A DNA stretch of 64,000 bases from Sphingorhabdus sp. Alg231-15. Its GTDB lineage: Bacteria > Pseudomonadota > Alphaproteobacteria > Sphingomonadales > Sphingomonadaceae. Made by a program: the position numbers and the translations under genes. A model generated the notes under the pieces. The model was given only the letters and a program-made list of their open reading frames with translations. It had not been told where the DNA came from and searched no databases. Of the stretch, positions 1-64,000 are shown piece by piece (positions within the stretch are counted from its first letter, which is position 1; each line of letters begins with the position of its first letter). Where the stretch lies: positions 930,001 through 994,000 of the forward strand of contig NZ_LT703001.1 in the NCBI RefSeq assembly GCF_900149705.1. Direction: 5' to 3'.

Positions 1-1
1 A

Positions 2-1699
2 CAGGCCAGTGATCTCAAGGCCGATATTGCCGGTTTCAAATTGTCACCAAAGGGCGATAAGATTGCGGTCTGGGGCGATATCGCAAAAGACTGCCCGACA
101 TTTGGTTGTGCTGAAATCAAAGACAATGATGGCAATCGCGCCCTGCCCGGCCCCGGCACCGGACGCGAATATGACGAACTTTTCGTCCGTCACTGGTCGA
201 GTTGGGAAACCCCTGGAGTTTACAGCCGTATTTTTGCTTTTGACTTACAGGATGGAAAACTCAGCGGCACAGCCATGCCACTAGATGGAGATCTCGTCGG
301 CGACAGTCCCTCAAAGCCTTTTGGCGGCGGGGAAGAAATTTCCTGGTCCCCAAGCGGACGTGGGCTCGCCTTTGTTCTGCGTAAAGCGGATCGCAATGAA
401 CCCAAGTCGACTGATTTAGATATCTACGGTGTTGCCATATCTTCTGGTAAGCCCAAGCAAATGCCGGGTAATGGCGATGCTACCGACACACTCCCTGCTT
501 TTTCTCCGGATGACGAATGGCGGGCATGGGCCGCGATGGAGCGCCCTGGCTATGAGAGCGACCGGAAAGTGATCAAATTGCACCGCAAGGGCGAGAAAGA
601 ACCGGTGGTACTTGCCGGTGACTGGGATCGCTCTGTCAGTTCAATCACCTGGACGCCCGATAGCAAGGCTTTGATCGTCACCGCTTCTGAAGTCCTGGAC
701 TATGCCGCCTTTCGTGTTGATATTGCCGATGGCAGCGTGACACGTCTGACCAAAAACGGCAGTGTCGGTAATATCATACCGCTTAAAGACGGATCAATGA
801 TCTTCACCAAAAAGAGCCTGCAGGCACCTGTTGATATCTATCGGCGGGCTGCTGATGGGACGGTGACGCAGCTTACCAATATCAACGGTAATGCGTTGGC
901 GGAGATTGACGAAGTGGCCGTGGAACGGTTCAATTTCAAAGGGGCTGGAGGCCATCAGGTCTGGGGTCAGATCATCAAGCCGGCAGGCGCGAAGGGCAAG
1001 CTGCCGATGGCGTTCCTGGTTCATGGCGGCCCTCAGGGCAGCTTCGGTGATAGCTGGTCAACCCGTTGGAATCCCAAGGTAATGGCGTCGCAAGGCTATG
1101 CGGTCGTGACAATCGATTTCCATGGCTCGGCTGGCTATGGTCAGGAATTCATGGATAGCATCAATCAGGATTGGGGGGGCAAGCCGCTCGAAGACCTGAA
1201 ACTCGGTCATGCAGCGGCGCTGAAAGTTGACAAGCAGATTGACGGTACACGGTCCTGCGCCTTGGGTGCCAGCTATGGCGGCTATATGATGAACTGGATT
1301 GCTGGCCAATGGCCGGACCAGTTTGACTGCATCATCAACCATGCCGGTATATTCGACCTGCGCAGCTTTGCCTTCTCGACCGAAGAATTGTGGTTCGATC
1401 AATGGGATCATGGCGGCCCGTGGTGGGAACGTGCTGATCCGGAAAAATGGAATCCGATCCAGCATATCGACAAATGGAAGACACCGACTTTGTTCATCCA
1501 TGGCGAGAAGGATTTCCGCATACCCTATACCCAGTCACTAATGCCGTTCACCTATGCACAGGAACGCAATATCCCATCCAAGCTGTTGATTTTCGCAGAT
1601 GAAAACCACTGGGTACTGAAGGGAAAAAATAGCGTCCAATGGCACAATACGGTGTTCGACTGGATGGCTCGATGGACCAAGGAAGGCCAAAGCGAATGA
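2..1699 (+). CDS. S9 family (prolyl oligopeptidase-type) peptidase, 5'-truncated by the window edge
   Basis: Serine peptidase of the prolyl oligopeptidase / dipeptidyl aminopeptidase family, which cleaves short peptides and is often periplasmic in this group. The reading frame is open from base 2, so the N-terminus lies outside the window. The first two thirds look like a TolB/DPP-type beta-propeller, with repeated WSPSG, FSPDD and WTPDS blades. The last third is an alpha/beta hydrolase domain. The nucleophile Ser sits in GASYGGY (codon 1271-1273), followed by Asp in GEKDFRIP (1511-1513) and His in ENHW (1607-1609), so the catalytic triad is complete. The stop overlaps the next gene's start (ATGA), which suggests translational coupling. 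Substrate is unknown. Confidence 0.9.
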   Translation, partial: QASDLKADIAGFKLSPKGDKIAVWGDIAKDCPTFGCAEIKDNDGNRALPGPGTGREYDELFVRHWSSWETPGVYSRIFAFDLQDGKLSGTAMPLDGDLVGDSPSKPFGGGEEISWSPSGRGLAFVLRKADRNEPKSTDLDIYGVAISSGKPKQMPGNGDATDTLPAFSPDDEWRAWAAMERPGYESDRKVIKLHRKGEKEPVVLAGDWDRSVSSITWTPDSKALIVTASEVLDYAAFRVDIADGSVTRLTKNGSVGNIIPLKDGSMIFTKKSLQAPVDIYRRAADGTVTQLTNINGNALAEIDEVAVERFNFKGAGGHQVWGQIIKPAGAKGKLPMAFLVHGGPQGSFGDSWSTRWNPKVMASQGYAVVTIDFHGSAGYGQEFMDSINQDWGGKPLEDLKLGHAAALKVDKQIDGTRSCALGASYGGYMMNWIAGQWPDQFDCIINHAGIFDLRSFAFSTEELWFDQWDHGGPWWERADPEKWNPIQHIDKWKTPTLFIHGEKDFRIPYTQSLMPFTYAQERNIPSKLLIFADENHWVLKGKNSVQWHNTVFDWMARWTKEGQSE

Positions 1700-2367
1700 G
1701 CTTTTTTCCCACCGAAACTGATGGCGACACCGTTATCGTCACCCTAACCAACGCGCCGCGTAACACGCTGTCGACCGAATTGCTCAATGAGGGCACCGAA
1801 GTTTTCCGGAAATTGGCGGAAGATGAACCTAAGGGTGGCGTTGTGCTTACCGGTGCTGGCGAGCATTTCACCTGCGGAATGGATACCAAGATCGCCGCGT
1901 CACTCGATGAAGAAGGACAAAAACAAGCCATTGCGGCGATCAACGCTTTTGCCGCATCGCTTCACCGCCTACCCTGTGCGTTTGTCTGCGCGGTGAATGG
2001 AAACGCCATTGGCGCTGGCGGAATCATGATGCTGTGCGCCGATTGGATTTATGCGGCTTCCGGAAATTACAAAATCGGTCTGCCCGAAGCGAAGGCGGGC
2101 CTGCCTTTCCCGCCTGTTCCGCAGGCGATATTGGACCATTGGCTGGAGCCCTCATGGCGGCGGCGCCTGGCGCTGTCGAGCATGCTGCTGAAACCCAATG
2201 AGGCGATTGGCGCCGGATTGGTTGAAGCGACCCTGATGCCGGGCGATTTAATCGAGAAGTCGGTGGCAAAGGCGCAAGAGCTGAACGCGCAACCGGGATT
2301 TGCTGCATGCAAGCGTCAGTTGCGCGCGAAAGCCAATGCCGAAATAGATGCAATTTTGAACGGTTGA
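1696..2367 (+). CDS. Enoyl-CoA hydratase/isomerase (crotonase) family protein
   Basis: Crotonase-fold protein of 223 residues acting on acyl-CoA thioesters. The ATG at 1696 overlaps the upstream TGA by four bases and begins MSFFPTETDG. A longer in-frame start at 1639 would lie inside the peptidase gene and is unlikely. The oxyanion-hole segments are visible: HFTCGMD (in place of the usual FCAGxD) and the GNAIGAGG loop. The acid residue E usually found near FPPVP...L in hydratases is not obvious, so the exact reaction (hydratase, isomerase or hydrolase) cannot be named. It is short for the family (typically about 260). It is probably co-transcribed with the S9 peptidase and ends 31 bases before valS. 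Confidence 0.85.
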   Translation: MSFFPTETDGDTVIVTLTNAPRNTLSTELLNEGTEVFRKLAEDEPKGGVVLTGAGEHFTCGMDTKIAASLDEEGQKQAIAAINAFAASLHRLPCAFVCAVNGNAIGAGGIMMLCADWIYAASGNYKIGLPEAKAGLPFPPVPQAILDHWLEPSWRRRLALSSMLLKPNEAIGAGLVEATLMPGDLIEKSVAKAQELNAQPGFAACKRQLRAKANAEIDAILNG

Positions 2368-2398
2368 ATAACGGCGCAAGCGCTGGCAAAGGCAGCGC

Positions 2399-5290
2399 AT
2401 GACATTAGACAAAAATTTCGATCCGGCGGCCATTGAAGCGCGCTGGTATGCACATTGGGAACAATCCGGCCAGTTTCGCCCTGAACGGGATGATGCGGAG
2501 CCGTTTACGATCGTCAATCCGCCGCCCAATGTTACCGGAAGTTTGCACATTGGTCACGCACTCGACAATACGTTGCAGGATATCATCATCCGTCACGAAC
2601 GGCTGAAGGGCAAAGATGCGCTTTGGGTTGTCGGCATGGACCATGCGGGTATTGCGACCCAAATGGTTGTCGAGCGGCAAATGAACGAGCGTCAGCAAAA
2701 ACGCACCGATTTTACCCGTGAAGAATTTGTCGAAAAAGTCTGGGAATGGAAAGAGGAATCCGGTGGTACAATCACTGGTCAGCTCCGCCGTCTCGGCTGT
2801 TCGATGGACTGGTCGAACGAACGTTTCACCATGGACGAAGGCATGAACGAAGCGGTGCTCAAGGTCTTTGTTGATCTCTATAATGATGGCCTGATTTACC
2901 GTGACAAGCGGCTGGTCAACTGGGATCCAGCGCTGAAAACCGCGATTTCCGATCTGGAAGTTGAAACCACCGATATGAAGGGCAGCTTCTGGCATTTCAA
3001 ATATCCGCTGGCTGACGGTGTGAAATTGGATAACGGGCAAGATTATATTGAGGTCGCGACCACACGCCCGGAAACAATGCTCGCCGATATGGCGGTCGCC
3101 GTGCACCCTAGCGACGATCGCTATAAGAGCGTGATCGGCAAAGAGATTGAACAGCCGATTACTGGGCGTAGATTTAAGATCGTCGCCGACGAACATGCTG
3201 ATCCTGAATTGGGCAGCGGCGCGGTGAAAATCACACCGGGCCATGACTTTAACGATTTCGAAGTCGGCAAGCGCGCCGGTTTTGCGGCTGGCGAAATGCT
3301 CAACATGCTCGATGGCGAAGCCAATGTTTGCCAGAGCGCTGACGGCCTGGTGCCCGACGAATTTATTGGCCTGCATCGTTTCAAGAAAGATGGTGTGAGT
3401 GGTGCCCGCGAACTGGTGGTGCAACGGATGAAGGAGCTCGGCTGTCTGATCCCGCACGTTACCAAAAACAAGGATGGCGAAGAAGTAGAACATGACGCCG
3501 AGCCGCGCACCATCGCGACACCTTTTGGTGATCGCGGCGGCGTGGTGATTGAACCGTGGCTGACCGACCAATGGTATGTTGATGCCGAAACTTTGGCGCA
3601 ACCTGCAATCAAGGCCGTCCGCGATGGCAGCATTGAGATCGTACCGAAGACCTGGGAAAAGACCTGGTTCAACTGGATGGAAAATATCCAGCCTTGGTGT
3701 GTGTCGCGCCAGCTATGGTGGGGGCATCGGATACCAGCTTGGTTTGGATTCGAACTGCACGGTGAAAATCGGCTTTCTATTCACATTCCGGATAACGACG
3801 AACTTCGCAACGCTGGATCGACAATCAATGACAAGGTCTTTGTCTCTGAATCCGAAAGAAGTATGATTGATGCTGCCAAAGAATTCTACAATCGCGAAAT
3901 TGTTGTAGTTGCAGATAGAACAGCAGCGGTAGCATACACACTAGATAATCCTGAAAAGATGGCTACTCATGCTCCGGTATGGCAAGATCCTGACGTCCTC
4001 GACACATGGTTCTCCTCTGCTCTCTGGCCGTTCGGCACACTGGGCTGGCCCGAAGAAACCGACGACCTCAAGCGCCACTACCCCAATGATCTGCTGATCT
4101 CCGGCTTTGATATCCTGTTCTTCTGGGATGCGCGCATGGCGATGCAGGGCATTCAATTTATGAAGGATGTTCCGTGGAAGCGGCTCTATCTGCACGGGCT
4201 GGTCCGCGCCGAAGATGGTTCGAAAATGTCAAAATCCAAGGGCAATGTGGTCGATCCGCTCGGCCTGATTGATCAATATGGCGCTGATGCTTTGCGCTTC
4301 TTCATGGCGGCAATGGAAAGCCAGGGCCGCGACATCAAGATGGATGACAAGCGGGTTGAGGGCTATCGCAACTTTGCGACCAAGCTGTGGAATGCCTCGC
4401 GCTTCTGTGAAGTGAATGGCATTGGCGCGAGCAAAACGCTACGTGCGCCAGAAGCCAAGCTGCCGGTCAACCGCTGGATTATTTCAGAAGTCACCGAAAC
4501 CCTGGCGACACTCGACAAGGCGCTGGGCGACCTGCGTTTTGATGCTGCGGCGAACACGATTTATCACTTCACTTGGGATCGGTTCTGCGACTGGTATCTC
4601 GAACTGATCAAACCGCTTCTGCAAGGCGATGATGCCGCGGCTGCGAATGAAACCCGCGCGGTTGCCGGTTGGGTGCTCGACCAGATCATTGTCATGCTCC
4701 ACCCGTTCATGCCGTTCATTACCGAAGAATTATGGCACAGCATGGCTTCGGAAACCGGTGGCCGGAACTATGATCTGATTGTTGCGAAATGGCCTGAGCC
4801 AAAAGCGGACATTGACGAGGAAGCCAAGGCGGAAGTGGACTGGCTCATTCGCCTGATCTCTGCAACCCGTACAGCGAAGGTCGAACTCAACATCGCGCCG
4901 GGCACCAAGATGACCGCCCATGTTCGCGATGGCGATGATGCCTTGCAGCAACGGATTGCACGGCAGGCATCTGCGCTGGATCGGGTCGGCCGTTTGGAGA
5001 GTTTCTCCTTTGATCCTGCTCCTGAGGGCGCAACCGCACAAATCGTTATCGACGGTGCAACCTATGTGCTGCCCCTGGCTGGTGCGATTGATATTGATGC
5101 GGAAAAAGCGCGTCTTGGCAAAGCGCTGGAAGGCGTGTCCAAGGAAGCCAAGTCTCTCGAAGGCCGACTGGGCAACGCCAATTTTGTCGAGAAAGCCAAA
5201 CCGGAAGCAGTGGAAAAAGCGCGGGCGGACTTGGCTGATAAGACTGCTGAGGCTGAACGCTTGCAAGCGGCTCTTGCGCGTTTGGGGTAA
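2399..5290 (+). CDS. valS: Valyl-tRNA synthetase
   Basis: Charges tRNA-Val with valine and edits mis-activated threonine; class I aminoacyl-tRNA synthetase in the cytoplasm. It has 963 residues. The HIGH signature is at residues 50-53, the KMSKS loop at 609-613, and [14 protein letters not shown] and [11 protein letters not shown] border the catalytic core. The C-terminus (about 890-963) is the usual ValRS coiled-coil arm rich in K, E and A. Between WGHRIPAWF and DPDVLDTW (bases about 3745-3985) lies a stretch that looks longer than in typical ValRS and is visibly AT-richer, including ELHGENRL and [11 protein letters not shown]. The frame stays open through it and both flanking motifs are intact, so the enzyme should be functional. 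Confidence 0.97.
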
Positions 5291-5292
5291 GG

Positions 5293-5773
5293 GTTTCACG
5301 CAAAGGGCGCTAAGGTTCTCAAGAGGGCAGTTTTGTGGTCGATCTTGAGAATAGAGCAAGCCGGGTAATTGATGCGGCACTGGGCGTTCATGTTGATTTG
5401 GGGCCTGGTCTGTTGGAATCGGTTTATGAGCAGGTTCTCGCTAACCGGTTGCGCAAGCTAGGCATGAAGGTTGATCGCCAAATGCCCGTCGGCACGCGGA
5501 TTGATGGTTTGGATTTTCCCGGCGCTTTTCGGGCGGACATACTGGTCGACGACAGCCTACTGCTAGAAATCAAAGCCGTGGAACGGCTTTTTCCAATCCA
5601 TACCCGTCAGACACTAACCTACCTACGGCTCATGAAACTGCCATTGGGCCTCCTCATCAATTTCGGCGGTATCACATTGAAAGAAGGACTCAGGCGCGTA
5701 GCAAACAATTACCGCCTACCCCGAACAAATAGCCGCTAACCTCTTAAAAATCTTTGCGTGCATTGCGTAAAAC
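5293..5773 (+). mobile_element. GxxExxY cassette bounded by terminal inverted repeats
   Basis: A 481-bp unit. Its left end (5293-5327, GTTTCACGCAAAGGGCGC...) and right end (5739-5773) are inverted repeats of each other; I count 26 identical positions of 35 when the right end is reverse-complemented. The GxxExxY gene fills the space between them almost exactly. A second copy of the same unit, with the same ends but most of the gene deleted, lies 37 bp downstream. The boundaries are inferred from where similarity between the two copies and between the ends stops. No transposase is encoded, so movement would depend on a factor supplied elsewhere, or on the GxxExxY protein itself. Confidence 0.6.
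5335..5739 (+). CDS. GxxExxY protein (PD-(D/E)XK-like fold)
   Basis: Small protein of 134 residues of the GxxExxY family (TIGR04256 / PDDEXK_3-like). The signature is GLLESVY at residues 25-31. A nuclease-like core is suggested by Asp68 in RADILV and the EIK triad (Glu78-x-Lys80), which is the spacing of a PD-(D/E)XK active site. Function is not established for the family; a nuclease role is inference. The GTG start follows AAGAGGGC as a plausible ribosome binding site. The gene sits exactly between inverted repeats, and a deleted copy of the whole unit follows, so it looks like cargo or enzyme of a small mobile cassette rather than part of the valS operon. Confidence 0.85.
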   Translation: MVDLENRASRVIDAALGVHVDLGPGLLESVYEQVLANRLRKLGMKVDRQMPVGTRIDGLDFPGAFRADILVDDSLLLEIKAVERLFPIHTRQTLTYLRLMKLPLGLLINFGGITLKEGLRRVANNYRLPRTNSR

Positions 5774-5810
5774 TTCTCCGCGAAGCGGACTTTTTAAGAT
5801 TGGGTAATTG

Positions 5811-6020
5811 GTTTACGCGAAGGGCGCTAAGGTTTTTAAGAGGGTGGTTTTTGTGGTTGATCTTGGGGATGGAGCCAGTGGGGGAATTGATGCGGCTGTC
5901 GCCGGGGGTACGAACTCAAACGCGTAGCGTTTAACGACCGCCCCCCCCTGATCAAGTAGGGCAACAACCACAAATTCTTCCACTAACCTCTTCAAAATCC
6001 TAGCGCACTTTGCGTAAAAC
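5811..6020 (+). mobile_element. MITE-like deletion derivative of the GxxExxY cassette
   Basis: A 210-bp relative of the unit at 5293-5773. The left end (5811-5844) and right end (5986-6020) form an inverted repeat that matches more closely than in the full unit. Inside, the GTG start and first roughly 45 bases of the gene (from 5853) are recognisable, including GAATTGATGCGGC. This joins directly to the gene's last portion (GAACTCAAACGCGTAGC, from 5912). The middle of the gene, about 290 bp, is missing. A C-rich run at 5939-5947 is not in the intact copy. No protein is encoded; this is a non-autonomous or dead copy. Confidence 0.65.
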
Positions 6021-6085
6021 ACCCCTGACACCGTCCAAGATCAAGTCACTTCTCTCTCCCCAGGAAAGAGAAACAAAGCAGAGCC

Positions 6086-6523
6086 CTAATTGGTATCACC
6101 ACGCCGCATCTGTTCGGCTGCTCTTCGCATCTCCGCCGCACCTTCGCGCATCTCCACGGCACCACGGCGAAATTCCGGCGCTTGTTTCAACAGCTCGTCT
6201 GCCGTCATATTCCCTTCGTTCCACTTATTCCGCTTGGCTGCCTCGGATTCACGAAAAGCTGCATCGCTCTCCAACCGATCGGCATAGGCTTCCATCTTGT
6301 CAGCGCCGCGCAGCATTTTGTCGGCGCCTTTTTCCATCCCAATTGCGCCTTTGGCCATGCCAGCTTGAACCTTCGCCTCAATCTTCTTGGCGAGGTTTTC
6401 GCTCCACTTCCTGTCATATTTATGCTTGCCGTCATGCGCCTTGCTGGCGGCAAGAGGAACAATTGATGTCATTGCAATGACCGCGAGTCCAGCCATTACT
6501 CCTGCAAATTTTCTTGTTGTCAT
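6086..6523 (-). CDS. Secreted, helix-rich repetitive protein of unknown function
   Basis: A protein of 145 residues with a Sec signal peptide (MTTRKFAGVMAGLAVIAM..., cleavage near AASKA). The mature part is highly charged and helical, with imperfect repeats of the type MEKGADKMLRGADKMEAYADRLE and later RRGAVEMREGAAEMRRAAEQ. This looks like an amphipathic or coiled-coil arrangement in the periplasm. GGAGAAG at 6-12 bases upstream supports the start. I recognise no domain. It stands alone between the cassette copies and the HerA-like gene, transcribed in the same direction as the latter. Role unknown; a periplasmic structural or stress protein is only a guess. Confidence 0.7.
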   Translation of the reverse strand: MTTRKFAGVMAGLAVIAMTSIVPLAASKAHDGKHKYDRKWSENLAKKIEAKVQAGMAKGAIGMEKGADKMLRGADKMEAYADRLESDAAFRESEAAKRNKWNEGNMTADELLKQAPEFRRGAVEMREGAAEMRRAAEQMRRGDTN

Positions 6524-6651
6524 TTTGCTTCTCCATCCAACGGGCGGGCAATATGCCTCACCTTTCGACTACATAAGTAATCGCAATGGATGGTGACGCT
6601 ATTGGTGTTCGACCAACAACCTACGAACAAAGACAAATGTCGGCTTGGGGA

Positions 6652-8364
6652 TTAGCGCCCCTGGCTTCTCCAGCGCTTGATAACCCGCTGAATAATCTCT
6701 TCTTCGCCACCATGCTCACGCCACAGTTCAGAGAAGAGCGGATCTTCGGATGCCGGACGTTTTTCTTCTGCCAGTGTATCGAGCGACACCCGGATCGGAA
6801 TGGCGACACCCTCACCGCAACAGATAATCTCACGGTTTCGTAGAGCCGGAATGGAATCCAGGAAGCCGCGCGCGCCCTCAGGCATTGCCGCTTTAACAAA
6901 AGCCTGATCTCGGTCGTTGTTCAGTCGCATCGACAGGATCGTACCGCATTGCGACAACACACCCTCGGCCAAATCCGAAGGACGCTGCGTAATCAGACCC
7001 AGCGACACACCATATTTACGCCCCTCTTTGGCAATCCGGCTCAATATGTCACGGACACTGCTTTCGCCGCCGACATCATCATTGGGAATGTAGCGGTGAG
7101 CTTCTTCACAGACCAACAGGATGGGCCGGCTGGGTTCGTTTTTGGCCCAGATGGAATAGTCGAAAACCAGTCGGCTCAAGACTGCAACAACCGTCGGCGT
7201 GATTTCTGATGGAACCGCTGAAACGTCGATAATGGAAATCGGCTTGCCATCCGATGGTAGGCGGAAAATTTTTGACAGGAAGTCCGCCATCGTGTCGCCG
7301 ACGAGCATACCTGAGAACATGAAACTATAGCGCGGATCGGCCTTGATCTCGTCAATCTTGGTCTTCAACCGCATGAATGGCGCGGTGTTTGTCGATTTAT
7401 CGAGCTTGCCCATCTCATTCTGAATGATCGTTGTCAGATCGGACAAAAGATAAGGCACCGGACTATCCACGGTCAGCTTGGCAACCCCTTGCGCTGCCTG
7501 ACTCTTGGATTTGGCAGCCAGCAAGCATTTTGCGAGAATATCGCAATCCATCTGTTTGGCATCGCCGGTGGACTGCACAAATACTTCACAATGTTCCTGA
7601 AAGTTCATCAGCCAATAGGGCAGGTTCAGGTTGTTCACATCGAACAGGCGGCCATTGGTCTTGAATGCGGCTGAATATTCTCCGTGAGGGTCAATCATCA
7701 GGATATGACCCTCTGGCGCAATATCGCATATCTTGTGAAGGATCAGCGCGGCCGATGTTGATTTACCGGTACCGGTGGAACCCAGCAGCGCGAAATGCTT
7801 GCCGAGCATCGAGTCCACATAAAGGGCTCCACGAATATCATCGGTGGGATAGACCGTCCCGATTTCAACATTGGCGCGCCCGTCCGAAGCATAAACCTGC
7901 TTCAGGTCGGCGGTTGTTACCGCATAGATGAGCGATCCGGGAACCGGATAGCGGGTCACACCGCGGCGGAAATTATAGATATGACCGGTCAGGCGTTCTT
8001 CATCGCCTTCGCCAAGAAAATCGATCTCGGCGGTGATCAAACCACCCTGCCCTTCATAGAGCCTTTGTGTTCGAATATTGGCGAGCAGCCAGGTTTTGCC
8101 AACACGGATCTTGACCTGACTACCAACCTGTCCGGCCATTTTTACGGTCGCATCGGGATGTTCAGTCAGGCTCGCCAGTACCGCAGCATCCATGACGATG
8201 CGTGAACCGGATCCGGCAATTTCGATGACTTCACCAATCTTATGGCCTTCAGACCGCTTGGGCGTCGCCGTAGGACTATGGGAAGCCGCAGGAGCGTCCT
8301 GCTCATCTTCAACCTGCGGAAGCGGCCGGGCCGCTGGAAAATTATGGGAACCCATATCTGACAT
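6652..8364 (-). CDS. HerA-like ATPase (DUF87 family)
   Basis: A protein of 570 residues of the HerA/FtsK ATPase superfamily; relatives are hexameric DNA translocases. After a proline-rich N-terminus comes a HAS-barrel-like region, then a Walker A motif GSTGTGKST with the key Lys at residue 201. A Walker B-type strand (PILLVCEEAHRYIP) and an arginine-finger-like segment (ITQRPSDLAEGVLSQCGT) follow. In archaea and some bacteria HerA works with the nuclease NurA in end resection, but no nurA is near. Some bacterial homologues belong to antiphage pairs (HerA with SIR2 or DUF4297), and no such partner is present either. The function here is therefore open: a DNA-translocating or helicase-like ATPase. 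Confidence 0.85.
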   Translation of the reverse strand: MSDMGSHNFPAARPLPQVEDEQDAPAASHSPTATPKRSEGHKIGEVIEIAGSGSRIVMDAAVLASLTEHPDATVKMAGQVGSQVKIRVGKTWLLANIRTQRLYEGQGGLITAEIDFLGEGDEERLTGHIYNFRRGVTRYPVPGSLIYAVTTADLKQVYASDGRANVEIGTVYPTDDIRGALYVDSMLGKHFALLGSTGTGKSTSAALILHKICDIAPEGHILMIDPHGEYSAAFKTNGRLFDVNNLNLPYWLMNFQEHCEVFVQSTGDAKQMDCDILAKCLLAAKSKSQAAQGVAKLTVDSPVPYLLSDLTTIIQNEMGKLDKSTNTAPFMRLKTKIDEIKADPRYSFMFSGMLVGDTMADFLSKIFRLPSDGKPISIIDVSAVPSEITPTVVAVLSRLVFDYSIWAKNEPSRPILLVCEEAHRYIPNDDVGGESSVRDILSRIAKEGRKYGVSLGLITQRPSDLAEGVLSQCGTILSMRLNNDRDQAFVKAAMPEGARGFLDSIPALRNREIICCGEGVAIPIRVSLDTLAEEKRPASEDPLFSELWREHGGEEEIIQRVIKRWRSQGR

Positions 8365-8474
8365 GAAGGCACAATCCTGTGTTGTTTATCTGGCAGCAGG
8401 ATTAAGCCATCATGGTTAAGGAATATTTACCGGCCTTACAAAAAGGTAAAGAGCGGCCTGAATAGAGCTAAGCG

Positions 8475-9248
8475 TCAGATTTTGCGGAACAGATAGCCAG
8501 CGGCCCATCCCAGAATGACCGAGATCAAAACCGCCAGCAGGCCATAGATAAAGCCATTTTGCTGAGACAAATTGGTAATGAAACGCCCCAGGCCGATTTT
8601 CTCGATCGTAATATCCTTTATCTCCGCCGCTTCGACCCGGCCATCGATGATCAGGAAAGTTTCGGCGGAATATTCGCCGACCGGGACACTTGCCGGCAGA
8701 TTGATCCGTGCCTGATAGAGAACGGAATCGGTAATCTCGACGCTGTTCGGGAGGTTTTTATATAGTCGGCCGCGGCTGTTCAGGTCCACCAGACCGCTGG
8801 TAAAACGACCAATTTCCCTGCTATCAATGGCACCGGCCGGTGACAGCTGGAGATGGTTGAGGCCCAGCTCGTAAATATCGGCAGTCTTGTTATCGACAAT
8901 CTCTTCAATCGGCCGCGAAGAGGCAACCGCATAATAGCCTGGAGCCGATCGAAACTCGCTGCTCGCCGCGTTGATCCAGATGCCCGCTACCTGTTGCTTC
9001 TCGCGTACGACAATCGATTCCGTAGGACCTTTCAGAACAACGACAATATCCGCCTGCTCGCGATTCTGTGTGCCCGGCGGATAAGTGATCGCGCCAAATA
9101 AAAGCAGCTGAGCGCCATTGAAATCGCCCTTGATGCTGATCTTGTCCTGCGACACATCGGGCACCAGCACCGGCGTATTGGCGGTGGCAAAAAACAATAT
9201 GCCCAGACCGCAAAGCAGCCTCATCAATTTGGATCGGACCGCCATCAT
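8475..9248 (-). CDS. TIGR02186 family membrane-anchored protein
   Basis: A protein of 257 residues with an N-terminal signal segment (LMRLLCGLGILFFAT) and one C-terminal membrane span (GFIYGLLAVLISVILGWAAGYLF) ending in a short cytoplasmic tail. The middle is a periplasmic beta-rich domain. This matches the alphaproteobacterial family TIGR02186 (Alph_Pro_TM), which usually sits beside a TSUP/TauE permease, as it does here. The start ATG overlaps the permease stop (ATGA), so the two are translationally coupled. A role as partner or periplasmic domain for the permease is inferred from context only. Confidence 0.85.
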   Translation of the reverse strand: MMAVRSKLMRLLCGLGILFFATANTPVLVPDVSQDKISIKGDFNGAQLLLFGAITYPPGTQNREQADIVVVLKGPTESIVVREKQQVAGIWINAASSEFRSAPGYYAVASSRPIEEIVDNKTADIYELGLNHLQLSPAGAIDSREIGRFTSGLVDLNSRGRLYKNLPNSVEITDSVLYQARINLPASVPVGEYSAETFLIIDGRVEAAEIKDITIEKIGLGRFITNLSQQNGFIYGLLAVLISVILGWAAGYLFRKI

Positions 9249-10159
9249 AACAGCTGCACCGTATAGATCTCGTCCGGCTGGAAGCCCAGTCCCAAGGCCA
9301 TTCGAACGGCGACCAGCAAAACCATGATGGCCAGCGTCAGCCGAAGATATTCAGGCCGCATCCGCTGAGCAAATTTTGCCCCCAGCTGGGCGCCGGTGAC
9401 ACTGCCAATCAGCAGCAATCCTGCCAGCACGATATCAACGGCCCTCGTGGTCATGCTGTGCATCATGGTTGACGCAATCGTAACAAATAATATCTGAAAC
9501 AGCGACGTTCCAACCACCACTTGCGCGCCCATGCCAAGCAAATACAGCATCGCTGGCACCATGATAAACCCGCCACCGACACCAAGCAGCATCGTCAATA
9601 TCCCGGTCATCAGTCCAAGCATGAAAGGAGCGATCGGTGAAATATACAGCCCGGAGCGATAGAATCGCCACCGCATCGGCAGATTGGCAACCAGCGGATG
9701 ATGCCGCCTCTTACGCGCCGGCAACGGTTTTCCTGATCGAACCGCTTTCACGCTGCCCCATGATTCTTTAGCCATCATACCGCCAATGCTGCCCAGCATC
9801 AGAACATAGAGCACTGAAATTACGGTATCGATCTGGCCCAGATTTTGTAAAAGCTGAAAAAGTGCCGTGCCAATGAGCGTACCAAACATACCGCCAACGA
9901 CGAGTACGGCTCCCATCCGGAAATCGACCCCTTTCCGGCGCATATGAGCAGCAACGCCGGAAATACTAGCGCCCGTCACCTGTGTTGATGCCGATGCAGC
10001 TGCGACAGTTGGCGGTATACCGTAGAAGATCAGCAGCGGTGTTGTCAGGAACCCGCCACCGACACCAAACATGCCGGACAGGATACCAACCAACCCGCCA
10101 AGCAGTACGATGACGAAAGCATCAACCGACAAATTGGCTATTGGGAGGTAAATATCCAT
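9245..10159 (-). CDS. Sulfite exporter TauE/SafE family (TSUP) permease
   Basis: Inner-membrane permease of 304 residues with two related halves, each carrying a glycine-rich GVGGGF motif (FGVGGGFLTTPLL near residue 33 and LGVGGGFIMVPAM near 195). This is typical of the TSUP (DUF81) family, which moves small sulfur-containing or organic anions. About eight membrane segments with a basic loop (KPLPARKRRHHP) between the halves. The substrate cannot be told from sequence; sulfite, sulfoacetate or thiosulfate are family examples. First gene of a two-gene operon with the TIGR02186 protein. Confidence 0.9.
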   Translation of the reverse strand: MDIYLPIANLSVDAFVIVLLGGLVGILSGMFGVGGGFLTTPLLIFYGIPPTVAAASASTQVTGASISGVAAHMRRKGVDFRMGAVLVVGGMFGTLIGTALFQLLQNLGQIDTVISVLYVLMLGSIGGMMAKESWGSVKAVRSGKPLPARKRRHHPLVANLPMRWRFYRSGLYISPIAPFMLGLMTGILTMLLGVGGGFIMVPAMLYLLGMGAQVVVGTSLFQILFVTIASTMMHSMTTRAVDIVLAGLLLIGSVTGAQLGAKFAQRMRPEYLRLTLAIMVLLVAVRMALGLGFQPDEIYTVQLL

Positions 10160-10260
10160 ATTTCCAAGGACTAATCCCTTTTCGTCACAGGATAAAGGGA
10201 CTTGACCCCAGAATGATCAAGAAATTCGAAGAATTCGGACTGGTTTGCGCTGAAAGCGGA

Positions 10261-11331
10261 TCAAAAGCCACTGCTCACCGTGATCGCAACCCCGGAATCA
10301 GGGGCTGCATTGCCAGCAATACGTTGACGCCAGTCCAGCGATACCCGCAAATCGGTCTTGCCAACTGGTAGATGAATATTGGCACGTGGCCCGATATCAA
10401 TCCGATGCAAACCTTTCTGTCCGCCGGCCCAGCCTCCAGCACCCATTGTCATCCGGTACTTGCCGCGTTCTAATATGGTTCGTTGCAATGTCGCTGCCAT
10501 ATCGAAGAAATGGCTGTCATCCTCTGAAAACAGATAACCGGCTTGACCATAAGTCTCCAAACTGGTTTTGGCGATCACAAGGTCCGGGCCTGTTCCGCCA
10601 GCGACATAGAGCGCCGTCCCGCGATTGCCAAATGAACCGGGACCAACGCGTTGCTCGGCATAAAGCGATATGGGAAGATTATTCAGCGGCTTTGCCTTTA
10701 TGCCTATCGCCAACTCTTCATCACCACTTGCCGAAAGAGGTGTCGACGCTCGGACAAAAGCAACCAGACTGGTTCTGTCGTCGCCAGAGAAACGATAGGA
10801 TAAAATCCCGCCGGCCTGACTGCCCCCATATTGGCCATTTGGCGATAAGGCTGCTTTAGGCGACAAACTGTCTTCCCGCGCAAAGATCCAGAAATATCCC
10901 GTAAACGGGTTCGATATTTGCTCATTCTTTGCGAAAGCTTGCGGATTGAGTAGTCGATCTGGTGATTTCACCGAGAAAGGGTCTACTGAATTCAAAGCTT
11001 CGCGCTTTGCAACTGTTAACCGGGATGCGGTCGATGACTCCACCGACTGCACACTGTCCACACTGGTCAGAAAACCGTCCTGGGCGATACTATGCTCAAC
11101 ACCCCCTTGTTCTTTTGAATCAATCAGTGGTCGAACCCGCGCAAATCGAGCCGGAGACAATATCGGCATTTGAACAAGAGCAGTTTGCGAATGATGCACC
11201 CTTGGCTCATCAATGGGCATCGCCCCCACTTCCGTCACCGGATTTACGCTCTGCCAAACCATTCGTCCCAATATCCAAAAGGCAGCGATCGTTGATAGCG
11301 CCTTTAACGGCGCGCCTTGATTGACTGCCAT
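10261..11331 (-). CDS. Predicted secreted beta-rich protein, partner of the NfrB-like glycosyltransferase
   Basis: A protein of 356 residues with an N-terminal membrane or signal segment (ALSTIAAFWILGRMVW), a low-complexity polar linker and, from about residue 140, alternating beta strands rich in Gly and aromatic residues. It ends in VAITVSSGF with a terminal Phe, the usual signature of an outer-membrane beta-barrel. It starts five bases after the stop of the glycosyltransferase gene. In E. coli the pair NfrA (outer membrane) and NfrB (glycosyltransferase) makes and exposes a surface glycan. The C-terminal half may correspond to the NfrA C-terminal domain, but without a profile search this is tentative. 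Confidence 0.6.
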   Translation of the reverse strand: MAVNQGAPLKALSTIAAFWILGRMVWQSVNPVTEVGAMPIDEPRVHHSQTALVQMPILSPARFARVRPLIDSKEQGGVEHSIAQDGFLTSVDSVQSVESSTASRLTVAKREALNSVDPFSVKSPDRLLNPQAFAKNEQISNPFTGYFWIFAREDSLSPKAALSPNGQYGGSQAGGILSYRFSGDDRTSLVAFVRASTPLSASGDEELAIGIKAKPLNNLPISLYAEQRVGPGSFGNRGTALYVAGGTGPDLVIAKTSLETYGQAGYLFSEDDSHFFDMAATLQRTILERGKYRMTMGAGGWAGGQKGLHRIDIGPRANIHLPVGKTDLRVSLDWRQRIAGNAAPDSGVAITVSSGF

Positions 11332-11336
11332 GGTGA

Positions 11337-12764
11337 TTACCGTTTCCGGACCAAGCGACCAGAGGGTTTCAATCTCTTCACCTCAGCCATATCTGGATAG
11401 AAATGGTTGGTTTTTTCCCATCGAATAGGATTTCCGGACAGGGTTTTAAGATATTGAAACAGAGCTCGCCTCGCCGCCAGCATGTTTATCACATTGGCTA
11501 CAAATGTCCGAGGCACAGACAATAGCGCCTCTCTCAAACCATAGAGCGAAAAAACAAAATAGCCCTTGATCGCAAGACGCCAGCATAAGAATAGTCCATT
11601 GATCACCAGCATCGCTCCAAGCAAATCGGAAACTGGATCAGGTTGATAAAAGCCTGTCAGATCAAGAAGATAGAGCAAAGCCGTAAGCAGCATCGCCAAA
11701 TAGGCCAGCGCCAGAACGAGGGCAGCGAAACTTGCTTTGCGGTCACGAAGGCGCATCCAGTTCTCGCGCCAGCAATTTTTCCAACCGAGACGATCCCATC
11801 CCGATAGAGCGATACCGGTCATCCACCGGCTCTTTTGCCTTATCGCATCTTCAAAGCTTTCAGGAAAAAACTCCTGCGTTGCGACCCATTGGCCGTGTTG
11901 ATCTTTGACACGCGCAAAAATTCCGCGCGATTCTGCTCGCCCAGTGAGTTTCAAACCAAGCTCGTAATCCTCGGTGAGGCTTGCCGCATCGAACGGCTTC
12001 CCCTGCGTTTGCGAAGCCAATCGTCCGAGCGCGTCACGTCGGAAAGCACAACCAACGCCAGCAGACGGCATGGCGACACCAAGGGCCTCCCTGAGCACCA
12101 TTTGTTTGCCGTGCAATTCGGCAAACTCATCACCATAATGACCTGCAACCCAAAGCGATCGTGCGGCACGGCGTGGGATCACCGGTATCTGCACCAACGC
12201 AGCGCGCTCGATAAGATAATCAAATAATTCCAGCGCCTGCGGGTGCACCAGATCCTCGGCATCCTGAAGGATTACGGCTTTATAGTTTTTCGATTCGAGA
12301 ATTTCATCCATGCACAAGGCGCGCCAGAGCCGGTTGAGACAGTCCGCTTTCGAGGTCGGACCATCATCATCGCAGATTATGATCCGTATGTTGGCGTTCC
12401 CTTGTGCAATGTTGGCGACGGCAGCGATTGTCTCTCCGTCATTGGGATAACAACCGACATAAATCCGATAGTTTTGATGATGCCATTGTTCCAAGCAGCG
12501 TCGCAACATTGCGCCTATGACCGGTGCTTCGCGCCATGCCGGTACAAAAACGGCCAGGGGCTGATCAGCATCGGATCGCGGCAGATTTTCTACCAAAACC
12601 CGTTCATATCGGCGGTAGACCAGCAATTTTCGCTTCACGCTATGCGCCATCCACATAACATCAAATATGATGTCATCGATGGATCCTATGATGAAACACA
12701 AGCTCGCAAAAAGAAGCAGTTCCTTTTGTACGGCATCCACAGCAGGCAGAATATAGTCATTCAT
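11337..12764 (-). CDS. NfrB-like inner-membrane family 2 glycosyltransferase
   Basis: A membrane glycosyltransferase of 475 residues. It has an N-terminal membrane span, a cytosolic GT-A domain and several C-terminal spans. Catalytic motifs are visible in order: CDDDGPTSKADCLN, ILQDAEDLVHP (DxD-like), TEDYELGLKL (the general-base region) and QKSRWMTG (Q-x-x-RW, typical of processive enzymes). It resembles the glycosyltransferase part of phage N4 adsorption protein B. E. coli NfrB has about 745 residues and ends in a GspE/MshE-N domain that binds c-di-GMP; this protein stops before that domain. It probably polymerises a surface glycan together with the downstream gene product. Confidence 0.8.
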   Translation of the reverse strand: MNDYILPAVDAVQKELLLFASLCFIIGSIDDIIFDVMWMAHSVKRKLLVYRRYERVLVENLPRSDADQPLAVFVPAWREAPVIGAMLRRCLEQWHHQNYRIYVGCYPNDGETIAAVANIAQGNANIRIIICDDDGPTSKADCLNRLWRALCMDEILESKNYKAVILQDAEDLVHPQALELFDYLIERAALVQIPVIPRRAARSLWVAGHYGDEFAELHGKQMVLREALGVAMPSAGVGCAFRRDALGRLASQTQGKPFDAASLTEDYELGLKLTGRAESRGIFARVKDQHGQWVATQEFFPESFEDAIRQKSRWMTGIALSGWDRLGWKNCWRENWMRLRDRKASFAALVLALAYLAMLLTALLYLLDLTGFYQPDPVSDLLGAMLVINGLFLCWRLAIKGYFVFSLYGLREALLSVPRTFVANVINMLAARRALFQYLKTLSGNPIRWEKTNHFYPDMAEVKRLKPSGRLVRKR

Positions 12765-12987
12765 TTGTTGAGGCGCTCTGTCGTTTCGGTAGTCTTACCA
12801 ATCCCGCCCACCTCTCGAAACGGCAATACTGCAATCGGGTCCTGCAGAAATCGGCCTACCGAGATTTATCCTGGTGCCACAATGTGAGACATTTTTCCGG
12901 ACAGTTTATTGAACTACCAGATAATGCGTGCTGGACTTGCAAGTCAGATCAGGCCATCACTCAAAGAAAACAGTTTGAGGAGATGAT

Positions 12988-14415
12988 ATGAGCGCAACCC
13001 AGGCCCAGGGCTCGCCCACCACAAATACCGGACAGGCATTTGGTACCAGTGGATATCGTAACTACGTTCTGTTTTCATTGCTCGTTGTTTATACACTCAA
13101 CTTCATCGACCGCGCTTTGATTGGTGTTATTTCGGAACCAATCATTCAGGAATTTCAACTCACGGACTTGCAATTCGGCTTGCTTTCAGGCTTTGGATTT
13201 GCCCTTACCTATACGCTTTTCGGCATTCCTATCGCGCGTTTTGCAGAACGATATAATCGCGTCCGGATTATCGCATTCAGCGTCATCTTCTGGTCAATCA
13301 TGACTGCACTCTGCGGGCTCGCAGGAAGCTTTCTTGCACTATTGGTATTTCGTGTTGGTGTCGGAATTGGTGAAGCAGGCTGCACGCCGCCAGCCAATTC
13401 GATCATCGCCGACTATTTTCCGCCACGCAGCCGCGCGCGGGCGCTCGCCATTTATGCGATGGGCGTTACTCTCGGCAGCGCATTGGCAGCGGCTTTCGGA
13501 GGCCCTATTGCTGAGATTTTCTCTTGGCGTCAGGCGTTCATAATATTGGGTCTTCCCGGGGTAGTGATTGGCTTGATCGTATTGTTCACCATCAAGGAAC
13601 CACCGCGGGGCTATTCTGACCCGCCGGGTACACCACAGGTTGAAAAGCTGGGCTTTGGCGAAACGCTGAAAAGACTAAGCGGAAATCGCAGCTATTGGAT
13701 CAATGCCTTGGCAGCGACAATTGTCGCCTTTGTTGGTTACGGGGTTTCCAGTTTCCAGGTTTCGTTCTTTGTTCGCGTGCATGAATTGAGCATTGCCGAT
13801 GCCGCCCTCCAGCTGGTTCTTCCCGTGTCGCTCTCAGCGGCGGCGGGAACCTTTGGAGGAGGATATGCGATCGAGAAGCTAAGTGGTCGCCACGTCAACG
13901 CCGTAGCCTGGGTTCCCGGTTGGTCGCTTATCTTATCGCTACCGCTATATTGGATTGGCTTTTCAACGAACAGTCAAGCGACGGCTTTAGTCATGCTGAT
14001 CGTAGCGGCATTCCTGCACTATACCTATCTGGGTTCGCAATATACGATTGCGCAGGGTGTGGTCGATGTGAAAGCACGAGCGACCGCGATCGCTATATTA
14101 CTATTCGTGGTCAACTTGATCGGATATGGTCTTGGTCCTCTATTTGTTGGTGCGATTAGCGACTATTTGTCAGCATCCTATGTCAGTAGCAATGCCGTAT
14201 TGGGCAGCCAGATGACATTGGAACTTTGCAAGGGCACCGATGCGGACATTTTGGCCGCGGCAAGTCAGGCCGCACTCGAAGCATGTCGTGAGGTAACGGG
14301 CGAAGGGGTACGCGATGCATTGCGCTTCACAGCCATGATCTATGGTCTGTCCGGCCTTGCCTATCTCTGGCTCTGCAAGCATCTGCAAAAAGACCTGCTC
14401 GCCAAAATGCACTAG
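12988..14415 (+). CDS. Spinster-type MFS transporter
   Basis: A major facilitator superfamily permease of 475 residues with twelve predicted membrane spans. The N-terminal pattern YTLNFIDRALIGVISEPI, the loop motif FAERYNRVRII between spans 2 and 3, and GIGEAGCTPPANSIIADYFPP are characteristic of the spinster-like subgroup common in sphingomonads. Substrate unknown; such genes often lie beside degradation or lipid genes. A GAGGAG sequence eight bases upstream supports the start. About 220 bp upstream contains no gene. It is followed after 30 bases by a thioesterase-like gene on the same strand, so the two may be co-transcribed. Confidence 0.9.
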   Translation: MSATQAQGSPTTNTGQAFGTSGYRNYVLFSLLVVYTLNFIDRALIGVISEPIIQEFQLTDLQFGLLSGFGFALTYTLFGIPIARFAERYNRVRIIAFSVIFWSIMTALCGLAGSFLALLVFRVGVGIGEAGCTPPANSIIADYFPPRSRARALAIYAMGVTLGSALAAAFGGPIAEIFSWRQAFIILGLPGVVIGLIVLFTIKEPPRGYSDPPGTPQVEKLGFGETLKRLSGNRSYWINALAATIVAFVGYGVSSFQVSFFVRVHELSIADAALQLVLPVSLSAAAGTFGGGYAIEKLSGRHVNAVAWVPGWSLILSLPLYWIGFSTNSQATALVMLIVAAFLHYTYLGSQYTIAQGVVDVKARATAIAILLFVVNLIGYGLGPLFVGAISDYLSASYVSSNAVLGSQMTLELCKGTDADILAAASQAALEACREVTGEGVRDALRFTAMIYGLSGLAYLWLCKHLQKDLLAKMH

Positions 14416-14445
14416 CTCCCAGATTGCAACTATAAAGAGCATATC

Positions 14446-14880
14446 ATGTCCAAGCCTGAACCCTGGCAGCTGTCAAAGGCTAGCTATCCCTTTTCTAATG
14501 TCACCCAGACGCGCTTTGGTGATATGGACCTGCTCGGCCATATCAACAATGTCGCGATGGCTGATCTGTTTGAAAATGGCCGAGTCCGTTTCAACCGATC
14601 CATGGGAATGGAAAACCGTGCTCAGGGTGACCGTTGGCTGATCGCAGCGGTGCAGATCAACTATCTGCGCGAGGCGCATTTTCCCGACGATGCCGAGATT
14701 TGCAGCGGTATTGGCCGAATTGGCAATTCGTCCTGGGATATCCAGTCGGCTGCATTCCAGAATGACGAATGTGTTGCGACCTGTACCACAACACTGGTGC
14801 TAACAAACCCGCAGGGTGCAAAGGCGATTGACACTGATTTTCGGGCCGTGCTCGAAGCGCAGCAGGTCCGGCGCGGTTAA
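14446..14880 (+). CDS. Hotdog-fold acyl-CoA thioesterase (4HBT family)
   Basis: A protein of 144 residues with the single-domain hotdog fold. The segment TQTRFGDMDLLGHINNVAMADLFENGR carries the Asp and the HxNN pattern of 4-hydroxybenzoyl-CoA thioesterase-like enzymes, which hydrolyse acyl-CoA esters. The native acyl group is unknown. It lies directly downstream of the MFS transporter and converges with the crotonase gene at 14884, only three bases away. Confidence 0.85.
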   Translation: MSKPEPWQLSKASYPFSNVTQTRFGDMDLLGHINNVAMADLFENGRVRFNRSMGMENRAQGDRWLIAAVQINYLREAHFPDDAEICSGIGRIGNSSWDIQSAAFQNDECVATCTTTLVLTNPQGAKAIDTDFRAVLEAQQVRRG

Positions 14881-14883
14881 GTT

Positions 14884-15666
14884 CTAGTCGTTAAAGTTGG
14901 CCGCGCGTTTCTGCATGAAGGCCATGACCGCCTCTTTCTGATTGGGCGCCCTGCCCACCTTATCCTGCTCAACGCTTTCCATCATCAGGATCTCGTCTTC
15001 ATTCATATCCGGCAGCTGGTTCATCAAGCGTTTGGCGGCCTTGATCGCATCCGGGTTCTTGCCAGCAATTTCCGCCGCCAGCTCCATCGCCTTCGCATGC
15101 GGATCATCCGCGAGATGCGAGACAAAGCCCAGTTCTTTGCCTTCTTCACCAGAGAAAATCCGGTTGGTGTAGGTCAGCTCCCGCAGGATATCATCCCGTA
15201 CAAAGCTGCGCCAGGTCGAGTAGCTGCCCATATCCGGGATGAGGCCCCAGCGCATTTCCATGATCGATAATTTGGAATCCGGCGTAGCGATCCTCACGTC
15301 CGCTGCCGAAGCAAATTGCAGGCCGCCGCCGACACAGGCACCGTGAATGGCTACGATCACGGGCGCAGGAAGTCGCCGCCATTGCAGCACGACATGCTGA
15401 TATTTATTCGCGTTGCCATAGTTGCGGTCGGTCAGGCTACCGGTCGTGCTCGACTGGGTAAAGCTTGCCATGTCGAGGCCAGCGCAAAAGCCCTTGCCAT
15501 TGCCGGACAGCACGATCGCTCGGACATCCTTCATCTCGGCGAGCTTGTCGGTCGCATCGATAATTGCATCAATCTGCTCGGGGTCGAGCGCATTCATCTT
15601 TTCCGGCCGGTTGAACCGGACATCGGCAATATGGTTCTCAACCGAAATAGTGACGCGTTCTGACAT
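14884..15666 (-). CDS. Crotonase/enoyl-CoA hydratase family protein
   Basis: A crotonase of 260 residues. The oxyanion-hole motifs GFCAGLDMASF and HGACVGGGLQ are intact. The segment RWGLIPDMGSYSTW has Asp instead of Glu at the second acid site, a pattern common in delta-isomerase-type or uncharacterised members rather than classical hydratases. It is the last gene of a minus-strand set (glutathione transferase, HCCA-isomerase-like protein, crotonase) with gaps of 2 and 28 bases, which suggests a degradative role. Exact substrate unknown. Confidence 0.85.
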   Translation of the reverse strand: MSERVTISVENHIADVRFNRPEKMNALDPEQIDAIIDATDKLAEMKDVRAIVLSGNGKGFCAGLDMASFTQSSTTGSLTDRNYGNANKYQHVVLQWRRLPAPVIVAIHGACVGGGLQFASAADVRIATPDSKLSIMEMRWGLIPDMGSYSTWRSFVRDDILRELTYTNRIFSGEEGKELGFVSHLADDPHAKAMELAAEIAGKNPDAIKAAKRLMNQLPDMNEDEILMMESVEQDKVGRAPNQKEAVMAFMQKRAANFND

Positions 15667-15694
15667 GGTTAGGCTCCGTTAAAGCTGGATTCGT

Positions 15695-16324
15695 TTATGA
15701 CTTCGTGGCGAGTTTAATCGCTCGATTAACCAACGGCAACTGGTCATTGCCAAAATACATCCGTTCGCTGCCTTGATAAGGTACAAAAATGCTAGGCGAG
15801 CCATAGGCGCCGCGGGCAATCGCTTCTTCGGTATTGGCGCGCAGCCTGTCTTTCACTGCTTGCTCCTGCGTCCGTGCGACCAGCGCCTCGCCGTCCATAC
15901 CGATTTCAATGGCAATCGCCGCCAATACCGACGGATCATCGAGATTGCGCTGATCGGAATAATAGGCGTTGAATGCCGCGGTTGCGAACTTGTGCAACGC
16001 CGTCTGATCGTCCTCCAGCGCGCAACAGGCGCGCATCGCGTGGACCGACTTGACGGGATGATGCTCGCTCGGGAAATTCATCGGTATTCCGGCCAGCGCT
16101 GCCCAGTCTTTCATCACTCGAAAGCTGTGCACGAATTTCGGATTATCGGGATTCTCCCGAGCTGCATAAACGCTCTGATTCACCGCGTTGAAGACGCCGC
16201 CGACAAGGAACGGCTTCCAGATAATCTGCGCGCCCGCGTCCGCAATAATCGGCTGGATATTGTGAAAAGCCAGACAGGTCCACGGGGATGAGAGATCGAA
16301 GTAAAAATCAACTGTGGTGGTCAT
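15695..16324 (-). CDS. 2-hydroxychromene-2-carboxylate isomerase family (kappa GST/DsbA fold)
   Basis: A protein of 209 residues with a thioredoxin-like fold carrying an inserted helical domain. It begins with the family pattern VDFYFDLSSPWTCLAFHNI, in which the Ser at SSP replaces the redox cysteine and binds glutathione. A cis-Pro region (GAYGSPSIFVPYQG) and MYFGNDQLPLV near the C-terminus complete the signature. Characterised relatives isomerise 2-hydroxychromene-2-carboxylate in naphthalene breakdown with glutathione. It lies two bases after a glutathione transferase gene, in keeping with glutathione-dependent chemistry. A paralogue occurs at 63298-63897. Confidence 0.85.
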   Translation of the reverse strand: MTTTVDFYFDLSSPWTCLAFHNIQPIIADAGAQIIWKPFLVGGVFNAVNQSVYAARENPDNPKFVHSFRVMKDWAALAGIPMNFPSEHHPVKSVHAMRACCALEDDQTALHKFATAAFNAYYSDQRNLDDPSVLAAIAIEIGMDGEALVARTQEQAVKDRLRANTEEAIARGAYGSPSIFVPYQGSERMYFGNDQLPLVNRAIKLATKS

Positions 16325-16326
16325 GC

Positions 16327-17016
16327 TTATTCCTTTATCCCGAATAACGTCTTGCGGACCTCGGCGTCATCTTGCGGGTTGCGATTAATCTTGTCGCGCC
16401 CAAGCGCCATACCGCGCCGCAAGCCCTCGCGCTGTTTCAATATCTCATACCAACGCTGCACATTGGGAAAATCGGAGAGATTGATTTCCTGGCGCTTGTA
16501 GGTCTGCACCCATGGGAAGCAGGCCATGTCGGCGATGGAGTATTCACTGCCCGCCAGATAGTGATGTTCCGCCAATCGCCGGTCCATCACGCCAAACAGG
16601 CGCAATACCTCGTTGCGATAGCGTTCGGTGGCATAGGCAATCCGATCGGGTGCGTAGAGTTTGAAATGACCATGTTGCCCCATCATCGGGCCGAGCCCGC
16701 CCATCTGCCACATCAGCCATTCGGTTGCGGCAATCTGGCCCGGTAGATCCTTCGGTAAAAATTTTTCAGCCTTGTTGGCCAGATAGAGCAGGATCGCGCC
16801 GGTTTCGAAAACACTGATCGGTCCTTCGCCCTCAATGGGATCATGGTCCACTATCGCCGGTATCCGGTTATTCGGACTAATTGCCAGAAACTCCGGTTCA
16901 AATTGTTCACCTGCGCCAATATTCACCCATTTGACGCTATAGTCGAGCCCGCATTCCTCGAGCATGACGCTGATTTTCCAGCCATTGGGTGTCGGCGCAA
17001 AGTAGAGATCAATCAT
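16327..17016 (-). CDS. Glutathione S-transferase family protein (YfcG/YghU-like)
   Basis: A protein of 229 residues starting MIDLYFAPTPNGWKISVML. An upstream in-frame ATG at 17061 would add 15 residues not usual for the family, while GGAAAG precedes the chosen start. The thioredoxin-fold N-terminus includes NNRIPAIVDHD (cis-Pro) and SVFETGAILLYLA (glutathione-binding). The C-terminal helical domain contains MGGLGPMMGQHGHF and SIADMACFPWVQ. This is the Nu-class YfcG/YghU pattern, whose members have disulfide-bond reductase or peroxidase activity. First gene of the operon with the HCCA-isomerase-like protein and crotonase. Confidence 0.87.
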   Translation of the reverse strand: MIDLYFAPTPNGWKISVMLEECGLDYSVKWVNIGAGEQFEPEFLAISPNNRIPAIVDHDPIEGEGPISVFETGAILLYLANKAEKFLPKDLPGQIAATEWLMWQMGGLGPMMGQHGHFKLYAPDRIAYATERYRNEVLRLFGVMDRRLAEHHYLAGSEYSIADMACFPWVQTYKRQEINLSDFPNVQRWYEILKQREGLRRGMALGRDKINRNPQDDAEVRKTLFGIKE

Positions 17017-17206
17017 CGCAGAGCTTTCCATTATCATTGCGCAGCAGGTGCCAAGCTTCACACCGAAGCCACGTAAAAAAGATGTTCATTTCCATGAGAT
17101 TATACAAATTTCATGCCGAAGCGACCAAAAAACGCACCAACTCTTGCACGCGACACCATCACTCGGCCTCAAAGACTATAGATTGATCAGCCCCACTGCT
17201 TTGGGA

Positions 17207-17959
17207 TCATATTCTGCGCCGCAATATCGGGTTCGGGCCATCTTCGAAATCATAGGCCGGATTTGCGGCGAGAAACTCGTCCACCGCTATTCTGCAACCG
17301 CCATAATCGTGATAATCATCCATGACGATGACCCCGCCGGGACTTAAATGCCCTGCCACCGCGTTCAGGCAAAAGACGACAGGATCATACCAGTCGCAGT
17401 CGATATGAGCGAAGGCAAGGCCATCAATGCGGGCTGTCGGCCATGTCTCTTCGAACAGCCCCTTGTAAAGCCAGATACCGTTTTGATCGACGGTTAATCC
17501 ATGGTCAGCGAAGCTCTGTTTCACATCCGAAAGGAGATCATCGCGATAGCCATAATAGAGCTCTCCATCGATCCCGTGTGATGCACCCGATTTGATGGTT
17601 GCATATCGCGATCGGGATTTGGGATCATCTTTTTCAGATACCGGTTCCGGGATCATTCCAAAGACATCAAAGCCATGAAACTGCCGGGCTTGGCCTAGCG
17701 CCTGCATCTGCATTTGCTTCGCGATCAGGATAGCCGATCCGCCAAGCGCAACACCAAATTCGGCAAAATCACCGTCGATATTTTCGACCGATTGCACCGC
17801 CCCTTCAATGCGCCGAAGCTTGGCTGGCGAAAGATAGGTCAAACGCTCTTGCAAAACCGCTTGCGCCAGCGGCGACAGCCCCTTGCGCGCAATCTGACTG
17901 CGCACGCGGCGCGCCATCTGGCGAAACTGGGTGGGGAGCGCATGTAAGCTATCAGCCAT
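17207..17959 (-). CDS. TylF/MycF-type SAM-dependent methyltransferase
   Basis: A protein of 250 residues matching the macrocin O-methyltransferase family (TylF). The SAM-binding motif is GDFAEFGVALGGSAILIA near residue 63. The metal-binding and catalytic region reads AFAHIDCDWYDPVVFCLNAV, followed by GGVIVMDDYHDYGGC. Members methylate hydroxyl groups on sugars; in non-producers they are found with surface polysaccharide genes, but none lie next to this one. It is transcribed away from the ExbD gene across a 205-bp spacer. Confidence 0.88.
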   Translation of the reverse strand: MADSLHALPTQFRQMARRVRSQIARKGLSPLAQAVLQERLTYLSPAKLRRIEGAVQSVENIDGDFAEFGVALGGSAILIAKQMQMQALGQARQFHGFDVFGMIPEPVSEKDDPKSRSRYATIKSGASHGIDGELYYGYRDDLLSDVKQSFADHGLTVDQNGIWLYKGLFEETWPTARIDGLAFAHIDCDWYDPVVFCLNAVAGHLSPGGVIVMDDYHDYGGCRIAVDEFLAANPAYDFEDGPNPILRRRI

Positions 17960-18106
17960 GTATAAACCCTCGATTGACGCTGGTTATCATGCCCTTGAAA
18001 GCCTTGTGACCTAGCGGAATGACAAACACCCGACCGCTGCGGCGGACCGTTCCTGCCGCAGGATATATATGCGGATGAGTTTACAGTCCTGTGCGTTTTG
18101 TATATG

Positions 18107-18118
18107 ATGATATATCAT
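18107..18118. promoter_or_regulatory. 12-bp perfect palindrome in the divergent spacer (possible operator)
   Basis: ATGATATATCAT lies in an AT-rich patch between the divergently transcribed TylF-like and ExbD genes, 47 bases upstream of the ExbD start. It may be a protein-binding site or simply part of an AT-rich promoter (TTGTAT at 18098 and TACAAT at 18119 are poor matches with 15-base spacing). No second copy was noticed in the window. Confidence 0.25.
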
Positions 18119-18164
18119 TACAATTATTGCACGGAGTAGATCGTCACAATAAGGGAGAGATAAA

Positions 18165-18620
18165 ATGCCAACCTATCGGCCAACATTTCGTCAACATGGA
18201 ATTCGGGTTTCGGACAGCCAGCCCATGGCGCAATTGAACATCACACCGCTTATTGATGTGCTTCTGGTCCTCCTCGTCATGCTGATGCTTTCCATCCCCA
18301 TCGCTACCCACAAAGTCGAGGTTGCCTTACCACCGCCAAACCCCGGAACAGGTGAACCGCCAAAGGTCAATCTGTTGCGCATAAATAACGCGGGCCTGAC
18401 CCTTTGGAATGGCGAGGCCGTGAACGAGGCTAAGCTCAAAAACCTGCTCTTGGCCATGGCCAAAGATCCCGATCATCCGCAACTCCACATGCAAACCGAT
18501 GCCAATGCGCGTTACGAGATATTTGATCATACCATAGCCACGGTCAAACGCTCCGGTATTCAAGCCATTGGTTTTGTCGGAAACCGGAAATTTGAAAAAT
18601 GGGACGGCAGCGTAAACTGA
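18165..18620 (+). CDS. ExbD/TolR family biopolymer transport protein
   Basis: A protein of 151 residues with a short cytoplasmic N-terminus, one membrane span (LNITPLIDVLLVLLVMLML) carrying the proton-channel Asp in PLID, and a periplasmic domain ending in AIGFVGNRKF. It energises TonB or Tol systems in complex with ExbB/TolQ. No exbB, tonB or tolQ gene is adjacent, so it must pair with an ExbB encoded elsewhere or be a spare copy. GGGAGAG nine bases upstream is a good ribosome binding site. Confidence 0.9.
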   Translation: MPTYRPTFRQHGIRVSDSQPMAQLNITPLIDVLLVLLVMLMLSIPIATHKVEVALPPPNPGTGEPPKVNLLRINNAGLTLWNGEAVNEAKLKNLLLAMAKDPDHPQLHMQTDANARYEIFDHTIATVKRSGIQAIGFVGNRKFEKWDGSVN

Positions 18621-18755
18621 TCCCGATCCGATTTGGAAAATCCAGCGGAGCGAGAAATTCATCGGTGAACCGATTGCGGCTTTGACATTGCAGGATCGTC
18701 CTGTTTCTATGGACAAGCGATCCCAATCTTTCAGTTTAAAAACGGAAAAGCTGCA

Positions 18756-19442
18756 ATGACTTTCTCCCTCCGCGCCCTGTCCCTTCATCTTGCACTGATT
18801 TCATCCGGTTTGCTGGTAACGGCCCCTGCCCTGGCACAAACCCCGTTAAAGCGCGCGCTCGCTGCAAACAAAAGCGGTCCGAACTACTCCTATGATATCA
18901 GTTATGTCACAAGCGAGATCAACGCGGCCGGGCGGATCAATCCCAGCCGCCCCGTCGGGCAGCGAGTCAAAGTTTCCAGACCGGCAAAATCGACCTGGAC
19001 CAAAGAATTCAAGAAAGCCGTCACGGAGATCGAGAATAATCGCTACAAAGGCTTCTGGTGCAGCGAGATGGCGAAAAGCATTCCGGCTAGCGCTCGGCTC
19101 ATAAGCCAAACCGCCAGTACCGCGACCTACGCCTTTAAGCCTCTGCCCGACCCCGACGAAAAGGCCAGCAAGAAATTTGTCAAACATCTCACCGGTCGTG
19201 TTACAGTCGACAAGAACAGGCCGGCAATTCTGACCTACAGCCTGAGCGCACCGAAATCTTTCAAGCCGGCCATCTTTGCCCGTATCAGCAAGTTTAACCT
19301 GAAGACAAGTTGCGCCAGAGCGCCGGACGGGCGAACCTATGTGAAAAGCTCCAAGATCGCTATTGCCGGGTCCGCCCTTGGCAAGAGTTTCGACGATAAT
19401 GTAACGCGAACGCATAGCGGCCTGCGCCGGGTATCGCGATAG
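18756..19442 (+). CDS. Secreted protein of unknown function
   Basis: A protein of 228 residues with a clear signal peptide (LALISSGLLVTAPALAQ, cleavage after ALA). The mature part has about 200 residues and is basic, with two Cys (in KGFWCSEMAK and KTSCARAPDG) that could form a disulfide. The part TGRVTVDKNRPAILTYSLSAPKSFKPA suggests a beta-sheet domain. I do not assign a family, though similar secreted proteins occur in sphingomonads. It is downstream of ExbD but separated by 135 bases, so an operon is uncertain. Confidence 0.65.
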   Translation: MTFSLRALSLHLALISSGLLVTAPALAQTPLKRALAANKSGPNYSYDISYVTSEINAAGRINPSRPVGQRVKVSRPAKSTWTKEFKKAVTEIENNRYKGFWCSEMAKSIPASARLISQTASTATYAFKPLPDPDEKASKKFVKHLTGRVTVDKNRPAILTYSLSAPKSFKPAIFARISKFNLKTSCARAPDGRTYVKSSKIAIAGSALGKSFDDNVTRTHSGLRRVSR

Positions 19443-19538
19443 GTTGGTCGACGCGCGGTCCCGCGACAATCACCCGGCGGCCTTAATTGACTCCCCTAGT
19501 TAAGACTGACAAGTTCAGGCTCTTTTTGGGAGACTGCG

Positions 19539-20195
19539 ATGATTGGCCCGGAACTTTTCGGCTTTCTACGGGAATTGGAACAGAATAATGACCGCGAATG
19601 GTTCAAGGCGCACAAAAAGCGCTACGAGGCAGAGGTTGTCGATCCCGTCACTGATTTCATCATCAACATGGCGCCCCGTGTCGCAGCCATCAGCCCGCAT
19701 ATAACAGTTGATCCCCGCCCCGATGGCGGCAGCCGTTTTCGCATCTATCGCGACACGCGTTTTTCGAAAGACAAGAGCCCCTATAAAACCCATGTCGGAT
19801 GCCAGTTTCGCCATGCAGCGGGCAAAGACGCCCATGCACCCGGCTTTTATGTCCATCTTGGCCCTGGCGAAGTTTTTTTCGGTGGCGGTGTGTGGGGACC
19901 ACAAGGCGAAGCGCTGCGCAATATTCGTCAGCGCATTGTCGACAAACCTGCCCGCTGGGAAGAAGCCGTCGAAGATATAGACCTGCGCGGCGATCAACTG
20001 GTACGCGCGCCCAAAGGGTTCGATGCCGATCATCCGCTGATCGAAGACCTGCGCCGCAAAAGCTTTTTCAGTTTTCAGGATGCCGATGAAAAACTGGCGA
20101 CATCTGCAAAATTTGAAGACGCGGTTGAGGCGCAGTTCGAGAAGGTGGCGCCGCTTATGGGTTTTGTTGCCGATGCTTTGGAGGTCGAGTTTTAA
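19539..20195 (+). CDS. TIGR02453 / DUF2461 family protein
   Basis: A protein of 218 residues with the family signature near the N-terminus (LFGFLRELEQNNDREWFKAHKKRYE) and the central pattern FRIYRDTRFSKDKSPYKTHVG. It is cytoplasmic and its biochemical function is unknown. GGGAG ten bases upstream supports the start. The last 83 bases of this gene have a diverged second copy at 23715-23796, described separately; that copy marks the far edge of the accessory patch that begins right after this gene. Confidence 0.9.
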   Translation: MIGPELFGFLRELEQNNDREWFKAHKKRYEAEVVDPVTDFIINMAPRVAAISPHITVDPRPDGGSRFRIYRDTRFSKDKSPYKTHVGCQFRHAAGKDAHAPGFYVHLGPGEVFFGGGVWGPQGEALRNIRQRIVDKPARWEEAVEDIDLRGDQLVRAPKGFDADHPLIEDLRRKSFFSFQDADEKLATSAKFEDAVEAQFEKVAPLMGFVADALEVEF

Positions 20196-20364
20196 GGGCT
20201 GCTTTGGGCGCAGAAGGGGACTTTGTAGCAAAATGATCTGATGCTCCGCCAATGCAGGCTTTAAAACAATGACTTAAGCTGGATTAAAATGCAGACGAAC
20301 ATTTATGAACATATGAACGCACTTTTGGCTATGTTAGCTTGAATAGCGTCATAGGGGGCTAAGA

Positions 20365-20874
20365 ATGGTCAGCACATCATCCGGTACACAGATTCAAGAC
20401 GATAGCACTACTGGCAGCGAAGCATCGCAATCAACTAAGGCGGACGCACCGTCATCAGCAAAGAGCAAAGCTTCCGAACCGGGGCTTGCAGTAGGCTGCT
20501 TCATCCTCATCCGTTCGATATTCACAATGCCCATCAATACCGCGAAATTGGCTGGGGATGAACTCCGCAAGATCGCAAAGGCGGGTGCAATTGATAAGGA
20601 CAAGGACTTTCCGCACCTGTTCTGGTGCAAGGCAATGCTGCCGGTTGTCGCGACTTTCCTTGCTGCCCTAGTGTTTCTTGGCACGTTTGGGATCACCATT
20701 GCGGAGCGAGGTATTGCAGGCCTAATTCTCGGTCTAATAGCCGCGCCCGTCGCAGCGATCTTGACCGACTGGTTTATAATGATTTTCGGAGAGTATCTGA
20801 TGATCAAAGTCGTCAGCGTTCGGTACTATAAACAGCAGATCAAAGCTCATGACAGCGAAAGTGAGCACGATTAA
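20365..20874 (+). CDS. Small membrane protein of unknown function
   Basis: A protein of 169 residues with a disordered Ser/Thr/Ala-rich N-terminus (about 45 residues), a possibly membrane-associated segment (GLAVGCFILIRSIFTM) and two strong membrane spans (LPVVATFLAALVFLGTFGI and GLILGLIAAPVAAILTDWFI). It ends in a charged tail. AGGGGGC lies eight to nine bases upstream of the ATG. No family recognised. It is the first gene of the accessory patch between the two copies of the TIGR02453 3' end. Confidence 0.6.
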   Translation: MVSTSSGTQIQDDSTTGSEASQSTKADAPSSAKSKASEPGLAVGCFILIRSIFTMPINTAKLAGDELRKIAKAGAIDKDKDFPHLFWCKAMLPVVATFLAALVFLGTFGITIAERGIAGLILGLIAAPVAAILTDWFIMIFGEYLMIKVVSVRYYKQQIKAHDSESEHD

Positions 20875-21127
20875 TTGCCAAAAACGCGAACGGCATTGTC
20901 AGGCTAACATCGCCAATCGACGAGAGCGGGTTTAGCGACGGCTAAGATGAACCGGAAATCGCATGCTAAACCCTCAATTGTTTTCATCAATCCAATATAT
21001 CGTCTGGAATTTTCCATTTGGTATCATCATATCGGTCCGCTCTAATGCGTTTCCAGTCATTGGCATGCGACTGCAACGGTGTCAGCTTCCACCCCCAGAA
21101 TCGGACATTCTGAAAAGTGTGGGCTAT

Positions 21128-21147
21128 TGTCCGCTTTCGGGATAAAG
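21128..21147 (+). repeat. Dispersed REP-like repeat, copy 1
   Basis: TGTCCGCTTTCGGGATAAAG, identical over its full length to the left part of the hairpin repeat at 23613. Here the closing arm is missing, because the sequence continues GTTGCC instead of CGGACA. Confidence 0.6.
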
Positions 21148-21249
21148 TTGCCACAGGGCTATCCAGTTCCTAGTCGCTATCATTGTTCTAACTCAACCGA
21201 AGAGTCCATTTCGTACAATGCAGACTCAGCGCGTTAAGCTATCCGTGCT

Positions 21250-21317
21250 GTTGGAATGGTTACAGCGACCCACCGTTCCAACGCCCCGTTCGACCCCTCA
21301 AGTCGACGGGGCTTTTT
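21250..21317 (+). ncRNA. Two-hairpin element ending in an intrinsic terminator (candidate small RNA)
   Basis: Hairpin 1 pairs GTTGGAATGG (21250-21259) with CCGTTCCAAC (21273-21282): ten pairs with one G-U and a 13-base loop. Hairpin 2 follows immediately and pairs GCCCCGTTCGAC (21283-21294) with GTCGACGGGGC (21302-21312), with one bulged T. It is followed by TTTTT, a strong Rho-independent terminator. No gene ends nearby on the plus strand (the last stop is about 370 bases upstream), so the pair could be the 3' part of a small RNA. It might instead be a leftover terminator of a lost gene. Promoter and 5' end are not identified. Confidence 0.5.
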
Positions 21318-21394
21318 GGTTGTGTGGTAACGTCCGCTTTGTCAAAAAGGATTCTTCTCACTCTCTTAGTCATAGCAAACAGAGGTAATGTGAT

Positions 21395-22210
21395 ATGGAG
21401 CGACGCGATTTTCTGAACTTGGCTGCTGTTACGCCTTTTGCCGCCAGTTCGTTAGTCAACGCTGCTATTGCGTCTTCAGAATCAAAAATATTTATACTTG
21501 TTCACGGTACGTGGCTCGGTGGCTGGATATGGCAGGATGTCGCTCAAGCACTCCGTAAAATGGGTCATAGAGTATTCACCCCGACATTGACTGGTGTTGG
21601 CGAACGACATCATCTTACAAATCCGGATATTGGACTGGGAACGCACATAAATGATATTGTAGGCGTGATTGACTATGAAGAATTGAGTGATGTCATCCTT
21701 ATCGGGCACAGCTTTTCTGGCATGGCTATTACCGGTGCTGCGGATGTTCGAAAAGAAAAGATCAGGCATATAGGATTTTTTGAGGCGCTGATTCCGCATG
21801 AAGGAAGAATGACTGCCGTCGAAATGAATGCAGATGGATCGGAAACCGAAAAGTTCAGAGAGCGCCGTTCTAGGTTTTTGGATGGGTATCAAATGGTATT
21901 CTGGGACGATTATCCAATAGAAATGCTTGTGGGTAATGAATATCCCAAGGTGCGGGCAAAACTGCGAAAGCTCTTAACACCTCATCCTGCCGATGCATGG
22001 ACAGATAAACTGATTTTGAAAAATGGCGGATGGAGAGATTTACCCAGAACCTATTTGCGCGGCACGAAACAGGAGTTCGCGCCATCCTCAATTAAAATGT
22101 GGGGGCCTGCCAAACAACCGGGCTGGGACTGGATTGATGTACCGGTTGGACGAATGGGAATGATGACTCATCCGGAAATCATGGCTTCGGCATTTGCCAA
22201 ATTATCGTGA
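21395..22210 (+). CDS. Tat-exported alpha/beta hydrolase (esterase-like)
   Basis: A protein of 271 residues starting with a twin-arginine signal (ERRDFLNLAA, hydrophobic stretch to about residue 29). The mature protein has the alpha/beta hydrolase fold: the oxyanion motif LVHGTWLGG, the nucleophile elbow GHSFSGMA and a C-terminal MTHPE supplying the His. It resembles the methylesterase / hydroxynitrile lyase-like group (short, cap-less hydrolases). It lies in the accessory patch and has lower GC than the flanking genes, which suggests acquisition. Substrate unknown. Confidence 0.8.
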   Translation: MERRDFLNLAAVTPFAASSLVNAAIASSESKIFILVHGTWLGGWIWQDVAQALRKMGHRVFTPTLTGVGERHHLTNPDIGLGTHINDIVGVIDYEELSDVILIGHSFSGMAITGAADVRKEKIRHIGFFEALIPHEGRMTAVEMNADGSETEKFRERRSRFLDGYQMVFWDDYPIEMLVGNEYPKVRAKLRKLLTPHPADAWTDKLILKNGGWRDLPRTYLRGTKQEFAPSSIKMWGPAKQPGWDWIDVPVGRMGMMTHPEIMASAFAKLS

Positions 22211-22247
22211 GCCAACCGACACGCCTTAAGTTTTCGGACATAACGCT

Positions 22248-22281
22248 AGTGTCTGCTACGGGCGCAAAAGCGGACATTAGA
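22248..22281. repeat. Dispersed REP-like repeat, diverged hairpin copy
   Basis: TAGTGTCTGCT and AGCGGACATTA are imperfect inverted arms around CGGGCGC. This is the same hairpin type as 23613-23638, with substitutions in one arm. Confidence 0.45.
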
Positions 22282-22361
22282 ATTTTAGTGCAACAAGAGG
22301 GCTCACGTCCTATCTTCATATTGTTGCTGCCAAATGTTGCAGAGCAATTTAGGGATGGTGA

Positions 22362-22991
22362 ATGAAATTTCGGGTAATTCAAGACACGTTTGGAGTGGAA
22401 GAACTGCCACACGGTTTGTTTTATGAGTTTCCGTGGGGCCTTCGATTCAATCTGTCGAACGTGAGTACGAGTACAGGCACAAGGCACTTAGAGCGTTTCC
22501 TAGATTCATTGGATCGAGCCAAGTCCATAACTCATGCTTTTTTGGCAGACTCTGAGAAAGTCACCGTGTTGTTCTCACGGCTTGGCCCCGAGAAGCCCGT
22601 TCCTGCGATGAACCGAGCAGTAAATCAATTGGATGATATTGGATTTGATAGCGCTCGATTGAATTATCTTGGCGCGATCAAACAAGGCGAAGATGACTAC
22701 GAGGATTGGCGCTATCAACACTGGTATTCTTGTCATTTGTCGAACGAACTGCCTGAGATAGACAAACTGCTTTGGAATTGTGTTGCTCAAGATATGGGCG
22801 TTCAACCCTATGCTGAATGGGGCAGTATCTATCTGGCTGATTTGCAAAAGCAGATGATCGTTCATGTTTATGATGATCGCGGAATGGATGTCATCGCAAT
22901 GGACAAGGAAACCATCAAGCCGTTTTATAGTGACTTGAATAGCTGGCTTTTGGAATATGATCGTAAAGCAATGGACCAGAAGTTTTCTTGA
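22362..22991 (+). CDS. DUF3885 domain protein
   Basis: A protein of 209 residues. The C-terminal signature VHVYDDRGMDVIAMDKETIKPFY followed by WLLEYDR matches the DUF3885 family as I know it. The N-terminal part has LPHGLFYEFPWGLRFNL, and the middle is acidic (KQGEDDYEDWRY). No signal or membrane segment. Members are often found near toxin or immunity genes, but no toxin gene is adjacent here. The ATG follows AGGGATGGTG (AGGG seven bases upstream). The gene lies in the accessory patch and is AT-richer than the core genes. An immunity role is speculation. Confidence 0.7.
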   Translation: MKFRVIQDTFGVEELPHGLFYEFPWGLRFNLSNVSTSTGTRHLERFLDSLDRAKSITHAFLADSEKVTVLFSRLGPEKPVPAMNRAVNQLDDIGFDSARLNYLGAIKQGEDDYEDWRYQHWYSCHLSNELPEIDKLLWNCVAQDMGVQPYAEWGSIYLADLQKQMIVHVYDDRGMDVIAMDKETIKPFYSDLNSWLLEYDRKAMDQKFS

Positions 22992-23024
22992 TCAATGGTA
23001 TCGCGCAAATATCGAGATTTCTAG

Positions 23025-23040
23025 CGTCCGCTTTCGGGAT
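23025..23040 (+). repeat. Dispersed REP-like repeat, partial copy
   Basis: CGTCCGCTTTCGGGAT, one mismatch to the left arm and loop of the repeat at 23613. It lies directly downstream of the DUF3885 gene and lacks the closing arm. Confidence 0.55.
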
Positions 23041-23145
23041 GTTGCAGAAATAGAGTTGGCATGTGCTAGTGTCTGAAAACGCAAAAGAGATCAGCCATCC
23101 ATGTTAACAGCAAACTTGTTTAATAGATAAAGTGAGTGATCAAGT

Positions 23146-23571
23146 TTGAGCGGATATAAAAAAGGCAAAAAATGGACCCAAGCCGACATCGGTGAACTTG
23201 GATGGAGTCAGTGCCGCACCTACGGTTTGGCCTTCCCAAACAAACATGGATCAATGAAGTTTGACATAGACTATATCTTGGAGTCGCCGTTGGCACATGG
23301 CACGAAGGGGTATCTTATTGCTGAAGCCGAACTGGTATTCGAAAATGTAAATGCTCTCAATATCGGCTTGGACTTCCAAAACTTTCAAGGCATCGATTTG
23401 GTCAGTGTAGAGATTGAGAATGAAAGCCTTACTCCAAATAAAAAAATGAAGTTGTATCACTTTAAAATTGAACTGATTGTTGGAATTATAACGTTCACGG
23501 CAACCGGATTTCAGCAACTTTTGAAATCCGACCCGATGCATTCGGTCACATCGGATTTCGAACGATATTGA
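23146..23571 (+). CDS. Small protein of unknown function (FDIDYI motif)
   Basis: A protein of 141 residues, no signal or membrane segment. The only usable in-frame start is TTG at 23146 behind GTGAG, unless translation begins further in at MKFDIDYI. The segment MKFDIDYILESP, then AEAELVFENVNALNIGLDF, resembles a loosely known group of small cytosolic proteins with a DIDYI motif that I cannot name with certainty. AT-rich, in the accessory patch after the DUF3885 gene. Function unknown; an immunity-type protein is possible. Confidence 0.5.
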   Translation: MSGYKKGKKWTQADIGELGWSQCRTYGLAFPNKHGSMKFDIDYILESPLAHGTKGYLIAEAELVFENVNALNIGLDFQNFQGIDLVSVEIENESLTPNKKMKLYHFKIELIVGIITFTATGFQQLLKSDPMHSVTSDFERY

Positions 23572-23612
23572 AAATATTGAAAGCCCTATTGGTACATCTG
23601 CCAAGATTCTAA

Positions 23613-23638
23613 TGTCCGCTTTCGGGATAAAGCGGACA
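23613..23638. repeat. Dispersed REP-like repeat, complete hairpin copy
   Basis: TGTCCGCTTT and AAAGCGGACA are perfect 10-base inverted arms around CGGGAT. Partial or diverged copies at 21128, 22248 and 23025 share the arm and loop. All copies noticed lie within the accessory patch. Confidence 0.65.
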
Positions 23639-23674
23639 GACAGTACAAATCCCACACCCACACCAATAAAAACT

Positions 23675-23796
23675 TACTGTTTTTGTCACGCCAGCTTCAC
23701 AATGCTGGTGGGCGTTGAAGACGCAGTCGAAGTACAGTTTTAAACATGGAGCCGCTTATAGGCTGTGTCACCGATATGTTGGGGATCGATTTTTAA
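23675..23796 (+). pseudogene. Chimeric relic: molybdoenzyme 5' fragment joined to TIGR02453 3' fragment
   Basis: Bases 23675-23723 match the molybdoenzyme gene start at 24821-24869 (42 of 49 identical, encoding FCHASFTMLVGVED versus FCHASCAMLVDVED). Bases 23715-23796 match the last 83 bases of the TIGR02453 gene at 20113-20195 (60 of 83 identical with one gap, ending in the same TTTTAA stop). The two matches overlap in TTGAAGACG, present in both parent genes. Reading in the parental frame gives an early stop at 23740, there is no start codon, and the third cluster Cys is Phe. It is a dead remnant, best read as the joint of an old tandem duplication. Confidence 0.75.
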
Positions 23797-24638
23797 CGGC
23801 TTTGTGCCAAAAGAAAATGCGTTGTGGACAGTGATTTTACGGTTCCGTCATCCTGCACATATTGACGAACCGCGTCGGTCATCTCGGCTATAATTGTTTC
23901 GATCAGTTCGTCGGCGGTATCATCTTCCGGGTCGATAACCGGCTGCAACGCGCCATCTGGACCCGGGCGACCGAGAAAGATGACGTCGAACAGCACAAAG
24001 TCTCGTACCGCCGGTAAGGTCGTAATCATCTCGCGCCGTTCAACCGCGTTCACGTCTAGTCCGGCTTGCTCGGCAACGGACCGGATTTCATCCGGATCGC
24101 CATAGGAAAATGGTGCAATCGGGACAATATCTCGGCCAATATTGCGCGCCAATATATCTTCGAACTCCCCAAAGACAGGATTTCCATCATGTCCTGAAGT
24201 CCAGATAGCGGCTCCCAAACGGCCGCCTGGTTTCAGCACCCGCGCCGCTTCTTGCAACGCCAGCGCTTTATCCGGAAAAAACTGCAACCCCTGCTGACAC
24301 AGGGCGACATCAAAACTGTCATCATCAAAAGGCAAGTCCAGCGCGCTCGCGACCTGAAACTCGGCGCGTGGCGCATAACCCTTTTCCTGTTGCAAGGCTT
24401 TCGCCTTGGCGATCATCGGCGGCGCGACATCTATTGATGATAGTGTTGCGACCTCGGGCAGATCGGACAGTTTGCGGGAAATAACACCTGTACCGCAGGC
24501 AATGTCGAGGCAAGCACCGGAAGCGGCTACAGCCTCTATAAGCGTGTCAGCCCAGGGCATGAACAAACCGCCCGACAAATAGGCTTCATACAAGTCCGGG
24601 GGAGTTCGCCCCGCAATAAAGTCGCTTATCAATGGCAT
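23793..24638 (-). CDS. Class I SAM-dependent methyltransferase (UbiE-like)
   Basis: A protein of 281 residues. The SAM-binding motif I is CLDIACGTGVISRKL, followed by SSIDVAPPMIAKAKA, DLPFDDDSFDVALCQQGLQFF (motif II region) and ARVLKPGGRL (motif III), the layout of methyltransferases acting on quinones and other small lipophilic substrates. C-terminal region less conserved. Its 3' end overlaps the last four bases of the chimeric relic. It diverges from the molybdoenzyme gene across 155 bp. Substrate unknown. Confidence 0.87.
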   Translation of the reverse strand: MPLISDFIAGRTPPDLYEAYLSGGLFMPWADTLIEAVAASGACLDIACGTGVISRKLSDLPEVATLSSIDVAPPMIAKAKALQQEKGYAPRAEFQVASALDLPFDDDSFDVALCQQGLQFFPDKALALQEAARVLKPGGRLGAAIWTSGHDGNPVFGEFEDILARNIGRDIVPIAPFSYGDPDEIRSVAEQAGLDVNAVERREMITTLPAVRDFVLFDVIFLGRPGPDGALQPVIDPEDDTADELIETIIAEMTDAVRQYVQDDGTVKSLSTTHFLLAQSR

Positions 24639-24793
24639 TGTCGGCTCCCATCCCTCAGTTCTCGTCTAACATATTTGATATTGGGAAAACAGGCGCGCTG
24701 AAACCGGCAGTTTTCCTGCCGGATAGTCCAAACAGTTTTGTCAGTCGCGCCCGTTGTGACCGATGATAAACTCGCGGCCATAGGAGAGTTACC

Positions 24794-26932
24794 ATGGCCG
24801 CTCAGACCAAGAGAAGTTTTTGCCGTTTTTGTCACGCCAGCTGCGCGATGCTGGTGGATGTTGAAGACGATAAGGTCGTTGCTGTACGCGGCGATAAGGA
24901 AGATCATTTGTTCACCGGTTATACTTGCATCAAGGGCCGCCAGCTCACCGATATGCACAATCTGCCCGACCGGATGATCACCAGCAAAATTCGGCAACCG
25001 GATGGTACGTTCAAGGATATTGCAACGGCAGATGCCCTGGCCCTCGCCGGTGCGCAGATGAAAAAAATGGTTGCGGAGCACGGCCCTCACAGCATCGCCG
25101 TCTATTGCGGTACCAATGCGTTTCAGAACAGCGCCGTACTGGGTACATCCTATGCCTTTGCGCAGGGTATCGGCTCGCGCAACTGGTATACCAGCGTAAC
25201 CGTGGATCAACCTGCGAAAGTGTTCACCACCGCGCGCTATGGCATGTGGATGGGCGGCGGCAATGCTTTTACCGAATCCGATGTTGCGATGTTTGTCGGC
25301 AACAATCCGATCGTCTCGCATTATTCCGGAGGCATGCCGACATCGTCTCCGTCCCGCGGCCTGCGTGATGCCAAGGACCGCGGCCTGAAGGTGATCGTTG
25401 CCGACCCACGGGTCAGCGACATGGGACGCCTTGCGGATGTATACTTGCCGGTAAAACCGGGCGAGGACCCTGCCCTGCTCGCTGGCATGCTCAATGTCAT
25501 CTTTGCCGAAAAACTCTATGATCAGAATTTCGTCGCTGCCCATGTCGATGGCGTTGCGGAGCTGGAAGCTGCCGTCAAACCGATGACACCAGAGGTTGCT
25601 GCGCAGCGTGCCGGAGTGGACAAGGACGAGCTGATCAGGGCCGCCCGCATGTTTGCAGGCGCCAATAAGGGCCGCGTTGTCACTGGCACCGGTCCGGAAA
25701 TGGCCGGCAACGGGACGCTGACCGAATATCTGGTCGCATCACTCAACATCCTGTGCGCGCGGTTCAATCAGGAAGGCGAGAAAGTGTCCGCCCCGATGGT
25801 CTTCAATCCGCTGAGCGGCGCGCCCAAAATGGCTCAGGTTGCACCGCCTACCCCGATGTTCGGTGAAGGATTTCCCAAATCGCGTATTCGTGGGCTTGGC
25901 CATCTCGGCAAGGAAATGCCCTGCAATGTGCTGGCCGATGAAATTCTGACTCCCGGCGAGGGTCAGGTCAAAGCGCTGATCTCCATTGGCGGCAATCCCG
26001 AAATTGCCTTTCCCGACCAGCAAAAAGTCCGCCGCGCACTGGACGAATGTGAGCTTTTCATTCAGATTGATCCGTGGATGTCAGCCAGTGCGAAACGTGC
26101 CGACATCATCCTGGCACCCAGCATGTGCCTGGAGCGGGAGGATATCAACAACGTCTCCGATGCGTTCACCGAGGAAGCCTATGCCCATTATACCGAAGCG
26201 ATGGTTCCGGCACCCGGAGACACGATGGACGAATATGAAATGCTCTGGTGGCTCGCCAAGCATATGGGTATTGAGATGAACTATCCCGGCGGCCCGGTTT
26301 CGATGGAAGAATGTCCGGATAAGGCGACTGTTCTTGACCTGATAACCGAAGGCTCACTGCTCAAACCCAGCAAGGCGAAGGCAGATGCAGCGGCGCTGGA
26401 CCGCAAGGGAGCGGCGATCACTTATGACGAGCTGCACCCGGTTGTCGGCCCCGCCGATCCGGACAGCGAAAACCGTTTTGACTTGAATGCCGGAGCCATG
26501 CCGAGCGAACTTTTCGACTATGCGGCCAATGACCCTGCTAAGGATGGCTTCGACTTCCGCCTGATCTCGCGTCGGTCCAAGCATCGCTATAATAGCAACG
26601 GCCATCCTTTCCCGAAACTGGTCGAAAAAATGCCGACCAATCCGGCTTTCATCAATCCCGATGACATGGCCAAGGCGGGGATTAGCGATGGCGCGATCAT
26701 CGAAATCACCTCCCCGACTGCATCCATCTTCGGCATGGCCAAAGCGGATGAAAAGGTCCGCCCCGGCGTGATCTCGATGAGCCATGCCTTTGGCGACAGC
26801 GAGGCGGGCAAGGATGATGTGATGACCAAAGGCGGGTCGACCAATCGGTTGATTGTCGACGATGACCATCTCGATCCGATTACCGGTCAGGCGATTCAAA
26901 GCGCTATCCCGGTACGAGTGAGTGCCGCCTGA
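24794..26932 (+). CDS. Molybdopterin-dependent oxidoreductase (DMSO reductase superfamily)
   Basis: A protein of 712 residues using a bis-MGD molybdenum cofactor. The N-terminus has a [4Fe-4S] motif C10-x2-C13-x3-C17-x27-C45, then the cofactor-binding domain (IAVYCGTNAFQNSA, MFVGNNPIVSH, VIVADPRVSD). The C-terminal part (KHRYNSNGHPFP, INPDDMAKAGISDGAII) is the dinucleotide-binding beta-barrel. There is no Tat signal, so it is cytoplasmic. It resembles the FdhF/nitrate-reductase-type oxidoreductases annotated widely in sphingomonads without a known substrate. No electron-transfer subunit is adjacent. Its 5' end has a relic copy at 23675. Confidence 0.9.
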   Translation: MAAQTKRSFCRFCHASCAMLVDVEDDKVVAVRGDKEDHLFTGYTCIKGRQLTDMHNLPDRMITSKIRQPDGTFKDIATADALALAGAQMKKMVAEHGPHSIAVYCGTNAFQNSAVLGTSYAFAQGIGSRNWYTSVTVDQPAKVFTTARYGMWMGGGNAFTESDVAMFVGNNPIVSHYSGGMPTSSPSRGLRDAKDRGLKVIVADPRVSDMGRLADVYLPVKPGEDPALLAGMLNVIFAEKLYDQNFVAAHVDGVAELEAAVKPMTPEVAAQRAGVDKDELIRAARMFAGANKGRVVTGTGPEMAGNGTLTEYLVASLNILCARFNQEGEKVSAPMVFNPLSGAPKMAQVAPPTPMFGEGFPKSRIRGLGHLGKEMPCNVLADEILTPGEGQVKALISIGGNPEIAFPDQQKVRRALDECELFIQIDPWMSASAKRADIILAPSMCLEREDINNVSDAFTEEAYAHYTEAMVPAPGDTMDEYEMLWWLAKHMGIEMNYPGGPVSMEECPDKATVLDLITEGSLLKPSKAKADAAALDRKGAAITYDELHPVVGPADPDSENRFDLNAGAMPSELFDYAANDPAKDGFDFRLISRRSKHRYNSNGHPFPKLVEKMPTNPAFINPDDMAKAGISDGAIIEITSPTASIFGMAKADEKVRPGVISMSHAFGDSEAGKDDVMTKGGSTNRLIVDDDHLDPITGQAIQSAIPVRVSAA

Positions 26933-26992
26933 TCCACGCTGCCGCGAGACCGGATGAGACCGGCTCATCGCAAGGGTGACACAAGTCTCTGA

Positions 26993-27038
26993 TTGACAAT
27001 CCAGAAGCCGCTGGCGATATATATCCAATGGATATATA
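26993..27038 (+). promoter_or_regulatory. Promoter and palindromic operator of the TetR operon
   Basis: TTGACA (26993-26998) and GATATA (27016-27021) with 17-base spacing form a sigma-70-type promoter. The operator is a perfect palindrome with ten-base arms around a central A (27018-27038, core TATCCA-A-TGGATA), which overlaps the -10. This is the classical position for a repressor. The same arrangement recurs before the gene at 30345. Confidence 0.75.
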
Positions 27039-27096
27039 AGGATCGTTATGAAATCATGTGTGACATTATGCGAGAGCATTTTCCAGAGGTGGCAGC

Positions 27097-27708
27097 GTGA
27101 CCAATAAGACCCGCGACAATTATCATCACGGAGATTTGCGTCAGGCGGTTCTCAATCTCGCGCGCCAGCGAATTGATGAGGAAGGCGCTGAGAAGCTTAG
27201 CATGCGGTCTCTGGCCACCAAGATCGGCGTAGCACACCGTGCAATCTATAATCACTTCTCCGACAAAGATGCATTGCTCTCGGCGGTCGCTGCCAGTGGT
27301 TTTCATGAGCTTTCAGGACTTCTCGCCAAGACCAAGAATGCGGCGGGCTTTGTGCGTACCTATGCAACTTTCGCGCTCAATCATCGTCACCTTTACACCA
27401 TCATGATGAACCGCAGTTACGTACAGTTTGAAGACGTACCCGAATTGCGCACCGGTGCAGATGCAATGATCGCTACATCCAGAGCCGTGCTTGCCCCGGA
27501 ACAGGGCAGCGACGATGAAAAGCGCAGAACTGTGATGCGCTATTGGATGCTCGTGCATGGCGGTGTTGGACTGCACAGCTCGGGCACGCTCAAAGCGCGT
27601 CCGGACGAAGATTTTATCAAGGAGATGCTTGCAGTTGTGGGGCTGGGCCCCGCTCCGGAGGAAGCATCGCAAGCGCTTTGGTCAACAAAAAAGGAGTCCC
27701 CCAAATGA
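27097..27708 (+). CDS. TetR/AcrR family transcriptional regulator
   Basis: A protein of 203 residues. The N-terminal DNA-binding domain includes DLRQAVLNLARQRIDEEGAEKLSMRSLATKIGV and the recognition-helix end HRAIYNHFSDKDALL. The C-terminal domain binds an unknown ligand and resembles the WHG/TetR_C_33 type. GTG start behind AGAGGT. Its promoter is overlapped by a strong palindrome, so it probably represses itself, and the same palindrome core precedes the operon starting at 30345. Its stop overlaps the start of the next gene (ATGA). Confidence 0.92.
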   Translation: MTNKTRDNYHHGDLRQAVLNLARQRIDEEGAEKLSMRSLATKIGVAHRAIYNHFSDKDALLSAVAASGFHELSGLLAKTKNAAGFVRTYATFALNHRHLYTIMMNRSYVQFEDVPELRTGADAMIATSRAVLAPEQGSDDEKRRTVMRYWMLVHGGVGLHSSGTLKARPDEDFIKEMLAVVGLGPAPEEASQALWSTKKESPK

Positions 27709-28109
27709 TTCAAAATACAGCGAAGAACCTGTTGAAATATCTTATTGCTGTCTTTTCCATCGCCGCAATTGCAGCTTGTGCAAACGCACCGGCAGCTTCA
27801 GATGCTGAAGCTCCTGTAACGCTCATCATCAACTTCGAGGCGAGCGATGACGGACTGACGGAATTTTCGGAGATAATGGCTGGCGTGTCCAAGGCCATGG
27901 CTTCAGAGCCGGGATTTGTCTCGGCGATTGTTTACCGGAATGTCGAACAACCCAATGTCTTCGTATTGCAGGAAGTATGGGCAACGAAAGAACTTCATGG
28001 TGAACATTATGATCGCATTGTCGCATCGGGTGACTGGGACCATATCAAAAGCCTTTTGCAGACCGAGCCGATCATGGGATATTACACGGTCGATCCTGTC
28101 ATCCCATGA
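27705..28109 (+). CDS. Lipoprotein with antibiotic-biosynthesis-monooxygenase (ABM) domain
   Basis: A protein of 134 residues. The start overlaps the TetR stop; a longer in-frame reading would lie inside the TetR gene. The lipoprotein signal ends in IAAC (Cys near residue 24), so the protein is anchored to a membrane from the periplasmic side. The mature domain (VTLIINFEASDDGLTEFSEIM...GFVSAIVYRN...VFVLQEVWATKELHGEHYD) is a dimeric alpha-beta barrel of the ABM type, usually involved in oxygenation or heme/quinone chemistry. An exported ABM domain is unusual. Presumably controlled by the TetR protein. Confidence 0.78.
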   Translation: MIQNTAKNLLKYLIAVFSIAAIAACANAPAASDAEAPVTLIINFEASDDGLTEFSEIMAGVSKAMASEPGFVSAIVYRNVEQPNVFVLQEVWATKELHGEHYDRIVASGDWDHIKSLLQTEPIMGYYTVDPVIP

Positions 28110-28113
28110 GCAG

Positions 28114-28890
28114 CTATCTACGGCGCTGATCTGGATCGACCAGTGGGCGTTTGGCGAATGGCACAAAAGTTGGAACCCGGTCACGATAGTTGCGATAGGG
28201 TTCTCCTATCTCCTCTATCAAATCCGCTTCTTCAAACGGCGTCGCCAGTAAAATGTAAACAAAGGCAGCGGCTGCAAAAACCAGATGCCCGACAGTGAAA
28301 TGCGGTGTCATCAAGGGCGCAAGCATCCAACCGAGACTGATCGGATGACGGACCAGTGCATAGAGATAGCGCGCAGTCATGTTGGACGGCGCGGGTTGTG
28401 TATCTCGAAAATTCTGCCAGGCCTGCGTGAGCCCCAGGAAACCGAAATGGCCAAAGTGAAACGTAGCGGCGACCATCATCGTCCAGATACTGATATATCC
28501 GGCATAGATGAAACCGGCCGCCAGATCGGACTGCACATACCATATGGTTATGGGGATAGGCTGCCAGAACATGATCAGCAATGCCGTCATCGCGGCGGTC
28601 ATATACAGATAGGTTGCCCGTTCGATTGGCGCTGGAATGATATTGATCCACCAGCGTTTAAACGAAGTTCGCGCGGTAATCGAATGGTGCAGACCAAAAA
28701 GCGCGACCAATCCCGTGTTGATCAATATGGCGGGCCATGTCCCAAGGGACTGGCCCGCCTCTATCGTGTCACTGCTTATCCCCTTGGGCACACCAAAATT
28801 GATGAGAAATCCCATGATATAGACAAGTGCAACCATACTCAGGATATACGCACCAAGCGCGTAAAGCAGCATCAGGCTTTTACGTATCAT
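28114..28890 (-). CDS. NnrU/MddA-like membrane methyltransferase (isoprenylcysteine methyltransferase fold)
   Basis: An integral membrane protein of 258 residues with about six spans. Signature segments are GLHHSITARTSFKRWW, PIERATYLY, the cofactor motif LYALVRHPISLGWM, and FEEADLIEEIGEPYRNYRDRVPTFVPF. Together these match the NnrU / methanethiol S-methyltransferase (MddA) group of the ICMT-like superfamily. An S-methylating role is possible but unproved. It follows the nitroreductase-like gene by 27 bases and should share its TetR-controlled promoter. It converges with the lipoprotein gene, 4 bases apart. Confidence 0.78.
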   Translation of the reverse strand: MIRKSLMLLYALGAYILSMVALVYIMGFLINFGVPKGISSDTIEAGQSLGTWPAILINTGLVALFGLHHSITARTSFKRWWINIIPAPIERATYLYMTAAMTALLIMFWQPIPITIWYVQSDLAAGFIYAGYISIWTMMVAATFHFGHFGFLGLTQAWQNFRDTQPAPSNMTARYLYALVRHPISLGWMLAPLMTPHFTVGHLVFAAAAFVYILLATPFEEADLIEEIGEPYRNYRDRVPTFVPFAKRPLVDPDQRRR

Positions 28891-28917
28891 GACAGCATTC
28901 CTTTGTTCGCAACCAAT

Positions 28918-30345
28918 CTATGACCAACTTTTTTGGTGGTCCGCATGAGTCCTAAGATAAGCGCCATGGTCGAAATAGGTGTCGTAAAAACCAGTGTCGA
29001 GCTTGTGCGCCTGCAGATACATCAGGGTCAAAATAGCGGGAACCTTTGCCGGAAACCGTCCAAAAGTGTCCTGCACATATTGCGCCATTGTCGCCACGCA
29101 ATCGATAAACTCATCATTTATCGGCGCACCGCTTTTGCGCACAGCGTCGGTCTCCTTATAATGACCGGGCGTGTTGCTGTTGAACGGCCCATCTTTGCCA
29201 AATTTGCGTTTCACCACCGCTTCAACTGCAGCGCGCATATCCTTGAAATGCGGCTGACAATGCCCTTCCAAAATCCCTTCCAATCCGGTGACATGCGGCA
29301 GGGGTTCGTTGGGCAGTGTGTCAAAGCGGAAGCCCAGACCTGGCACCGCAGGATCGCCGCTTGCGCCCAGCACACTGAACGGATTGAGGCCGTCATACAT
29401 CCAGCCGCCTAGCCCCATGGCCTGCAGCATGAGCGCACCAGCATAGCAAGAACAGGACAGTTCCACCGTCACTTCCGTCGCGCTAACTTGCTCGACATAG
29501 GTCATGGGATAGGGGTTCTCCAGATCAACGAGATGTTTGAATTTCTCCAGACCGGGGATCGGACGATTATTCACATCGTCATAGATGCACACACCGCCCT
29601 GAACGAAATAACATAGTGCCATGATGATGTGCTGCGCCAGATCCGCGACCGGAAAGATCATCGTACTTCCCGGCACATTGGCACACCATTCGTTGTGCAT
29701 TTCCATATGCTCAGGCTTTGTCGGAATGTTCAAACGGCCATCTGCAATCTTGACGATACGCGACTTATGCGCATCCAGATAGGCCTTGAGATCAGTCTCG
29801 CCATTAGGTTTGGTCGCACCGGTCGCTGGCATGTCGCGGGTGGGAAGAAAATAGACGCCTTTGTCGTCAGTGTAGAAAAACTCGGTAATCTGGAACCCCG
29901 CACATGACGGAAAAGTCCGCCCGCCCGCAGCACCTGCATAGTTAGGGATGTGGGGCAGATAATTCGGGTTATGCGGAATCAGATTTGACCAACCGGTATT
30001 GCCGGCAACAGTTGTCAGCAACAACATCTGTTCCAGCTCTGACAGGGGTTCCGGTTTTTGCTTCGATGTGTAGGCGAGCGGTCCGTCCGAGATGGATGCG
30101 CCGCGCGCAAACCGCCGCGACCGTCGGCCGTGGATCGCTTCGATCAGCGGGAAGTTAACCGCATCGGCAAGGCCCTTGGGCAGGTCCGGAACACGGTCCA
30201 GCAGGATATTGCCTTTTGATTTTAAGGTGGCACCAGAGGCGCTGGCACCAACGCCTGCCAGCATTGTTCCGGCACCAACCATAGATGCACCAAGCAGCTT
30301 GCGCCGCGACGTTCCAAAACGTGTTTTCATTTCATGAGGGGACAT
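28918..30345 (-). CDS. Tat-exported nitroreductase-like protein of unknown function
   Basis: A protein of 475 residues with a twin-arginine signal (TSRRKLLGASMVGAG). After it, PLIEAIHGRRSRRF resembles the FMN-phosphate-binding start of nitroreductases. LSELEQMLLLTTVAGNTGW and GGRTFPSCAGFQITEFFYTDDKGVYFLP resemble the SagB/ThcOx-type nitroreductase core (RT-PSxG...E). The second half, including ELSCSCYAGALMLQAMGLGGWMYDG, is not a standard nitroreductase and may bind another cofactor. Export through Tat fits a folded cofactor-containing enzyme. AGAAGGA seven bases upstream supports the start. Its promoter carries the TetR palindrome. Reaction unknown. Confidence 0.6.
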   Translation of the reverse strand: MSPHEMKTRFGTSRRKLLGASMVGAGTMLAGVGASASGATLKSKGNILLDRVPDLPKGLADAVNFPLIEAIHGRRSRRFARGASISDGPLAYTSKQKPEPLSELEQMLLLTTVAGNTGWSNLIPHNPNYLPHIPNYAGAAGGRTFPSCAGFQITEFFYTDDKGVYFLPTRDMPATGATKPNGETDLKAYLDAHKSRIVKIADGRLNIPTKPEHMEMHNEWCANVPGSTMIFPVADLAQHIIMALCYFVQGGVCIYDDVNNRPIPGLEKFKHLVDLENPYPMTYVEQVSATEVTVELSCSCYAGALMLQAMGLGGWMYDGLNPFSVLGASGDPAVPGLGFRFDTLPNEPLPHVTGLEGILEGHCQPHFKDMRAAVEAVVKRKFGKDGPFNSNTPGHYKETDAVRKSGAPINDEFIDCVATMAQYVQDTFGRFPAKVPAILTLMYLQAHKLDTGFYDTYFDHGAYLRTHADHQKSWS

Positions 30346-30379
30346 GATTTTTCCTTCTAAATTTTCATTGAACCTATAT

Positions 30380-30424
30380 GTATCCAGTGGATACTTTATA
30401 TCCGCAATGATGCGTTCCTGTCAA
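30380..30424 (-). promoter_or_regulatory. Second TetR-type promoter/operator
   Basis: Read on the minus strand: TTGACA (30424-30419), 16 bases, GATATA (30402-30397), then a palindrome with seven-base arms around one base (30380-30394, core TATCCA-C-TGGATA). Promoter layout and operator core match the TetR operon promoter at 26993. The palindrome lies 36-50 bases upstream of the nitroreductase-like start. Confidence 0.72.
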
Positions 30425-30690
30425 CATTTGCGATTACTAGGGAAAAACTACCACGTGAATTTTGCCCCCGTTCCACGGCCCTGAAGCATGTTTTCCAATC
30501 AACTAGCCGATTGGTTTGGGCTAACGCGATCACCGGTGTGCCGGAACGTTCTGTCTGGTAAATTTAAGCTTGACCAGACTTTCTAACATGCTGTGAAATA
30601 ATCCGAAATAGAGCAACGGACAGTGAGTTTTATGGCGGCTAGCGGACAGTATCTGGCCAACTGATTGCTTGTGGAAACTGCTAGAAAAGC

Positions 30691-30708
30691 GCCACGTGAT
30701 CACGTGGC
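30691..30708. promoter_or_regulatory. Perfect 18-bp palindrome (lux-box-like) before the LuxR gene
   Basis: GCCACGTGATCACGTGGC reads identically on both strands, the size and symmetry of a lux/tra box. A -10-like TATGTT lies 22 bases downstream (30731-30736), the spacing expected of a class II LuxR-activated promoter. It supports a translation start at 30761 rather than further upstream, and suggests autoregulation. An imperfect copy lies at 32008. Confidence 0.65.
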
Positions 30709-30760
30709 AGACCAGGCAGTGCTTCACGGATATGTTTCAGATTGTAACAAGCGAGGACCA

Positions 30761-31483
30761 ATGGTGACCTTTGATGAAATTGGGAAATTGGATCAATGCG
30801 ACAACCCCGCGAAACTCTGGAAATATATTTTGGAGATATCCAGAAAATATGGATTTCGCGCTACGATCTACGCCTGCCCACCCCCACACAGAAAGCCAAC
30901 ACATCCGGAGACTATCATCAGATATGCCGGTATTTCAGATGAAGAGTTCCAAAAATTCGTAATCGCAGGGCTGATCAAACAGGGACATCTTACAACCGAT
31001 AATAGCCTTCAAAAAGGCGCAGCATTTCGGTGGACAGAGATTGCCGACTTGACCAGCAGTGAGCAGAAATTCCAAAAATTAAAACAAGCTGCGAATAGCA
31101 TAGATATTGATGAAGGTTGGATATTCCCGTTATTCGGACCGCAATCTCGCAACGGATTAGCCTCTTGTGGCAAGCCACTAAACGCAGAACTCATGGATAA
31201 AAAGACTGGATTGCAATTCCACATTTTTGCGCAAATGGCGCACCTTCGGTTTTGCCAGCTAACCCCTGATCTCTATGGGATAGAAAAATCTCTATCCAAA
31301 CGGGAAATGCAGATTATTGCTTGGGCTGCAAAAGGAAAATCCAATGCTGAAATTGGCACTATATTGGAGTTATCCGAAAGCTCTATCGACAGCTATATGC
31401 GGCGGGCATTTGCCAAACTAGATGTCCATGATCGGACGTCTGCATCTGTAAAAGCAATCAGCATGGACCTGCTAAGAACCTAA
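30761..31483 (+). CDS. LuxR-type solo transcriptional regulator
   Basis: A protein of 240 residues from the ATG at 30761, which has GAGGA five bases upstream; longer readings would run back through the palindrome. The N-terminal part resembles an autoinducer-binding domain (FRWTEI, then GWIFPLFGPQSRNGLAS). The C-terminal part is the LuxR helix-turn-helix: LSKREMQIIAWAAKGKSNAEIGTILELSESSIDSYMRRAFAKLDVHDRTSA. No luxI-type synthase is in the window, so it is a solo that may sense foreign acyl-homoserine lactones or another ligand. Palindromes at 30691 and 32008 suggest it controls itself and the Rieske oxygenase gene. Confidence 0.85.
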   Translation: MVTFDEIGKLDQCDNPAKLWKYILEISRKYGFRATIYACPPPHRKPTHPETIIRYAGISDEEFQKFVIAGLIKQGHLTTDNSLQKGAAFRWTEIADLTSSEQKFQKLKQAANSIDIDEGWIFPLFGPQSRNGLASCGKPLNAELMDKKTGLQFHIFAQMAHLRFCQLTPDLYGIEKSLSKREMQIIAWAAKGKSNAEIGTILELSESSIDSYMRRAFAKLDVHDRTSASVKAISMDLLRT

Positions 31484-31537
31484 AATCGTCTTAGCGCATT
31501 TTCTTTTATCGAGATCGCTTTTGCGCCCTCAGATAAC

Positions 31538-31936
31538 TTATGGTGCGGACGCCAGGCAGTTGTTGAGCCAAGCCGCAACTTGTTGCTTGGTTTTTTCGCT
31601 GGCAAGATAGAGAAATTGCGGTGCCGTATATCGATTGCGATTCTCGAAGATTCCATCACGTTCCAACAGATAATCTATGCATCTTTGACACAGAGAAGTC
31701 GGCTTTTCCAGACGGTTGGAAATAGCATTAATCGTGGTCGGTTGATCGGTTTTTTCCGCAACATAAACATCCAACAAAACATCCCATACTGGGTCACCAA
31801 GCGTTAGATCGCTAAAATATTCGGATCGTAACTTGTTTTGTTCTGCGATATGCGCCGCGAATTGCAGATGGGTGAGATCGGAGTGGTTGGAGCCTTCCCC
31901 TTCCACGAAGCCCTCTAGATCCTTTTTTATGTTCAA
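31538..31936 (-). CDS. Small winged-helix (MarR-like) DNA-binding protein
   Basis: A protein of 132 residues. The core YFSDLTLGDPVWDVLLDVYVAEK...TINAISNRLEKPTSLCQRCIDYLLERDGIF matches the winged helix-turn-helix pattern seen in many sphingomonad MarR-like proteins (dimer helix, recognition helix, wing). No ligand or dimerisation domain beyond this. It is transcribed towards the LuxR gene and diverges from the Rieske oxygenase gene; the lux-box-like site at 32008 lies 72-89 bases upstream of its start, so it could be under the same control. Targets unknown. Confidence 0.65.
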   Translation of the reverse strand: MNIKKDLEGFVEGEGSNHSDLTHLQFAAHIAEQNKLRSEYFSDLTLGDPVWDVLLDVYVAEKTDQPTTINAISNRLEKPTSLCQRCIDYLLERDGIFENRNRYTAPQFLYLASEKTKQQVAAWLNNCLASAP

Positions 31937-32007
31937 TATGTCCTCCCTCCAGAAGATTTATTGCGACCTCGACTGAATTCATATTTCATACCAGGCCTAA
32001 CAGTCAC

Positions 32008-32025
32008 GCCACGGGACCACGTGGC
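32008..32025. promoter_or_regulatory. Imperfect copy of the LuxR palindrome in the Rieske/MarR-like divergent spacer
   Basis: GCCACGGGACCACGTGGC differs from the perfect palindrome at 30691 at two of 18 positions and keeps both GCCACG and ACGTGGC arms. It lies between the divergent winged-helix gene and the Rieske oxygenase gene, so it may regulate either or both. Confidence 0.6.
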
Positions 32026-32169
32026 AAGGTCCAATATCCATAGGTTCTGCCGTTAAACCTATCTATTTTGATATCACAGCATCAAGTTCTTTCCTCTATC
32101 ACAAATGCCAATCGACCCCGCAGCCTTCGCCATGTCATGCTGTTTGTATTGGGAGAGAAGAATAGACCA

Positions 32170-33468
32170 ATGCCGATGGATTCAGCCTATATAGCGCAGA
32201 TTAAACGTCTAATGGAATGGGAAGCCGGGCGAGAAGCCCCGCCGCAGGGCTTTCCGCATCTGCCAGACCTGCCTGCTGGTCGCTACACTTCCCAGGAATA
32301 TTATGATCTGGAACAGCAGCATATCTGGAAGAAAAGCTGGCTTTTCGCGGCCCATATTGATGAGATCCCGGAGCCAGGTTGCTTTATGAAATGGGAAAAC
32401 ACCGGCACGCCGGTGATCATCGTTCATGGTATGGATGGCATAGTCAGGGCATTTTACAACACTTGTCGCCATCGCGGTGCACCGGTGGTAACCGAGGAAA
32501 ATGGGCGATCACCACGTCTGATGTGCGGTTATCATAATTGGACGTACAAGACGGATGGCGAACTAATCGGCGTTCCTGAGAAACAGGATTTTACCGGACT
32601 CGACATGTCCTGCCGTAGCCTGATCCCAGTCAAATGCGAAATGCTCGGCAATGTGATTTTTGTGAACTTTGACGACGACGCAATGCCGTTGAAGCAATGG
32701 CTCGGCCCCGTCTGGAATGACTGGGAAGAATTTCAGTTCGACAAGATCAAACTAGCCGCGCGCCATAGCTTCGATCTGAACTGCAACTGGAAGGTGGCGA
32801 TGGAGGCCAATATGGAGGTCTATCACGTACCCTTCATCCACCCCGAAACTGTCGCACCTTTGGTTGACAGCAAGCGCAATGTAAACACGATGTACCCCAA
32901 TGGTCATGCCCGGATGCTGGCCCCTGCCCCGCAAGAAACAGACCGCGAACATGTCCGCGCCGTCGACTCACCACCAGAGTGGCAGGAGATTGACACAGTC
33001 GGCGAATTGGGCCGCACCTGCACACAAAGCTACACCATGTTCCCCAACTGGGTGTCGCCGCTATCCAATTATTTTGTACCGCCTTTGGTTTTCTGGCCGA
33101 CCGGACTGAACACAACCCGGTTGGAGCTCGTCACGATGGCGCTGGACTGGGGGAACGGTCCAGCGCCAGACTTGTGGACCGTGCCGGACGAGAGCAAGCC
33201 GAATGGCCGGGATATGAGCCCGATAATCCTGGAAGACACGCAATTTGGCGAGATGATCCAGAAATCCATGGAAAGCGATGGTTTCAAGAGCGTGCCGCTA
33301 AGCTATCAAGAAGCGCGTATATATAGCTTCCACCAGAGTTGCGACAAGATGATCGGTCTCGACAATGTGCCAGAGCATCTCGCCGTTGATCAAGTGATCG
33401 GCGAGGAATGGGTCTATCCCAATGATCCGCGTGTTGCAGAGATGGAGCAATTGCAGGCAGCGGAGTAA
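32170..33468 (+). CDS. Rieske non-heme iron oxygenase, alpha subunit
   Basis: A protein of 432 residues from the ATG at 32170 behind GGGAGAGAAG; an in-frame TTG at 32068 is less likely. The Rieske [2Fe-2S] ligands are C99-x-H101 and C119-x2-H122. The mononuclear iron site includes H219 and H224 in EVYHVPFIH, within the SRPBCC catalytic domain. Members hydroxylate or demethylate aromatic rings, sterols or quaternary amines. No beta subunit, ferredoxin or reductase gene is near, so these are supplied elsewhere. Regulation by the LuxR solo is suggested by the palindrome at 32008. Confidence 0.9.
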   Translation: MPMDSAYIAQIKRLMEWEAGREAPPQGFPHLPDLPAGRYTSQEYYDLEQQHIWKKSWLFAAHIDEIPEPGCFMKWENTGTPVIIVHGMDGIVRAFYNTCRHRGAPVVTEENGRSPRLMCGYHNWTYKTDGELIGVPEKQDFTGLDMSCRSLIPVKCEMLGNVIFVNFDDDAMPLKQWLGPVWNDWEEFQFDKIKLAARHSFDLNCNWKVAMEANMEVYHVPFIHPETVAPLVDSKRNVNTMYPNGHARMLAPAPQETDREHVRAVDSPPEWQEIDTVGELGRTCTQSYTMFPNWVSPLSNYFVPPLVFWPTGLNTTRLELVTMALDWGNGPAPDLWTVPDESKPNGRDMSPIILEDTQFGEMIQKSMESDGFKSVPLSYQEARIYSFHQSCDKMIGLDNVPEHLAVDQVIGEEWVYPNDPRVAEMEQLQAAE

Positions 33469-33519
33469 AATTCTGCGGATGATGCGGGCGGTCATGAGAC
33501 TAGGTAATCAAGCCCCTAG

Positions 33520-35732
<2,213 letters not shown>

Positions 35733-35756
35733 AGCGGGACATGGACAGGTAACCGC

Positions 35757-36683
35757 ATGCGGACGAAACCAACTCTGGCAATCACCGGTGCGACCGGTTT
35801 TGTGGGCAGTCATCTGCTTAATCTCGCGGTACGCGCCGGTTTTCCGGTACGCGCCCTCACTCGCCAGACACAGGATGATCGCCCCAATGTCACGTGGGTG
35901 CGCGGCGCTCTGGACAACCCAGCCAGCCTTAGCGTGTTGTGCACTGGAGCGGATGTGGTGATTCACATTGCTGGTGTGGTCAATGCGCCCACCCGGGAAG
36001 AGTTTGAAGCGGGCAATGTTGCTGGAACCTTGGCGGTGGTCGAGGCTGCCAAGAAATCGGGATGCAAACGCTTCATTCATGTCTCATCGCTCGCCGCAAC
36101 ATTGCCAAAACTGTCAATCTATGGTGACACCAAGGCCAGAGCGGAAAAGATCGTCGCATCAAGTGGGCTCGATTGGACGATCATTCGGCCTCCGGCGATT
36201 TACGGCCCCGGAGATGGGGAAATGCTGGAACTTTTCAAAATGGCGAAAACCGGCTTCATCACCCTGCCCCCAGATGCCGACGGCCGGCTGTCGGCTATTC
36301 ATGTCGATGACCTGTCCCGCGCATTGATGACAATCATTCCCGAGCATGAAGAGCTGACCACCCGGATCTTTGAGGTGGACGACGGTAAGACTGGCGGATG
36401 GACACAAAAAAGCTTCGCAAAGGCCGTTGGTTGGGCGACTGGCAGGCGAATCAAACCGATAGCAACACCTAGATTTCTGCTGGAACTGGGCGCAAAGGCC
36501 GATCGCTTTTTTCGCCGCGATAAAGCCAAACTGACCGAGGATCGAGTGAACTATTTCTGCCATGATGACTGGACGGTCGACCCGGCCAAACGTCTGCCAC
36601 CCGAACTGTGGACTCCACAAATCGAAACGCGGCAGGGGCTGAAAGACACCGTAAAATGGTACCGTCAGAACGACTGGCTCTGA
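35757..36683 (+). CDS. NAD-dependent epimerase/dehydratase family protein (possible ceramide-type reductase)
   Basis: A short-chain, extended-type oxidoreductase of 308 residues. The dinucleotide-binding motif is ITGATGFVGSHLL, and the active-site region SSLAATLPKLSIYGDTKARAEK contains a Ser but an altered Y-x-x-x-K (YGDTK). In Caulobacter an epimerase-family enzyme (CerR) beside spt and acp reduces the oxidised ceramide intermediate. This gene is about 3 kb upstream of the ACP and SPT genes, so a similar role is possible but not shown. It follows proB by 24 bases and may be co-transcribed. Confidence 0.75.
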   Translation: MRTKPTLAITGATGFVGSHLLNLAVRAGFPVRALTRQTQDDRPNVTWVRGALDNPASLSVLCTGADVVIHIAGVVNAPTREEFEAGNVAGTLAVVEAAKKSGCKRFIHVSSLAATLPKLSIYGDTKARAEKIVASSGLDWTIIRPPAIYGPGDGEMLELFKMAKTGFITLPPDADGRLSAIHVDDLSRALMTIIPEHEELTTRIFEVDDGKTGGWTQKSFAKAVGWATGRRIKPIATPRFLLELGAKADRFFRRDKAKLTEDRVNYFCHDDWTVDPAKRLPPELWTPQIETRQGLKDTVKWYRQNDWL

Positions 36684-36752
36684 CACCTCCTAAAATCATT
36701 AGCTGCCATTCTCTGCAAACCGGCGCATAAATACGAGCTAGGAGATGATGTT

Positions 36753-37943
36753 ATGGAAAGCAATGCTGCGGTGCGCAATGACGTGCCCACTCATGATTTC
36801 GACATATATAGCGAACCGGCGATCAAGGTCGATGTCCATGATGCCTTTCTGGCCCTGAAAAACGAAGCCCCTCCCCTGTTTTGGACGCCTCAAAATGGTG
36901 GCCATTGGATTGTCACCGATGGCGATTTGATGATCGATTTGCTGCGCAAACCGAATATCTTTTCCAACGAGAACTTCTCGATTCCGCATATTGAAAACAT
37001 ACCCAAAACAATCCCGCTATCTCTCGATCCGCCAGAACATCGACCCTATCGCCAGATGATGCGACCGTTCTTCGAGAAAAAAGCGATTGCGCCCCTGCAA
37101 GAGAGGATCCAGCAATGGGCAGACAGGCTTATCGGCGCGGTCCAGGCCGACAGGCAGTGTGAATTTATCGACGCAGTCGGCTCGCGCTTTCCGGTATCGG
37201 TTTTTATGGAAATGCTCGGACTCCCGCTTGACCGATTTGATGAGTTTCGCGCGCTTGTAGACGAGAATTTTGCACTAGCTGGCACGCCCGAAGTGGCTCA
37301 AGTTCAACAGAAGATTATCGCGATGTTGGCGGAATTTGTGAAAGAGCGCCAGGCTGACCCGAAGGACGATATGATGAGTCATATCATCCGATCCGATATT
37401 GACGGACGCACTCTTTCATTCGAAGAATTGCTTTCGATCGCGCATCTTCTGTTTCTCGCAGGGCTAGACACTGTTGTTAATGCACTCAGTTTCAGCATGA
37501 AGCATCTGGCGATAGATACAGCGCTGCAGTCAAGAATTACCGATGATCCTGCCTGTATTCCCGATGTCACCGAAGAATTGTTGCGCCGCTACAGCTTTGT
37601 CAATCTGCCCCGCCAGATCAACGAAGATACGGTATTGGGCGATCAGAAATTGTCCAAGGGGGAGAAGATTATCTGCCCGCTTGCCATGATCGGATGGGAG
37701 GATAAGCTCAACGAAGATCCGATGACTGTTTCGGTTGATCGCAAACATTATCGCCATGGCGCTTTTGGATCGGGAATCCACACCTGTCTGGGGCTGCATC
37801 TCGCGCGGATGGAGCTGCATATTTTCTATGAAACCTGGTTCCGTGAGATTGGCCGGTTTCAATTGGACCCCGATAAACCGAAAGGAGCCATGCGCGGCGG
37901 TGTGGTCTGGGCGATTGAAGAACTCTGGCTCAGCTGGGAATAG
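36753..37943 (+). CDS. Cytochrome P450
   Basis: A heme-thiolate monooxygenase of 396 residues, soluble bacterial type. The heme-binding loop is FGSGIHTCLGLHLAR with the ligand Cys345. The K-helix ExxR is EELLRR, and the oxygen-binding I-helix is LLFLAGLDTVVNAL, where the usual acid-Thr pair is D-T. Start behind GGAGATGATGTT (GGAG eleven bases upstream). It needs ferredoxin and reductase from elsewhere. It lies between the epimerase and lipid genes; a hydroxylation of a lipid or terpenoid is conceivable, but the substrate is unknown. Confidence 0.93.
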   Translation: MESNAAVRNDVPTHDFDIYSEPAIKVDVHDAFLALKNEAPPLFWTPQNGGHWIVTDGDLMIDLLRKPNIFSNENFSIPHIENIPKTIPLSLDPPEHRPYRQMMRPFFEKKAIAPLQERIQQWADRLIGAVQADRQCEFIDAVGSRFPVSVFMEMLGLPLDRFDEFRALVDENFALAGTPEVAQVQQKIIAMLAEFVKERQADPKDDMMSHIIRSDIDGRTLSFEELLSIAHLLFLAGLDTVVNALSFSMKHLAIDTALQSRITDDPACIPDVTEELLRRYSFVNLPRQINEDTVLGDQKLSKGEKIICPLAMIGWEDKLNEDPMTVSVDRKHYRHGAFGSGIHTCLGLHLARMELHIFYETWFREIGRFQLDPDKPKGAMRGGVVWAIEELWLSWE

Positions 37944-37952
37944 ACCAGCCGT

Positions 37953-38471
37953 TTAAAGCAGCGGACCCACAAATTGCTCCGCTAGATATGTCACGAAAGT
38001 CATTGATAAACCAAGTAGAAATACTCGGTAAGCAAGACCCAGATAGCGGTATTTCTTCCGCTCGAGTACTACACCCATTTGATAAATATCACGCAACATC
38101 GTGCGATAAACCGTTTCCTGATCCACGAAATTCTCCTCCAAAAGCTGATCTTTGAACTCGTCTTCCGATATTTTGGAGAACGCGCCGAAAAACAGCATAT
38201 TGGGATTGGCACCTGCCCGTATCTTGGTCGCTGGCATTACGGCAATCGCGGCCAGACCGGCCGCAGAAAACGCTGAAATAGCGAGTATCAGCAAAGGCAG
38301 AGAGAAGCTGCTGGCATGGCTTTGTCCTATAGCCAGAGTAAACACCACAAATGTTGCGCCAATAAGCATATTAGCTTTGTGATCGGCCATCAGACTGAGT
38401 TGAACATGATGTTGCTGGGTCGTACGCAGCAATTGGATGACTTCATCCGGCCATTTTCGTTCCTCAGTCAT
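37953..38471 (-). CDS. Stand-alone Pycsar-type transmembrane protein (PycTM/DUF5706-like)
   Basis: A protein of 172 residues from the ATG at 38471 (MTEERKWPDEV); an in-frame start at 38558 is possible but adds an atypical leader. It has a helix LLRTTQQHHVQLSLMADHKANMLIG leading into two membrane spans, the cytoplasmic segment PNMLFFGAFSKISEDEFKDQLL, and a last span after RDIYQMGVVLERKKYRYLGLAYRVF. This matches proteins annotated as Pycsar effector family. In Pycsar defence such a protein is activated by a cyclic nucleotide made by PycC; no cyclase is nearby, so this copy may have a housekeeping role. Confidence 0.7.
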   Translation of the reverse strand: MTEERKWPDEVIQLLRTTQQHHVQLSLMADHKANMLIGATFVVFTLAIGQSHASSFSLPLLILAISAFSAAGLAAIAVMPATKIRAGANPNMLFFGAFSKISEDEFKDQLLEENFVDQETVYRTMLRDIYQMGVVLERKKYRYLGLAYRVFLLGLSMTFVTYLAEQFVGPLL

Positions 38472-38657
38472 GCTCGACCCTCCGCAAAGGCGCGACCCGA
38501 TGCGCCGCAAGAGTGACATAATCGGCGCAATTGGGCAAGTTACGGGGTAGATGCCCACCCTTGTGCCCTGTTTCGGCCTTATTCGCTTGCCAATGGGGAC
38601 TTCATATTGGCAAAGGTTGCTTAGAATGAAGCAGGCCGGGATATTGGGGAATTAAAC

Positions 38658-38903
38658 ATGGCAAGTCGCGAAGAAATTATGGCCAAGGTGGAAACCTTGA
38701 TTGGACCCTTTAACAATAAGGGCGTCGAGCTGAAAGACGATACCACCTTTGCCGGCGATCTGGAGTGGGACAGCCTGACGGTTATGGATTTTGTTGCTGC
38801 GGTGGAAGACGAGTTTGATATCATCATCACCATGAACATGCAGGCCGAAATCGAAAATGTCGGTCAGCTTGCTGACGCTGTCGCCAAATTGATGGATAAC
38901 TGA
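38658..38903 (+). CDS. Acyl carrier protein of the sphingolipid pathway
   Basis: An acidic carrier of 81 residues. The phosphopantetheine attachment site is DSL in LEWDSLTVMDFV. It lies 103 bases before the serine palmitoyltransferase gene on the same strand. In Caulobacter and sphingomonads a dedicated ACP beside spt delivers the acyl chain for 3-ketosphinganine formation. It is distinct from a fatty-acid-synthase AcpP, whose motif context is usually GADSLDTVELVM. Confidence 0.9.
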   Translation: MASREEIMAKVETLIGPFNNKGVELKDDTTFAGDLEWDSLTVMDFVAAVEDEFDIIITMNMQAEIENVGQLADAVAKLMDN

Positions 38904-39006
38904 ACAACAATTTCGTCAATGCAATCTTGAGCAAGCATCTCATTGGAAACAACGGTCTCCAAGAGATGCTGATCCAAGTTCAGCATGACGATCAATAGAG
39001 AAGCAA

Positions 39007-40206
39007 ATGACCGACCTACTGAGTAAATTTGACCCGCTGATTCAGGAACGCGAAACGCTGCTTGCAACGGGCGTCAAAGATCCCTTCTCCCTCGTGATGG
39101 AAGAAGTAAAATCACCCACTGTCGCCATGTGTAATGGCAAAGAAACCATCCTGCTTGGCACCTATAATTATATGGGCATGACCTTTGACGATGATGTCCA
39201 GCAAGCTGGACTACAAGCGCTCAAGGACTTTGGCTCTGGAACTACTGGCAGCCGCGTTCTCAACGGCACCTACAGCCCGCACAAGGATTGCGAAGAAGCG
39301 CTCAAAGAATTTTACGCGATGGACCATGCAATGGTCTTCTCCACCGGCTATCAGGCCAATCTAGGAATCATTTCCGCGCTAGCTGGCAAAGGTGACTATG
39401 TCATTCTCGACATTGACAGCCATGCCTCCATTTATGATGGCTGCGCTATGGGCAATGCAGAAATTGTCGCCTTCCGCCACAATGATGTCGAAGCACTGGA
39501 AAAACGGCTGAAGCGCCTTCCTGCCGACGCCGGCAAACTGGTCGTACTCGAAGGTGTCTATTCGATGCTTGGTGATGTTGCACCGCTCAAAGAGATGATC
39601 CGGATCTGTAAAGAAAACGGGGCCATGACCTTGGTTGATGAAGCGCATAGCATGGGCTTTATCGGCGAGAATGGCCGCGGTGTGGTTGAGGACCAGGGCG
39701 TTATCGACGATGTTGATTTCATCATCGGAACGTTCAGCAAATCGGTGGGAACCGTTGGCGGCTTCTGCGTCTCCAACCATCCGAAATTTGAAATCTTGCG
39801 GCTGGTTTGCCGTCCCTACGTGTTCACGGCCTCTCTGCCGCCAAGCGTAATGGCAACCGCGAGCACCTCGATCCGCAAGCTGATGCACAGCGGAAACAAG
39901 CGCGCGCATTTGTGGGAAAATAGCAAGAAACTCCACAAGGGACTGCGCGATCTGGGCTTTGAGCTGGGCACTCCGGACGCGCAAAGCGCGATTATAGCAG
40001 TGATCATGCCTGATCTGGAACGCGGTGCGATGATGTGGCAGGCTCTTCTCGAAGAAGGCCTCTACGTCAATCTGGCGCGGCCACCAGCAACGCCGGCAAA
40101 CATGACCTTGCTGCGTTGCTCACTTTGTGCCGAGCATACGACCGAACAAGTTGATCAAATTCTCGGCATGTTTGAAGCAGCAGGCAAAGCGGTTGGCGCA
40201 ATCTAA
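39007..40206 (+). CDS. spt: Serine palmitoyltransferase
   Basis: A PLP-dependent enzyme of 399 residues that condenses serine with an acyl thioester to 3-ketosphinganine, the first step of sphingolipid synthesis. It belongs to the alpha-oxoamine synthase family. Landmarks: FGSGTTGSRVLNGTY, FSTGYQANLG, TLVDEAHSMGFIG, the PLP-binding Lys245 in GTFSKSVG, and RPYVFTASLPPS. The sequence closely follows the Sphingomonas SPT pattern I know, which is soluble and homodimeric. Its dedicated ACP gene is directly upstream, and a crotonase gene follows after 21 bases. Confidence 0.95.
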   Translation: MTDLLSKFDPLIQERETLLATGVKDPFSLVMEEVKSPTVAMCNGKETILLGTYNYMGMTFDDDVQQAGLQALKDFGSGTTGSRVLNGTYSPHKDCEEALKEFYAMDHAMVFSTGYQANLGIISALAGKGDYVILDIDSHASIYDGCAMGNAEIVAFRHNDVEALEKRLKRLPADAGKLVVLEGVYSMLGDVAPLKEMIRICKENGAMTLVDEAHSMGFIGENGRGVVEDQGVIDDVDFIIGTFSKSVGTVGGFCVSNHPKFEILRLVCRPYVFTASLPPSVMATASTSIRKLMHSGNKRAHLWENSKKLHKGLRDLGFELGTPDAQSAIIAVIMPDLERGAMMWQALLEEGLYVNLARPPATPANMTLLRCSLCAEHTTEQVDQILGMFEAAGKAVGAI

Positions 40207-40227
40207 TCCTCCTCGCGGGAGACAGGA

Positions 40228-41022
40228 ATGACTAACAGTCTGCTCATCGAACAACGCGGTGCGATTGAAATTCTCTCGCTCAATCGGCCGGATAAACTGA
40301 ACACGATGAACGAAGACATGATCTTCGCGCTACAGGATTATTTTCGCGGGCTGCAGGACCGACATGACGTTCGGGTGGTTCTGTTTCGCGCAGAAGGACG
40401 GGCTTTTTGTGCAGGCCTGGATATCGGCGCCTGGAAAAATGACGGATCGCGGGGACAAGTCCAGCATATCTGGCGCACGCAGCGCAGCATTGCGACGGTC
40501 ATGCAGCTTATGCGGCAATGTCCACAGCCGATTATCGCGCTAGGGCAAGGCGCGGCTTGTGGTGGCGGTTTCTCGCTCCTGCTCGCCAGCGATGTCCGCT
40601 ATGGTGCACCAAGTCTGAAAATGAACGCGGCCTATATCAAAATCGGCCTTGGCGGCTGCGATATGGGGTCGAGCTATTTCCTACCGCGGCTTGTCGGATC
40701 ATCGCTCGCGTCCGAACTGCTCCTGACCGGCCGGTTCATTCATGCTGAACGCGCTGAGAAACTGGGGTTGATCAGTGAAGTTGTCGAGGAAGACAAACTG
40801 GTCAGCACCGGTCTTTCTCTCGCTGAAGAGATGCTCGACACGGCACCCATGGGCCTGCGCCTGACCAAAGATGCGCTTAACCGCAATATCGATGCGCAAA
40901 GTTTTGAGGCGGCGATGGCGATTGAAGACCGGCAACAAGCGATGCTGAGCCTGACGGAAGACAGCCGCGAAGCCGCCAAGGCCTTTTTCAGCAAGCGTAA
41001 GCCGGACTATAAGGACCGCTAA
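40228..41022 (+). CDS. Enoyl-CoA hydratase/isomerase family protein
   Basis: A crotonase of 264 residues. The oxyanion motifs are AFCAGLDIGAW and GQGAACGGGFSLLLA. The later segment LGGCDMGSSYFLPRLVG has Asp where hydratases carry the second Glu, a pattern seen in PaaG/dienoyl-isomerase-like members. It is placed 21 bases after the SPT gene, so it is probably in the same transcript. It could adjust the acyl chain used for lipid synthesis, or this may be a chance association. Confidence 0.85.
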   Translation: MTNSLLIEQRGAIEILSLNRPDKLNTMNEDMIFALQDYFRGLQDRHDVRVVLFRAEGRAFCAGLDIGAWKNDGSRGQVQHIWRTQRSIATVMQLMRQCPQPIIALGQGAACGGGFSLLLASDVRYGAPSLKMNAAYIKIGLGGCDMGSSYFLPRLVGSSLASELLLTGRFIHAERAEKLGLISEVVEEDKLVSTGLSLAEEMLDTAPMGLRLTKDALNRNIDAQSFEAAMAIEDRQQAMLSLTEDSREAAKAFFSKRKPDYKDR

Positions 41023-41032
41023 CCCGGGTCAC

Positions 41033-41428
41033 CTAACGATCGCGGTTTTCGGTGCCCTGCCCTGCCGTGATAAAAAGTGCTGTCGCTTCTGCTTCAATAT
41101 CCGCGGTGTGCCACACACCGGGTGGATTGATTGCATATTCACCTTCCTGAAGCGCTATCTGTTTCTCTGATCCATCTTCCATTTGCTGAATCAGCGACAT
41201 TTCGCCTTTGATGCACATGACAACTTCAGCACCAACGGGGTGCATTTCCCAAACGGTCCATGGCTCCGTAAACTGGTGTAGCGACACAAGGCGTCCCTCT
41301 GCTCCATCATTGGCGTGGCGTTCGCCATAGGCTTGATACCAGGCCGGATCGCCAGTGAAACGGGGTTCGGAAAATGCAGTTGCACCCAGCCCCAGATGAA
41401 TGGGATTGTCGGTAAGATTATCAGCCAT
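41033..41428 (-). CDS. Cupin domain protein
   Basis: A single-domain cupin of 131 residues. The two motifs are visible as WEMHPVGAEVVMCIKGEMSLIQQ and GEYAINPPGVWHTADI, giving a small beta-barrel with potential metal ligands (His and Glu). Function unknown. It is the last gene of a minus-strand set with the nucleotidyltransferase-like and lipid-kinase-like genes (gaps 36 and 15 bases) and converges on the crotonase gene. Confidence 0.82.
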   Translation of the reverse strand: MADNLTDNPIHLGLGATAFSEPRFTGDPAWYQAYGERHANDGAEGRLVSLHQFTEPWTVWEMHPVGAEVVMCIKGEMSLIQQMEDGSEKQIALQEGEYAINPPGVWHTADIEAEATALFITAGQGTENRDR

Positions 41429-41464
41429 AGTTCGCCTCCCTGAAATTCAGAAGCACACCCTACC

Positions 41465-42367
41465 CTATTTAATCGCACCACCGGCAATTAATCGCGGCAA
41501 CATCGTAAGCGCGCCCAGTATCGGCCATTTCCGCTGCCAGGGTTTGATTTCATAGTTGGTACCGGCATGGCGGTTGATCTTCCAGGCGAGATAATCAATC
41601 CCTCCGGCATAGGTTCCTGACGCTTTTGCGAGGCGGGCCAGAGTCAAAAGCTTGCCATTGCGCCGCAGGGTCTTCCAACGCTTTTCCGCCTCTGCAAGCG
41701 ACAGCTCGCGAGTTTCTGATGGATCCTGCTCTTGTATAAGAGCCATTGTGGCAAGACCAAAACGTTCGTAACGCTGGGGATCGGCATCAACCACTGAGCC
41801 GGGACGGTTGGCCCGTTCGGCCCTTAGTTCGGCTCCATAGGTCAGCTCAAACCCCCGATGCCAGATGTGCATCGGCGTCTGCGGCTCAATGCCCAACACT
41901 GGCAAGGCGAGTGCAAACAGGGTCACAGGCGCACAGGCAATCGCCGCCACCGCTTTATCGCGCGCTGCATCATCAGCACACCAGACCAGACGTGACGGCT
42001 GCGCAAAGCGCGCCCAAACACTTACTGCACTGGCCTCTAGTCCATTTAGCTTGTGGAAATCCTCTTCGCTCAGCACTGCAATCTTGGCGACCAATCCGTC
42101 ATGCTCCGCCGGAAAGACATTTGGCGGCAGGAGCTTGTTTGCCCGGACCAGCCAGCTTTTCCCATAAGCAGCTTCATAGCTGGACACGATCAAGTAGAAA
42201 TCCAGCATCTGCCCTTCCAGCTCCGTCGTCCTGAGACAAGAGCCATAAAAGAGGACCGCCCGAGAGGCATCGCCATATTGCGCCGCAACAGCAGCTGCGA
42301 AAGCGGACACACGAGGATCAACCGGCTCTGCCAGCTCCTCTTCTACAAGGGGTTCCAGATAACTCAC
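41465..42367 (-). CDS. Nucleotidyltransferase-fold protein (Tam41-like)
   Basis: A protein of 300 residues. The N-terminal segment VLFYGSCLR...MLDFYLIVSSYEAAYGKS has the GS...DxD-like layout of the nucleotidyltransferase fold and resembles mitochondrial Tam41-type CDP-diacylglycerol synthases (YGSG...MIDF). A second domain is mostly helical; the C-terminus (PWQRKWPILGALTMLPRLIAGG) may touch the membrane. The upstream gene encodes a diacylglycerol/ceramide-kinase-like enzyme, so the two may activate a phosphorylated lipid. A role in making an anionic sphingolipid headgroup is inference from context. Confidence 0.6.
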   Translation of the reverse strand: MSYLEPLVEEELAEPVDPRVSAFAAAVAAQYGDASRAVLFYGSCLRTTELEGQMLDFYLIVSSYEAAYGKSWLVRANKLLPPNVFPAEHDGLVAKIAVLSEEDFHKLNGLEASAVSVWARFAQPSRLVWCADDAARDKAVAAIACAPVTLFALALPVLGIEPQTPMHIWHRGFELTYGAELRAERANRPGSVVDADPQRYERFGLATMALIQEQDPSETRELSLAEAEKRWKTLRRNGKLLTLARLAKASGTYAGGIDYLAWKINRHAGTNYEIKPWQRKWPILGALTMLPRLIAGGAIK

Positions 42368-42382
42368 CCGGCGGATGATAGC

Positions 42383-43357
42383 CTAAGCAGCGAGGCGAAG
42401 GAAAGATACGGGCTTCGTCGATTTCAAAACAATCGGACGCCCTTCCTGGGCACGGAACAATTCACCGTCCATCACGACATTGCTATTTTCGCCTTCGATC
42501 CGGATCATATCGCCTTGCTCAAGATGAATACCTTTTTGCGCTGTCTTGCCGAGACGACCGAACAGAACGGAGAAAATGAAACGCAGCAGTGCCGCCGGTT
42601 TCTGGTCAATTGCCATGAACTGAAGGCGTCCGCGCTTTCCACGTGATTGGGTCAAGCGGCGCATCAGCAGCAATTTTTCAAGCGTTGTCACGATCAGGAT
42701 GGCAAAATTACCCTGATATTGCCCCTTCTTGATCAAAGAAATACTGATTGGCGAGGGTTTGTTCGGTAGAAATTTTGCGCGTATTCCAAACAGTACCGAA
42801 GCCAAAGCAGCAAAAACTGTCAACACGTGGGATGCCGCATTTGGCAAGCCCAGGGGATAGATTTTATGCCGGCAGTATAGAATAAATTCCGATAAGCCCG
42901 CTCCGCCAAGGAACATACCCAGCACGACTTTGCTATCCTTGCGACCATCGGACAGCGCAATCAGTTCGCGATCTACAAGATGTTCATGCAAATCATGCTT
43001 GGCCATTTCCACGATGCGTTCGAGTGCTTTCAGCGGATTGCCTTCCGCACCCAGATCAAGAGCGATCAGATTGGTTTTGCCATTAGGCAATACTGCAACC
43101 GGCGGTGGGTTATCTCCAAAATGCCCACCTTGGTGCAATTCGGTAAGCGCCGCCTGGACGGTGCCGTCACCACCATTGATCACCAACACTTTGGGTTTCA
43201 CTTTTGCAATCGTCTGCAACGCTTTGGTAATCTCGTCCACGGCATCGACTTCATAATGGAAAACATCACAGTTTTTAACACAATAAGAGCGTACTTCCGG
43301 CAATATCGCACGATTACCCGTGGAATTTGGATTCGAAAGTAGCGCTACATTGGCCAT
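42383..43357 (-). CDS. Diacylglycerol kinase catalytic-domain lipid kinase (ceramide kinase candidate)
   Basis: A protein of 324 residues with the lipid-kinase fold. It has an N-terminal NPNSTGNR element, the nucleotide-binding INGGDGTVQAAL near residue 60 and PNGKTNLIALDLG around 92. The C-terminal beta-domain includes GDMIRIEGENSNVVMDGELF, the usual position of the conserved Asp-Gly. Enzymes of this family phosphorylate diacylglycerol, sphingosine or ceramide. Caulobacter has a ceramide kinase of this family in its sphingolipid locus, so with SPT 2 kb away a ceramide kinase is plausible. First gene of an operon with the Tam41-like protein and the cupin. Confidence 0.82.
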   Translation of the reverse strand: MANVALLSNPNSTGNRAILPEVRSYCVKNCDVFHYEVDAVDEITKALQTIAKVKPKVLVINGGDGTVQAALTELHQGGHFGDNPPPVAVLPNGKTNLIALDLGAEGNPLKALERIVEMAKHDLHEHLVDRELIALSDGRKDSKVVLGMFLGGAGLSEFILYCRHKIYPLGLPNAASHVLTVFAALASVLFGIRAKFLPNKPSPISISLIKKGQYQGNFAILIVTTLEKLLLMRRLTQSRGKRGRLQFMAIDQKPAALLRFIFSVLFGRLGKTAQKGIHLEQGDMIRIEGENSNVVMDGELFRAQEGRPIVLKSTKPVSFLRLAA

Positions 43358-43392
43358 TATTTAGTTGCCCGTTTCTCTGAAATATCTGACCG

Positions 43393-43875
43393 TCACAGAT
43401 ATTTCATCTTGATGTTGATCGATTTCACTTCATTGCCAACCGTGAATTTGGTCTTTTTGTAACTCGGCTTGCCCAAATTAAAGATATTGATGCTCGGGTT
43501 GTTCGACATACCGCCACCATCTTTGGAGATATCAGTCTTGCCATTTCCGTTCACATCGTGACGTACGGCGATGCCATAGGTACCGCTGGCAGGCATAGGC
43601 ACGCAAAAAGTCATAGTATCGCTCTTTGCAGGCGCCTCAATGCGGCTAATCCACGCACCTTTTTTCAGCCACTCCGATTTCGTTCCGCGATAGCTTTGTA
43701 CGCGAATCTTTCCGGATGCCGCCTTGACGCCGCTCAAATTCACTAGAACAGCCGGACCATTGCCAGACCTGCATTTGCTCATATCATTTGAAATTTTTTG
43801 CCCAGCGGTTACTGCCGATGCAGGCATGGCCAAGACGGCGGTTGAAAGCGCAAGAGACGCTGCAAATTTCAACAT
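43393..43875 (-). CDS. DUF2141 domain secreted protein
   Basis: A protein of 160 residues from the ATG at 43875 (AGGAG eight bases upstream); a longer start at 43911 is less likely. Signal peptide FAASLALSTAVLAMPASA. The mature beta-sandwich contains SGKIRVQSYRGTKSEWLKKGAW and GTYGIAVRHDVNGNGKTDISKDGGG, the hallmark of DUF2141 with a calcium-loop-like DVNGNGKTD. Function unknown. Its own promoter faces away from lptF; the 35-base gap to the kinase gene at 43357 suggests it may lead that operon. Confidence 0.85.
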   Translation of the reverse strand: MLKFAASLALSTAVLAMPASAVTAGQKISNDMSKCRSGNGPAVLVNLSGVKAASGKIRVQSYRGTKSEWLKKGAWISRIEAPAKSDTMTFCVPMPASGTYGIAVRHDVNGNGKTDISKDGGGMSNNPSINIFNLGKPSYKKTKFTVGNEVKSINIKMKYL

Positions 43876-43998
43876 GACGAAAATACTCCTAGTCGTTATA
43901 CCCGCGTTCAAACTGCGGCGGATAGAGAATCAGCCCCGATATAGATGGGGTTATGAAAATGATTTGCGGCAGAAACATGGTGAGAGGGCGACGATAAG

Positions 43999-45207
43999 TT
44001 GAAATTACTGAATTCTACCGATCGCTATATCGCCCGTCTGATCGCCGTTCCGCTATTCAGCACGCTGGTCATTGCCGCCATGTTGCTGGTACTTGAGAAG
44101 ATGTTGAGGCTGTTCGATTTTGTTGCAGCCGAGGGCGGCCCGGTCAGTGTAGTCTGGCGGATGCTCGCCAATCTTATTCCAGAATATCTGTCTCTTGGCA
44201 TTCCGATTGGCTTGATATTGGGGATTTTGCTAGCGTTTCGCAAGTTGGCACTGAGCTCGGAACTGGATGTTTTTCGCGCTGTTGGTCAAGGTTATAACCG
44301 TCTTTTGAGAGTGCCTTACATGTTTGCTGTGGCGCTCATGTTGGTCAATCTGGCTCTTGTGGGCTTCATCCAGCCACTGTCCCGATATTATTACGAGGAG
44401 TTGCGCTTTGAGCTGCGTTCTGGCGCACTTGGCGCATCTATAAAAGTCGGCGAATTCACCAATTTGGGCTCCAAAATGACCATGCGCATCGAAGAAAGTC
44501 GCGACAATGGCACAAAATTGAGTGGCATGTTTGTCCGCGCCGAAGGCAAGTCCGGTCAGATTGTCTCGGTAACCGCAGAAAATGGACAGTTTCTTGCGAC
44601 GGACGATCCAGACACGATCATATTACGTCTGTCTCAAGGTGTTCTGATTCATGATGCTCCCAATTATGACAAACCACGCATATTAAGCTTCAGCAGTCAT
44701 GATCTGCCGATCGATCTACCGGATATCGAGGCTTTCCGTTCTAGGGGCGGTAAAGATCTCGAATATACTATACCGGAGTTGGTAAAAGTCGGTCTGGACG
44801 AAACCCGTCCCGTAGCGGAGCGCAATCAAAGTCGTGCGAATTTTCACTACCGAATGGTCGAAGTGGTCATGATGTTGCTGATGCCTCTATTGGCGTTGGC
44901 GCTTGCGATTCCGCCGAAAAGATCCAATTCAGCATTGGGGGTTTTCATCTCGATCGTGATGATTGTAACCTATCATAAGGTCAACCAATATGGAGAGGAT
45001 CTGGGAGCGCTCGGTATAGTTGATCCGATTATTGCGCTTTGGGTCCCGTTCCTGCTGTTTGGCGGGCTAATATTGTGGATGTACCATATGGTCGCGCATG
45101 TACCCGGAGGACAACCGATCGGAGCGCTCGAGAAAGCCTTTTCAAGATTTGGTGGCGTTTTCAAAGGATTGCTTAACTTCAACCGAAAGCGGGCGGATGT
45201 TAAATAA
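43999..45207 (+). CDS. lptF: LptF/LptG-family permease (LptF)
   Basis: A permease of 402 residues of the YjgP/YjgQ family: three N-terminal membrane spans, a periplasmic beta-jellyroll (about residues 130-260) and three C-terminal spans. In E. coli, LptF and LptG with the ATPase LptB extract lipopolysaccharide from the inner membrane. Start codon appears to be TTG (LKLLNSTDRYIARL). lptG follows 42 bases later. Many sphingomonads make glycosphingolipids instead of LPS, so the cargo here could be a sphingolipid; this is inference from the neighbouring lipid genes. Confidence 0.9.
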   Translation: MKLLNSTDRYIARLIAVPLFSTLVIAAMLLVLEKMLRLFDFVAAEGGPVSVVWRMLANLIPEYLSLGIPIGLILGILLAFRKLALSSELDVFRAVGQGYNRLLRVPYMFAVALMLVNLALVGFIQPLSRYYYEELRFELRSGALGASIKVGEFTNLGSKMTMRIEESRDNGTKLSGMFVRAEGKSGQIVSVTAENGQFLATDDPDTIILRLSQGVLIHDAPNYDKPRILSFSSHDLPIDLPDIEAFRSRGGKDLEYTIPELVKVGLDETRPVAERNQSRANFHYRMVEVVMMLLMPLLALALAIPPKRSNSALGVFISIVMIVTYHKVNQYGEDLGALGIVDPIIALWVPFLLFGGLILWMYHMVAHVPGGQPIGALEKAFSRFGGVFKGLLNFNRKRADVK

Positions 45208-45249
45208 TTGCCTTGCAGTCCCCGACCTTATTGAGGAAGGCGGGCAGTC

Positions 45250-46338
45250 ATGAACTTTTTCCCATCACGAACACTCGCTTTCTACATGGCGAAAATGCTG
45301 ACACTTCGGACTCTGGCGGTCCTGGCATTGCTCGTGCTGGTTTTGCAGGCTTTGGACCTGCTCGGTGAAAGTGGCCGTATCCTGGCGCAGGAAGGCAATG
45401 GGCAAGGCGAGCTTTGGACCTATGTCACCTTGCGCGCACCACAGCTGGTTGCGCGATTCCTGCCCTTTGCGGTTCTGTTAGGCACGATTGTCACAGCGGC
45501 AACGCTAAACCAGAATAGCGAAGTTATTTCGATGAAAGCAGGCGGCCTTTCTGCGCATCAGATTCTTGCTCCCTTGATCATAACAAGCATGTTCGTGGCT
45601 ATCATATCCTTTCTGTTTAACGAGACGGTCGTCGCCCCTGCGACTGCCAGATTGTCGGCCTGGGAAAAGGTGGAATATGGGCCGATTCCTGCGGCCAGCA
45701 ATGTGCGGACCAATGTTTGGGTTCGCGATGGCAGTAATCTGGTCAACGCAAAGACAGTAATCGGGCGCGGCACCGACGTGGTCCTGCGAGATATCACCAT
45801 ATATGACCGGTCAAGCAACGGCCTACGTAGTCTGATGGAAGGCAAGGAAGCAACGTTCACAGGATCATCCTGGATGATGACCGGCGTTACCCAATTTAAC
45901 GTCCTGACCGGCACAGAAGAACAAAAAGACAGTATGATTGTCGGCGATACGCTTCGTCCGGATCAATTCACATTGGCCAATGTTAACGCAGCAGGACTGT
46001 CCTTTTGGCAACTCAGATCCGCTATTGCCGAACTGAAGGAAGCCGGACGGCCAACCATGGGGCTTGAAGCCAGTTTCTGGCATAAGATTTCAGGCCCGTT
46101 ATCTGCGGTACTCATGCCGCTATTGGGCGCCGTTGCCGCCTTTGGTCTGGCGCGGTCAGGACAGTTATTCGTCCGCGCTGTTCTTGGCATGGCACTTGGC
46201 TTTGCCTATTTTGTCGCGGATAATTTTTCGCTAGCTATGGGAACAATCGGGGCTTACCCGCCGATTTTAGCCGCATGGGCACCGTTTTTCCTGTTTTTCC
46301 TGATCGGCGAAACCGTGCTTATCCGGACAGAGGAATAG
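45250..46338 (+). CDS. lptG: LptF/LptG-family permease (LptG)
   Basis: A permease of 362 residues, the second half of the LptFG channel. N-terminal spans (LRTLAVLALLVLVLQALDLLGE), a coupling-helix region, a periplasmic jellyroll (DGSNLVNAKTVIGRGTDVVLRDITIYDR...) and C-terminal spans with KISGPLSAVLMPLLGAVAAFGLARSGQ. It should pair with the LptF protein encoded just upstream; lptB, lptC and lptA are not in this window. It converges with the desaturase gene, two bases apart. Confidence 0.92.
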   Translation: MNFFPSRTLAFYMAKMLTLRTLAVLALLVLVLQALDLLGESGRILAQEGNGQGELWTYVTLRAPQLVARFLPFAVLLGTIVTAATLNQNSEVISMKAGGLSAHQILAPLIITSMFVAIISFLFNETVVAPATARLSAWEKVEYGPIPAASNVRTNVWVRDGSNLVNAKTVIGRGTDVVLRDITIYDRSSNGLRSLMEGKEATFTGSSWMMTGVTQFNVLTGTEEQKDSMIVGDTLRPDQFTLANVNAAGLSFWQLRSAIAELKEAGRPTMGLEASFWHKISGPLSAVLMPLLGAVAAFGLARSGQLFVRAVLGMALGFAYFVADNFSLAMGTIGAYPPILAAWAPFFLFFLIGETVLIRTEE

Positions 46339-46340
46339 CG

Positions 46341-47435
46341 TTAGCTCGCTTTGTCAGGTTGGCCAGAAGCCGCATGGCCAGAGCTGCCTCGCACCAGTCC
46401 GGCAACCAAACCCCAAAGCCCTTCGTGATTGGCACGGTAATAAGTCGACTCTTTTGGCAATGCCTCGGCGATGCGGCGGTGCGCCTCGCCAAGTCCGTGA
46501 TACGGAACGCCGGGCAACAAATGATGCAAGGCATGATAACGCAAGCCTACTGGAGCCCAGAGCGCTGGGAGCAGAGCAGGTGGCGGTACGTTGACACTGT
46601 CAAGATACTGCTCGGTCACGCTCATAACCTCGCCGTCATTTTCCCACAAATGTGCCACCAGAGTTCTGATCTGATTGAGCACAACCGAACCGGCAGCGAT
46701 CGCAACTACGATCAGAAACGCTTTCATTGGCAAAAACCCGGTTGCCACAGCCGTTAGCAACGCAATTGCCCAGATGCTTGCTGCAATTTCCTGCACATAC
46801 CATTGTTTCTTGAACTCACCTTCAGGCGGACGCCGACGAAATTCGGGATTGATAATCAAACCGGAATAGCGCTCCACCACCAGCTTTCTCAACGGAGGAA
46901 TTAGCGCAGAAAGCGGAGCCAGTAACGCATAGCGGATAAACAATCCAATCGGCGCCAGAGCGGAAACCAGGACAAAAAGCGGAACGGTATAAGGCTTCAT
47001 CAAAGCCAATGGCAGATATTCAGGGTCTTCCGCCGTTCCATAGCGCGTACGCGCATGATGGAGATTGTGGATTCCTTCATACATGAAAGATGGCAGCAAC
47101 AATGGAATACCGACAAGCGCGTTCCATGCGAAGCGAAATCCCGGAAGTGATCCGCGACGTATGTGGGTCAGTTCATGGATGAAACTCCCCGCACGATAGA
47201 GTGCAAGCACTGAGATAACTCCGGACAACACCGCCAGAATGATATCATCAACCATGATCGCTGCGATCATTGCACCATATCCAATTACGGCAGAAGCAGC
47301 GAGATCCGACCAGTAGATCATCGGACGAACGGCATTAAGATCACGCGTGACTTTGGCAGCCGTGCGGATCAATTCGTTATCATCAAAAGCCGCCGCTTTT
47401 GCGGTATCGGTCGCCTGAGGAAGGGAATGTTTCAT
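46341..47435 (-). CDS. Membrane fatty acid desaturase
   Basis: An integral membrane di-iron enzyme of 364 residues. Three histidine boxes are present: HELTH, HNLHH (in EGIHNLHHARTR) and HALHH (in RYHALHHLLPG), separated by membrane spans. It introduces a double bond or hydroxyl into acyl chains of membrane lipids. It sits between lptG and the N-acyltransferase-like gene, in a region rich in lipid genes, so a sphingolipid or ceramide substrate is possible (sphingolipid desaturases share this fold), but ordinary fatty acids are equally likely. Confidence 0.9.
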   Translation of the reverse strand: MKHSLPQATDTAKAAAFDDNELIRTAAKVTRDLNAVRPMIYWSDLAASAVIGYGAMIAAIMVDDIILAVLSGVISVLALYRAGSFIHELTHIRRGSLPGFRFAWNALVGIPLLLPSFMYEGIHNLHHARTRYGTAEDPEYLPLALMKPYTVPLFVLVSALAPIGLFIRYALLAPLSALIPPLRKLVVERYSGLIINPEFRRRPPEGEFKKQWYVQEIAASIWAIALLTAVATGFLPMKAFLIVVAIAAGSVVLNQIRTLVAHLWENDGEVMSVTEQYLDSVNVPPPALLPALWAPVGLRYHALHHLLPGVPYHGLGEAHRRIAEALPKESTYYRANHEGLWGLVAGLVRGSSGHAASGQPDKAS

Positions 47436-47625
47436 AATATCCTGTCTTCGTGTTCTGGTGCCTACAGCAACACATCATGGCGAGATGATGGCATTGCTAT
47501 GGTTTCTTAAGCTACCTCGCGCCATTACAATGGCCGTTTCAAGCGCTTGACATACTAGCCTAATTAGCGCCACAGCTTGGCAAAGCTAAGTGCAATTCAA
47601 TGCTTAAAAGGTGCAATAAACTGTA

Positions 47626-48780
47626 GTGTCCTCGCATATAGTCATTCAACCCGTCACGACCAAGGCCCAACTCAAGAGCTTTGTTGAACTGGCCTATCGT
47701 TTAAACGCGGATGATCCGCATTGGGTACCGCCGCTAAAATCCGAAGTTTATGCGCTGCTCAGCCCCAAGAAAAACCCGTTTTTTGAGCATGCGACGGTTC
47801 AGCTTTTCCTTGCCGAACAGGGCGGGGAAATCGTTGGCAGAATTAGCGCGCATATCGATCATTTGGCGCTGGAACAACCTGTTGAACAGGGTTTTGGCCC
47901 CGGTACCGGTAGCTGGGGTTTGCTCGAGGCGGAAAACGGAGAGGCTACAGGAGCGCTGATCGAAGCAGCTGAGGCATGGCTGAAAGAGCAAGGTATGCAT
48001 CGCATAATCGCGCCGATAAGCCTGTCAGTATGGGATGAACCGGGCCTGCTCACTACCGGACATGATCATAGCCCAACCGTGATGATGGGACATCACAAGC
48101 CGGAATATCGGGGCTGGATTGAAAGTAGCGGTTATGAGAGCGCAAAAAAGCTTATCACTTATGATTTGCCCATCTTAGAAGATTTTCCGCCGCTGATTGA
48201 ACGAATTGTGAAATCGGGAGAACGCAGCAGCAAGCTGAAACTCCGCAAAGTCGATAAATCACATTTTGACCGTGACGCAAAAATCATCATGGATATCTTA
48301 AATGATGCATGGTCGGACAATTGGGGATTTGTTCCAATGACAGATCATGAGATTGACCATGTCGGCGTCAAATTAAAGCCGATTGTATATGAAGAGCTAA
48401 TCATGATTGCGGAACTGGAAGGAAAACCGGTGGCCTTCATGATGTCCCTGCCCGATCTCAATGATCGAACGAAAAAAATGAAGGGCAGTTTGCTGCCGTT
48501 TAACTGGATTAAGCTCCTTTGGTGGCTAAAATTTCCAACATCTCCGACCATGCGTGTACCGCTAATGGGGGTCGTCAAGGAATTGCAAAACAGTCGGATG
48601 GCCAGTCAGATGGCATTTATGATGATCGAATATATCCGCCGCGAAGCTGTTGCAAAATATGGCGCAACCCGCGGAGAACTGGGCTGGGTATTGGATGATA
48701 ACCAAGGAATGATAGCGATTGCTGACGCCATCGAGTCCAAGATTAATCGGGTTTATACGCTATATGAAAAAGCGATCTGA
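47626..48780 (+). CDS. GNAT-like N-acyltransferase (bacterial ceramide synthase candidate)
   Basis: A protein of 384 residues. It starts (GTG) with IQPVTTKAQLKSFVELAYRLNADDPHWVPPL and KNPFFEHATVQLFLAEQGGEIVGRISA, the entry to an acyl-CoA N-acyltransferase (GNAT) fold. A second GNAT-like half has LNDAWSDNWGFVPMTDHEIDHVG and ELGWVLDDNQGM. Related proteins are often annotated simply as acetyltransferases. As I recall, the bacterial ceramide synthase of Caulobacter belongs to an acyltransferase family of this kind. With SPT, ACP, lipid kinase and desaturase nearby this is the best candidate in the window for N-acylation of the sphingoid base, but it is unproved. Confidence 0.6.
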   Translation: MSSHIVIQPVTTKAQLKSFVELAYRLNADDPHWVPPLKSEVYALLSPKKNPFFEHATVQLFLAEQGGEIVGRISAHIDHLALEQPVEQGFGPGTGSWGLLEAENGEATGALIEAAEAWLKEQGMHRIIAPISLSVWDEPGLLTTGHDHSPTVMMGHHKPEYRGWIESSGYESAKKLITYDLPILEDFPPLIERIVKSGERSSKLKLRKVDKSHFDRDAKIIMDILNDAWSDNWGFVPMTDHEIDHVGVKLKPIVYEELIMIAELEGKPVAFMMSLPDLNDRTKKMKGSLLPFNWIKLLWWLKFPTSPTMRVPLMGVVKELQNSRMASQMAFMMIEYIRREAVAKYGATRGELGWVLDDNQGMIAIADAIESKINRVYTLYEKAI

Positions 48781-48809
48781 GGAGACATATAGTCCCCAGA
48801 CATGCGCTG

Positions 48810-49625
48810 CTAACGGATCTCAACGAAGCGCTGTGCATCCTTTCGCACCAGTGCGTCGATACCATACATCCATAAATCATTATGTCCGCCGCCTTGAACC
48901 GGATGGGATATCTTGGGTTCCTTTGCCGCATCGAACAGTTTTTGTCCCATCGCGAACGGTATGAGCTCGTCATTGGTGCCATGGATCCAGCTTAATGGCA
49001 TATCCACCTGATCAATCCGGTTCAGCGAGCGATAGCGGTCCTTGGTCAACAGTTTGGCCGGTAAAATCGGAAATTGCCGCTGCGCCATGTCATCCATGCC
49101 CGTATAGGCCGCTTCCAGGATCAAACCGGCTGCCTCGTTGCGGGATGCCAACCATGTTGCAACCCCCGTACCCAGAGACTGGGCTGCAATCACAATTTTT
49201 TCAGCGCTATGGCCATTGATGATCAACCAATCATAATGGGCCTGTGCTGCAGCATAAAAGGCGTCTTCACTAGGCGCTCCTGGATTTCCGCCATAGCCTG
49301 GATAGCCAACCGCAAGCACCCCTGCACCATCTTGCGCCAGAGCCTGGTAAATCGGCAACCGCAACGCCGGCGAACCCGCATTGCCATGAAAATGAAGAAT
49401 AACAGGTTTCGTTTGATCGGTCGGTGCACGCCAAAAGGACAGCAGCTCGCCCGACCCTTTCACCGCTATATTCACTGCGCTAAAATCTGCGTCTTTCAGT
49501 TCCATTTCGGTCAGAACCGTTTGATCAGGGAAATAAAGCAGGCTGCGCTGAAAGCTGTAAGCCAAAGCAACAATTACCAAATAAAGCCCCGCAGATATGG
49601 CCAAGCTCCCGAGCATGGCACGCAT
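48810..49625 (-). CDS. Alpha/beta hydrolase, membrane-anchored (BEM46/ABHD-like)
   Basis: A protein of 271 residues with an N-terminal membrane anchor (LAISAGLYLVIVALAYSFQR). The hydrolase domain has LHFHGNAGSPA (oxyanion), AQSLGTGVATWLA (nucleophile elbow, SLG), a later Asp in HGTNDELIPF and His in GGHNDLW. It resembles the BEM46/ABHD13 group, whose substrates may be lipids or peptides. The start overlaps the xthA stop by one base (TGATG), so it is coupled to xthA and erpA. Confidence 0.85.
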   Translation of the reverse strand: MRAMLGSLAISAGLYLVIVALAYSFQRSLLYFPDQTVLTEMELKDADFSAVNIAVKGSGELLSFWRAPTDQTKPVILHFHGNAGSPALRLPIYQALAQDGAGVLAVGYPGYGGNPGAPSEDAFYAAAQAHYDWLIINGHSAEKIVIAAQSLGTGVATWLASRNEAAGLILEAAYTGMDDMAQRQFPILPAKLLTKDRYRSLNRIDQVDMPLSWIHGTNDELIPFAMGQKLFDAAKEPKISHPVQGGGHNDLWMYGIDALVRKDAQRFVEIR

Positions 49626-50410
49626 CAGATATCGAGTTCAATCCATGTTGGTGCATGGTCGCTGGCTTTTTCCCGCCCACGGTGGTCCTTATCGACACCG
49701 CAATGGCTAAGCCGGTCAGCGGCAAGTGGACTCAGCAGCAGATGATCGATCCGGAAACCCTGATCGCGCTGCCAACCACCGCTGCGATAATCCCAATAAG
49801 TCCAGATCTTGCCTGCGGGATAGGTCACGCCCAGCGCATCGGTCCAGCCATCATTGATTATGCGCTGATAAGCTTGCCGACTTTCCGGCTGCATCAGTGC
49901 GTCATTTTCCATCGCTTTGACCGAGAACACATCATTATCGCGCGGAATAACATTATAATCGCCGGCCAGAACTGCTGGAATTTCCTCCTGCCAGATTTCA
50001 GCGGCCCGGTTGCGTAGGCGCTTCATCCAACGCAATTTGAAGTCAAATTTTGGACCTGGCTGCGGATTGCCATTAGGGAGATAGATACTCGCCACCCGAA
50101 CAGAAGTCCCATCCGTACTCTTCACATTGGCTTCAAGATAACGGCTGTGTTCGTCTTCAGGCTCACCATCGAGACCGCGCTTTGTCTCTTCCGGTTGCTG
50201 GTCTCGGGTTAGAATGGCCACCCCATTAAAGCTCTTTTGCCCGTGCCAGATCGCTCCATAGCCGATCTTTTCAAATTCAGCTGCCGGAAAGCCTTCATCC
50301 TGGCTTTTGATTTCCTGCAGACATGCGACATCGGGTTTGGTCTCTTCAAGCCATTCCAATAGACGCGGCAGGCGCGCCTTTATGCCATTAATGTTGAAAC
50401 TCGCTATTCT
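49625..50410 (-). CDS. xthA: Exodeoxyribonuclease III
   Basis: An AP endonuclease / 3'-exonuclease of 261 residues acting in base-excision repair. The GTG at 50410 gives the normal N-terminus RIASFNINGIKARL; a longer in-frame start would overlap erpA. Catalytic landmarks are CLQEIKSQ (metal-binding Glu), AGDYNVIPRDNDV (Asp and Asn) and the terminal KASDHAPTWIEL (Asp-His). It lies 14 bases after erpA. Confidence 0.93.
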   Translation of the reverse strand, partial: RIASFNINGIKARLPRLLEWLEETKPDVACLQEIKSQDEGFPAAEFEKIGYGAIWHGQKSFNGVAILTRDQQPEETKRGLDGEPEDEHSRYLEANVKSTDGTSVRVASIYLPNGNPQPGPKFDFKLRWMKRLRNRAAEIWQEEIPAVLAGDYNVIPRDNDVFSVKAMENDALMQPESRQAYQRIINDGWTDALGVTYPAGKIWTYWDYRSGGWQRDQGFRIDHLLLSPLAADRLSHCGVDKDHRGREKASDHAPTWIELDI

Positions 50411-50424
50411 CACTGCTGTGGCGA

Positions 50425-50778
50425 TCAGACAGAGAAGCTGGAACCGCAACCACAGCCGGACGCCGCGTTGGGATTGGTCACTTGAAACGCGCTTCCGCCA
50501 AGCGACTCCACAAAATCGACGGCGCTACCGCGCACCAGATCCAAACTGATCTCATCAACCACCAAAGTCACTCCAGATTCGTTGACCGCAATATCATCGG
50601 ACTCAATCTCTTCGGCCAGGCCAAAGCGATACTGAAACCCTGAACATCCGCCACCTTCAACCGCCAAGCGCAAGATTGCCGGCTTTTCCTGCTTTTCAGC
50701 AATAGCCGCCACACGTTTCGCAGCATTAGGCGTCAGAATGATATCCTGTTCGGATTTTTGATCGGCTGTCTGGGTCAT
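50425..50778 (-). CDS. erpA: Iron-sulfur cluster insertion protein ErpA
   Basis: An A-type Fe-S carrier of 117 residues, delivering clusters to apoproteins. The three cluster cysteines are in GGCSGFQYRFGL and in the C-terminal SGCGCGSSF. Of the two in-frame ATGs two codons apart, the second (50778) was chosen; ribosome binding site weak for both. First gene of the erpA-xthA-hydrolase operon. Upstream are a 160-bp spacer and the terminator of the M23 peptidase gene. Confidence 0.93.
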   Translation of the reverse strand: MTQTADQKSEQDIILTPNAAKRVAAIAEKQEKPAILRLAVEGGGCSGFQYRFGLAEEIESDDIAVNESGVTLVVDEISLDLVRGSAVDFVESLGGSAFQVTNPNAASGCGCGSSFSV

Positions 50779-50856
50779 GAGCATAAGATAGGGATTGTAC
50801 TGCAGAGTGTCAAAAGAAGCTGCGAGAAAATTGGCCGCAAATGTAAGTCAGGCAAT

Positions 50857-50897
50857 AAAAAGGGCCGGTAAGCGTTTCAGCGTCACCAGCCCTTTTA
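50857..50897 (-). terminator. Intrinsic terminator after the M23 peptidase gene
   Basis: On the minus strand AAAAGGGC-T-GGT pairs with ACC-G-GCCCTTTTT around a 15-base loop, followed by T-rich sequence. It lies about 40 bases beyond the peptidase stop at 50939 and separates it from erpA. Confidence 0.7.
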
Positions 50898-50938
50898 AAG
50901 CACCCTCTCCCAAAGGTGTTTCGGAATATCAGCTTAGC

Positions 50939-51646
50939 CTATTCAGCCGGTCCACCAAGAGCAACGCCGGGTGTTGCTTTTTGCGCCAGCAGAAAATCGT
51001 TGGATTGCATGAATGGAACCGGGTTTACCGCTTCGCCAGCAATGCGCACTTCATAGTGAAGATGGCTTCCCGTCGAACGGCCGGTCGAGCCCATGAATCC
51101 TATCAAATCGCCGCTTTTGACGCGTGCGTTGGCTTTGACATTAAGGCGGGACATATGTCCGTAACGGGTCTGGATCTCGTTACCGTGATTGATTTCAATA
51201 TAATTGCCATAGCCACGAACCCATTGCGAGCGGCCTACGATACCATCGGCTGTTGCATAAATAGGTGTTCCTACAGGACCGGCCATATCGATACCTTTAT
51301 GGCGAGCGCGGCGGCCTTTGAATGGATCAGACCGAAAACCGTAAGAACTCGTCAATCTATAGGAATCTACTGGCTTGCGGGATGGAATGGTTAGCTTAAC
51401 AGGTGTTTTCTTTCCCTGTCCGGACCATTTGTTGAACAGAAGCCGGAAAGCGGGATCAGCCTCACCCAATACGTTTTCAGAACCGGATGACTTGTTTTTC
51501 AAAACATCGACCGGAAGGCTAGCATCCGCATCCTCTGCTTCGGCAGCCATCGCTGTGGTGGAAAAACTCATTGCTGATCCGAAGATCGCAACTGCTGTGA
51601 TTTTGCTCACAGCTCCTTTATACAAACCTACTACGCTATCGGTCAT
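50939..51646 (-). CDS. M23 family zinc metallopeptidase (LytM type)
   Basis: A peptidoglycan-active or regulatory endopeptidase of 235 residues. The ATG at 51646 gives a signal-anchor (ITAVAIFGSAMSFSTTAMA); a longer TTG start at 51694 is less likely. The LytM domain carries the zinc ligands in RHKGIDMAG (His and Asp) and HLHYEVR (His), with GNYIEINHGNEIQTRYGHMS between. All ligands are present, so it should be active, not an EnvC-type degenerate form. Terminator follows. Confidence 0.9.
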   Translation of the reverse strand: MTDSVVGLYKGAVSKITAVAIFGSAMSFSTTAMAAEAEDADASLPVDVLKNKSSGSENVLGEADPAFRLLFNKWSGQGKKTPVKLTIPSRKPVDSYRLTSSYGFRSDPFKGRRARHKGIDMAGPVGTPIYATADGIVGRSQWVRGYGNYIEINHGNEIQTRYGHMSRLNVKANARVKSGDLIGFMGSTGRSTGSHLHYEVRIAGEAVNPVPFMQSNDFLLAQKATPGVALGGPAE

Positions 51647-51756
51647 AAACTGATCGAGCCCTGCTACTGCGAACCGAAGAACAACTCGGTTCAAAAATTT
51701 TGACAGAAATTCTGCCCCCGTTCTGTATGAGCTAGAAGTAGGTTTATTTTGGTTAA

Positions 51757-52566
51757 TTATTCAATACCAAGATAATATTCCTGAGTTAAACCGGCTGCAT
51801 GGCGGGCTGAGTCGTTAAATGGAGGCTTTAACCCGCCTCTAAAGTGAGATTTTACAAGATTTTTCCAGTGGTGATGGGGGTCTGTTTTTTCCCTTTCACA
51901 GTAATATTCGAACCATTTCGTGCCGAAAAACACGTGATTTATCTCGTCATGATAGATACGGTTCAGCACCTTCGCCGTGAGCATATCACCCTGAGCCTTG
52001 AAGCGCTCAACCGTATCAAGTGTGATATCCAGCCCCCGTGCTTCAAGTACCATCGGGACAATCGCCAGCCTCGCAGAGGCATTGTAGGCCGTCTCTTTTG
52101 CAGTATCCCAAAGGCCGTCATGAGCTGGCAGATCGCCATAAAAACTGCCCATTTCCCGCAGCCTACGATCCAAAAGCACGAAATGCATCGCTTCTTCGGC
52201 TCCAACACGGAACCAGTCGTCGGCAAATTCAGCTGGAAACTCGGCTCCAAATCGCCCGATCATATCGAAAGCCAGGTCGATTGCGACAAATTCAATATGG
52301 GCCAAGGCGTGGATTAACGCGATACGTTTCGTCACCGATGTCCCTTTGCCTCGCCGGGGCATCTGACCAGGTCGAAGGAGTTCAGGCCGACTAGGTCGGG
52401 CCGGAACATCGGGCATTGAGACGCTAAAATCCTGGTTCAACCTACCCTTGCGCCATTCTCTGGCAGCTTGCCGCGCCGCCATGACCTTCGCCGCAGGATC
52501 GGAGGTCATAAGAACCCGCCTTACTGCATCGCCCGCCGACGGCTTCATGGTTGTAGCAATGTTCAA
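51757..52566 (-). CDS. DUF455 family ferritin-like protein
   Basis: A helical di-iron-type protein of 269 residues. Putative metal ligands are in LAHIEFVAIDL, GAEEAMHF and HDEINHV, spaced as in ferritin-like four-helix bundles. Members occur beside tRNA-modification genes; relation to MiaE-type tRNA hydroxylases is suspected but unproved. It starts 11 bases after the bcp stop and is the last gene of the tgt-glnE-bcp-DUF455 run. Confidence 0.87.
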   Translation of the reverse strand: MNIATTMKPSAGDAVRRVLMTSDPAAKVMAARQAAREWRKGRLNQDFSVSMPDVPARPSRPELLRPGQMPRRGKGTSVTKRIALIHALAHIEFVAIDLAFDMIGRFGAEFPAEFADDWFRVGAEEAMHFVLLDRRLREMGSFYGDLPAHDGLWDTAKETAYNASARLAIVPMVLEARGLDITLDTVERFKAQGDMLTAKVLNRIYHDEINHVFFGTKWFEYYCEREKTDPHHHWKNLVKSHFRGGLKPPFNDSARHAAGLTQEYYLGIE

Positions 52567-52577
52567 AGCCAGAACCC

Positions 52578-53039
52578 TTAAGCAGCCTGCACCGCAGCGA
52601 GCACCTCTTCAGCATGCCCTTTGACCTTTACTTTTGGCCAAGACTGCAAAACCTTTCCGTCCGGCCCAATCAGAAAGGTTGAACGAATGATGCCCATATA
52701 GGTTTTGCCGTACATTTTCTTTTCCGCCCAGACGCCGATCTTCTCTAGAAAAACAGTGCTTTCATCCGAAGCAATATCGACCGTCAGCTCTTGTTTGTTG
52801 ATAAAATTCTGCTGACGCTTTGGGCTGTCTGCGGACATGCCCAGCACTGCAGCACCAGCTTTTTCGAACTCCGGCAACAAAGCAGAAAAGTCTTTGGACT
52901 CCGTCGTGCATCCCGGTGTGCTCGCCTTGGGATAGAAAAACAGCACCAGCTTCTTGCCATGATAGTCGGAAAGTTTCACCGAGCCGCCATCGGGTGCAGT
53001 CAAATCCATATCCGGCATCTGCTCACCAACTTCTATCAT
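52578..53039 (-). CDS. bcp: Peroxiredoxin, BCP type (single cysteine)
   Basis: A thiol peroxidase of 153 residues that reduces hydroperoxides. The peroxidatic Cys is in STPGCTTESKDF. Most BCP proteins have a resolving Cys five residues later (C-x4-C); here that position is Lys and the protein has no other Cys, so it must be resolved by an external thiol. Start overlaps the glnE stop by four bases. Confidence 0.92.
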   Translation of the reverse strand: MIEVGEQMPDMDLTAPDGGSVKLSDYHGKKLVLFFYPKASTPGCTTESKDFSALLPEFEKAGAAVLGMSADSPKRQQNFINKQELTVDIASDESTVFLEKIGVWAEKKMYGKTYMGIIRSTFLIGPDGKVLQSWPKVKVKGHAEEVLAAVQAA

Positions 53040-55762
53040 ATTATGTCTCCTAGTATTTCATGAGGGTCCGGCCGCAAGTGCCGATTCCATTCTTCAATAA
53101 CGCATTGCCGGGCCGCATCATAGCCGTTCAAAAGGGCATCCCAGTTTTCCTGACCCGCCGATTTGGCGATCAGCTCTCGGCTTGAATCGGGCGGATAATC
53201 GCAGGTCGGTGACATTAATCGCAACGCCACCAGCAAGCGGGTCATCAGTTCATGGGCTGCAATCATATTCTCGTTCAAATGTCCGCCACCTGCCAACCCG
53301 CGGGCAGCCAATCCCAATTGCGGGTGCAGGGCATCACCGGTTTTGAGCTGAAGGAAGTGTATGATAAATTCCCAATCCACCAGACCGCCCTCCATAAGCT
53401 TTGTGTCTAACGGTCCTTTGGGTGGTTTGTGCTCGACAATATCCAGCCGCATCTTGCGGACGGCTTTACGCAACGTTTCCGGTTCTCGCTCTTTCTGTAA
53501 AATGGTTATGATCTGATCCTGCAATTGATCGCAGGCATTTGTGCTACCATAGACAGGGCGCGCTCTGGTTAGTGCCATATGCTCCCAGGTCCAGGCGTTT
53601 TCTTGTTGATATTTATAGAAACTTTCTATTGTAACCGCCATTGGACCCTGCGTTCCGGAGGGACGCAGACGGGTATCTACTTCATAAAGCGGCCCGGCTG
53701 CAGTGGGTACCGACAGAGCTGCAACAATACGCTGTGCGAGCCGGTTAAAATACTGCGTGCCGCCCAAGGGTCGCCGACCGTCAGACTCGACACTGTGATC
53801 TCCGGTGAACAGAAAAATAAGGTCCAGGTCAGAGGCGTGAGTCAACGCTTCGCCGCCTAGACGGCCCAACGCAAGAACTATCATTTCACTGCCTTGGATC
53901 CTGCCATGGACCTCTTCGAACTCCGATATGGTGGCGTCGGTCAACACACGAATGGATGCTTCTGCGACACGGGCATATCCAGCGGCTATCGCCAGCGGAT
54001 CGTGGCGAGATTCTATAAGCTGCGCGCCAAGGGCAAAGCGCTTCTCCCCTACCCGCGCCCGCACCCGGTCAAGCAGCATTTGATAATCATCGCCATCTTC
54101 CCGCCGAGCAAACTGCTCTGCCAATTCATCGACGGATGGCGGCAAATCCAGAGCGGTGGTATCGATCAACCCTTCAAACAATTCGGTCCTGCGGGATAAT
54201 TCATCAGCCAGAACCGGTGCGTGGCTCAAAATGCGGCTGAGCATTTCCCGAAGTCCCGGACGGGCCTCCAGCATGCGGAAGAAATTAATTGCGGTGGGCA
54301 ATTTATCGATCAGACTGTCCAATCGGACAAGGGCCTGTTGCGGATCCGGGGATCCGGCAATAGCCTCGATCATGTCCGGCAATACTGCCTCAAAGGATTC
54401 GACTGCCGCGGGGCTCCTCAGTGCCGTAACTTTCCCGCTACGCCACCGTTTGATCTTCTCGATAAAAACACCGGTTTGTACGACGCCTCTTTTTTCCAGC
54501 GCAACCACCAAAGCCTGATCCGCTTGTGGCAGAGTTATACTTTCATCGGAATCAATCAGCTCATCATAAATCGCGCCAACTGCCTCGACACGTGGTTCCA
54601 GAAGCGCCAGCAAATCAGCCCCCTTGTTTAAACCATGCAGCTTGGCCACGCGGTCCAATCCGGCCTCGTCATCGGGCAGGCTATGGGTTTGCTGGTCATT
54701 GACCATCTGGAGGCGATGTTCAATGATCCGATAAAACTCATAGGATTCAGACAATGTAGAAGCCTTGTCCGGATTAATCCGCCCAGCATCTACCAATGCC
54801 TTTAATGCCTCTCGCGTCGCTGGCACCCGCAGTGTGGGCTCGCGTCCGCCAAAGATAAGCTGGTGCATTTGTGCGTAAAATTCAGCCTCCCGGATACCGC
54901 CCCGTCCGCGCTTTAAATCGTACCCAGGCCCGAATTTCTGACCCGCAGTATAATGATCGCGTATTTGAACCGATACCGCGCCAATATTACGAATGGCTCC
55001 ATAGTCCAGAGAACGCCGCCAGATGAACGGGTTGATTGTCTCAAGAAAATAGCGGCCCAGATCAGCATCACCCGCCGCAAAGCGGGATCGGATAAACGCC
55101 GCCTGCTCCCATGCAAGCGCACTGGATTCATAATAGCTGATTGCAGCTTCTACGGGCAAGGCCACAGGACTGACTTCCGGCGATGGCCGCAACCGCATAT
55201 CGACACGAAAAACATAACCATCGGCATCCCGCGTGTTCAGAGCATCAACGAGTTGCTGACCAATCCGCCGCGCTGCATCGCTCGGTTCTTCACGCCCACG
55301 CATGGGGATCTTCTCGGGATCATAGATGAAAATCGGATCGATATCGGAAGAATAGTTTAGTTCCCGACTGCCATGTTTTCCCAGGCCGATAACTGCGAAG
55401 CCAGCGGGATCAGCATCCGGATAGCGCGTTGCATAGATATCGGCCAAGGCTTCATCCAGTGATCGGTCAGCAAAATCGGACAGCTGCGTAACGACATCGG
55501 TCAAACTCAACTGTCCCGCCAGATCACCAATCGCCAGCGCCAGCGCCAGCGCCCGCTTCTCTCGCCTCAGTCGTTGGCGAACATTCTCGGCATCCGCGCC
55601 AGCCTCCCGCACAAATGCCAAAGCGGTATTTAAATCTTTTTCATCAAGCAAAGCCGTGAGTTCCGGTTGAACCTCCATGGCCATGCACAGATAAGGCGCA
55701 TGGTCTTGCGCGCGCTTGATAGCGTCTTTCAGGCTGGTCGGTTCAGGCAGACCGTTGATCAT
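53036..55762 (-). CDS. glnE: Bifunctional glutamine synthetase adenylyltransferase/adenylyl-removing enzyme
   Basis: A protein of 908 residues controlling glutamine synthetase by adenylation and deadenylation in response to nitrogen status through PII. Two nucleotidyltransferase domains are visible: GSRELNYSSDIDPIF in the N-terminal (removase) half and GGEALTHASDLDLIFLF in the C-terminal (transferase) half, each followed by helical domains. Its start touches the tgt stop (TAATG). It is unusual to find it between tgt and bcp; glnA and glnB are not in the window. Confidence 0.95.
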   Translation of the reverse strand: MINGLPEPTSLKDAIKRAQDHAPYLCMAMEVQPELTALLDEKDLNTALAFVREAGADAENVRQRLRREKRALALALAIGDLAGQLSLTDVVTQLSDFADRSLDEALADIYATRYPDADPAGFAVIGLGKHGSRELNYSSDIDPIFIYDPEKIPMRGREEPSDAARRIGQQLVDALNTRDADGYVFRVDMRLRPSPEVSPVALPVEAAISYYESSALAWEQAAFIRSRFAAGDADLGRYFLETINPFIWRRSLDYGAIRNIGAVSVQIRDHYTAGQKFGPGYDLKRGRGGIREAEFYAQMHQLIFGGREPTLRVPATREALKALVDAGRINPDKASTLSESYEFYRIIEHRLQMVNDQQTHSLPDDEAGLDRVAKLHGLNKGADLLALLEPRVEAVGAIYDELIDSDESITLPQADQALVVALEKRGVVQTGVFIEKIKRWRSGKVTALRSPAAVESFEAVLPDMIEAIAGSPDPQQALVRLDSLIDKLPTAINFFRMLEARPGLREMLSRILSHAPVLADELSRRTELFEGLIDTTALDLPPSVDELAEQFARREDGDDYQMLLDRVRARVGEKRFALGAQLIESRHDPLAIAAGYARVAEASIRVLTDATISEFEEVHGRIQGSEMIVLALGRLGGEALTHASDLDLIFLFTGDHSVESDGRRPLGGTQYFNRLAQRIVAALSVPTAAGPLYEVDTRLRPSGTQGPMAVTIESFYKYQQENAWTWEHMALTRARPVYGSTNACDQLQDQIITILQKEREPETLRKAVRKMRLDIVEHKPPKGPLDTKLMEGGLVDWEFIIHFLQLKTGDALHPQLGLAARGLAGGGHLNENMIAAHELMTRLLVALRLMSPTCDYPPDSSRELIAKSAGQENWDALLNGYDAARQCVIEEWNRHLRPDPHEILGDII

Positions 55763-56886
55763 TATCCAAGATATTTCCCACGGAAGTTGCTGGCAAAGGT
55801 TGCAAAAGAACCCGCTGAAATAGCCTCACGCATTCCAGCCATAAGCGACTGATAAAAAGCAATATTATGCTCTGTCATTAACATGGCGCCCAATATTTCC
55901 TTCGATCGGATCAAGTGATGCAGATAGGCGCGGCTATAGGTCTGGCAAACCGAACAGGAACAGTCCGTATCGAGAGGCTCCAGATCTTCGGCAAATTTAG
56001 CATTGCGGATATTGATTGGCCCCGTGGCGGTGAAGGCCTGACCATTACGGCCCGACCGACTAGGCAGCACGCAATCGAACATATCCACTCCACGCTCTAC
56101 CGCGCCAACCAGATCATCGGGTTTACCGACACCCATAAGATAGCGCGGCTTGTCGGCAGGCAATTGATCTGGGGCGTAATCGAGCACGTCAAACATCGCT
56201 TCTTGGCCCTCGCCCACTGCCAATCCGCCAATGGCGTAACCATCAAAACCAATCTCGATTAACGCCTCTGCTGAAGAAGCACGGATCTCCTTGTCCAGAG
56301 ATCCTTGTTGAATACCGAAAAGAGCGGCCTTTACAGCATGCTCTTCGCCGCTATCGAAACCATCACGTGATCGTTTGGCCCAGCGCATGGATCGTTCCAT
56401 GGACAGCATCGCTTCTTCCCGGGTTGCACCATTTTTGGTGCATTCATCAAAGGCCATAACAATATCACTGCCGAGCAGACGTTGGATTTCCATCGACCGT
56501 TCTGGCGTCAGCATATGCCGCGATCCATCAAGATGGCTTTGAAATTCAACCCCATCCTCACTCATCTTGGTAAGGTCTGACAGGCTCATTACCTGATAGC
56601 CGCCACTATCCGTCAGTATCGGCCGTTCCCAGTTCATGAATCTATGGAGACCGCCAAGCTTTGCAACACGCTCTGCTCCGGGACGAAGCATCAGGTGATA
56701 GGTGTTTCCCAAAATGATATCCGCCCCGGTTGCGCGCACCGTTTCGGGTTTCATTGCCTTAACTGTTGCTGCCGTTCCAACCGGCATGAATGCGGGTGTA
56801 CGAATGTCCCCGCGCTGCATACTAATTTTCCCGATGCGCGCCTTGCCGTCGGTTGCGGCAATCGAAAAAGAAAAACGCTCAGCCAT
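55762..56886 (-). CDS. tgt: tRNA-guanine (queuine/preQ1) transglycosylase
   Basis: An enzyme of 374 residues exchanging guanine 34 of GUN-anticodon tRNAs for preQ1. ATG at 56886 behind GGGA chosen; an upstream TTG adds five atypical residues. The substrate loop [11 protein letters not shown], the nucleophile region [13 protein letters not shown] and the zinc site [17 protein letters not shown] are all present. Its partner queA is 1.4 kb upstream on the same strand, separated by two plus-strand genes. Confidence 0.96.
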
Positions 56887-57039
56887 CAAAAATTGTCCCA
56901 ATCAAAGAAGTAAGGCCCGAAAAAACAAAGAATTTTGAATTTTTTTCCTTATGGTGTACCAAAGAGCCGTTCTGCACGAATCCCTCTTTAACTGTGCAGG
57001 ATGGTAACAGTTTTTCAAAGACCAAATCGGGAGTATTTT

Positions 57040-57387
57040 ATGACGAAGACAATGAAATTAGGTTCAGCAGCAACCGCGCTGATCGCCGCAGCAGCCCTTT
57101 CCGCCTGTTCCGGTGGTGCCGGTGAAGCAACCGAAGGCGCTGAAGCCAGCGGCGAAGAAGCGACCGAAGTTGCCGCTGCTGAAAAAGAAAAATGTTTTGG
57201 CATCGCCAAAGCGGGCGAAAATGATTGCGCCGCTGGCGAAGGCACAAGCTGCGCCGGTACATCGGTTGTAGATTATCAAGGCAATGCCTGGAAATATACC
57301 GAAGCGGGCGAATGTGAGCCACAGGGCGGTTCACTGACCGAAGTGGCTGACAATGATGCGCCAGTGCCAGTAGCTGCTGAAGGCTAA
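57040..57387 (+). CDS. BufA1-like (DUF2282) bufferin-type lipoprotein, orphan
   Basis: A protein of 115 residues from the ATG at 57040 (GGGAG nine bases upstream). The lipoprotein signal ends at ALSAC with the lipid Cys near residue 23. After an acidic Ala/Glu linker comes the DUF2282 core: [26 protein letters not shown] followed by [15 protein letters not shown]. In bufferin systems these Cys are modified by an MNIO enzyme (BufB, DUF692) to a copper-binding metallophore. No bufB or bufC gene is adjacent, and anchoring by a lipid is a variation on the usual secreted form. Confidence 0.8.
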
Positions 57388-57410
57388 GCCCTTAAGCATA
57401 AGATTTTGAA

Positions 57411-57437
57411 GGGGCGGCTCAATTGGGCCGCCCTTTT
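57411..57437 (+). terminator. Intrinsic terminator after the bufferin-like gene
   Basis: GGGCGGC and GCCGCCC form a perfect seven-base stem around TCAATTGG, followed by TTTTTT. It begins 24 bases after the stop of the bufferin-like gene. Confidence 0.85.
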
Positions 57438-57475
57438 TTGTGGCCAGATCATTAGTGCCTTCCTATTTGATACCG

Positions 57476-58234
57476 ATGGCCATATTCGATTACCTGAAAG
57501 CAACGCGCCGCCCTGTCGTGTTTGCGTTGCTTATTATCGCTGCTTTTTCAGCCAATTCTGCATTCGCTCAAACCAATGGTGATGCCGTCACTGATCCGCC
57601 TCTCTCAATCTCGCCGGCGGCTTCGGTGCCGGCTGTGACGCCTGATGCCAACATAAGCTCAGATCAGGAAGAGAAAGCCTCCGATTCCCCGCAACCAAGC
57701 GTGCTTACTCGGATCATGAGAATTGACCCGGACACAATCGAAATCAAGCCTGAGGATCGTGGTGATCTCAGTAGCTGTAACGCCACAGAAGGTGAGGAAA
57801 TGTTGATTGCACTTCATAATTGCTGGCCGCTGCTGGAGGGTTTTCAGACCTATTTCAAAGCCAAGAGGGTCTCACGGGACCATAGAACCGCCCGCTGGAA
57901 GATGGTCAGGGACAATCCGGATTACAGGGCTTCTGAAGATTTTAAGGCCAGTCAGCAAGCCGAATTTGCGGATGTTATTCGTTCGGCCAAAACAATTGAA
58001 ACTCTGGCCGGCGACCGAACATATCCGATGCAGGACATGTTGCTCTTTCTTGCAAATCTTATGAAATTTTCCGTCGCTCAGAAGCAGAATGACTATGACA
58101 AGGAGTTAGTTCATCTCGATGATGCGATCATGATTTTTGAAACAACCCGCATAACTGAACCGGGATTTGCTACTCTCGACCAACTATACAAGCAGCGAGA
58201 GCGTTTGATAAAACAGACGAGTAAAGCCCCATAG
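57476..58234 (+). CDS. Secreted protein of unknown function
   Basis: A protein of 252 residues from the ATG at 57476; a GTG at 57440 abuts the preceding terminator and is less likely. Signal peptide PVVFALLIIAAFSANSAFAQ, then a Pro/Ser/Ala-rich linker. The helical domain has two Cys (DLSSCNATEGEEML and LHNCWPLLEG) that could form a disulfide. C-terminal half with DMLLFLANLMKFSVAQKQNDYDKELVHLDDAI suggests a helical repeat-like bundle. No family recognised. Convergent with queA. Confidence 0.65.
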   Translation: MAIFDYLKATRRPVVFALLIIAAFSANSAFAQTNGDAVTDPPLSISPAASVPAVTPDANISSDQEEKASDSPQPSVLTRIMRIDPDTIEIKPEDRGDLSSCNATEGEEMLIALHNCWPLLEGFQTYFKAKRVSRDHRTARWKMVRDNPDYRASEDFKASQQAEFADVIRSAKTIETLAGDRTYPMQDMLLFLANLMKFSVAQKQNDYDKELVHLDDAIMIFETTRITEPGFATLDQLYKQRERLIKQTSKAP

Positions 58235-58241
58235 TTCCCAC

Positions 58242-59270
58242 TTAGGGTAACAGCAGACTGGAATCACCATAGCTATAAAACCGATAGCCCTCTTCAATTG
58301 CATGGGCATAGGCCCCTTGCATTGTCTCCAACCCCATTAGCGCGCTGACCAGCATGAACAATGTCGATTTGGGCAAATGAAAATTGGTCATCAGGCCATC
58401 AATTGCGCGAAACTGATATCCCGGCGTTATAAAAATATCCGTATCGCCCTCAAATGGCTGGATAATGCCATCGGTTCCGGTTGCGCTTTCCAACAGGCGC
58501 AAACTTGTCGTACCAACGGCAATAACACGACCACCATTTTGGCGTGCCTGATTGAGACGATCCGCGACATCCGGTTCAATCCTGCCCCATTCGCTGTGCA
58601 TTTGATGCTCATCGGTCTCGTCCACCTTCACCGGCAGAAATGTTCCTGCACCGACATGAAGGGTTAAGGTCTCTCGGCCAACGCCGGCATCATCCAAAGC
58701 AGCTATCAACGCGTCGGTAAAATGTAACGCCGCTGTTGGCGCAGCCACGGCACCCTTTTCCCGCGCAAACATCGTCTGATAGTCTTCCGCATCGCGTTCG
58801 TCGATTTCACGCTTGCTGGCAATATAAGGCGGAAGCGGCATGGTACCGGCTCTTCCCAACAGAACTTCAACCGGCTCGTCGCCAAGAAAATGGAGCAAGA
58901 AGCTGCCGTCCGCATATTTTTCTTCGGCTCGGGCAACGACCTCTTGACCAAAATCTATGTGATCATCAATTTTCAGCCTTTTTGCGTTACGAATAAACGC
59001 CTGCCAACGTCTAAGGTCGACACGTTTGTGCAATGTAGCACCAATTTTGGCCTCTCCGCGACGCCCCTCCAACTGTGCTGGAATCACTTTGGTGTCGTTG
59101 AAAACCAATATGTCATTCTTCGACAGCAGCTTCGGAAGATCTTTAACAATATGATCGGACAGCTGCCCAGACCCGGCAACGCCGAGCATGCGGGCACTAT
59201 CTCGCGGCACAGCGGGCCTTAGCGCGATATTCTCTTGCGGCAGCGCAAAGTCAAAAAGATCGACGCGCAT
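58242..59270 (-). CDS. queA: S-adenosylmethionine:tRNA ribosyltransferase-isomerase
   Basis: An enzyme of 342 residues that adds the epoxycyclopentanediol group from SAM to preQ1-tRNA in queuosine synthesis. Family segments: [14 protein letters not shown] at the N-terminus, [41 protein letters not shown] and [29 protein letters not shown]. Last gene of a minus-strand run starting at xseB; the cyclophilin stop is nine bases upstream. Confidence 0.96.
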
Positions 59271-59279
59271 ATTGTAAAC

Positions 59280-59933
59280 CTAGGGATTAATTGGCGCGTT
59301 CAAGTCATCAACCGTAATTTCTTGTTCTGGTACCGGTGCAAAAGACCTTGGTGCTGGAGGCGCTTTACCATCAATTGCAACCGACGCTTGCAAGATCCGG
59401 CTCGGACTCGCAGGAGGTTCGCCGCGATTAATCGCATCAACATGTTGCATACCGGCTGTCACACGTCCGAAAACTGTATATTTTTTATCCAATGCAAATC
59501 GCGGGTAAAAGACAATGAAAAACTGGCTATTCGCACTGTCTTCACTCTCCGCACGGGCCATCGATACAACCCCTCTCAAATGTGGGAACGGATGAAATTC
59601 GGCTTTCAAATCAGGTAGTTCTGAGCCGCCTGTGCCTGTGCCCGTGGGGTCACCGGTCTGTGCCATGAAGCCTTCAATAACGCGGTGGAAAATCACACCA
59701 TCATAAAATCCCTGCCGTGTCAGCGTCTTGATCCGTTCGACATGATTGGGCGCAACCGCAGGAAAAAGCTGAATCGTTACCCGGCCGCCCGTAGAGAGGT
59801 CCAGATGCAGAATATTCTCTTCCTCAGGAACCGAAGCCGGAGCGGGCTCAGCAGGCTCGGCCTGCTCTTGGGCAGTGGCGCCAGTGCTGATCATCGCAGC
59901 AGCAAAAAGGGAAACAATGAATTTGCTTAGCAT
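59280..59933 (-). CDS. Periplasmic cyclophilin-type peptidyl-prolyl isomerase
   Basis: A protein of 217 residues with signal peptide (FIVSLFAAAMISTGATAQ) and a Pro/Glu/Ala linker before the cyclophilin domain. Active-site landmarks are VIFHRVIEGFMAQTGDPTGTGTGG and NSQFFIVF. The usual Trp that binds cyclosporin is not evident, as in most bacterial cyclophilins. It catalyses proline isomerisation in the periplasm. Operon with queA. Confidence 0.92.
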   Translation of the reverse strand: MLSKFIVSLFAAAMISTGATAQEQAEPAEPAPASVPEEENILHLDLSTGGRVTIQLFPAVAPNHVERIKTLTRQGFYDGVIFHRVIEGFMAQTGDPTGTGTGGSELPDLKAEFHPFPHLRGVVSMARAESEDSANSQFFIVFYPRFALDKKYTVFGRVTAGMQHVDAINRGEPPASPSRILQASVAIDGKAPPAPRSFAPVPEQEITVDDLNAPINP

Positions 59934-60066
59934 ATGTAACTACTCACCTGTTCGTTGGTCATCATGGCAGCTTCCGTTGATCCACCTGACATCAATAATG
60001 CCGCCTATTGGACGAGATATGCTTTCGCCGCAATGAACTGCTTTTCAAATCGCGCTTAATGCCCGC

Positions 60067-60570
60067 TTATTGTTCACCCTTCAAGCCGGTCTCTGCTACG
60101 CGGGCGACCACTTCTTCACACACCGTCGGTGGGACAAATTTGTGTATTTCCCCGCCATAAATCGCGATTTCCTTGACCAGTCGTGAAGCAATCGGTTGAA
60201 GCGATACGTCGGCCATAAGAAACACGGTTTCGATCTGGTCATTCAGTTGCTGGTTCATTCCAGCCATTTGATATTCATATTCAAAATCGGCCACAGCGCG
60301 AAGGCCCCTGACGATAACGCCGGCACCTTGTTTTTGAGCAAATTTCATCAACAGCGCATTGAAGGCGACCACTTCTACTGCATCACCAAGATCAGCGGTT
60401 TCCCGACGGACCATGTTCAACCGTTCTTCCAATGAAAACATCGGTGATTTCGATGGGTTCGTGGTGACACCGATCACCAACTTATCTACCAAACGCGTAC
60501 CACGCTGAATGATATCCATATGCCCCAGTGTGACGGGATCGAATGTCCCGGGATAAACACCAACTCTCAT
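60067..60570 (-). CDS. coaD: Phosphopantetheine adenylyltransferase
   Basis: A protein of 167 residues catalysing the penultimate step of coenzyme A synthesis. Starts RVGVYPGTFDPVTLGHMDII, with the TxGH nucleotidyl-transfer motif; AGGGGGA precedes the second of two adjacent ATGs. Later segments VIVRGLRAVADFEYEYQMAGMN and the Ser/Arg region SLQPIASRLVKEI match the family. Lies 36 bases after ispA. Confidence 0.95.
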   Translation of the reverse strand: MRVGVYPGTFDPVTLGHMDIIQRGTRLVDKLVIGVTTNPSKSPMFSLEERLNMVRRETADLGDAVEVVAFNALLMKFAQKQGAGVIVRGLRAVADFEYEYQMAGMNQQLNDQIETVFLMADVSLQPIASRLVKEIAIYGGEIHKFVPPTVCEEVVARVAETGLKGEQ

Positions 60571-60606
60571 CATATTCCCCCTATAGGCCAGATGCCCGGA
60601 CAAAGT

Positions 60607-61509
60607 TTAACGGTCTCGCTGTACCGTATATTCCGCAATGGCGCGAAGCAAATTGGCCTCCTCACCATAGCCGTTCAAATGTGATTTGGATTGATCGACC
60701 AGCATTTGTGCTTGTTCCTTGGCCCGATCCAGTCCCATCAGTGTCAAAAATGTCTGTTTGCCGGCCGCTTCGTCCTTATGCAGCGCTTTTCCAGCCAGCG
60801 CCTCATCACCTTCGACATCCAGAATATCATCGGCAATCTGAAAAGCGAGTCCGAGATCATGGGCATAACCACGCAGTCCTGTCCGCCCTTCAATCGGGAC
60901 GCGGCCCAGAATCGCTCCGATCTCGACACAAGCGCTGATAAGTGCGCCCGTCTTCAACTGCTGCAATCGCGTCACGGTTGGCAAATCAAAGGTCGTTGTC
61001 TCAGCAACAAGATCCATCATCTGCCCGCCAGCCATGCCGGACGGCCCCGCCGCCTTTGCCAGACACGCGACCATCTCAGCGCGCACAAACGGATCCGTAT
61101 GGGTATCTTCGTCCGCCAACAGTTCAAAGGCCATTGCGTGAAGCGCATCCCCGGCGAGAACAGCCTGTGCTTCACCGAAAGCTTTGTGCGCCGTTGGTTT
61201 GCCCCGCCGTAAATCGTCATCATCCATGCACGGCAGATCGTCATGGATAAGCGAGTAAACATGCAATGCTTCCATGGCAGTTGCCGCGCGTAAGGCGCAG
61301 TTCTCGTCGACGTTGAACAGACCAGAGGTTGCCATAACCAACAAGGGCCGCAGGCGTTTGCCGCCTCCGATTGCGGCATGACGCATGGTTTTGAACAATT
61401 GTGCACGAGAATCCTCAGGGACGGTCAGCAACAGATCAAACTGCTTATCCACTGCCTCGGCGACGCGGGCCATTTCCTGCCGCAGGTCCAGATTATTATT
61501 GGCCGGCAT
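60607..61509 (-). CDS. ispA: Polyprenyl synthetase (farnesyl diphosphate synthase type)
   Basis: A protein of 300 residues building farnesyl or geranyl diphosphate from isoprenyl units. First Asp-rich motif DDLPCMDDDDLRRGKPT, second IADDILDVEGD, plus GGGKRLRPLL and QMMDLVAE. The layout of the first motif (DDxxxxD type) is that of bacterial FPP synthases. xseB is directly upstream (two-base gap), as in many bacteria. Confidence 0.93.
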   Translation of the reverse strand: MPANNNLDLRQEMARVAEAVDKQFDLLLTVPEDSRAQLFKTMRHAAIGGGKRLRPLLVMATSGLFNVDENCALRAATAMEALHVYSLIHDDLPCMDDDDLRRGKPTAHKAFGEAQAVLAGDALHAMAFELLADEDTHTDPFVRAEMVACLAKAAGPSGMAGGQMMDLVAETTTFDLPTVTRLQQLKTGALISACVEIGAILGRVPIEGRTGLRGYAHDLGLAFQIADDILDVEGDEALAGKALHKDEAAGKQTFLTLMGLDRAKEQAQMLVDQSKSHLNGYGEEANLLRAIAEYTVQRDR

Positions 61510-61511
61510 TT

Positions 61512-61772
61512 CTAATCAGCATCAAAGGCAGTGACGCCCTGAGGCTTGCCATCGCGATCAAGTGTGATTTTTTCGATCTTCGCTTGGGCATCTTCGAGAC
61601 GTTTCTGGCAAAGGCCGCGCAATTTTTCGCCTTGCTCGTATAGTACGATGGACTGATCCAACGGAACATCGCCGCTTTCCAGCTTTCTGACAATGTCCTC
61701 CAGTCGTCTCAGCGCGTCTTCAAAGTTCAGATCTGCTATGTCGACTGACATATCTTGGTCGGTTTCACTCAT
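61512..61772 (-). CDS. xseB: Exodeoxyribonuclease VII small subunit
   Basis: A protein of 86 residues from the ATG at 61772; an in-frame TTG at 61808 adds 12 residues. The core LNFEDALRRLEDIVRKLESGDVPLDQSIVLYEQGEKL is the family signature. It forms the nuclease with XseA, which is not in this window. First gene of the xseB-ispA-coaD-cyclophilin-queA run. Confidence 0.94.
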   Translation of the reverse strand: MSETDQDMSVDIADLNFEDALRRLEDIVRKLESGDVPLDQSIVLYEQGEKLRGLCQKRLEDAQAKIEKITLDRDGKPQGVTAFDAD

Positions 61773-61912
61773 ACCCATTGCAATGGCGTCGCTTTGGGTT
61801 TCGGTCAAGGCCCAGAAAATGCAAATCGGTCTGTTTTCGATTCCCGGGCCTCATTGTCTGGTCATTTGCCGAGATCAGGGCTAGAAATAACCGCAAAAAG
61901 GGGAGGTATATT

Positions 61913-62572
61913 ATGTTCATTGGGCATTTCGCACCGGCAATGGTTGCCGCGACTCATCCCAAAGCTCCAGGACTTGGAACGCTGTTTGTTGCAGGCCAAT
62001 TGGTTGATTTCGGCTTTTTCGGCCTTGCCCTTTTCGGTATCGAAAATTTCCGGATTGTCTCTGGTTTCACAGTGATGACCCCCCTCGATCTTTATGACAT
62101 GCCCTATACCCATAGTCTCCTCGGCAGCGGTGTCTGGGCGCTTGGCTTTGCACTTCTGATTTGGCTATTCACTCGCAACAAAACAGGCGCCCTGATTGGC
62201 GGCGCTGTCGTATTATCCCATTGGCTGCTCGATCTACTGGTCCACGCACCGGATCTGACATTGGCTGGATCCCCGCCCAAACTGGGCTTCGGACTTTGGG
62301 ATTATCCAGCGATCACTATGCCACTGGAGCTGATAATGACCTTTGGCGCGCTCGCTTTTTTTGTGTTTCGGACAAGATCAACGGCACCGCGCTCTAAACT
62401 GGCATTAGTCCTTCTGGTCATATTGTTGCTCGCGTTCCAACTCATTAACTGGTTCGGACCGGAACCCGAGGCAGCCGATATGGCAATGATGATTTCAGCA
62501 TTGGTTGCCTTCGCACTCGCCGCGTTAGCCGCCGCATTTGTGAGCAGGACCAGAACATTAAAGCTTGCCTGA
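61913..62572 (+). CDS. Integral membrane protein of unknown function
   Basis: A protein of 219 residues from the ATG at 61913 (GGGAGG six bases upstream). It starts MFIGHFAPAMVAATHPKAPGL, a pattern recalling membrane-bound metal-dependent hydrolases of the YdjM/DUF457 kind. Six or so spans follow; conserved-looking His and Asp (MPYTHSLLGSGVW, LSHWLLDLLVHAPDL) are compatible with a metal site in the membrane. Function unknown. The next gene, another small membrane protein, follows after 28 bases. Confidence 0.7.
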   Translation: MFIGHFAPAMVAATHPKAPGLGTLFVAGQLVDFGFFGLALFGIENFRIVSGFTVMTPLDLYDMPYTHSLLGSGVWALGFALLIWLFTRNKTGALIGGAVVLSHWLLDLLVHAPDLTLAGSPPKLGFGLWDYPAITMPLELIMTFGALAFFVFRTRSTAPRSKLALVLLVILLLAFQLINWFGPEPEAADMAMMISALVAFALAALAAAFVSRTRTLKLA

Positions 62573-62600
62573 ATAGCAGGGCTAGCAGTTAGGAATAAGC

Positions 62601-63008
62601 ATGGCTCAGTTTTTGATCGCCTACATATTAGCCGCCATCATCTTTGGCATTTTGGACTTTCTGTGGCTCAGCAATATGGCGAACAGTTTGTACCGCCCGG
62701 TGATCGGCGAAATCATGGCGGATGAGTTTCGCAAGTTACCCGCCCTCGCCTTTTATTTGATCTATCTGTTCGGAATCATCTGGTTTGGTGTCAAACCAGC
62801 ACTGGCTAGCGGACAATGGACGACAGCCTTGCTCAACGGAGCGCTTTTCGGCGGCATTGCGTACGCGACCTATGACTTGACCAGCCAAGCGGTACTCAAG
62901 GTCTGGTCTACCAAGATTACCCTATATGATATTGCCTGGGGGACGTTTGCGACAGGGGTCACCGCCGCGTTGACGGCCTATCTGGTTCTTCGTTTCGTTA
63001 AAACCTAG
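62601..63008 (+). CDS. DUF2177 family membrane protein
   Basis: A protein of 135 residues with four membrane spans. Matches DUF2177 by FGILDFLWLSNMANSLYRPVIGEIM, FYLIYLFGIIWF, GGIAYATYDLTSQAVLKVW and DIAWGTFATGV. Function unknown. Probably co-transcribed with the preceding membrane protein gene. Confidence 0.87.
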   Translation: MAQFLIAYILAAIIFGILDFLWLSNMANSLYRPVIGEIMADEFRKLPALAFYLIYLFGIIWFGVKPALASGQWTTALLNGALFGGIAYATYDLTSQAVLKVWSTKITLYDIAWGTFATGVTAALTAYLVLRFVKT

Positions 63009-63047
63009 ATTGACCTTAATGGGTGTGACAGCGCTGTCACATCGATA

Positions 63048-63227
63048 TCAATCCTTTGATTTTGCATTAAGAATCCGCAGCCTTTCGGGCAGCTCCGCCA
63101 TGACCTCTCGCCGTTGATCTGGTGTAGAGGAAGCCCATTCCGCTATTTCCGACAAAGTGCGGCCGCATCCGACACATAGACCAGTTGGGCGATCTATGGC
63201 GCATATATCATTGCAGGGCGATTCCAT
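63048..63227 (-). CDS. DUF1289 family small cysteine-rich protein
   Basis: A protein of 59 residues from the ATG at 63227 (AAGGG six bases upstream; a longer start at 63263 adds 12 residues). Four Cys in CNDICAID and [14 protein letters not shown] give the DUF1289 (YdhL-like) pattern, which may hold a metal or Fe-S cluster. Function unknown. Confidence 0.85.
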
Positions 63228-63297
63228 GAGGCCCTTAACAGCATAATCATCGATCAGGTGCAAACCCGTAGCTTGCAGATGCCTCTATGGGTGTGGA

Positions 63298-63897
63298 TCA
63301 GGACGTCAGCTGTTCGTCAATTTGTCCCAAACGCTCTTTGCCGAAATACATTTCTCCATCAACATACATGGTCGGGATACCAAAGGCACCGCGCTCGACC
63401 GCGTTCTCGACATTGTCCATCAATTCTTGTTTAACCGCTGGATCCTGTGTCTTTGCAAATAGCTCTTGCGCATCAAAGCCGCCATCTTGAAGGATTTTGC
63501 CGAGAACTTCGGTATCTGTCACGTCCAGTTGCTCTTCCCATATTGCGGGCAGCAATGTTTCGATGAATGTGGCACGTTTTTCCGGCTTCAGCGCAACCAA
63601 CATCCGTTGCAGACTTATGGTATTGAAAGGAAAATGCGGGTTCATCTGGAATTTGGTCAGGCTATGTTTGGTGATGAAGCGATTCATCTCAAGCATCGCA
63701 TAGGGATTCTTGCCTTTGACTTCCGCGTCACGAATGAAAGGCGGGGCGTTACCGGTCAGCTTATGCATTCCGCCCAAAAACGCGGGTATCACCTCAATCG
63801 TCGCGCCATGTTTATCGGCCAATGCCTTTAGCGGTTGCCAGATCAGATAAGCATTGGGGCTAACGAAATCGAATATAAGCTCAATCGTCTTGGTCAT
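63298..63897 (-). CDS. 2-hydroxychromene-2-carboxylate isomerase / DsbA-family protein
   Basis: A protein of 199 residues from the ATG at 63897 (AAGGAAAA seven bases upstream). Starts IELIFDFVSPNAYLIWQPL, with Ser at the glutathione-activating site (SPNAY), and ends GAFGIPTMYVDGEMYFGKERLGQI with the cis-Pro. Paralogue of the protein at 15695-16324. It is a kappa-class GST-like, glutathione-dependent isomerase or oxidoreductase; substrate unknown. The last roughly 100 bases of the window upstream of it hold no further gene. Confidence 0.87.
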   Translation of the reverse strand: MTKTIELIFDFVSPNAYLIWQPLKALADKHGATIEVIPAFLGGMHKLTGNAPPFIRDAEVKGKNPYAMLEMNRFITKHSLTKFQMNPHFPFNTISLQRMLVALKPEKRATFIETLLPAIWEEQLDVTDTEVLGKILQDGGFDAQELFAKTQDPAVKQELMDNVENAVERGAFGIPTMYVDGEMYFGKERLGQIDEQLTS

Positions 63898-64000
63898 TGG
63901 TTTTCCTTCATCACCATTTTTCAGCCCATGGCCGCACGTCCATTTCAAATGTCCATGCACTGCGTGGCTGTTCGTGTAACATCACATAATTTTGTGCCAG

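Follow-up and report, generated by a model that had tools for sequence, protein, structure and literature searches.

What kind of element follows the gene that we take to be valS in Sphingorhabdus sp. Alg231-15, and what does the small protein encoded in it do? The window, the whole stretch of 64,000 nucleotides analysed here, holds two similar units in tandem directly behind this gene. The original prediction read the first as an intact GxxExxY gene carried between inverted ends of about 35 bp. The second was read as its non-autonomous, MITE-like derivative, and it was suggested that the protein might act on the ends. The features are as follows (position, strand, description).

2399 to 5290, plus: presumed valS, an ORF of 963 aa; orthologues with and without the unit occur in the genus
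5291 to 5773, plus: unit 1, the complete GxxExxY element of 483 bp, delimited by direct and inverted repeats
5294 to 5326, plus: left arm of unit 1, with CGCAAAG at 5299 and CGCTAAG at 5308 (9-bp spacing), then TTCTCAAGAGG
5335 to 5739, plus: GxxExxY gene, PD-(D/E)XK_3 family, 134 aa, GTG start, core residues D68, E78 and K80
5740 to 5773, minus: right arm of unit 1, an inverted copy of the left arm, from repeat comparison
5808 to 6020, plus: unit 2, a deleted tandem copy of 213 bp, sharing 80% of 191 aligned bases with unit 1
5812 to 5843, plus: left arm of unit 2, with CGCGAAG and CGCTAAG at 9-bp spacing
5987 to 6020, minus: right arm of unit 2, from repeat comparison
6086 to 6523, minus: next downstream gene, a convergent 145-aa ORF from the ORF list

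The two units and their protein

Unit 1 starts directly after the valS stop codon (5288-5290). An ORF similar to the 145-aa downstream gene also followed valS in relatives without the unit. Three direct repeats connect the two units: 5285-5334 with 5802-5851 (82%), 5331-5378 with 5849-5896 (83%), and 5733-5773 with 5980-6020 (83%). The inverted ends were ~32-34 bp long, in agreement with the prediction, and the within-unit inverted-repeat scores of 28 (unit 1) and 40 (unit 2) exceeded all of 2000 single-base shuffles, the best of which reached 22 and 23, respectively. In unit 2, both ends are kept, as are the start and the final part of the gene. Its 213 bp, compared with the 483 bp of unit 1, mean that ~270 bp of the interior are missing; the predicted interior loss thus held, its predicted size of about 290 bp did not. 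A genome-wide search with the end pattern CGCNAAGGNCGCNAAGG found zero-mismatch matches in the own genome only at units 1 and 2. A palindrome with the core CGCTATGGGCGCAAAAG was rejected as a GxxExxY end, being a different repeat of this genome. It is dispersed, with seven exact copies among the matches listed plus near variants, for example at positions 1501-1517 of loci L030 and L031 (G000:C1:817978 and 819192).

In profile searches, the 134-aa ORF matched TIGR04256 (2.9e-33; 114.7 bits, curated cut-off 35) and PF13366 (6.6e-33; 114 bits, cut-off 22), which establishes the gene in the first unit as an intact GxxExxY gene. These were its only family matches. There was no match to the HUH/Y1 tyrosine transposases or to any other transposase family, as predicted for the unit, in which only the GxxExxY ORF was scanned. 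Residues G25, E28, Y31, D68, E78 and K80 were invariant or at least 90% conserved in alignments of 50 and 84 sequences, and the predicted fold was of the PD-(D/E)XK type; conservation and fold together bear out the proposed nuclease-like D...ExK core. A PDB sequence search with the protein returned nothing at E ≤ 1. In the literature searched, which left out preprints and most subscription journals, GxxExxY occurred only as a name, without ends, function or mechanism, and no mentions of TIGR04256 or PDDEXK_3 were found. Heptamer arrays of the type described below, searched as letter strings, gave only animal papers, judging by the listings.

The family is large: 7558 protein clusters matched the window protein alone at E ≤ 0.001. 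None of 50,697 phage records matched it at E ≤ 1e-5; among 72,556 plasmid records, 7 did. A second GxxExxY gene lies ~87 kb away in the own genome (L036). Read by eye, its flanks are of the heptamer type on both sides, one of them interrupted; the automatic inverted-repeat score of 19 was below threshold. The dN/dS of GxxExxY at the valS site was 0.09, compared with 0.07 for valS itself (21 pairs), and two further shared sites gave 0.10 (computed for 38 of 45 pairs) and 0.11 (for 9 of 15). The gene is under strong purifying selection, and such values at three sites indicate that it has been retained. Retention, together with the phage and plasmid counts, would fit a domesticated binding or repair protein, which reads the arms for a host function, while the arms are spread by another agent or by ordinary recombination. 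The host function may be chromosome or transcript processing, or recombination at repeats. We regard this explanation as unlikely, though it is the strongest rival for the system as a whole. Against it, many unrelated locations carry the gene itself, enclosed by the same arms.

Phased heptamers in the arms

To describe the ends, 66 GxxExxY loci were compared: 29 from the genus, which represent only about five sites and are not independent, 30 from a phylum sample, and 7 from plasmid records (hosts Sphingomonas, Bacteroides, Bernardetia, Gemmatirosa, Persicobacter, Fusobacteria and Treponema). The set leaves aside the partial gene matches L056 and L057, genus matches without a fetched locus, and phylum matches beyond the 30 fetched. 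The flanks formed an inverted repeat (score of at least 24) in 53 of the 66 loci, so GxxExxY as the cargo of inverted-repeat-ended units is common in this set. Distal flanks reached the same score in 5 of 66 loci, with nine loci cut by contig ends counted as 0. The direct orientation reached it in 20 of 66, because neighbouring units and repeats also give direct matches.

The arms consist of two to three near-tandem heptamers, CRCNRA[G/T], separated by spacers of 1-3 bases. At least two phased heptamers were present, inverted, in both arms of 43 loci and in at least one arm of 58; the controls gave 0/66 on the opposite strand and 0/57 in distal flanks. Eight loci had no phased heptamer pair on either side. 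Arms of a further variant, CACGGAA, which lies outside the patterns used, stand beside the GxxExxY genes of L270 and L271 (G088). Among the 46 loci with proteins less than 85% identical, 30 had both arms and 39 at least one. The plasmid-record loci gave 1/7 for both arms and 3/7 for either arm, which makes the case outside the phylum thin. Heptamer spacing fell into classes of 8, 9, 9/10 and 10 bp; left and right arms agreed in 43 of 43 loci.

Two further observations concern the setting of such loci. In Sphingomonas parapaucimobilis, an annotated GxxExxY gene (L132, 2001-2429) sits between fabD and fabG, with spacers of 33 and 2 bp. Expanded 10-bp heptamer runs (CACAGATAAA), slightly different in copy number between the two relatives, occur at G084:C1:232589-232695 and G076:C25:181640-181726.

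The arm classes follow the protein. A quick protein tree, in which 23 of 43 inner branches were open, was built from the 64 usable proteins among the 66; 46 remained after removal of those at least 85% identical, and 39 of these had a scorable arm class. On this tree, the spacing class changed 7 times, compared with a mean of 18.6 and a minimum of 14 in shuffles (0/1000), and the seventh heptamer base changed once (0/1000). The result held inside one host family, in which all classes coexist (26 rows): 5 spacing changes compared with a mean of 13.9 and a minimum of 10 (0/1000). The fifth heptamer base was not significant within this family (f43; 64/1000). As judged from this covariation, it is well supported that the GxxExxY protein would recognise its own heptamer class.

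Gene-free copies and occupied junctions

The 398 genomes that had been searched for the gene (64 with it above the cut-off, 334 without) were also scanned for three phased heptamers. The gene-bearing genomes gave 1706 matches (36 for the reversed pattern) and the others 510 (48 reversed). At least three matches were found in 51 of 64 genomes with the gene, compared with 31 of 334 without it. Within the dominant family, the median was 21 matches in 45 gene-bearing genomes versus 5 in 29 others (p = 3e-6); outside this family, at least two matches occurred in 11/19 versus 19/305 genomes (p = 3e-8). The genomes in these comparisons are not phylogenetically independent, and tandem heptamer runs inflate some of the counts (e.g. 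in G084).

Gene-free copies that were read in sequence were mostly short hairpins, 60-180 bp long, located between genes, for example at hisA-hisF; such a unit also stood at the purH-purD junction of a genome in which no GxxExxY gene was detected (we assume both pairs of gene names from the translated starts). Dispersed intergenic inverted repeats with a cognate flanking gene, the REPIN/RAYT arrangement, were found in other genomes of the phylum and not in the window genome. Eight gene-bearing genomes, including the own genome, were without any triple-heptamer arm. Conversely, many arms occurred in genomes without a detected gene (133 in G215, 29 each in G322 and G282), and in the window's genus the gene-free G006 and G008 hold 6 and 4. 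In G032, also without a detected gene, the arm pairs of L247, L248 and L250 face outward, not inward.

The match between arm class and gene class was examined in one genus with multiple copies (23 genomes). It comprised 37 gene regions for 38 listed matches, two pieces lying in one region; 32 of the 37 were classed and 5 had no scored class; some unscored loci carry a further variant such as CACGGAA. Class-10 arms had a median of 16 in the 7 genomes with a class-10 gene and 0 in the 16 without, and class-9 arms a median of 30 (15 genomes) compared with 7 (8 genomes). For class 8, the medians were 17 in two genomes, one of them resting on a tie, and 1 in the other 21; the class-8 calls of L287 and L296 are ties. 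The link was not reached in any of 5000 joint permutations, was significant within genomes (p = 5e-4, 16 genomes), and persisted with ties set aside (0/5000) and for classes 9 and 10 in the 18 gene-bearing genomes alone (1/5000). Class-8 arms without a class-8 gene were present in G076 (20) and G283 (15). Taken with the covariation on the protein tree, these class-matched copy numbers lend strong indirect support, at the level of sequence, to the proposal that the protein may act on the repeat ends.

Two rivals meet this evidence. The position of gene-free units in operon junctions would again suit a domesticated protein, but the units track a gene of the same class, which is most simply predicted by a mobile relation. 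The arms might also be RNA hairpins, such as terminators or processing signals, maintained by base-pairing selection, with the gene as a bystander. Their place between co-transcribed genes and their ability to fold, judged from the inverted arms, are in line with this. Yet the link to the gene class would be left unexplained, and in 57 arm pairs from the first places listed per genome, the arms of one unit were no more alike (0.859) than arms re-paired within the subfamily (0.852; 300 of 2000 shuffles as high). This favours independent sites for the protein over an RNA stem maintained by selection, and we consider the RNA explanation very improbable.

Orthologous loci with and without a unit were compared, and empty sites do exist. 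Across 20 genomes, the hisA-hisF junction held an arm-ended hairpin unit in 8; the genes abutted or were at most 6 bases apart in another 8, three had another spacer, and one was unplaced. At znuC-znuB, a whole gene unit was present in G084 and G076 and a remnant in G183; 16 of 20 genomes had neither gene unit nor remnant. The gene unit of G219 at this site carries CGCGGAT in place of CGCGAAT and belongs to the same 10-bp class. Comparison of the empty G271 with the filled G076 placed the unit between a left-hand CTCCTGT and a right-hand GCCGGG, with no target duplication of at least 3 bases between these diverged junctions. None was seen at hisA-hisF either, where the junctions have also diverged. 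When 28 candidate units were compared across ~780 kb of G084 and G076, 400 kb of G103 serving as a third genome, further cases emerged of a unit that one genome has and a relative lacks. In place of the gene-free unit at G084:C1:288052, two relatives have an unrelated spacer of ~150 bp in common, which indicates that replacement, not clean insertion, also occurs.

At hisA-hisF, the units of the close relatives G084 (L189) and G076 (L190) differ in heptamer class in both arms, while their flanks are 87.5% and 92.4% identical; G219 (L197) has one arm of each class. Such mixed classes suggest re-insertion into, or overwriting of, occupied sites. They would also be expected from homing-like conversion, in which the nuclease cuts and host recombination copies a unit into the break, so that occupied arms are overwritten and not transposed; that no target duplication was seen at the junctions compared also speaks for it. 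This reading is rather improbable in our judgement, less so than the RNA hairpins: units also lie in junctions where no donor homology was noticed (not a systematic survey), and no intact recognition site was found spanning an empty junction.

The element at valS and a possible mechanism

In the genus of the window, 24 of 31 other genomes matched TIGR04256 at E ≤ 0.001, 23 of them above the cut-off. A GxxExxY unit was present at valS in the own genome (G000) and in G014, G017, G019, G020, G026 and G027. At the same site in G009 (L094), the gene lies in the opposite orientation, flanked by two inverted-end units of ~118-120 bp; the family search placed one in-frame stop in it. G006 has a short remnant of the left end only. 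The unit was absent from G030, G023, G011 and more distant genomes with a readable spacer. The spacers of G030, G023 and G011 could not be aligned with the filled ones, so that the insertion boundary could not be fixed. The dS of GxxExxY was of the same order as that of valS and lower in 15 of 21 pairs, which indicates mostly vertical inheritance with some exchange possible.

Read by eye, G019 and G020 contain the same shortened second unit as the window, with the same internal junction; in G027, the second unit has a different interior. The shared junction suggests that unit 2 is a tandem duplicate that was inherited and has decayed. We are fairly confident that it is not a mobile MITE-like derivative but arose by local tandem duplication, with most of the gene lost before the species diverged. 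The presence of a second unit in G027 agrees with this, as does the own genome, in which searches with the end motif and the triple-heptamer patterns found no dispersed copies of the subtype. Genus relatives with only the valS-type gene had no triple-heptamer arms in the pattern search. Local amplification is known from elsewhere: in L243 (2051-3355, G183:C57), a gene-free heptamer unit of 171 bp is repeated head to tail at least 7.6 times, up to the contig end. The ~118-120-bp units of G009 speak on the other side, as they indicate that short derivatives of this subtype do form. For unit 2 of the window, the predicted autonomous/non-autonomous relation is not supported; it was found with other subtypes in other genomes. 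We read the element in the window as an old insertion behind valS that was passed on mainly by vertical descent and is accompanied by a tandem duplicate, now decayed.

For the system as a whole, we lean towards two parts, GxxExxY nuclease units and gene-free copies of their arms, comparable to REPIN/RAYT with a PD-(D/E)XK enzyme and with an old insertion in the window. GxxExxY is encoded in a unit of ~450-500 bp, the ends of which are inverted arrays of two to three heptamers with subfamily-specific spacing. In many genomes, hairpin copies of these arms, 60-180 bp long and lacking the gene, are scattered over gene junctions. At the DNA level, the protein would bind heptamer arrays of its own class, as the covariation of arms and protein leads us to infer, and may cut or nick there, as suggested by the conserved core. 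Units with or without the gene would occasionally be copied into new junctions without target duplication, the gene-free ones using the protein in trans. Movement of the units is proposed because of the empty sites and the class-matched numbers, and we infer the protein to be the cause of copying. Among the unit ends and junctions compared, no defined cut site was found.

REPIN/RAYT systems are described as short inverted doublets that lie between genes, together with a cognate gene that has these repeats on its borders; the repeat flavours are each matched to their own gene, the repeats are commoner in genomes with the gene, and the RAYT gene is reported to be vertically inherited and not seen on plasmids (PMC3116915, PMC8049555, PMC8266576). 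GxxExxY units share the doublets, the bordered cognate gene, the flavours, the abundance relation and vertical inheritance. The differences are threefold. RAYT is an HUH/Y1 transposase (TnpA-REP), whereas GxxExxY is a PD-(D/E)XK protein; the GxxExxY arms are phased 7-mer arrays, whereas REPs are palindromes; and the complete GxxExxY gene unit recurs at several sites per genome or genus. A resemblance also exists to MITEs that stem from insertion sequences: in both cases, shortened units lack the gene but keep the terminal repeats of a unit that bears it. Here, however, the gene-bearing unit encodes only GxxExxY and no known transposase, and the units have neither a visible target duplication nor a single defined terminal base. 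The hupL MITE family of Thiomargarita was proposed to be linked to PD-(D/E)XK_2 putative transposases in one genome (PMC4853749). It likewise ties short inverted-repeat elements to a PD-(D/E)XK protein, but that protein belongs to another family (PF12784, TIGR01784), and the elements have 10-bp direct repeats at the ends and 19-bp inverted repeats (PMC4853749). Unlike the Cas4/RecB-like and Hjc PD-(D/E)XK nucleases, GxxExxY is a stand-alone protein of 134 aa bordered by heptamer arms.

GxxExxY and its repeats look like a previously unrecognised partnership of an enzyme and a tiny mobile DNA. Whether GxxExxY genes are a new class of autonomous element seems to us evenly balanced. In such an element, a single PD-(D/E)XK nuclease of 125-135 residues would read phased end heptamers, leave no target duplication and support large gene-free hairpin populations in many bacteria, as a second, independent solution of the REPIN/RAYT type. 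If true, this would account for intergenic repeats of a common type found across many bacterial genomes, and the GxxExxY family would gain a function that can be tested by one binding assay. Heptamer and spacing class would form a natural protein-DNA recognition code with many variants. Comparison with REPIN/RAYT could then address why bacteria keep populations of an enzyme and its repeats for so long.
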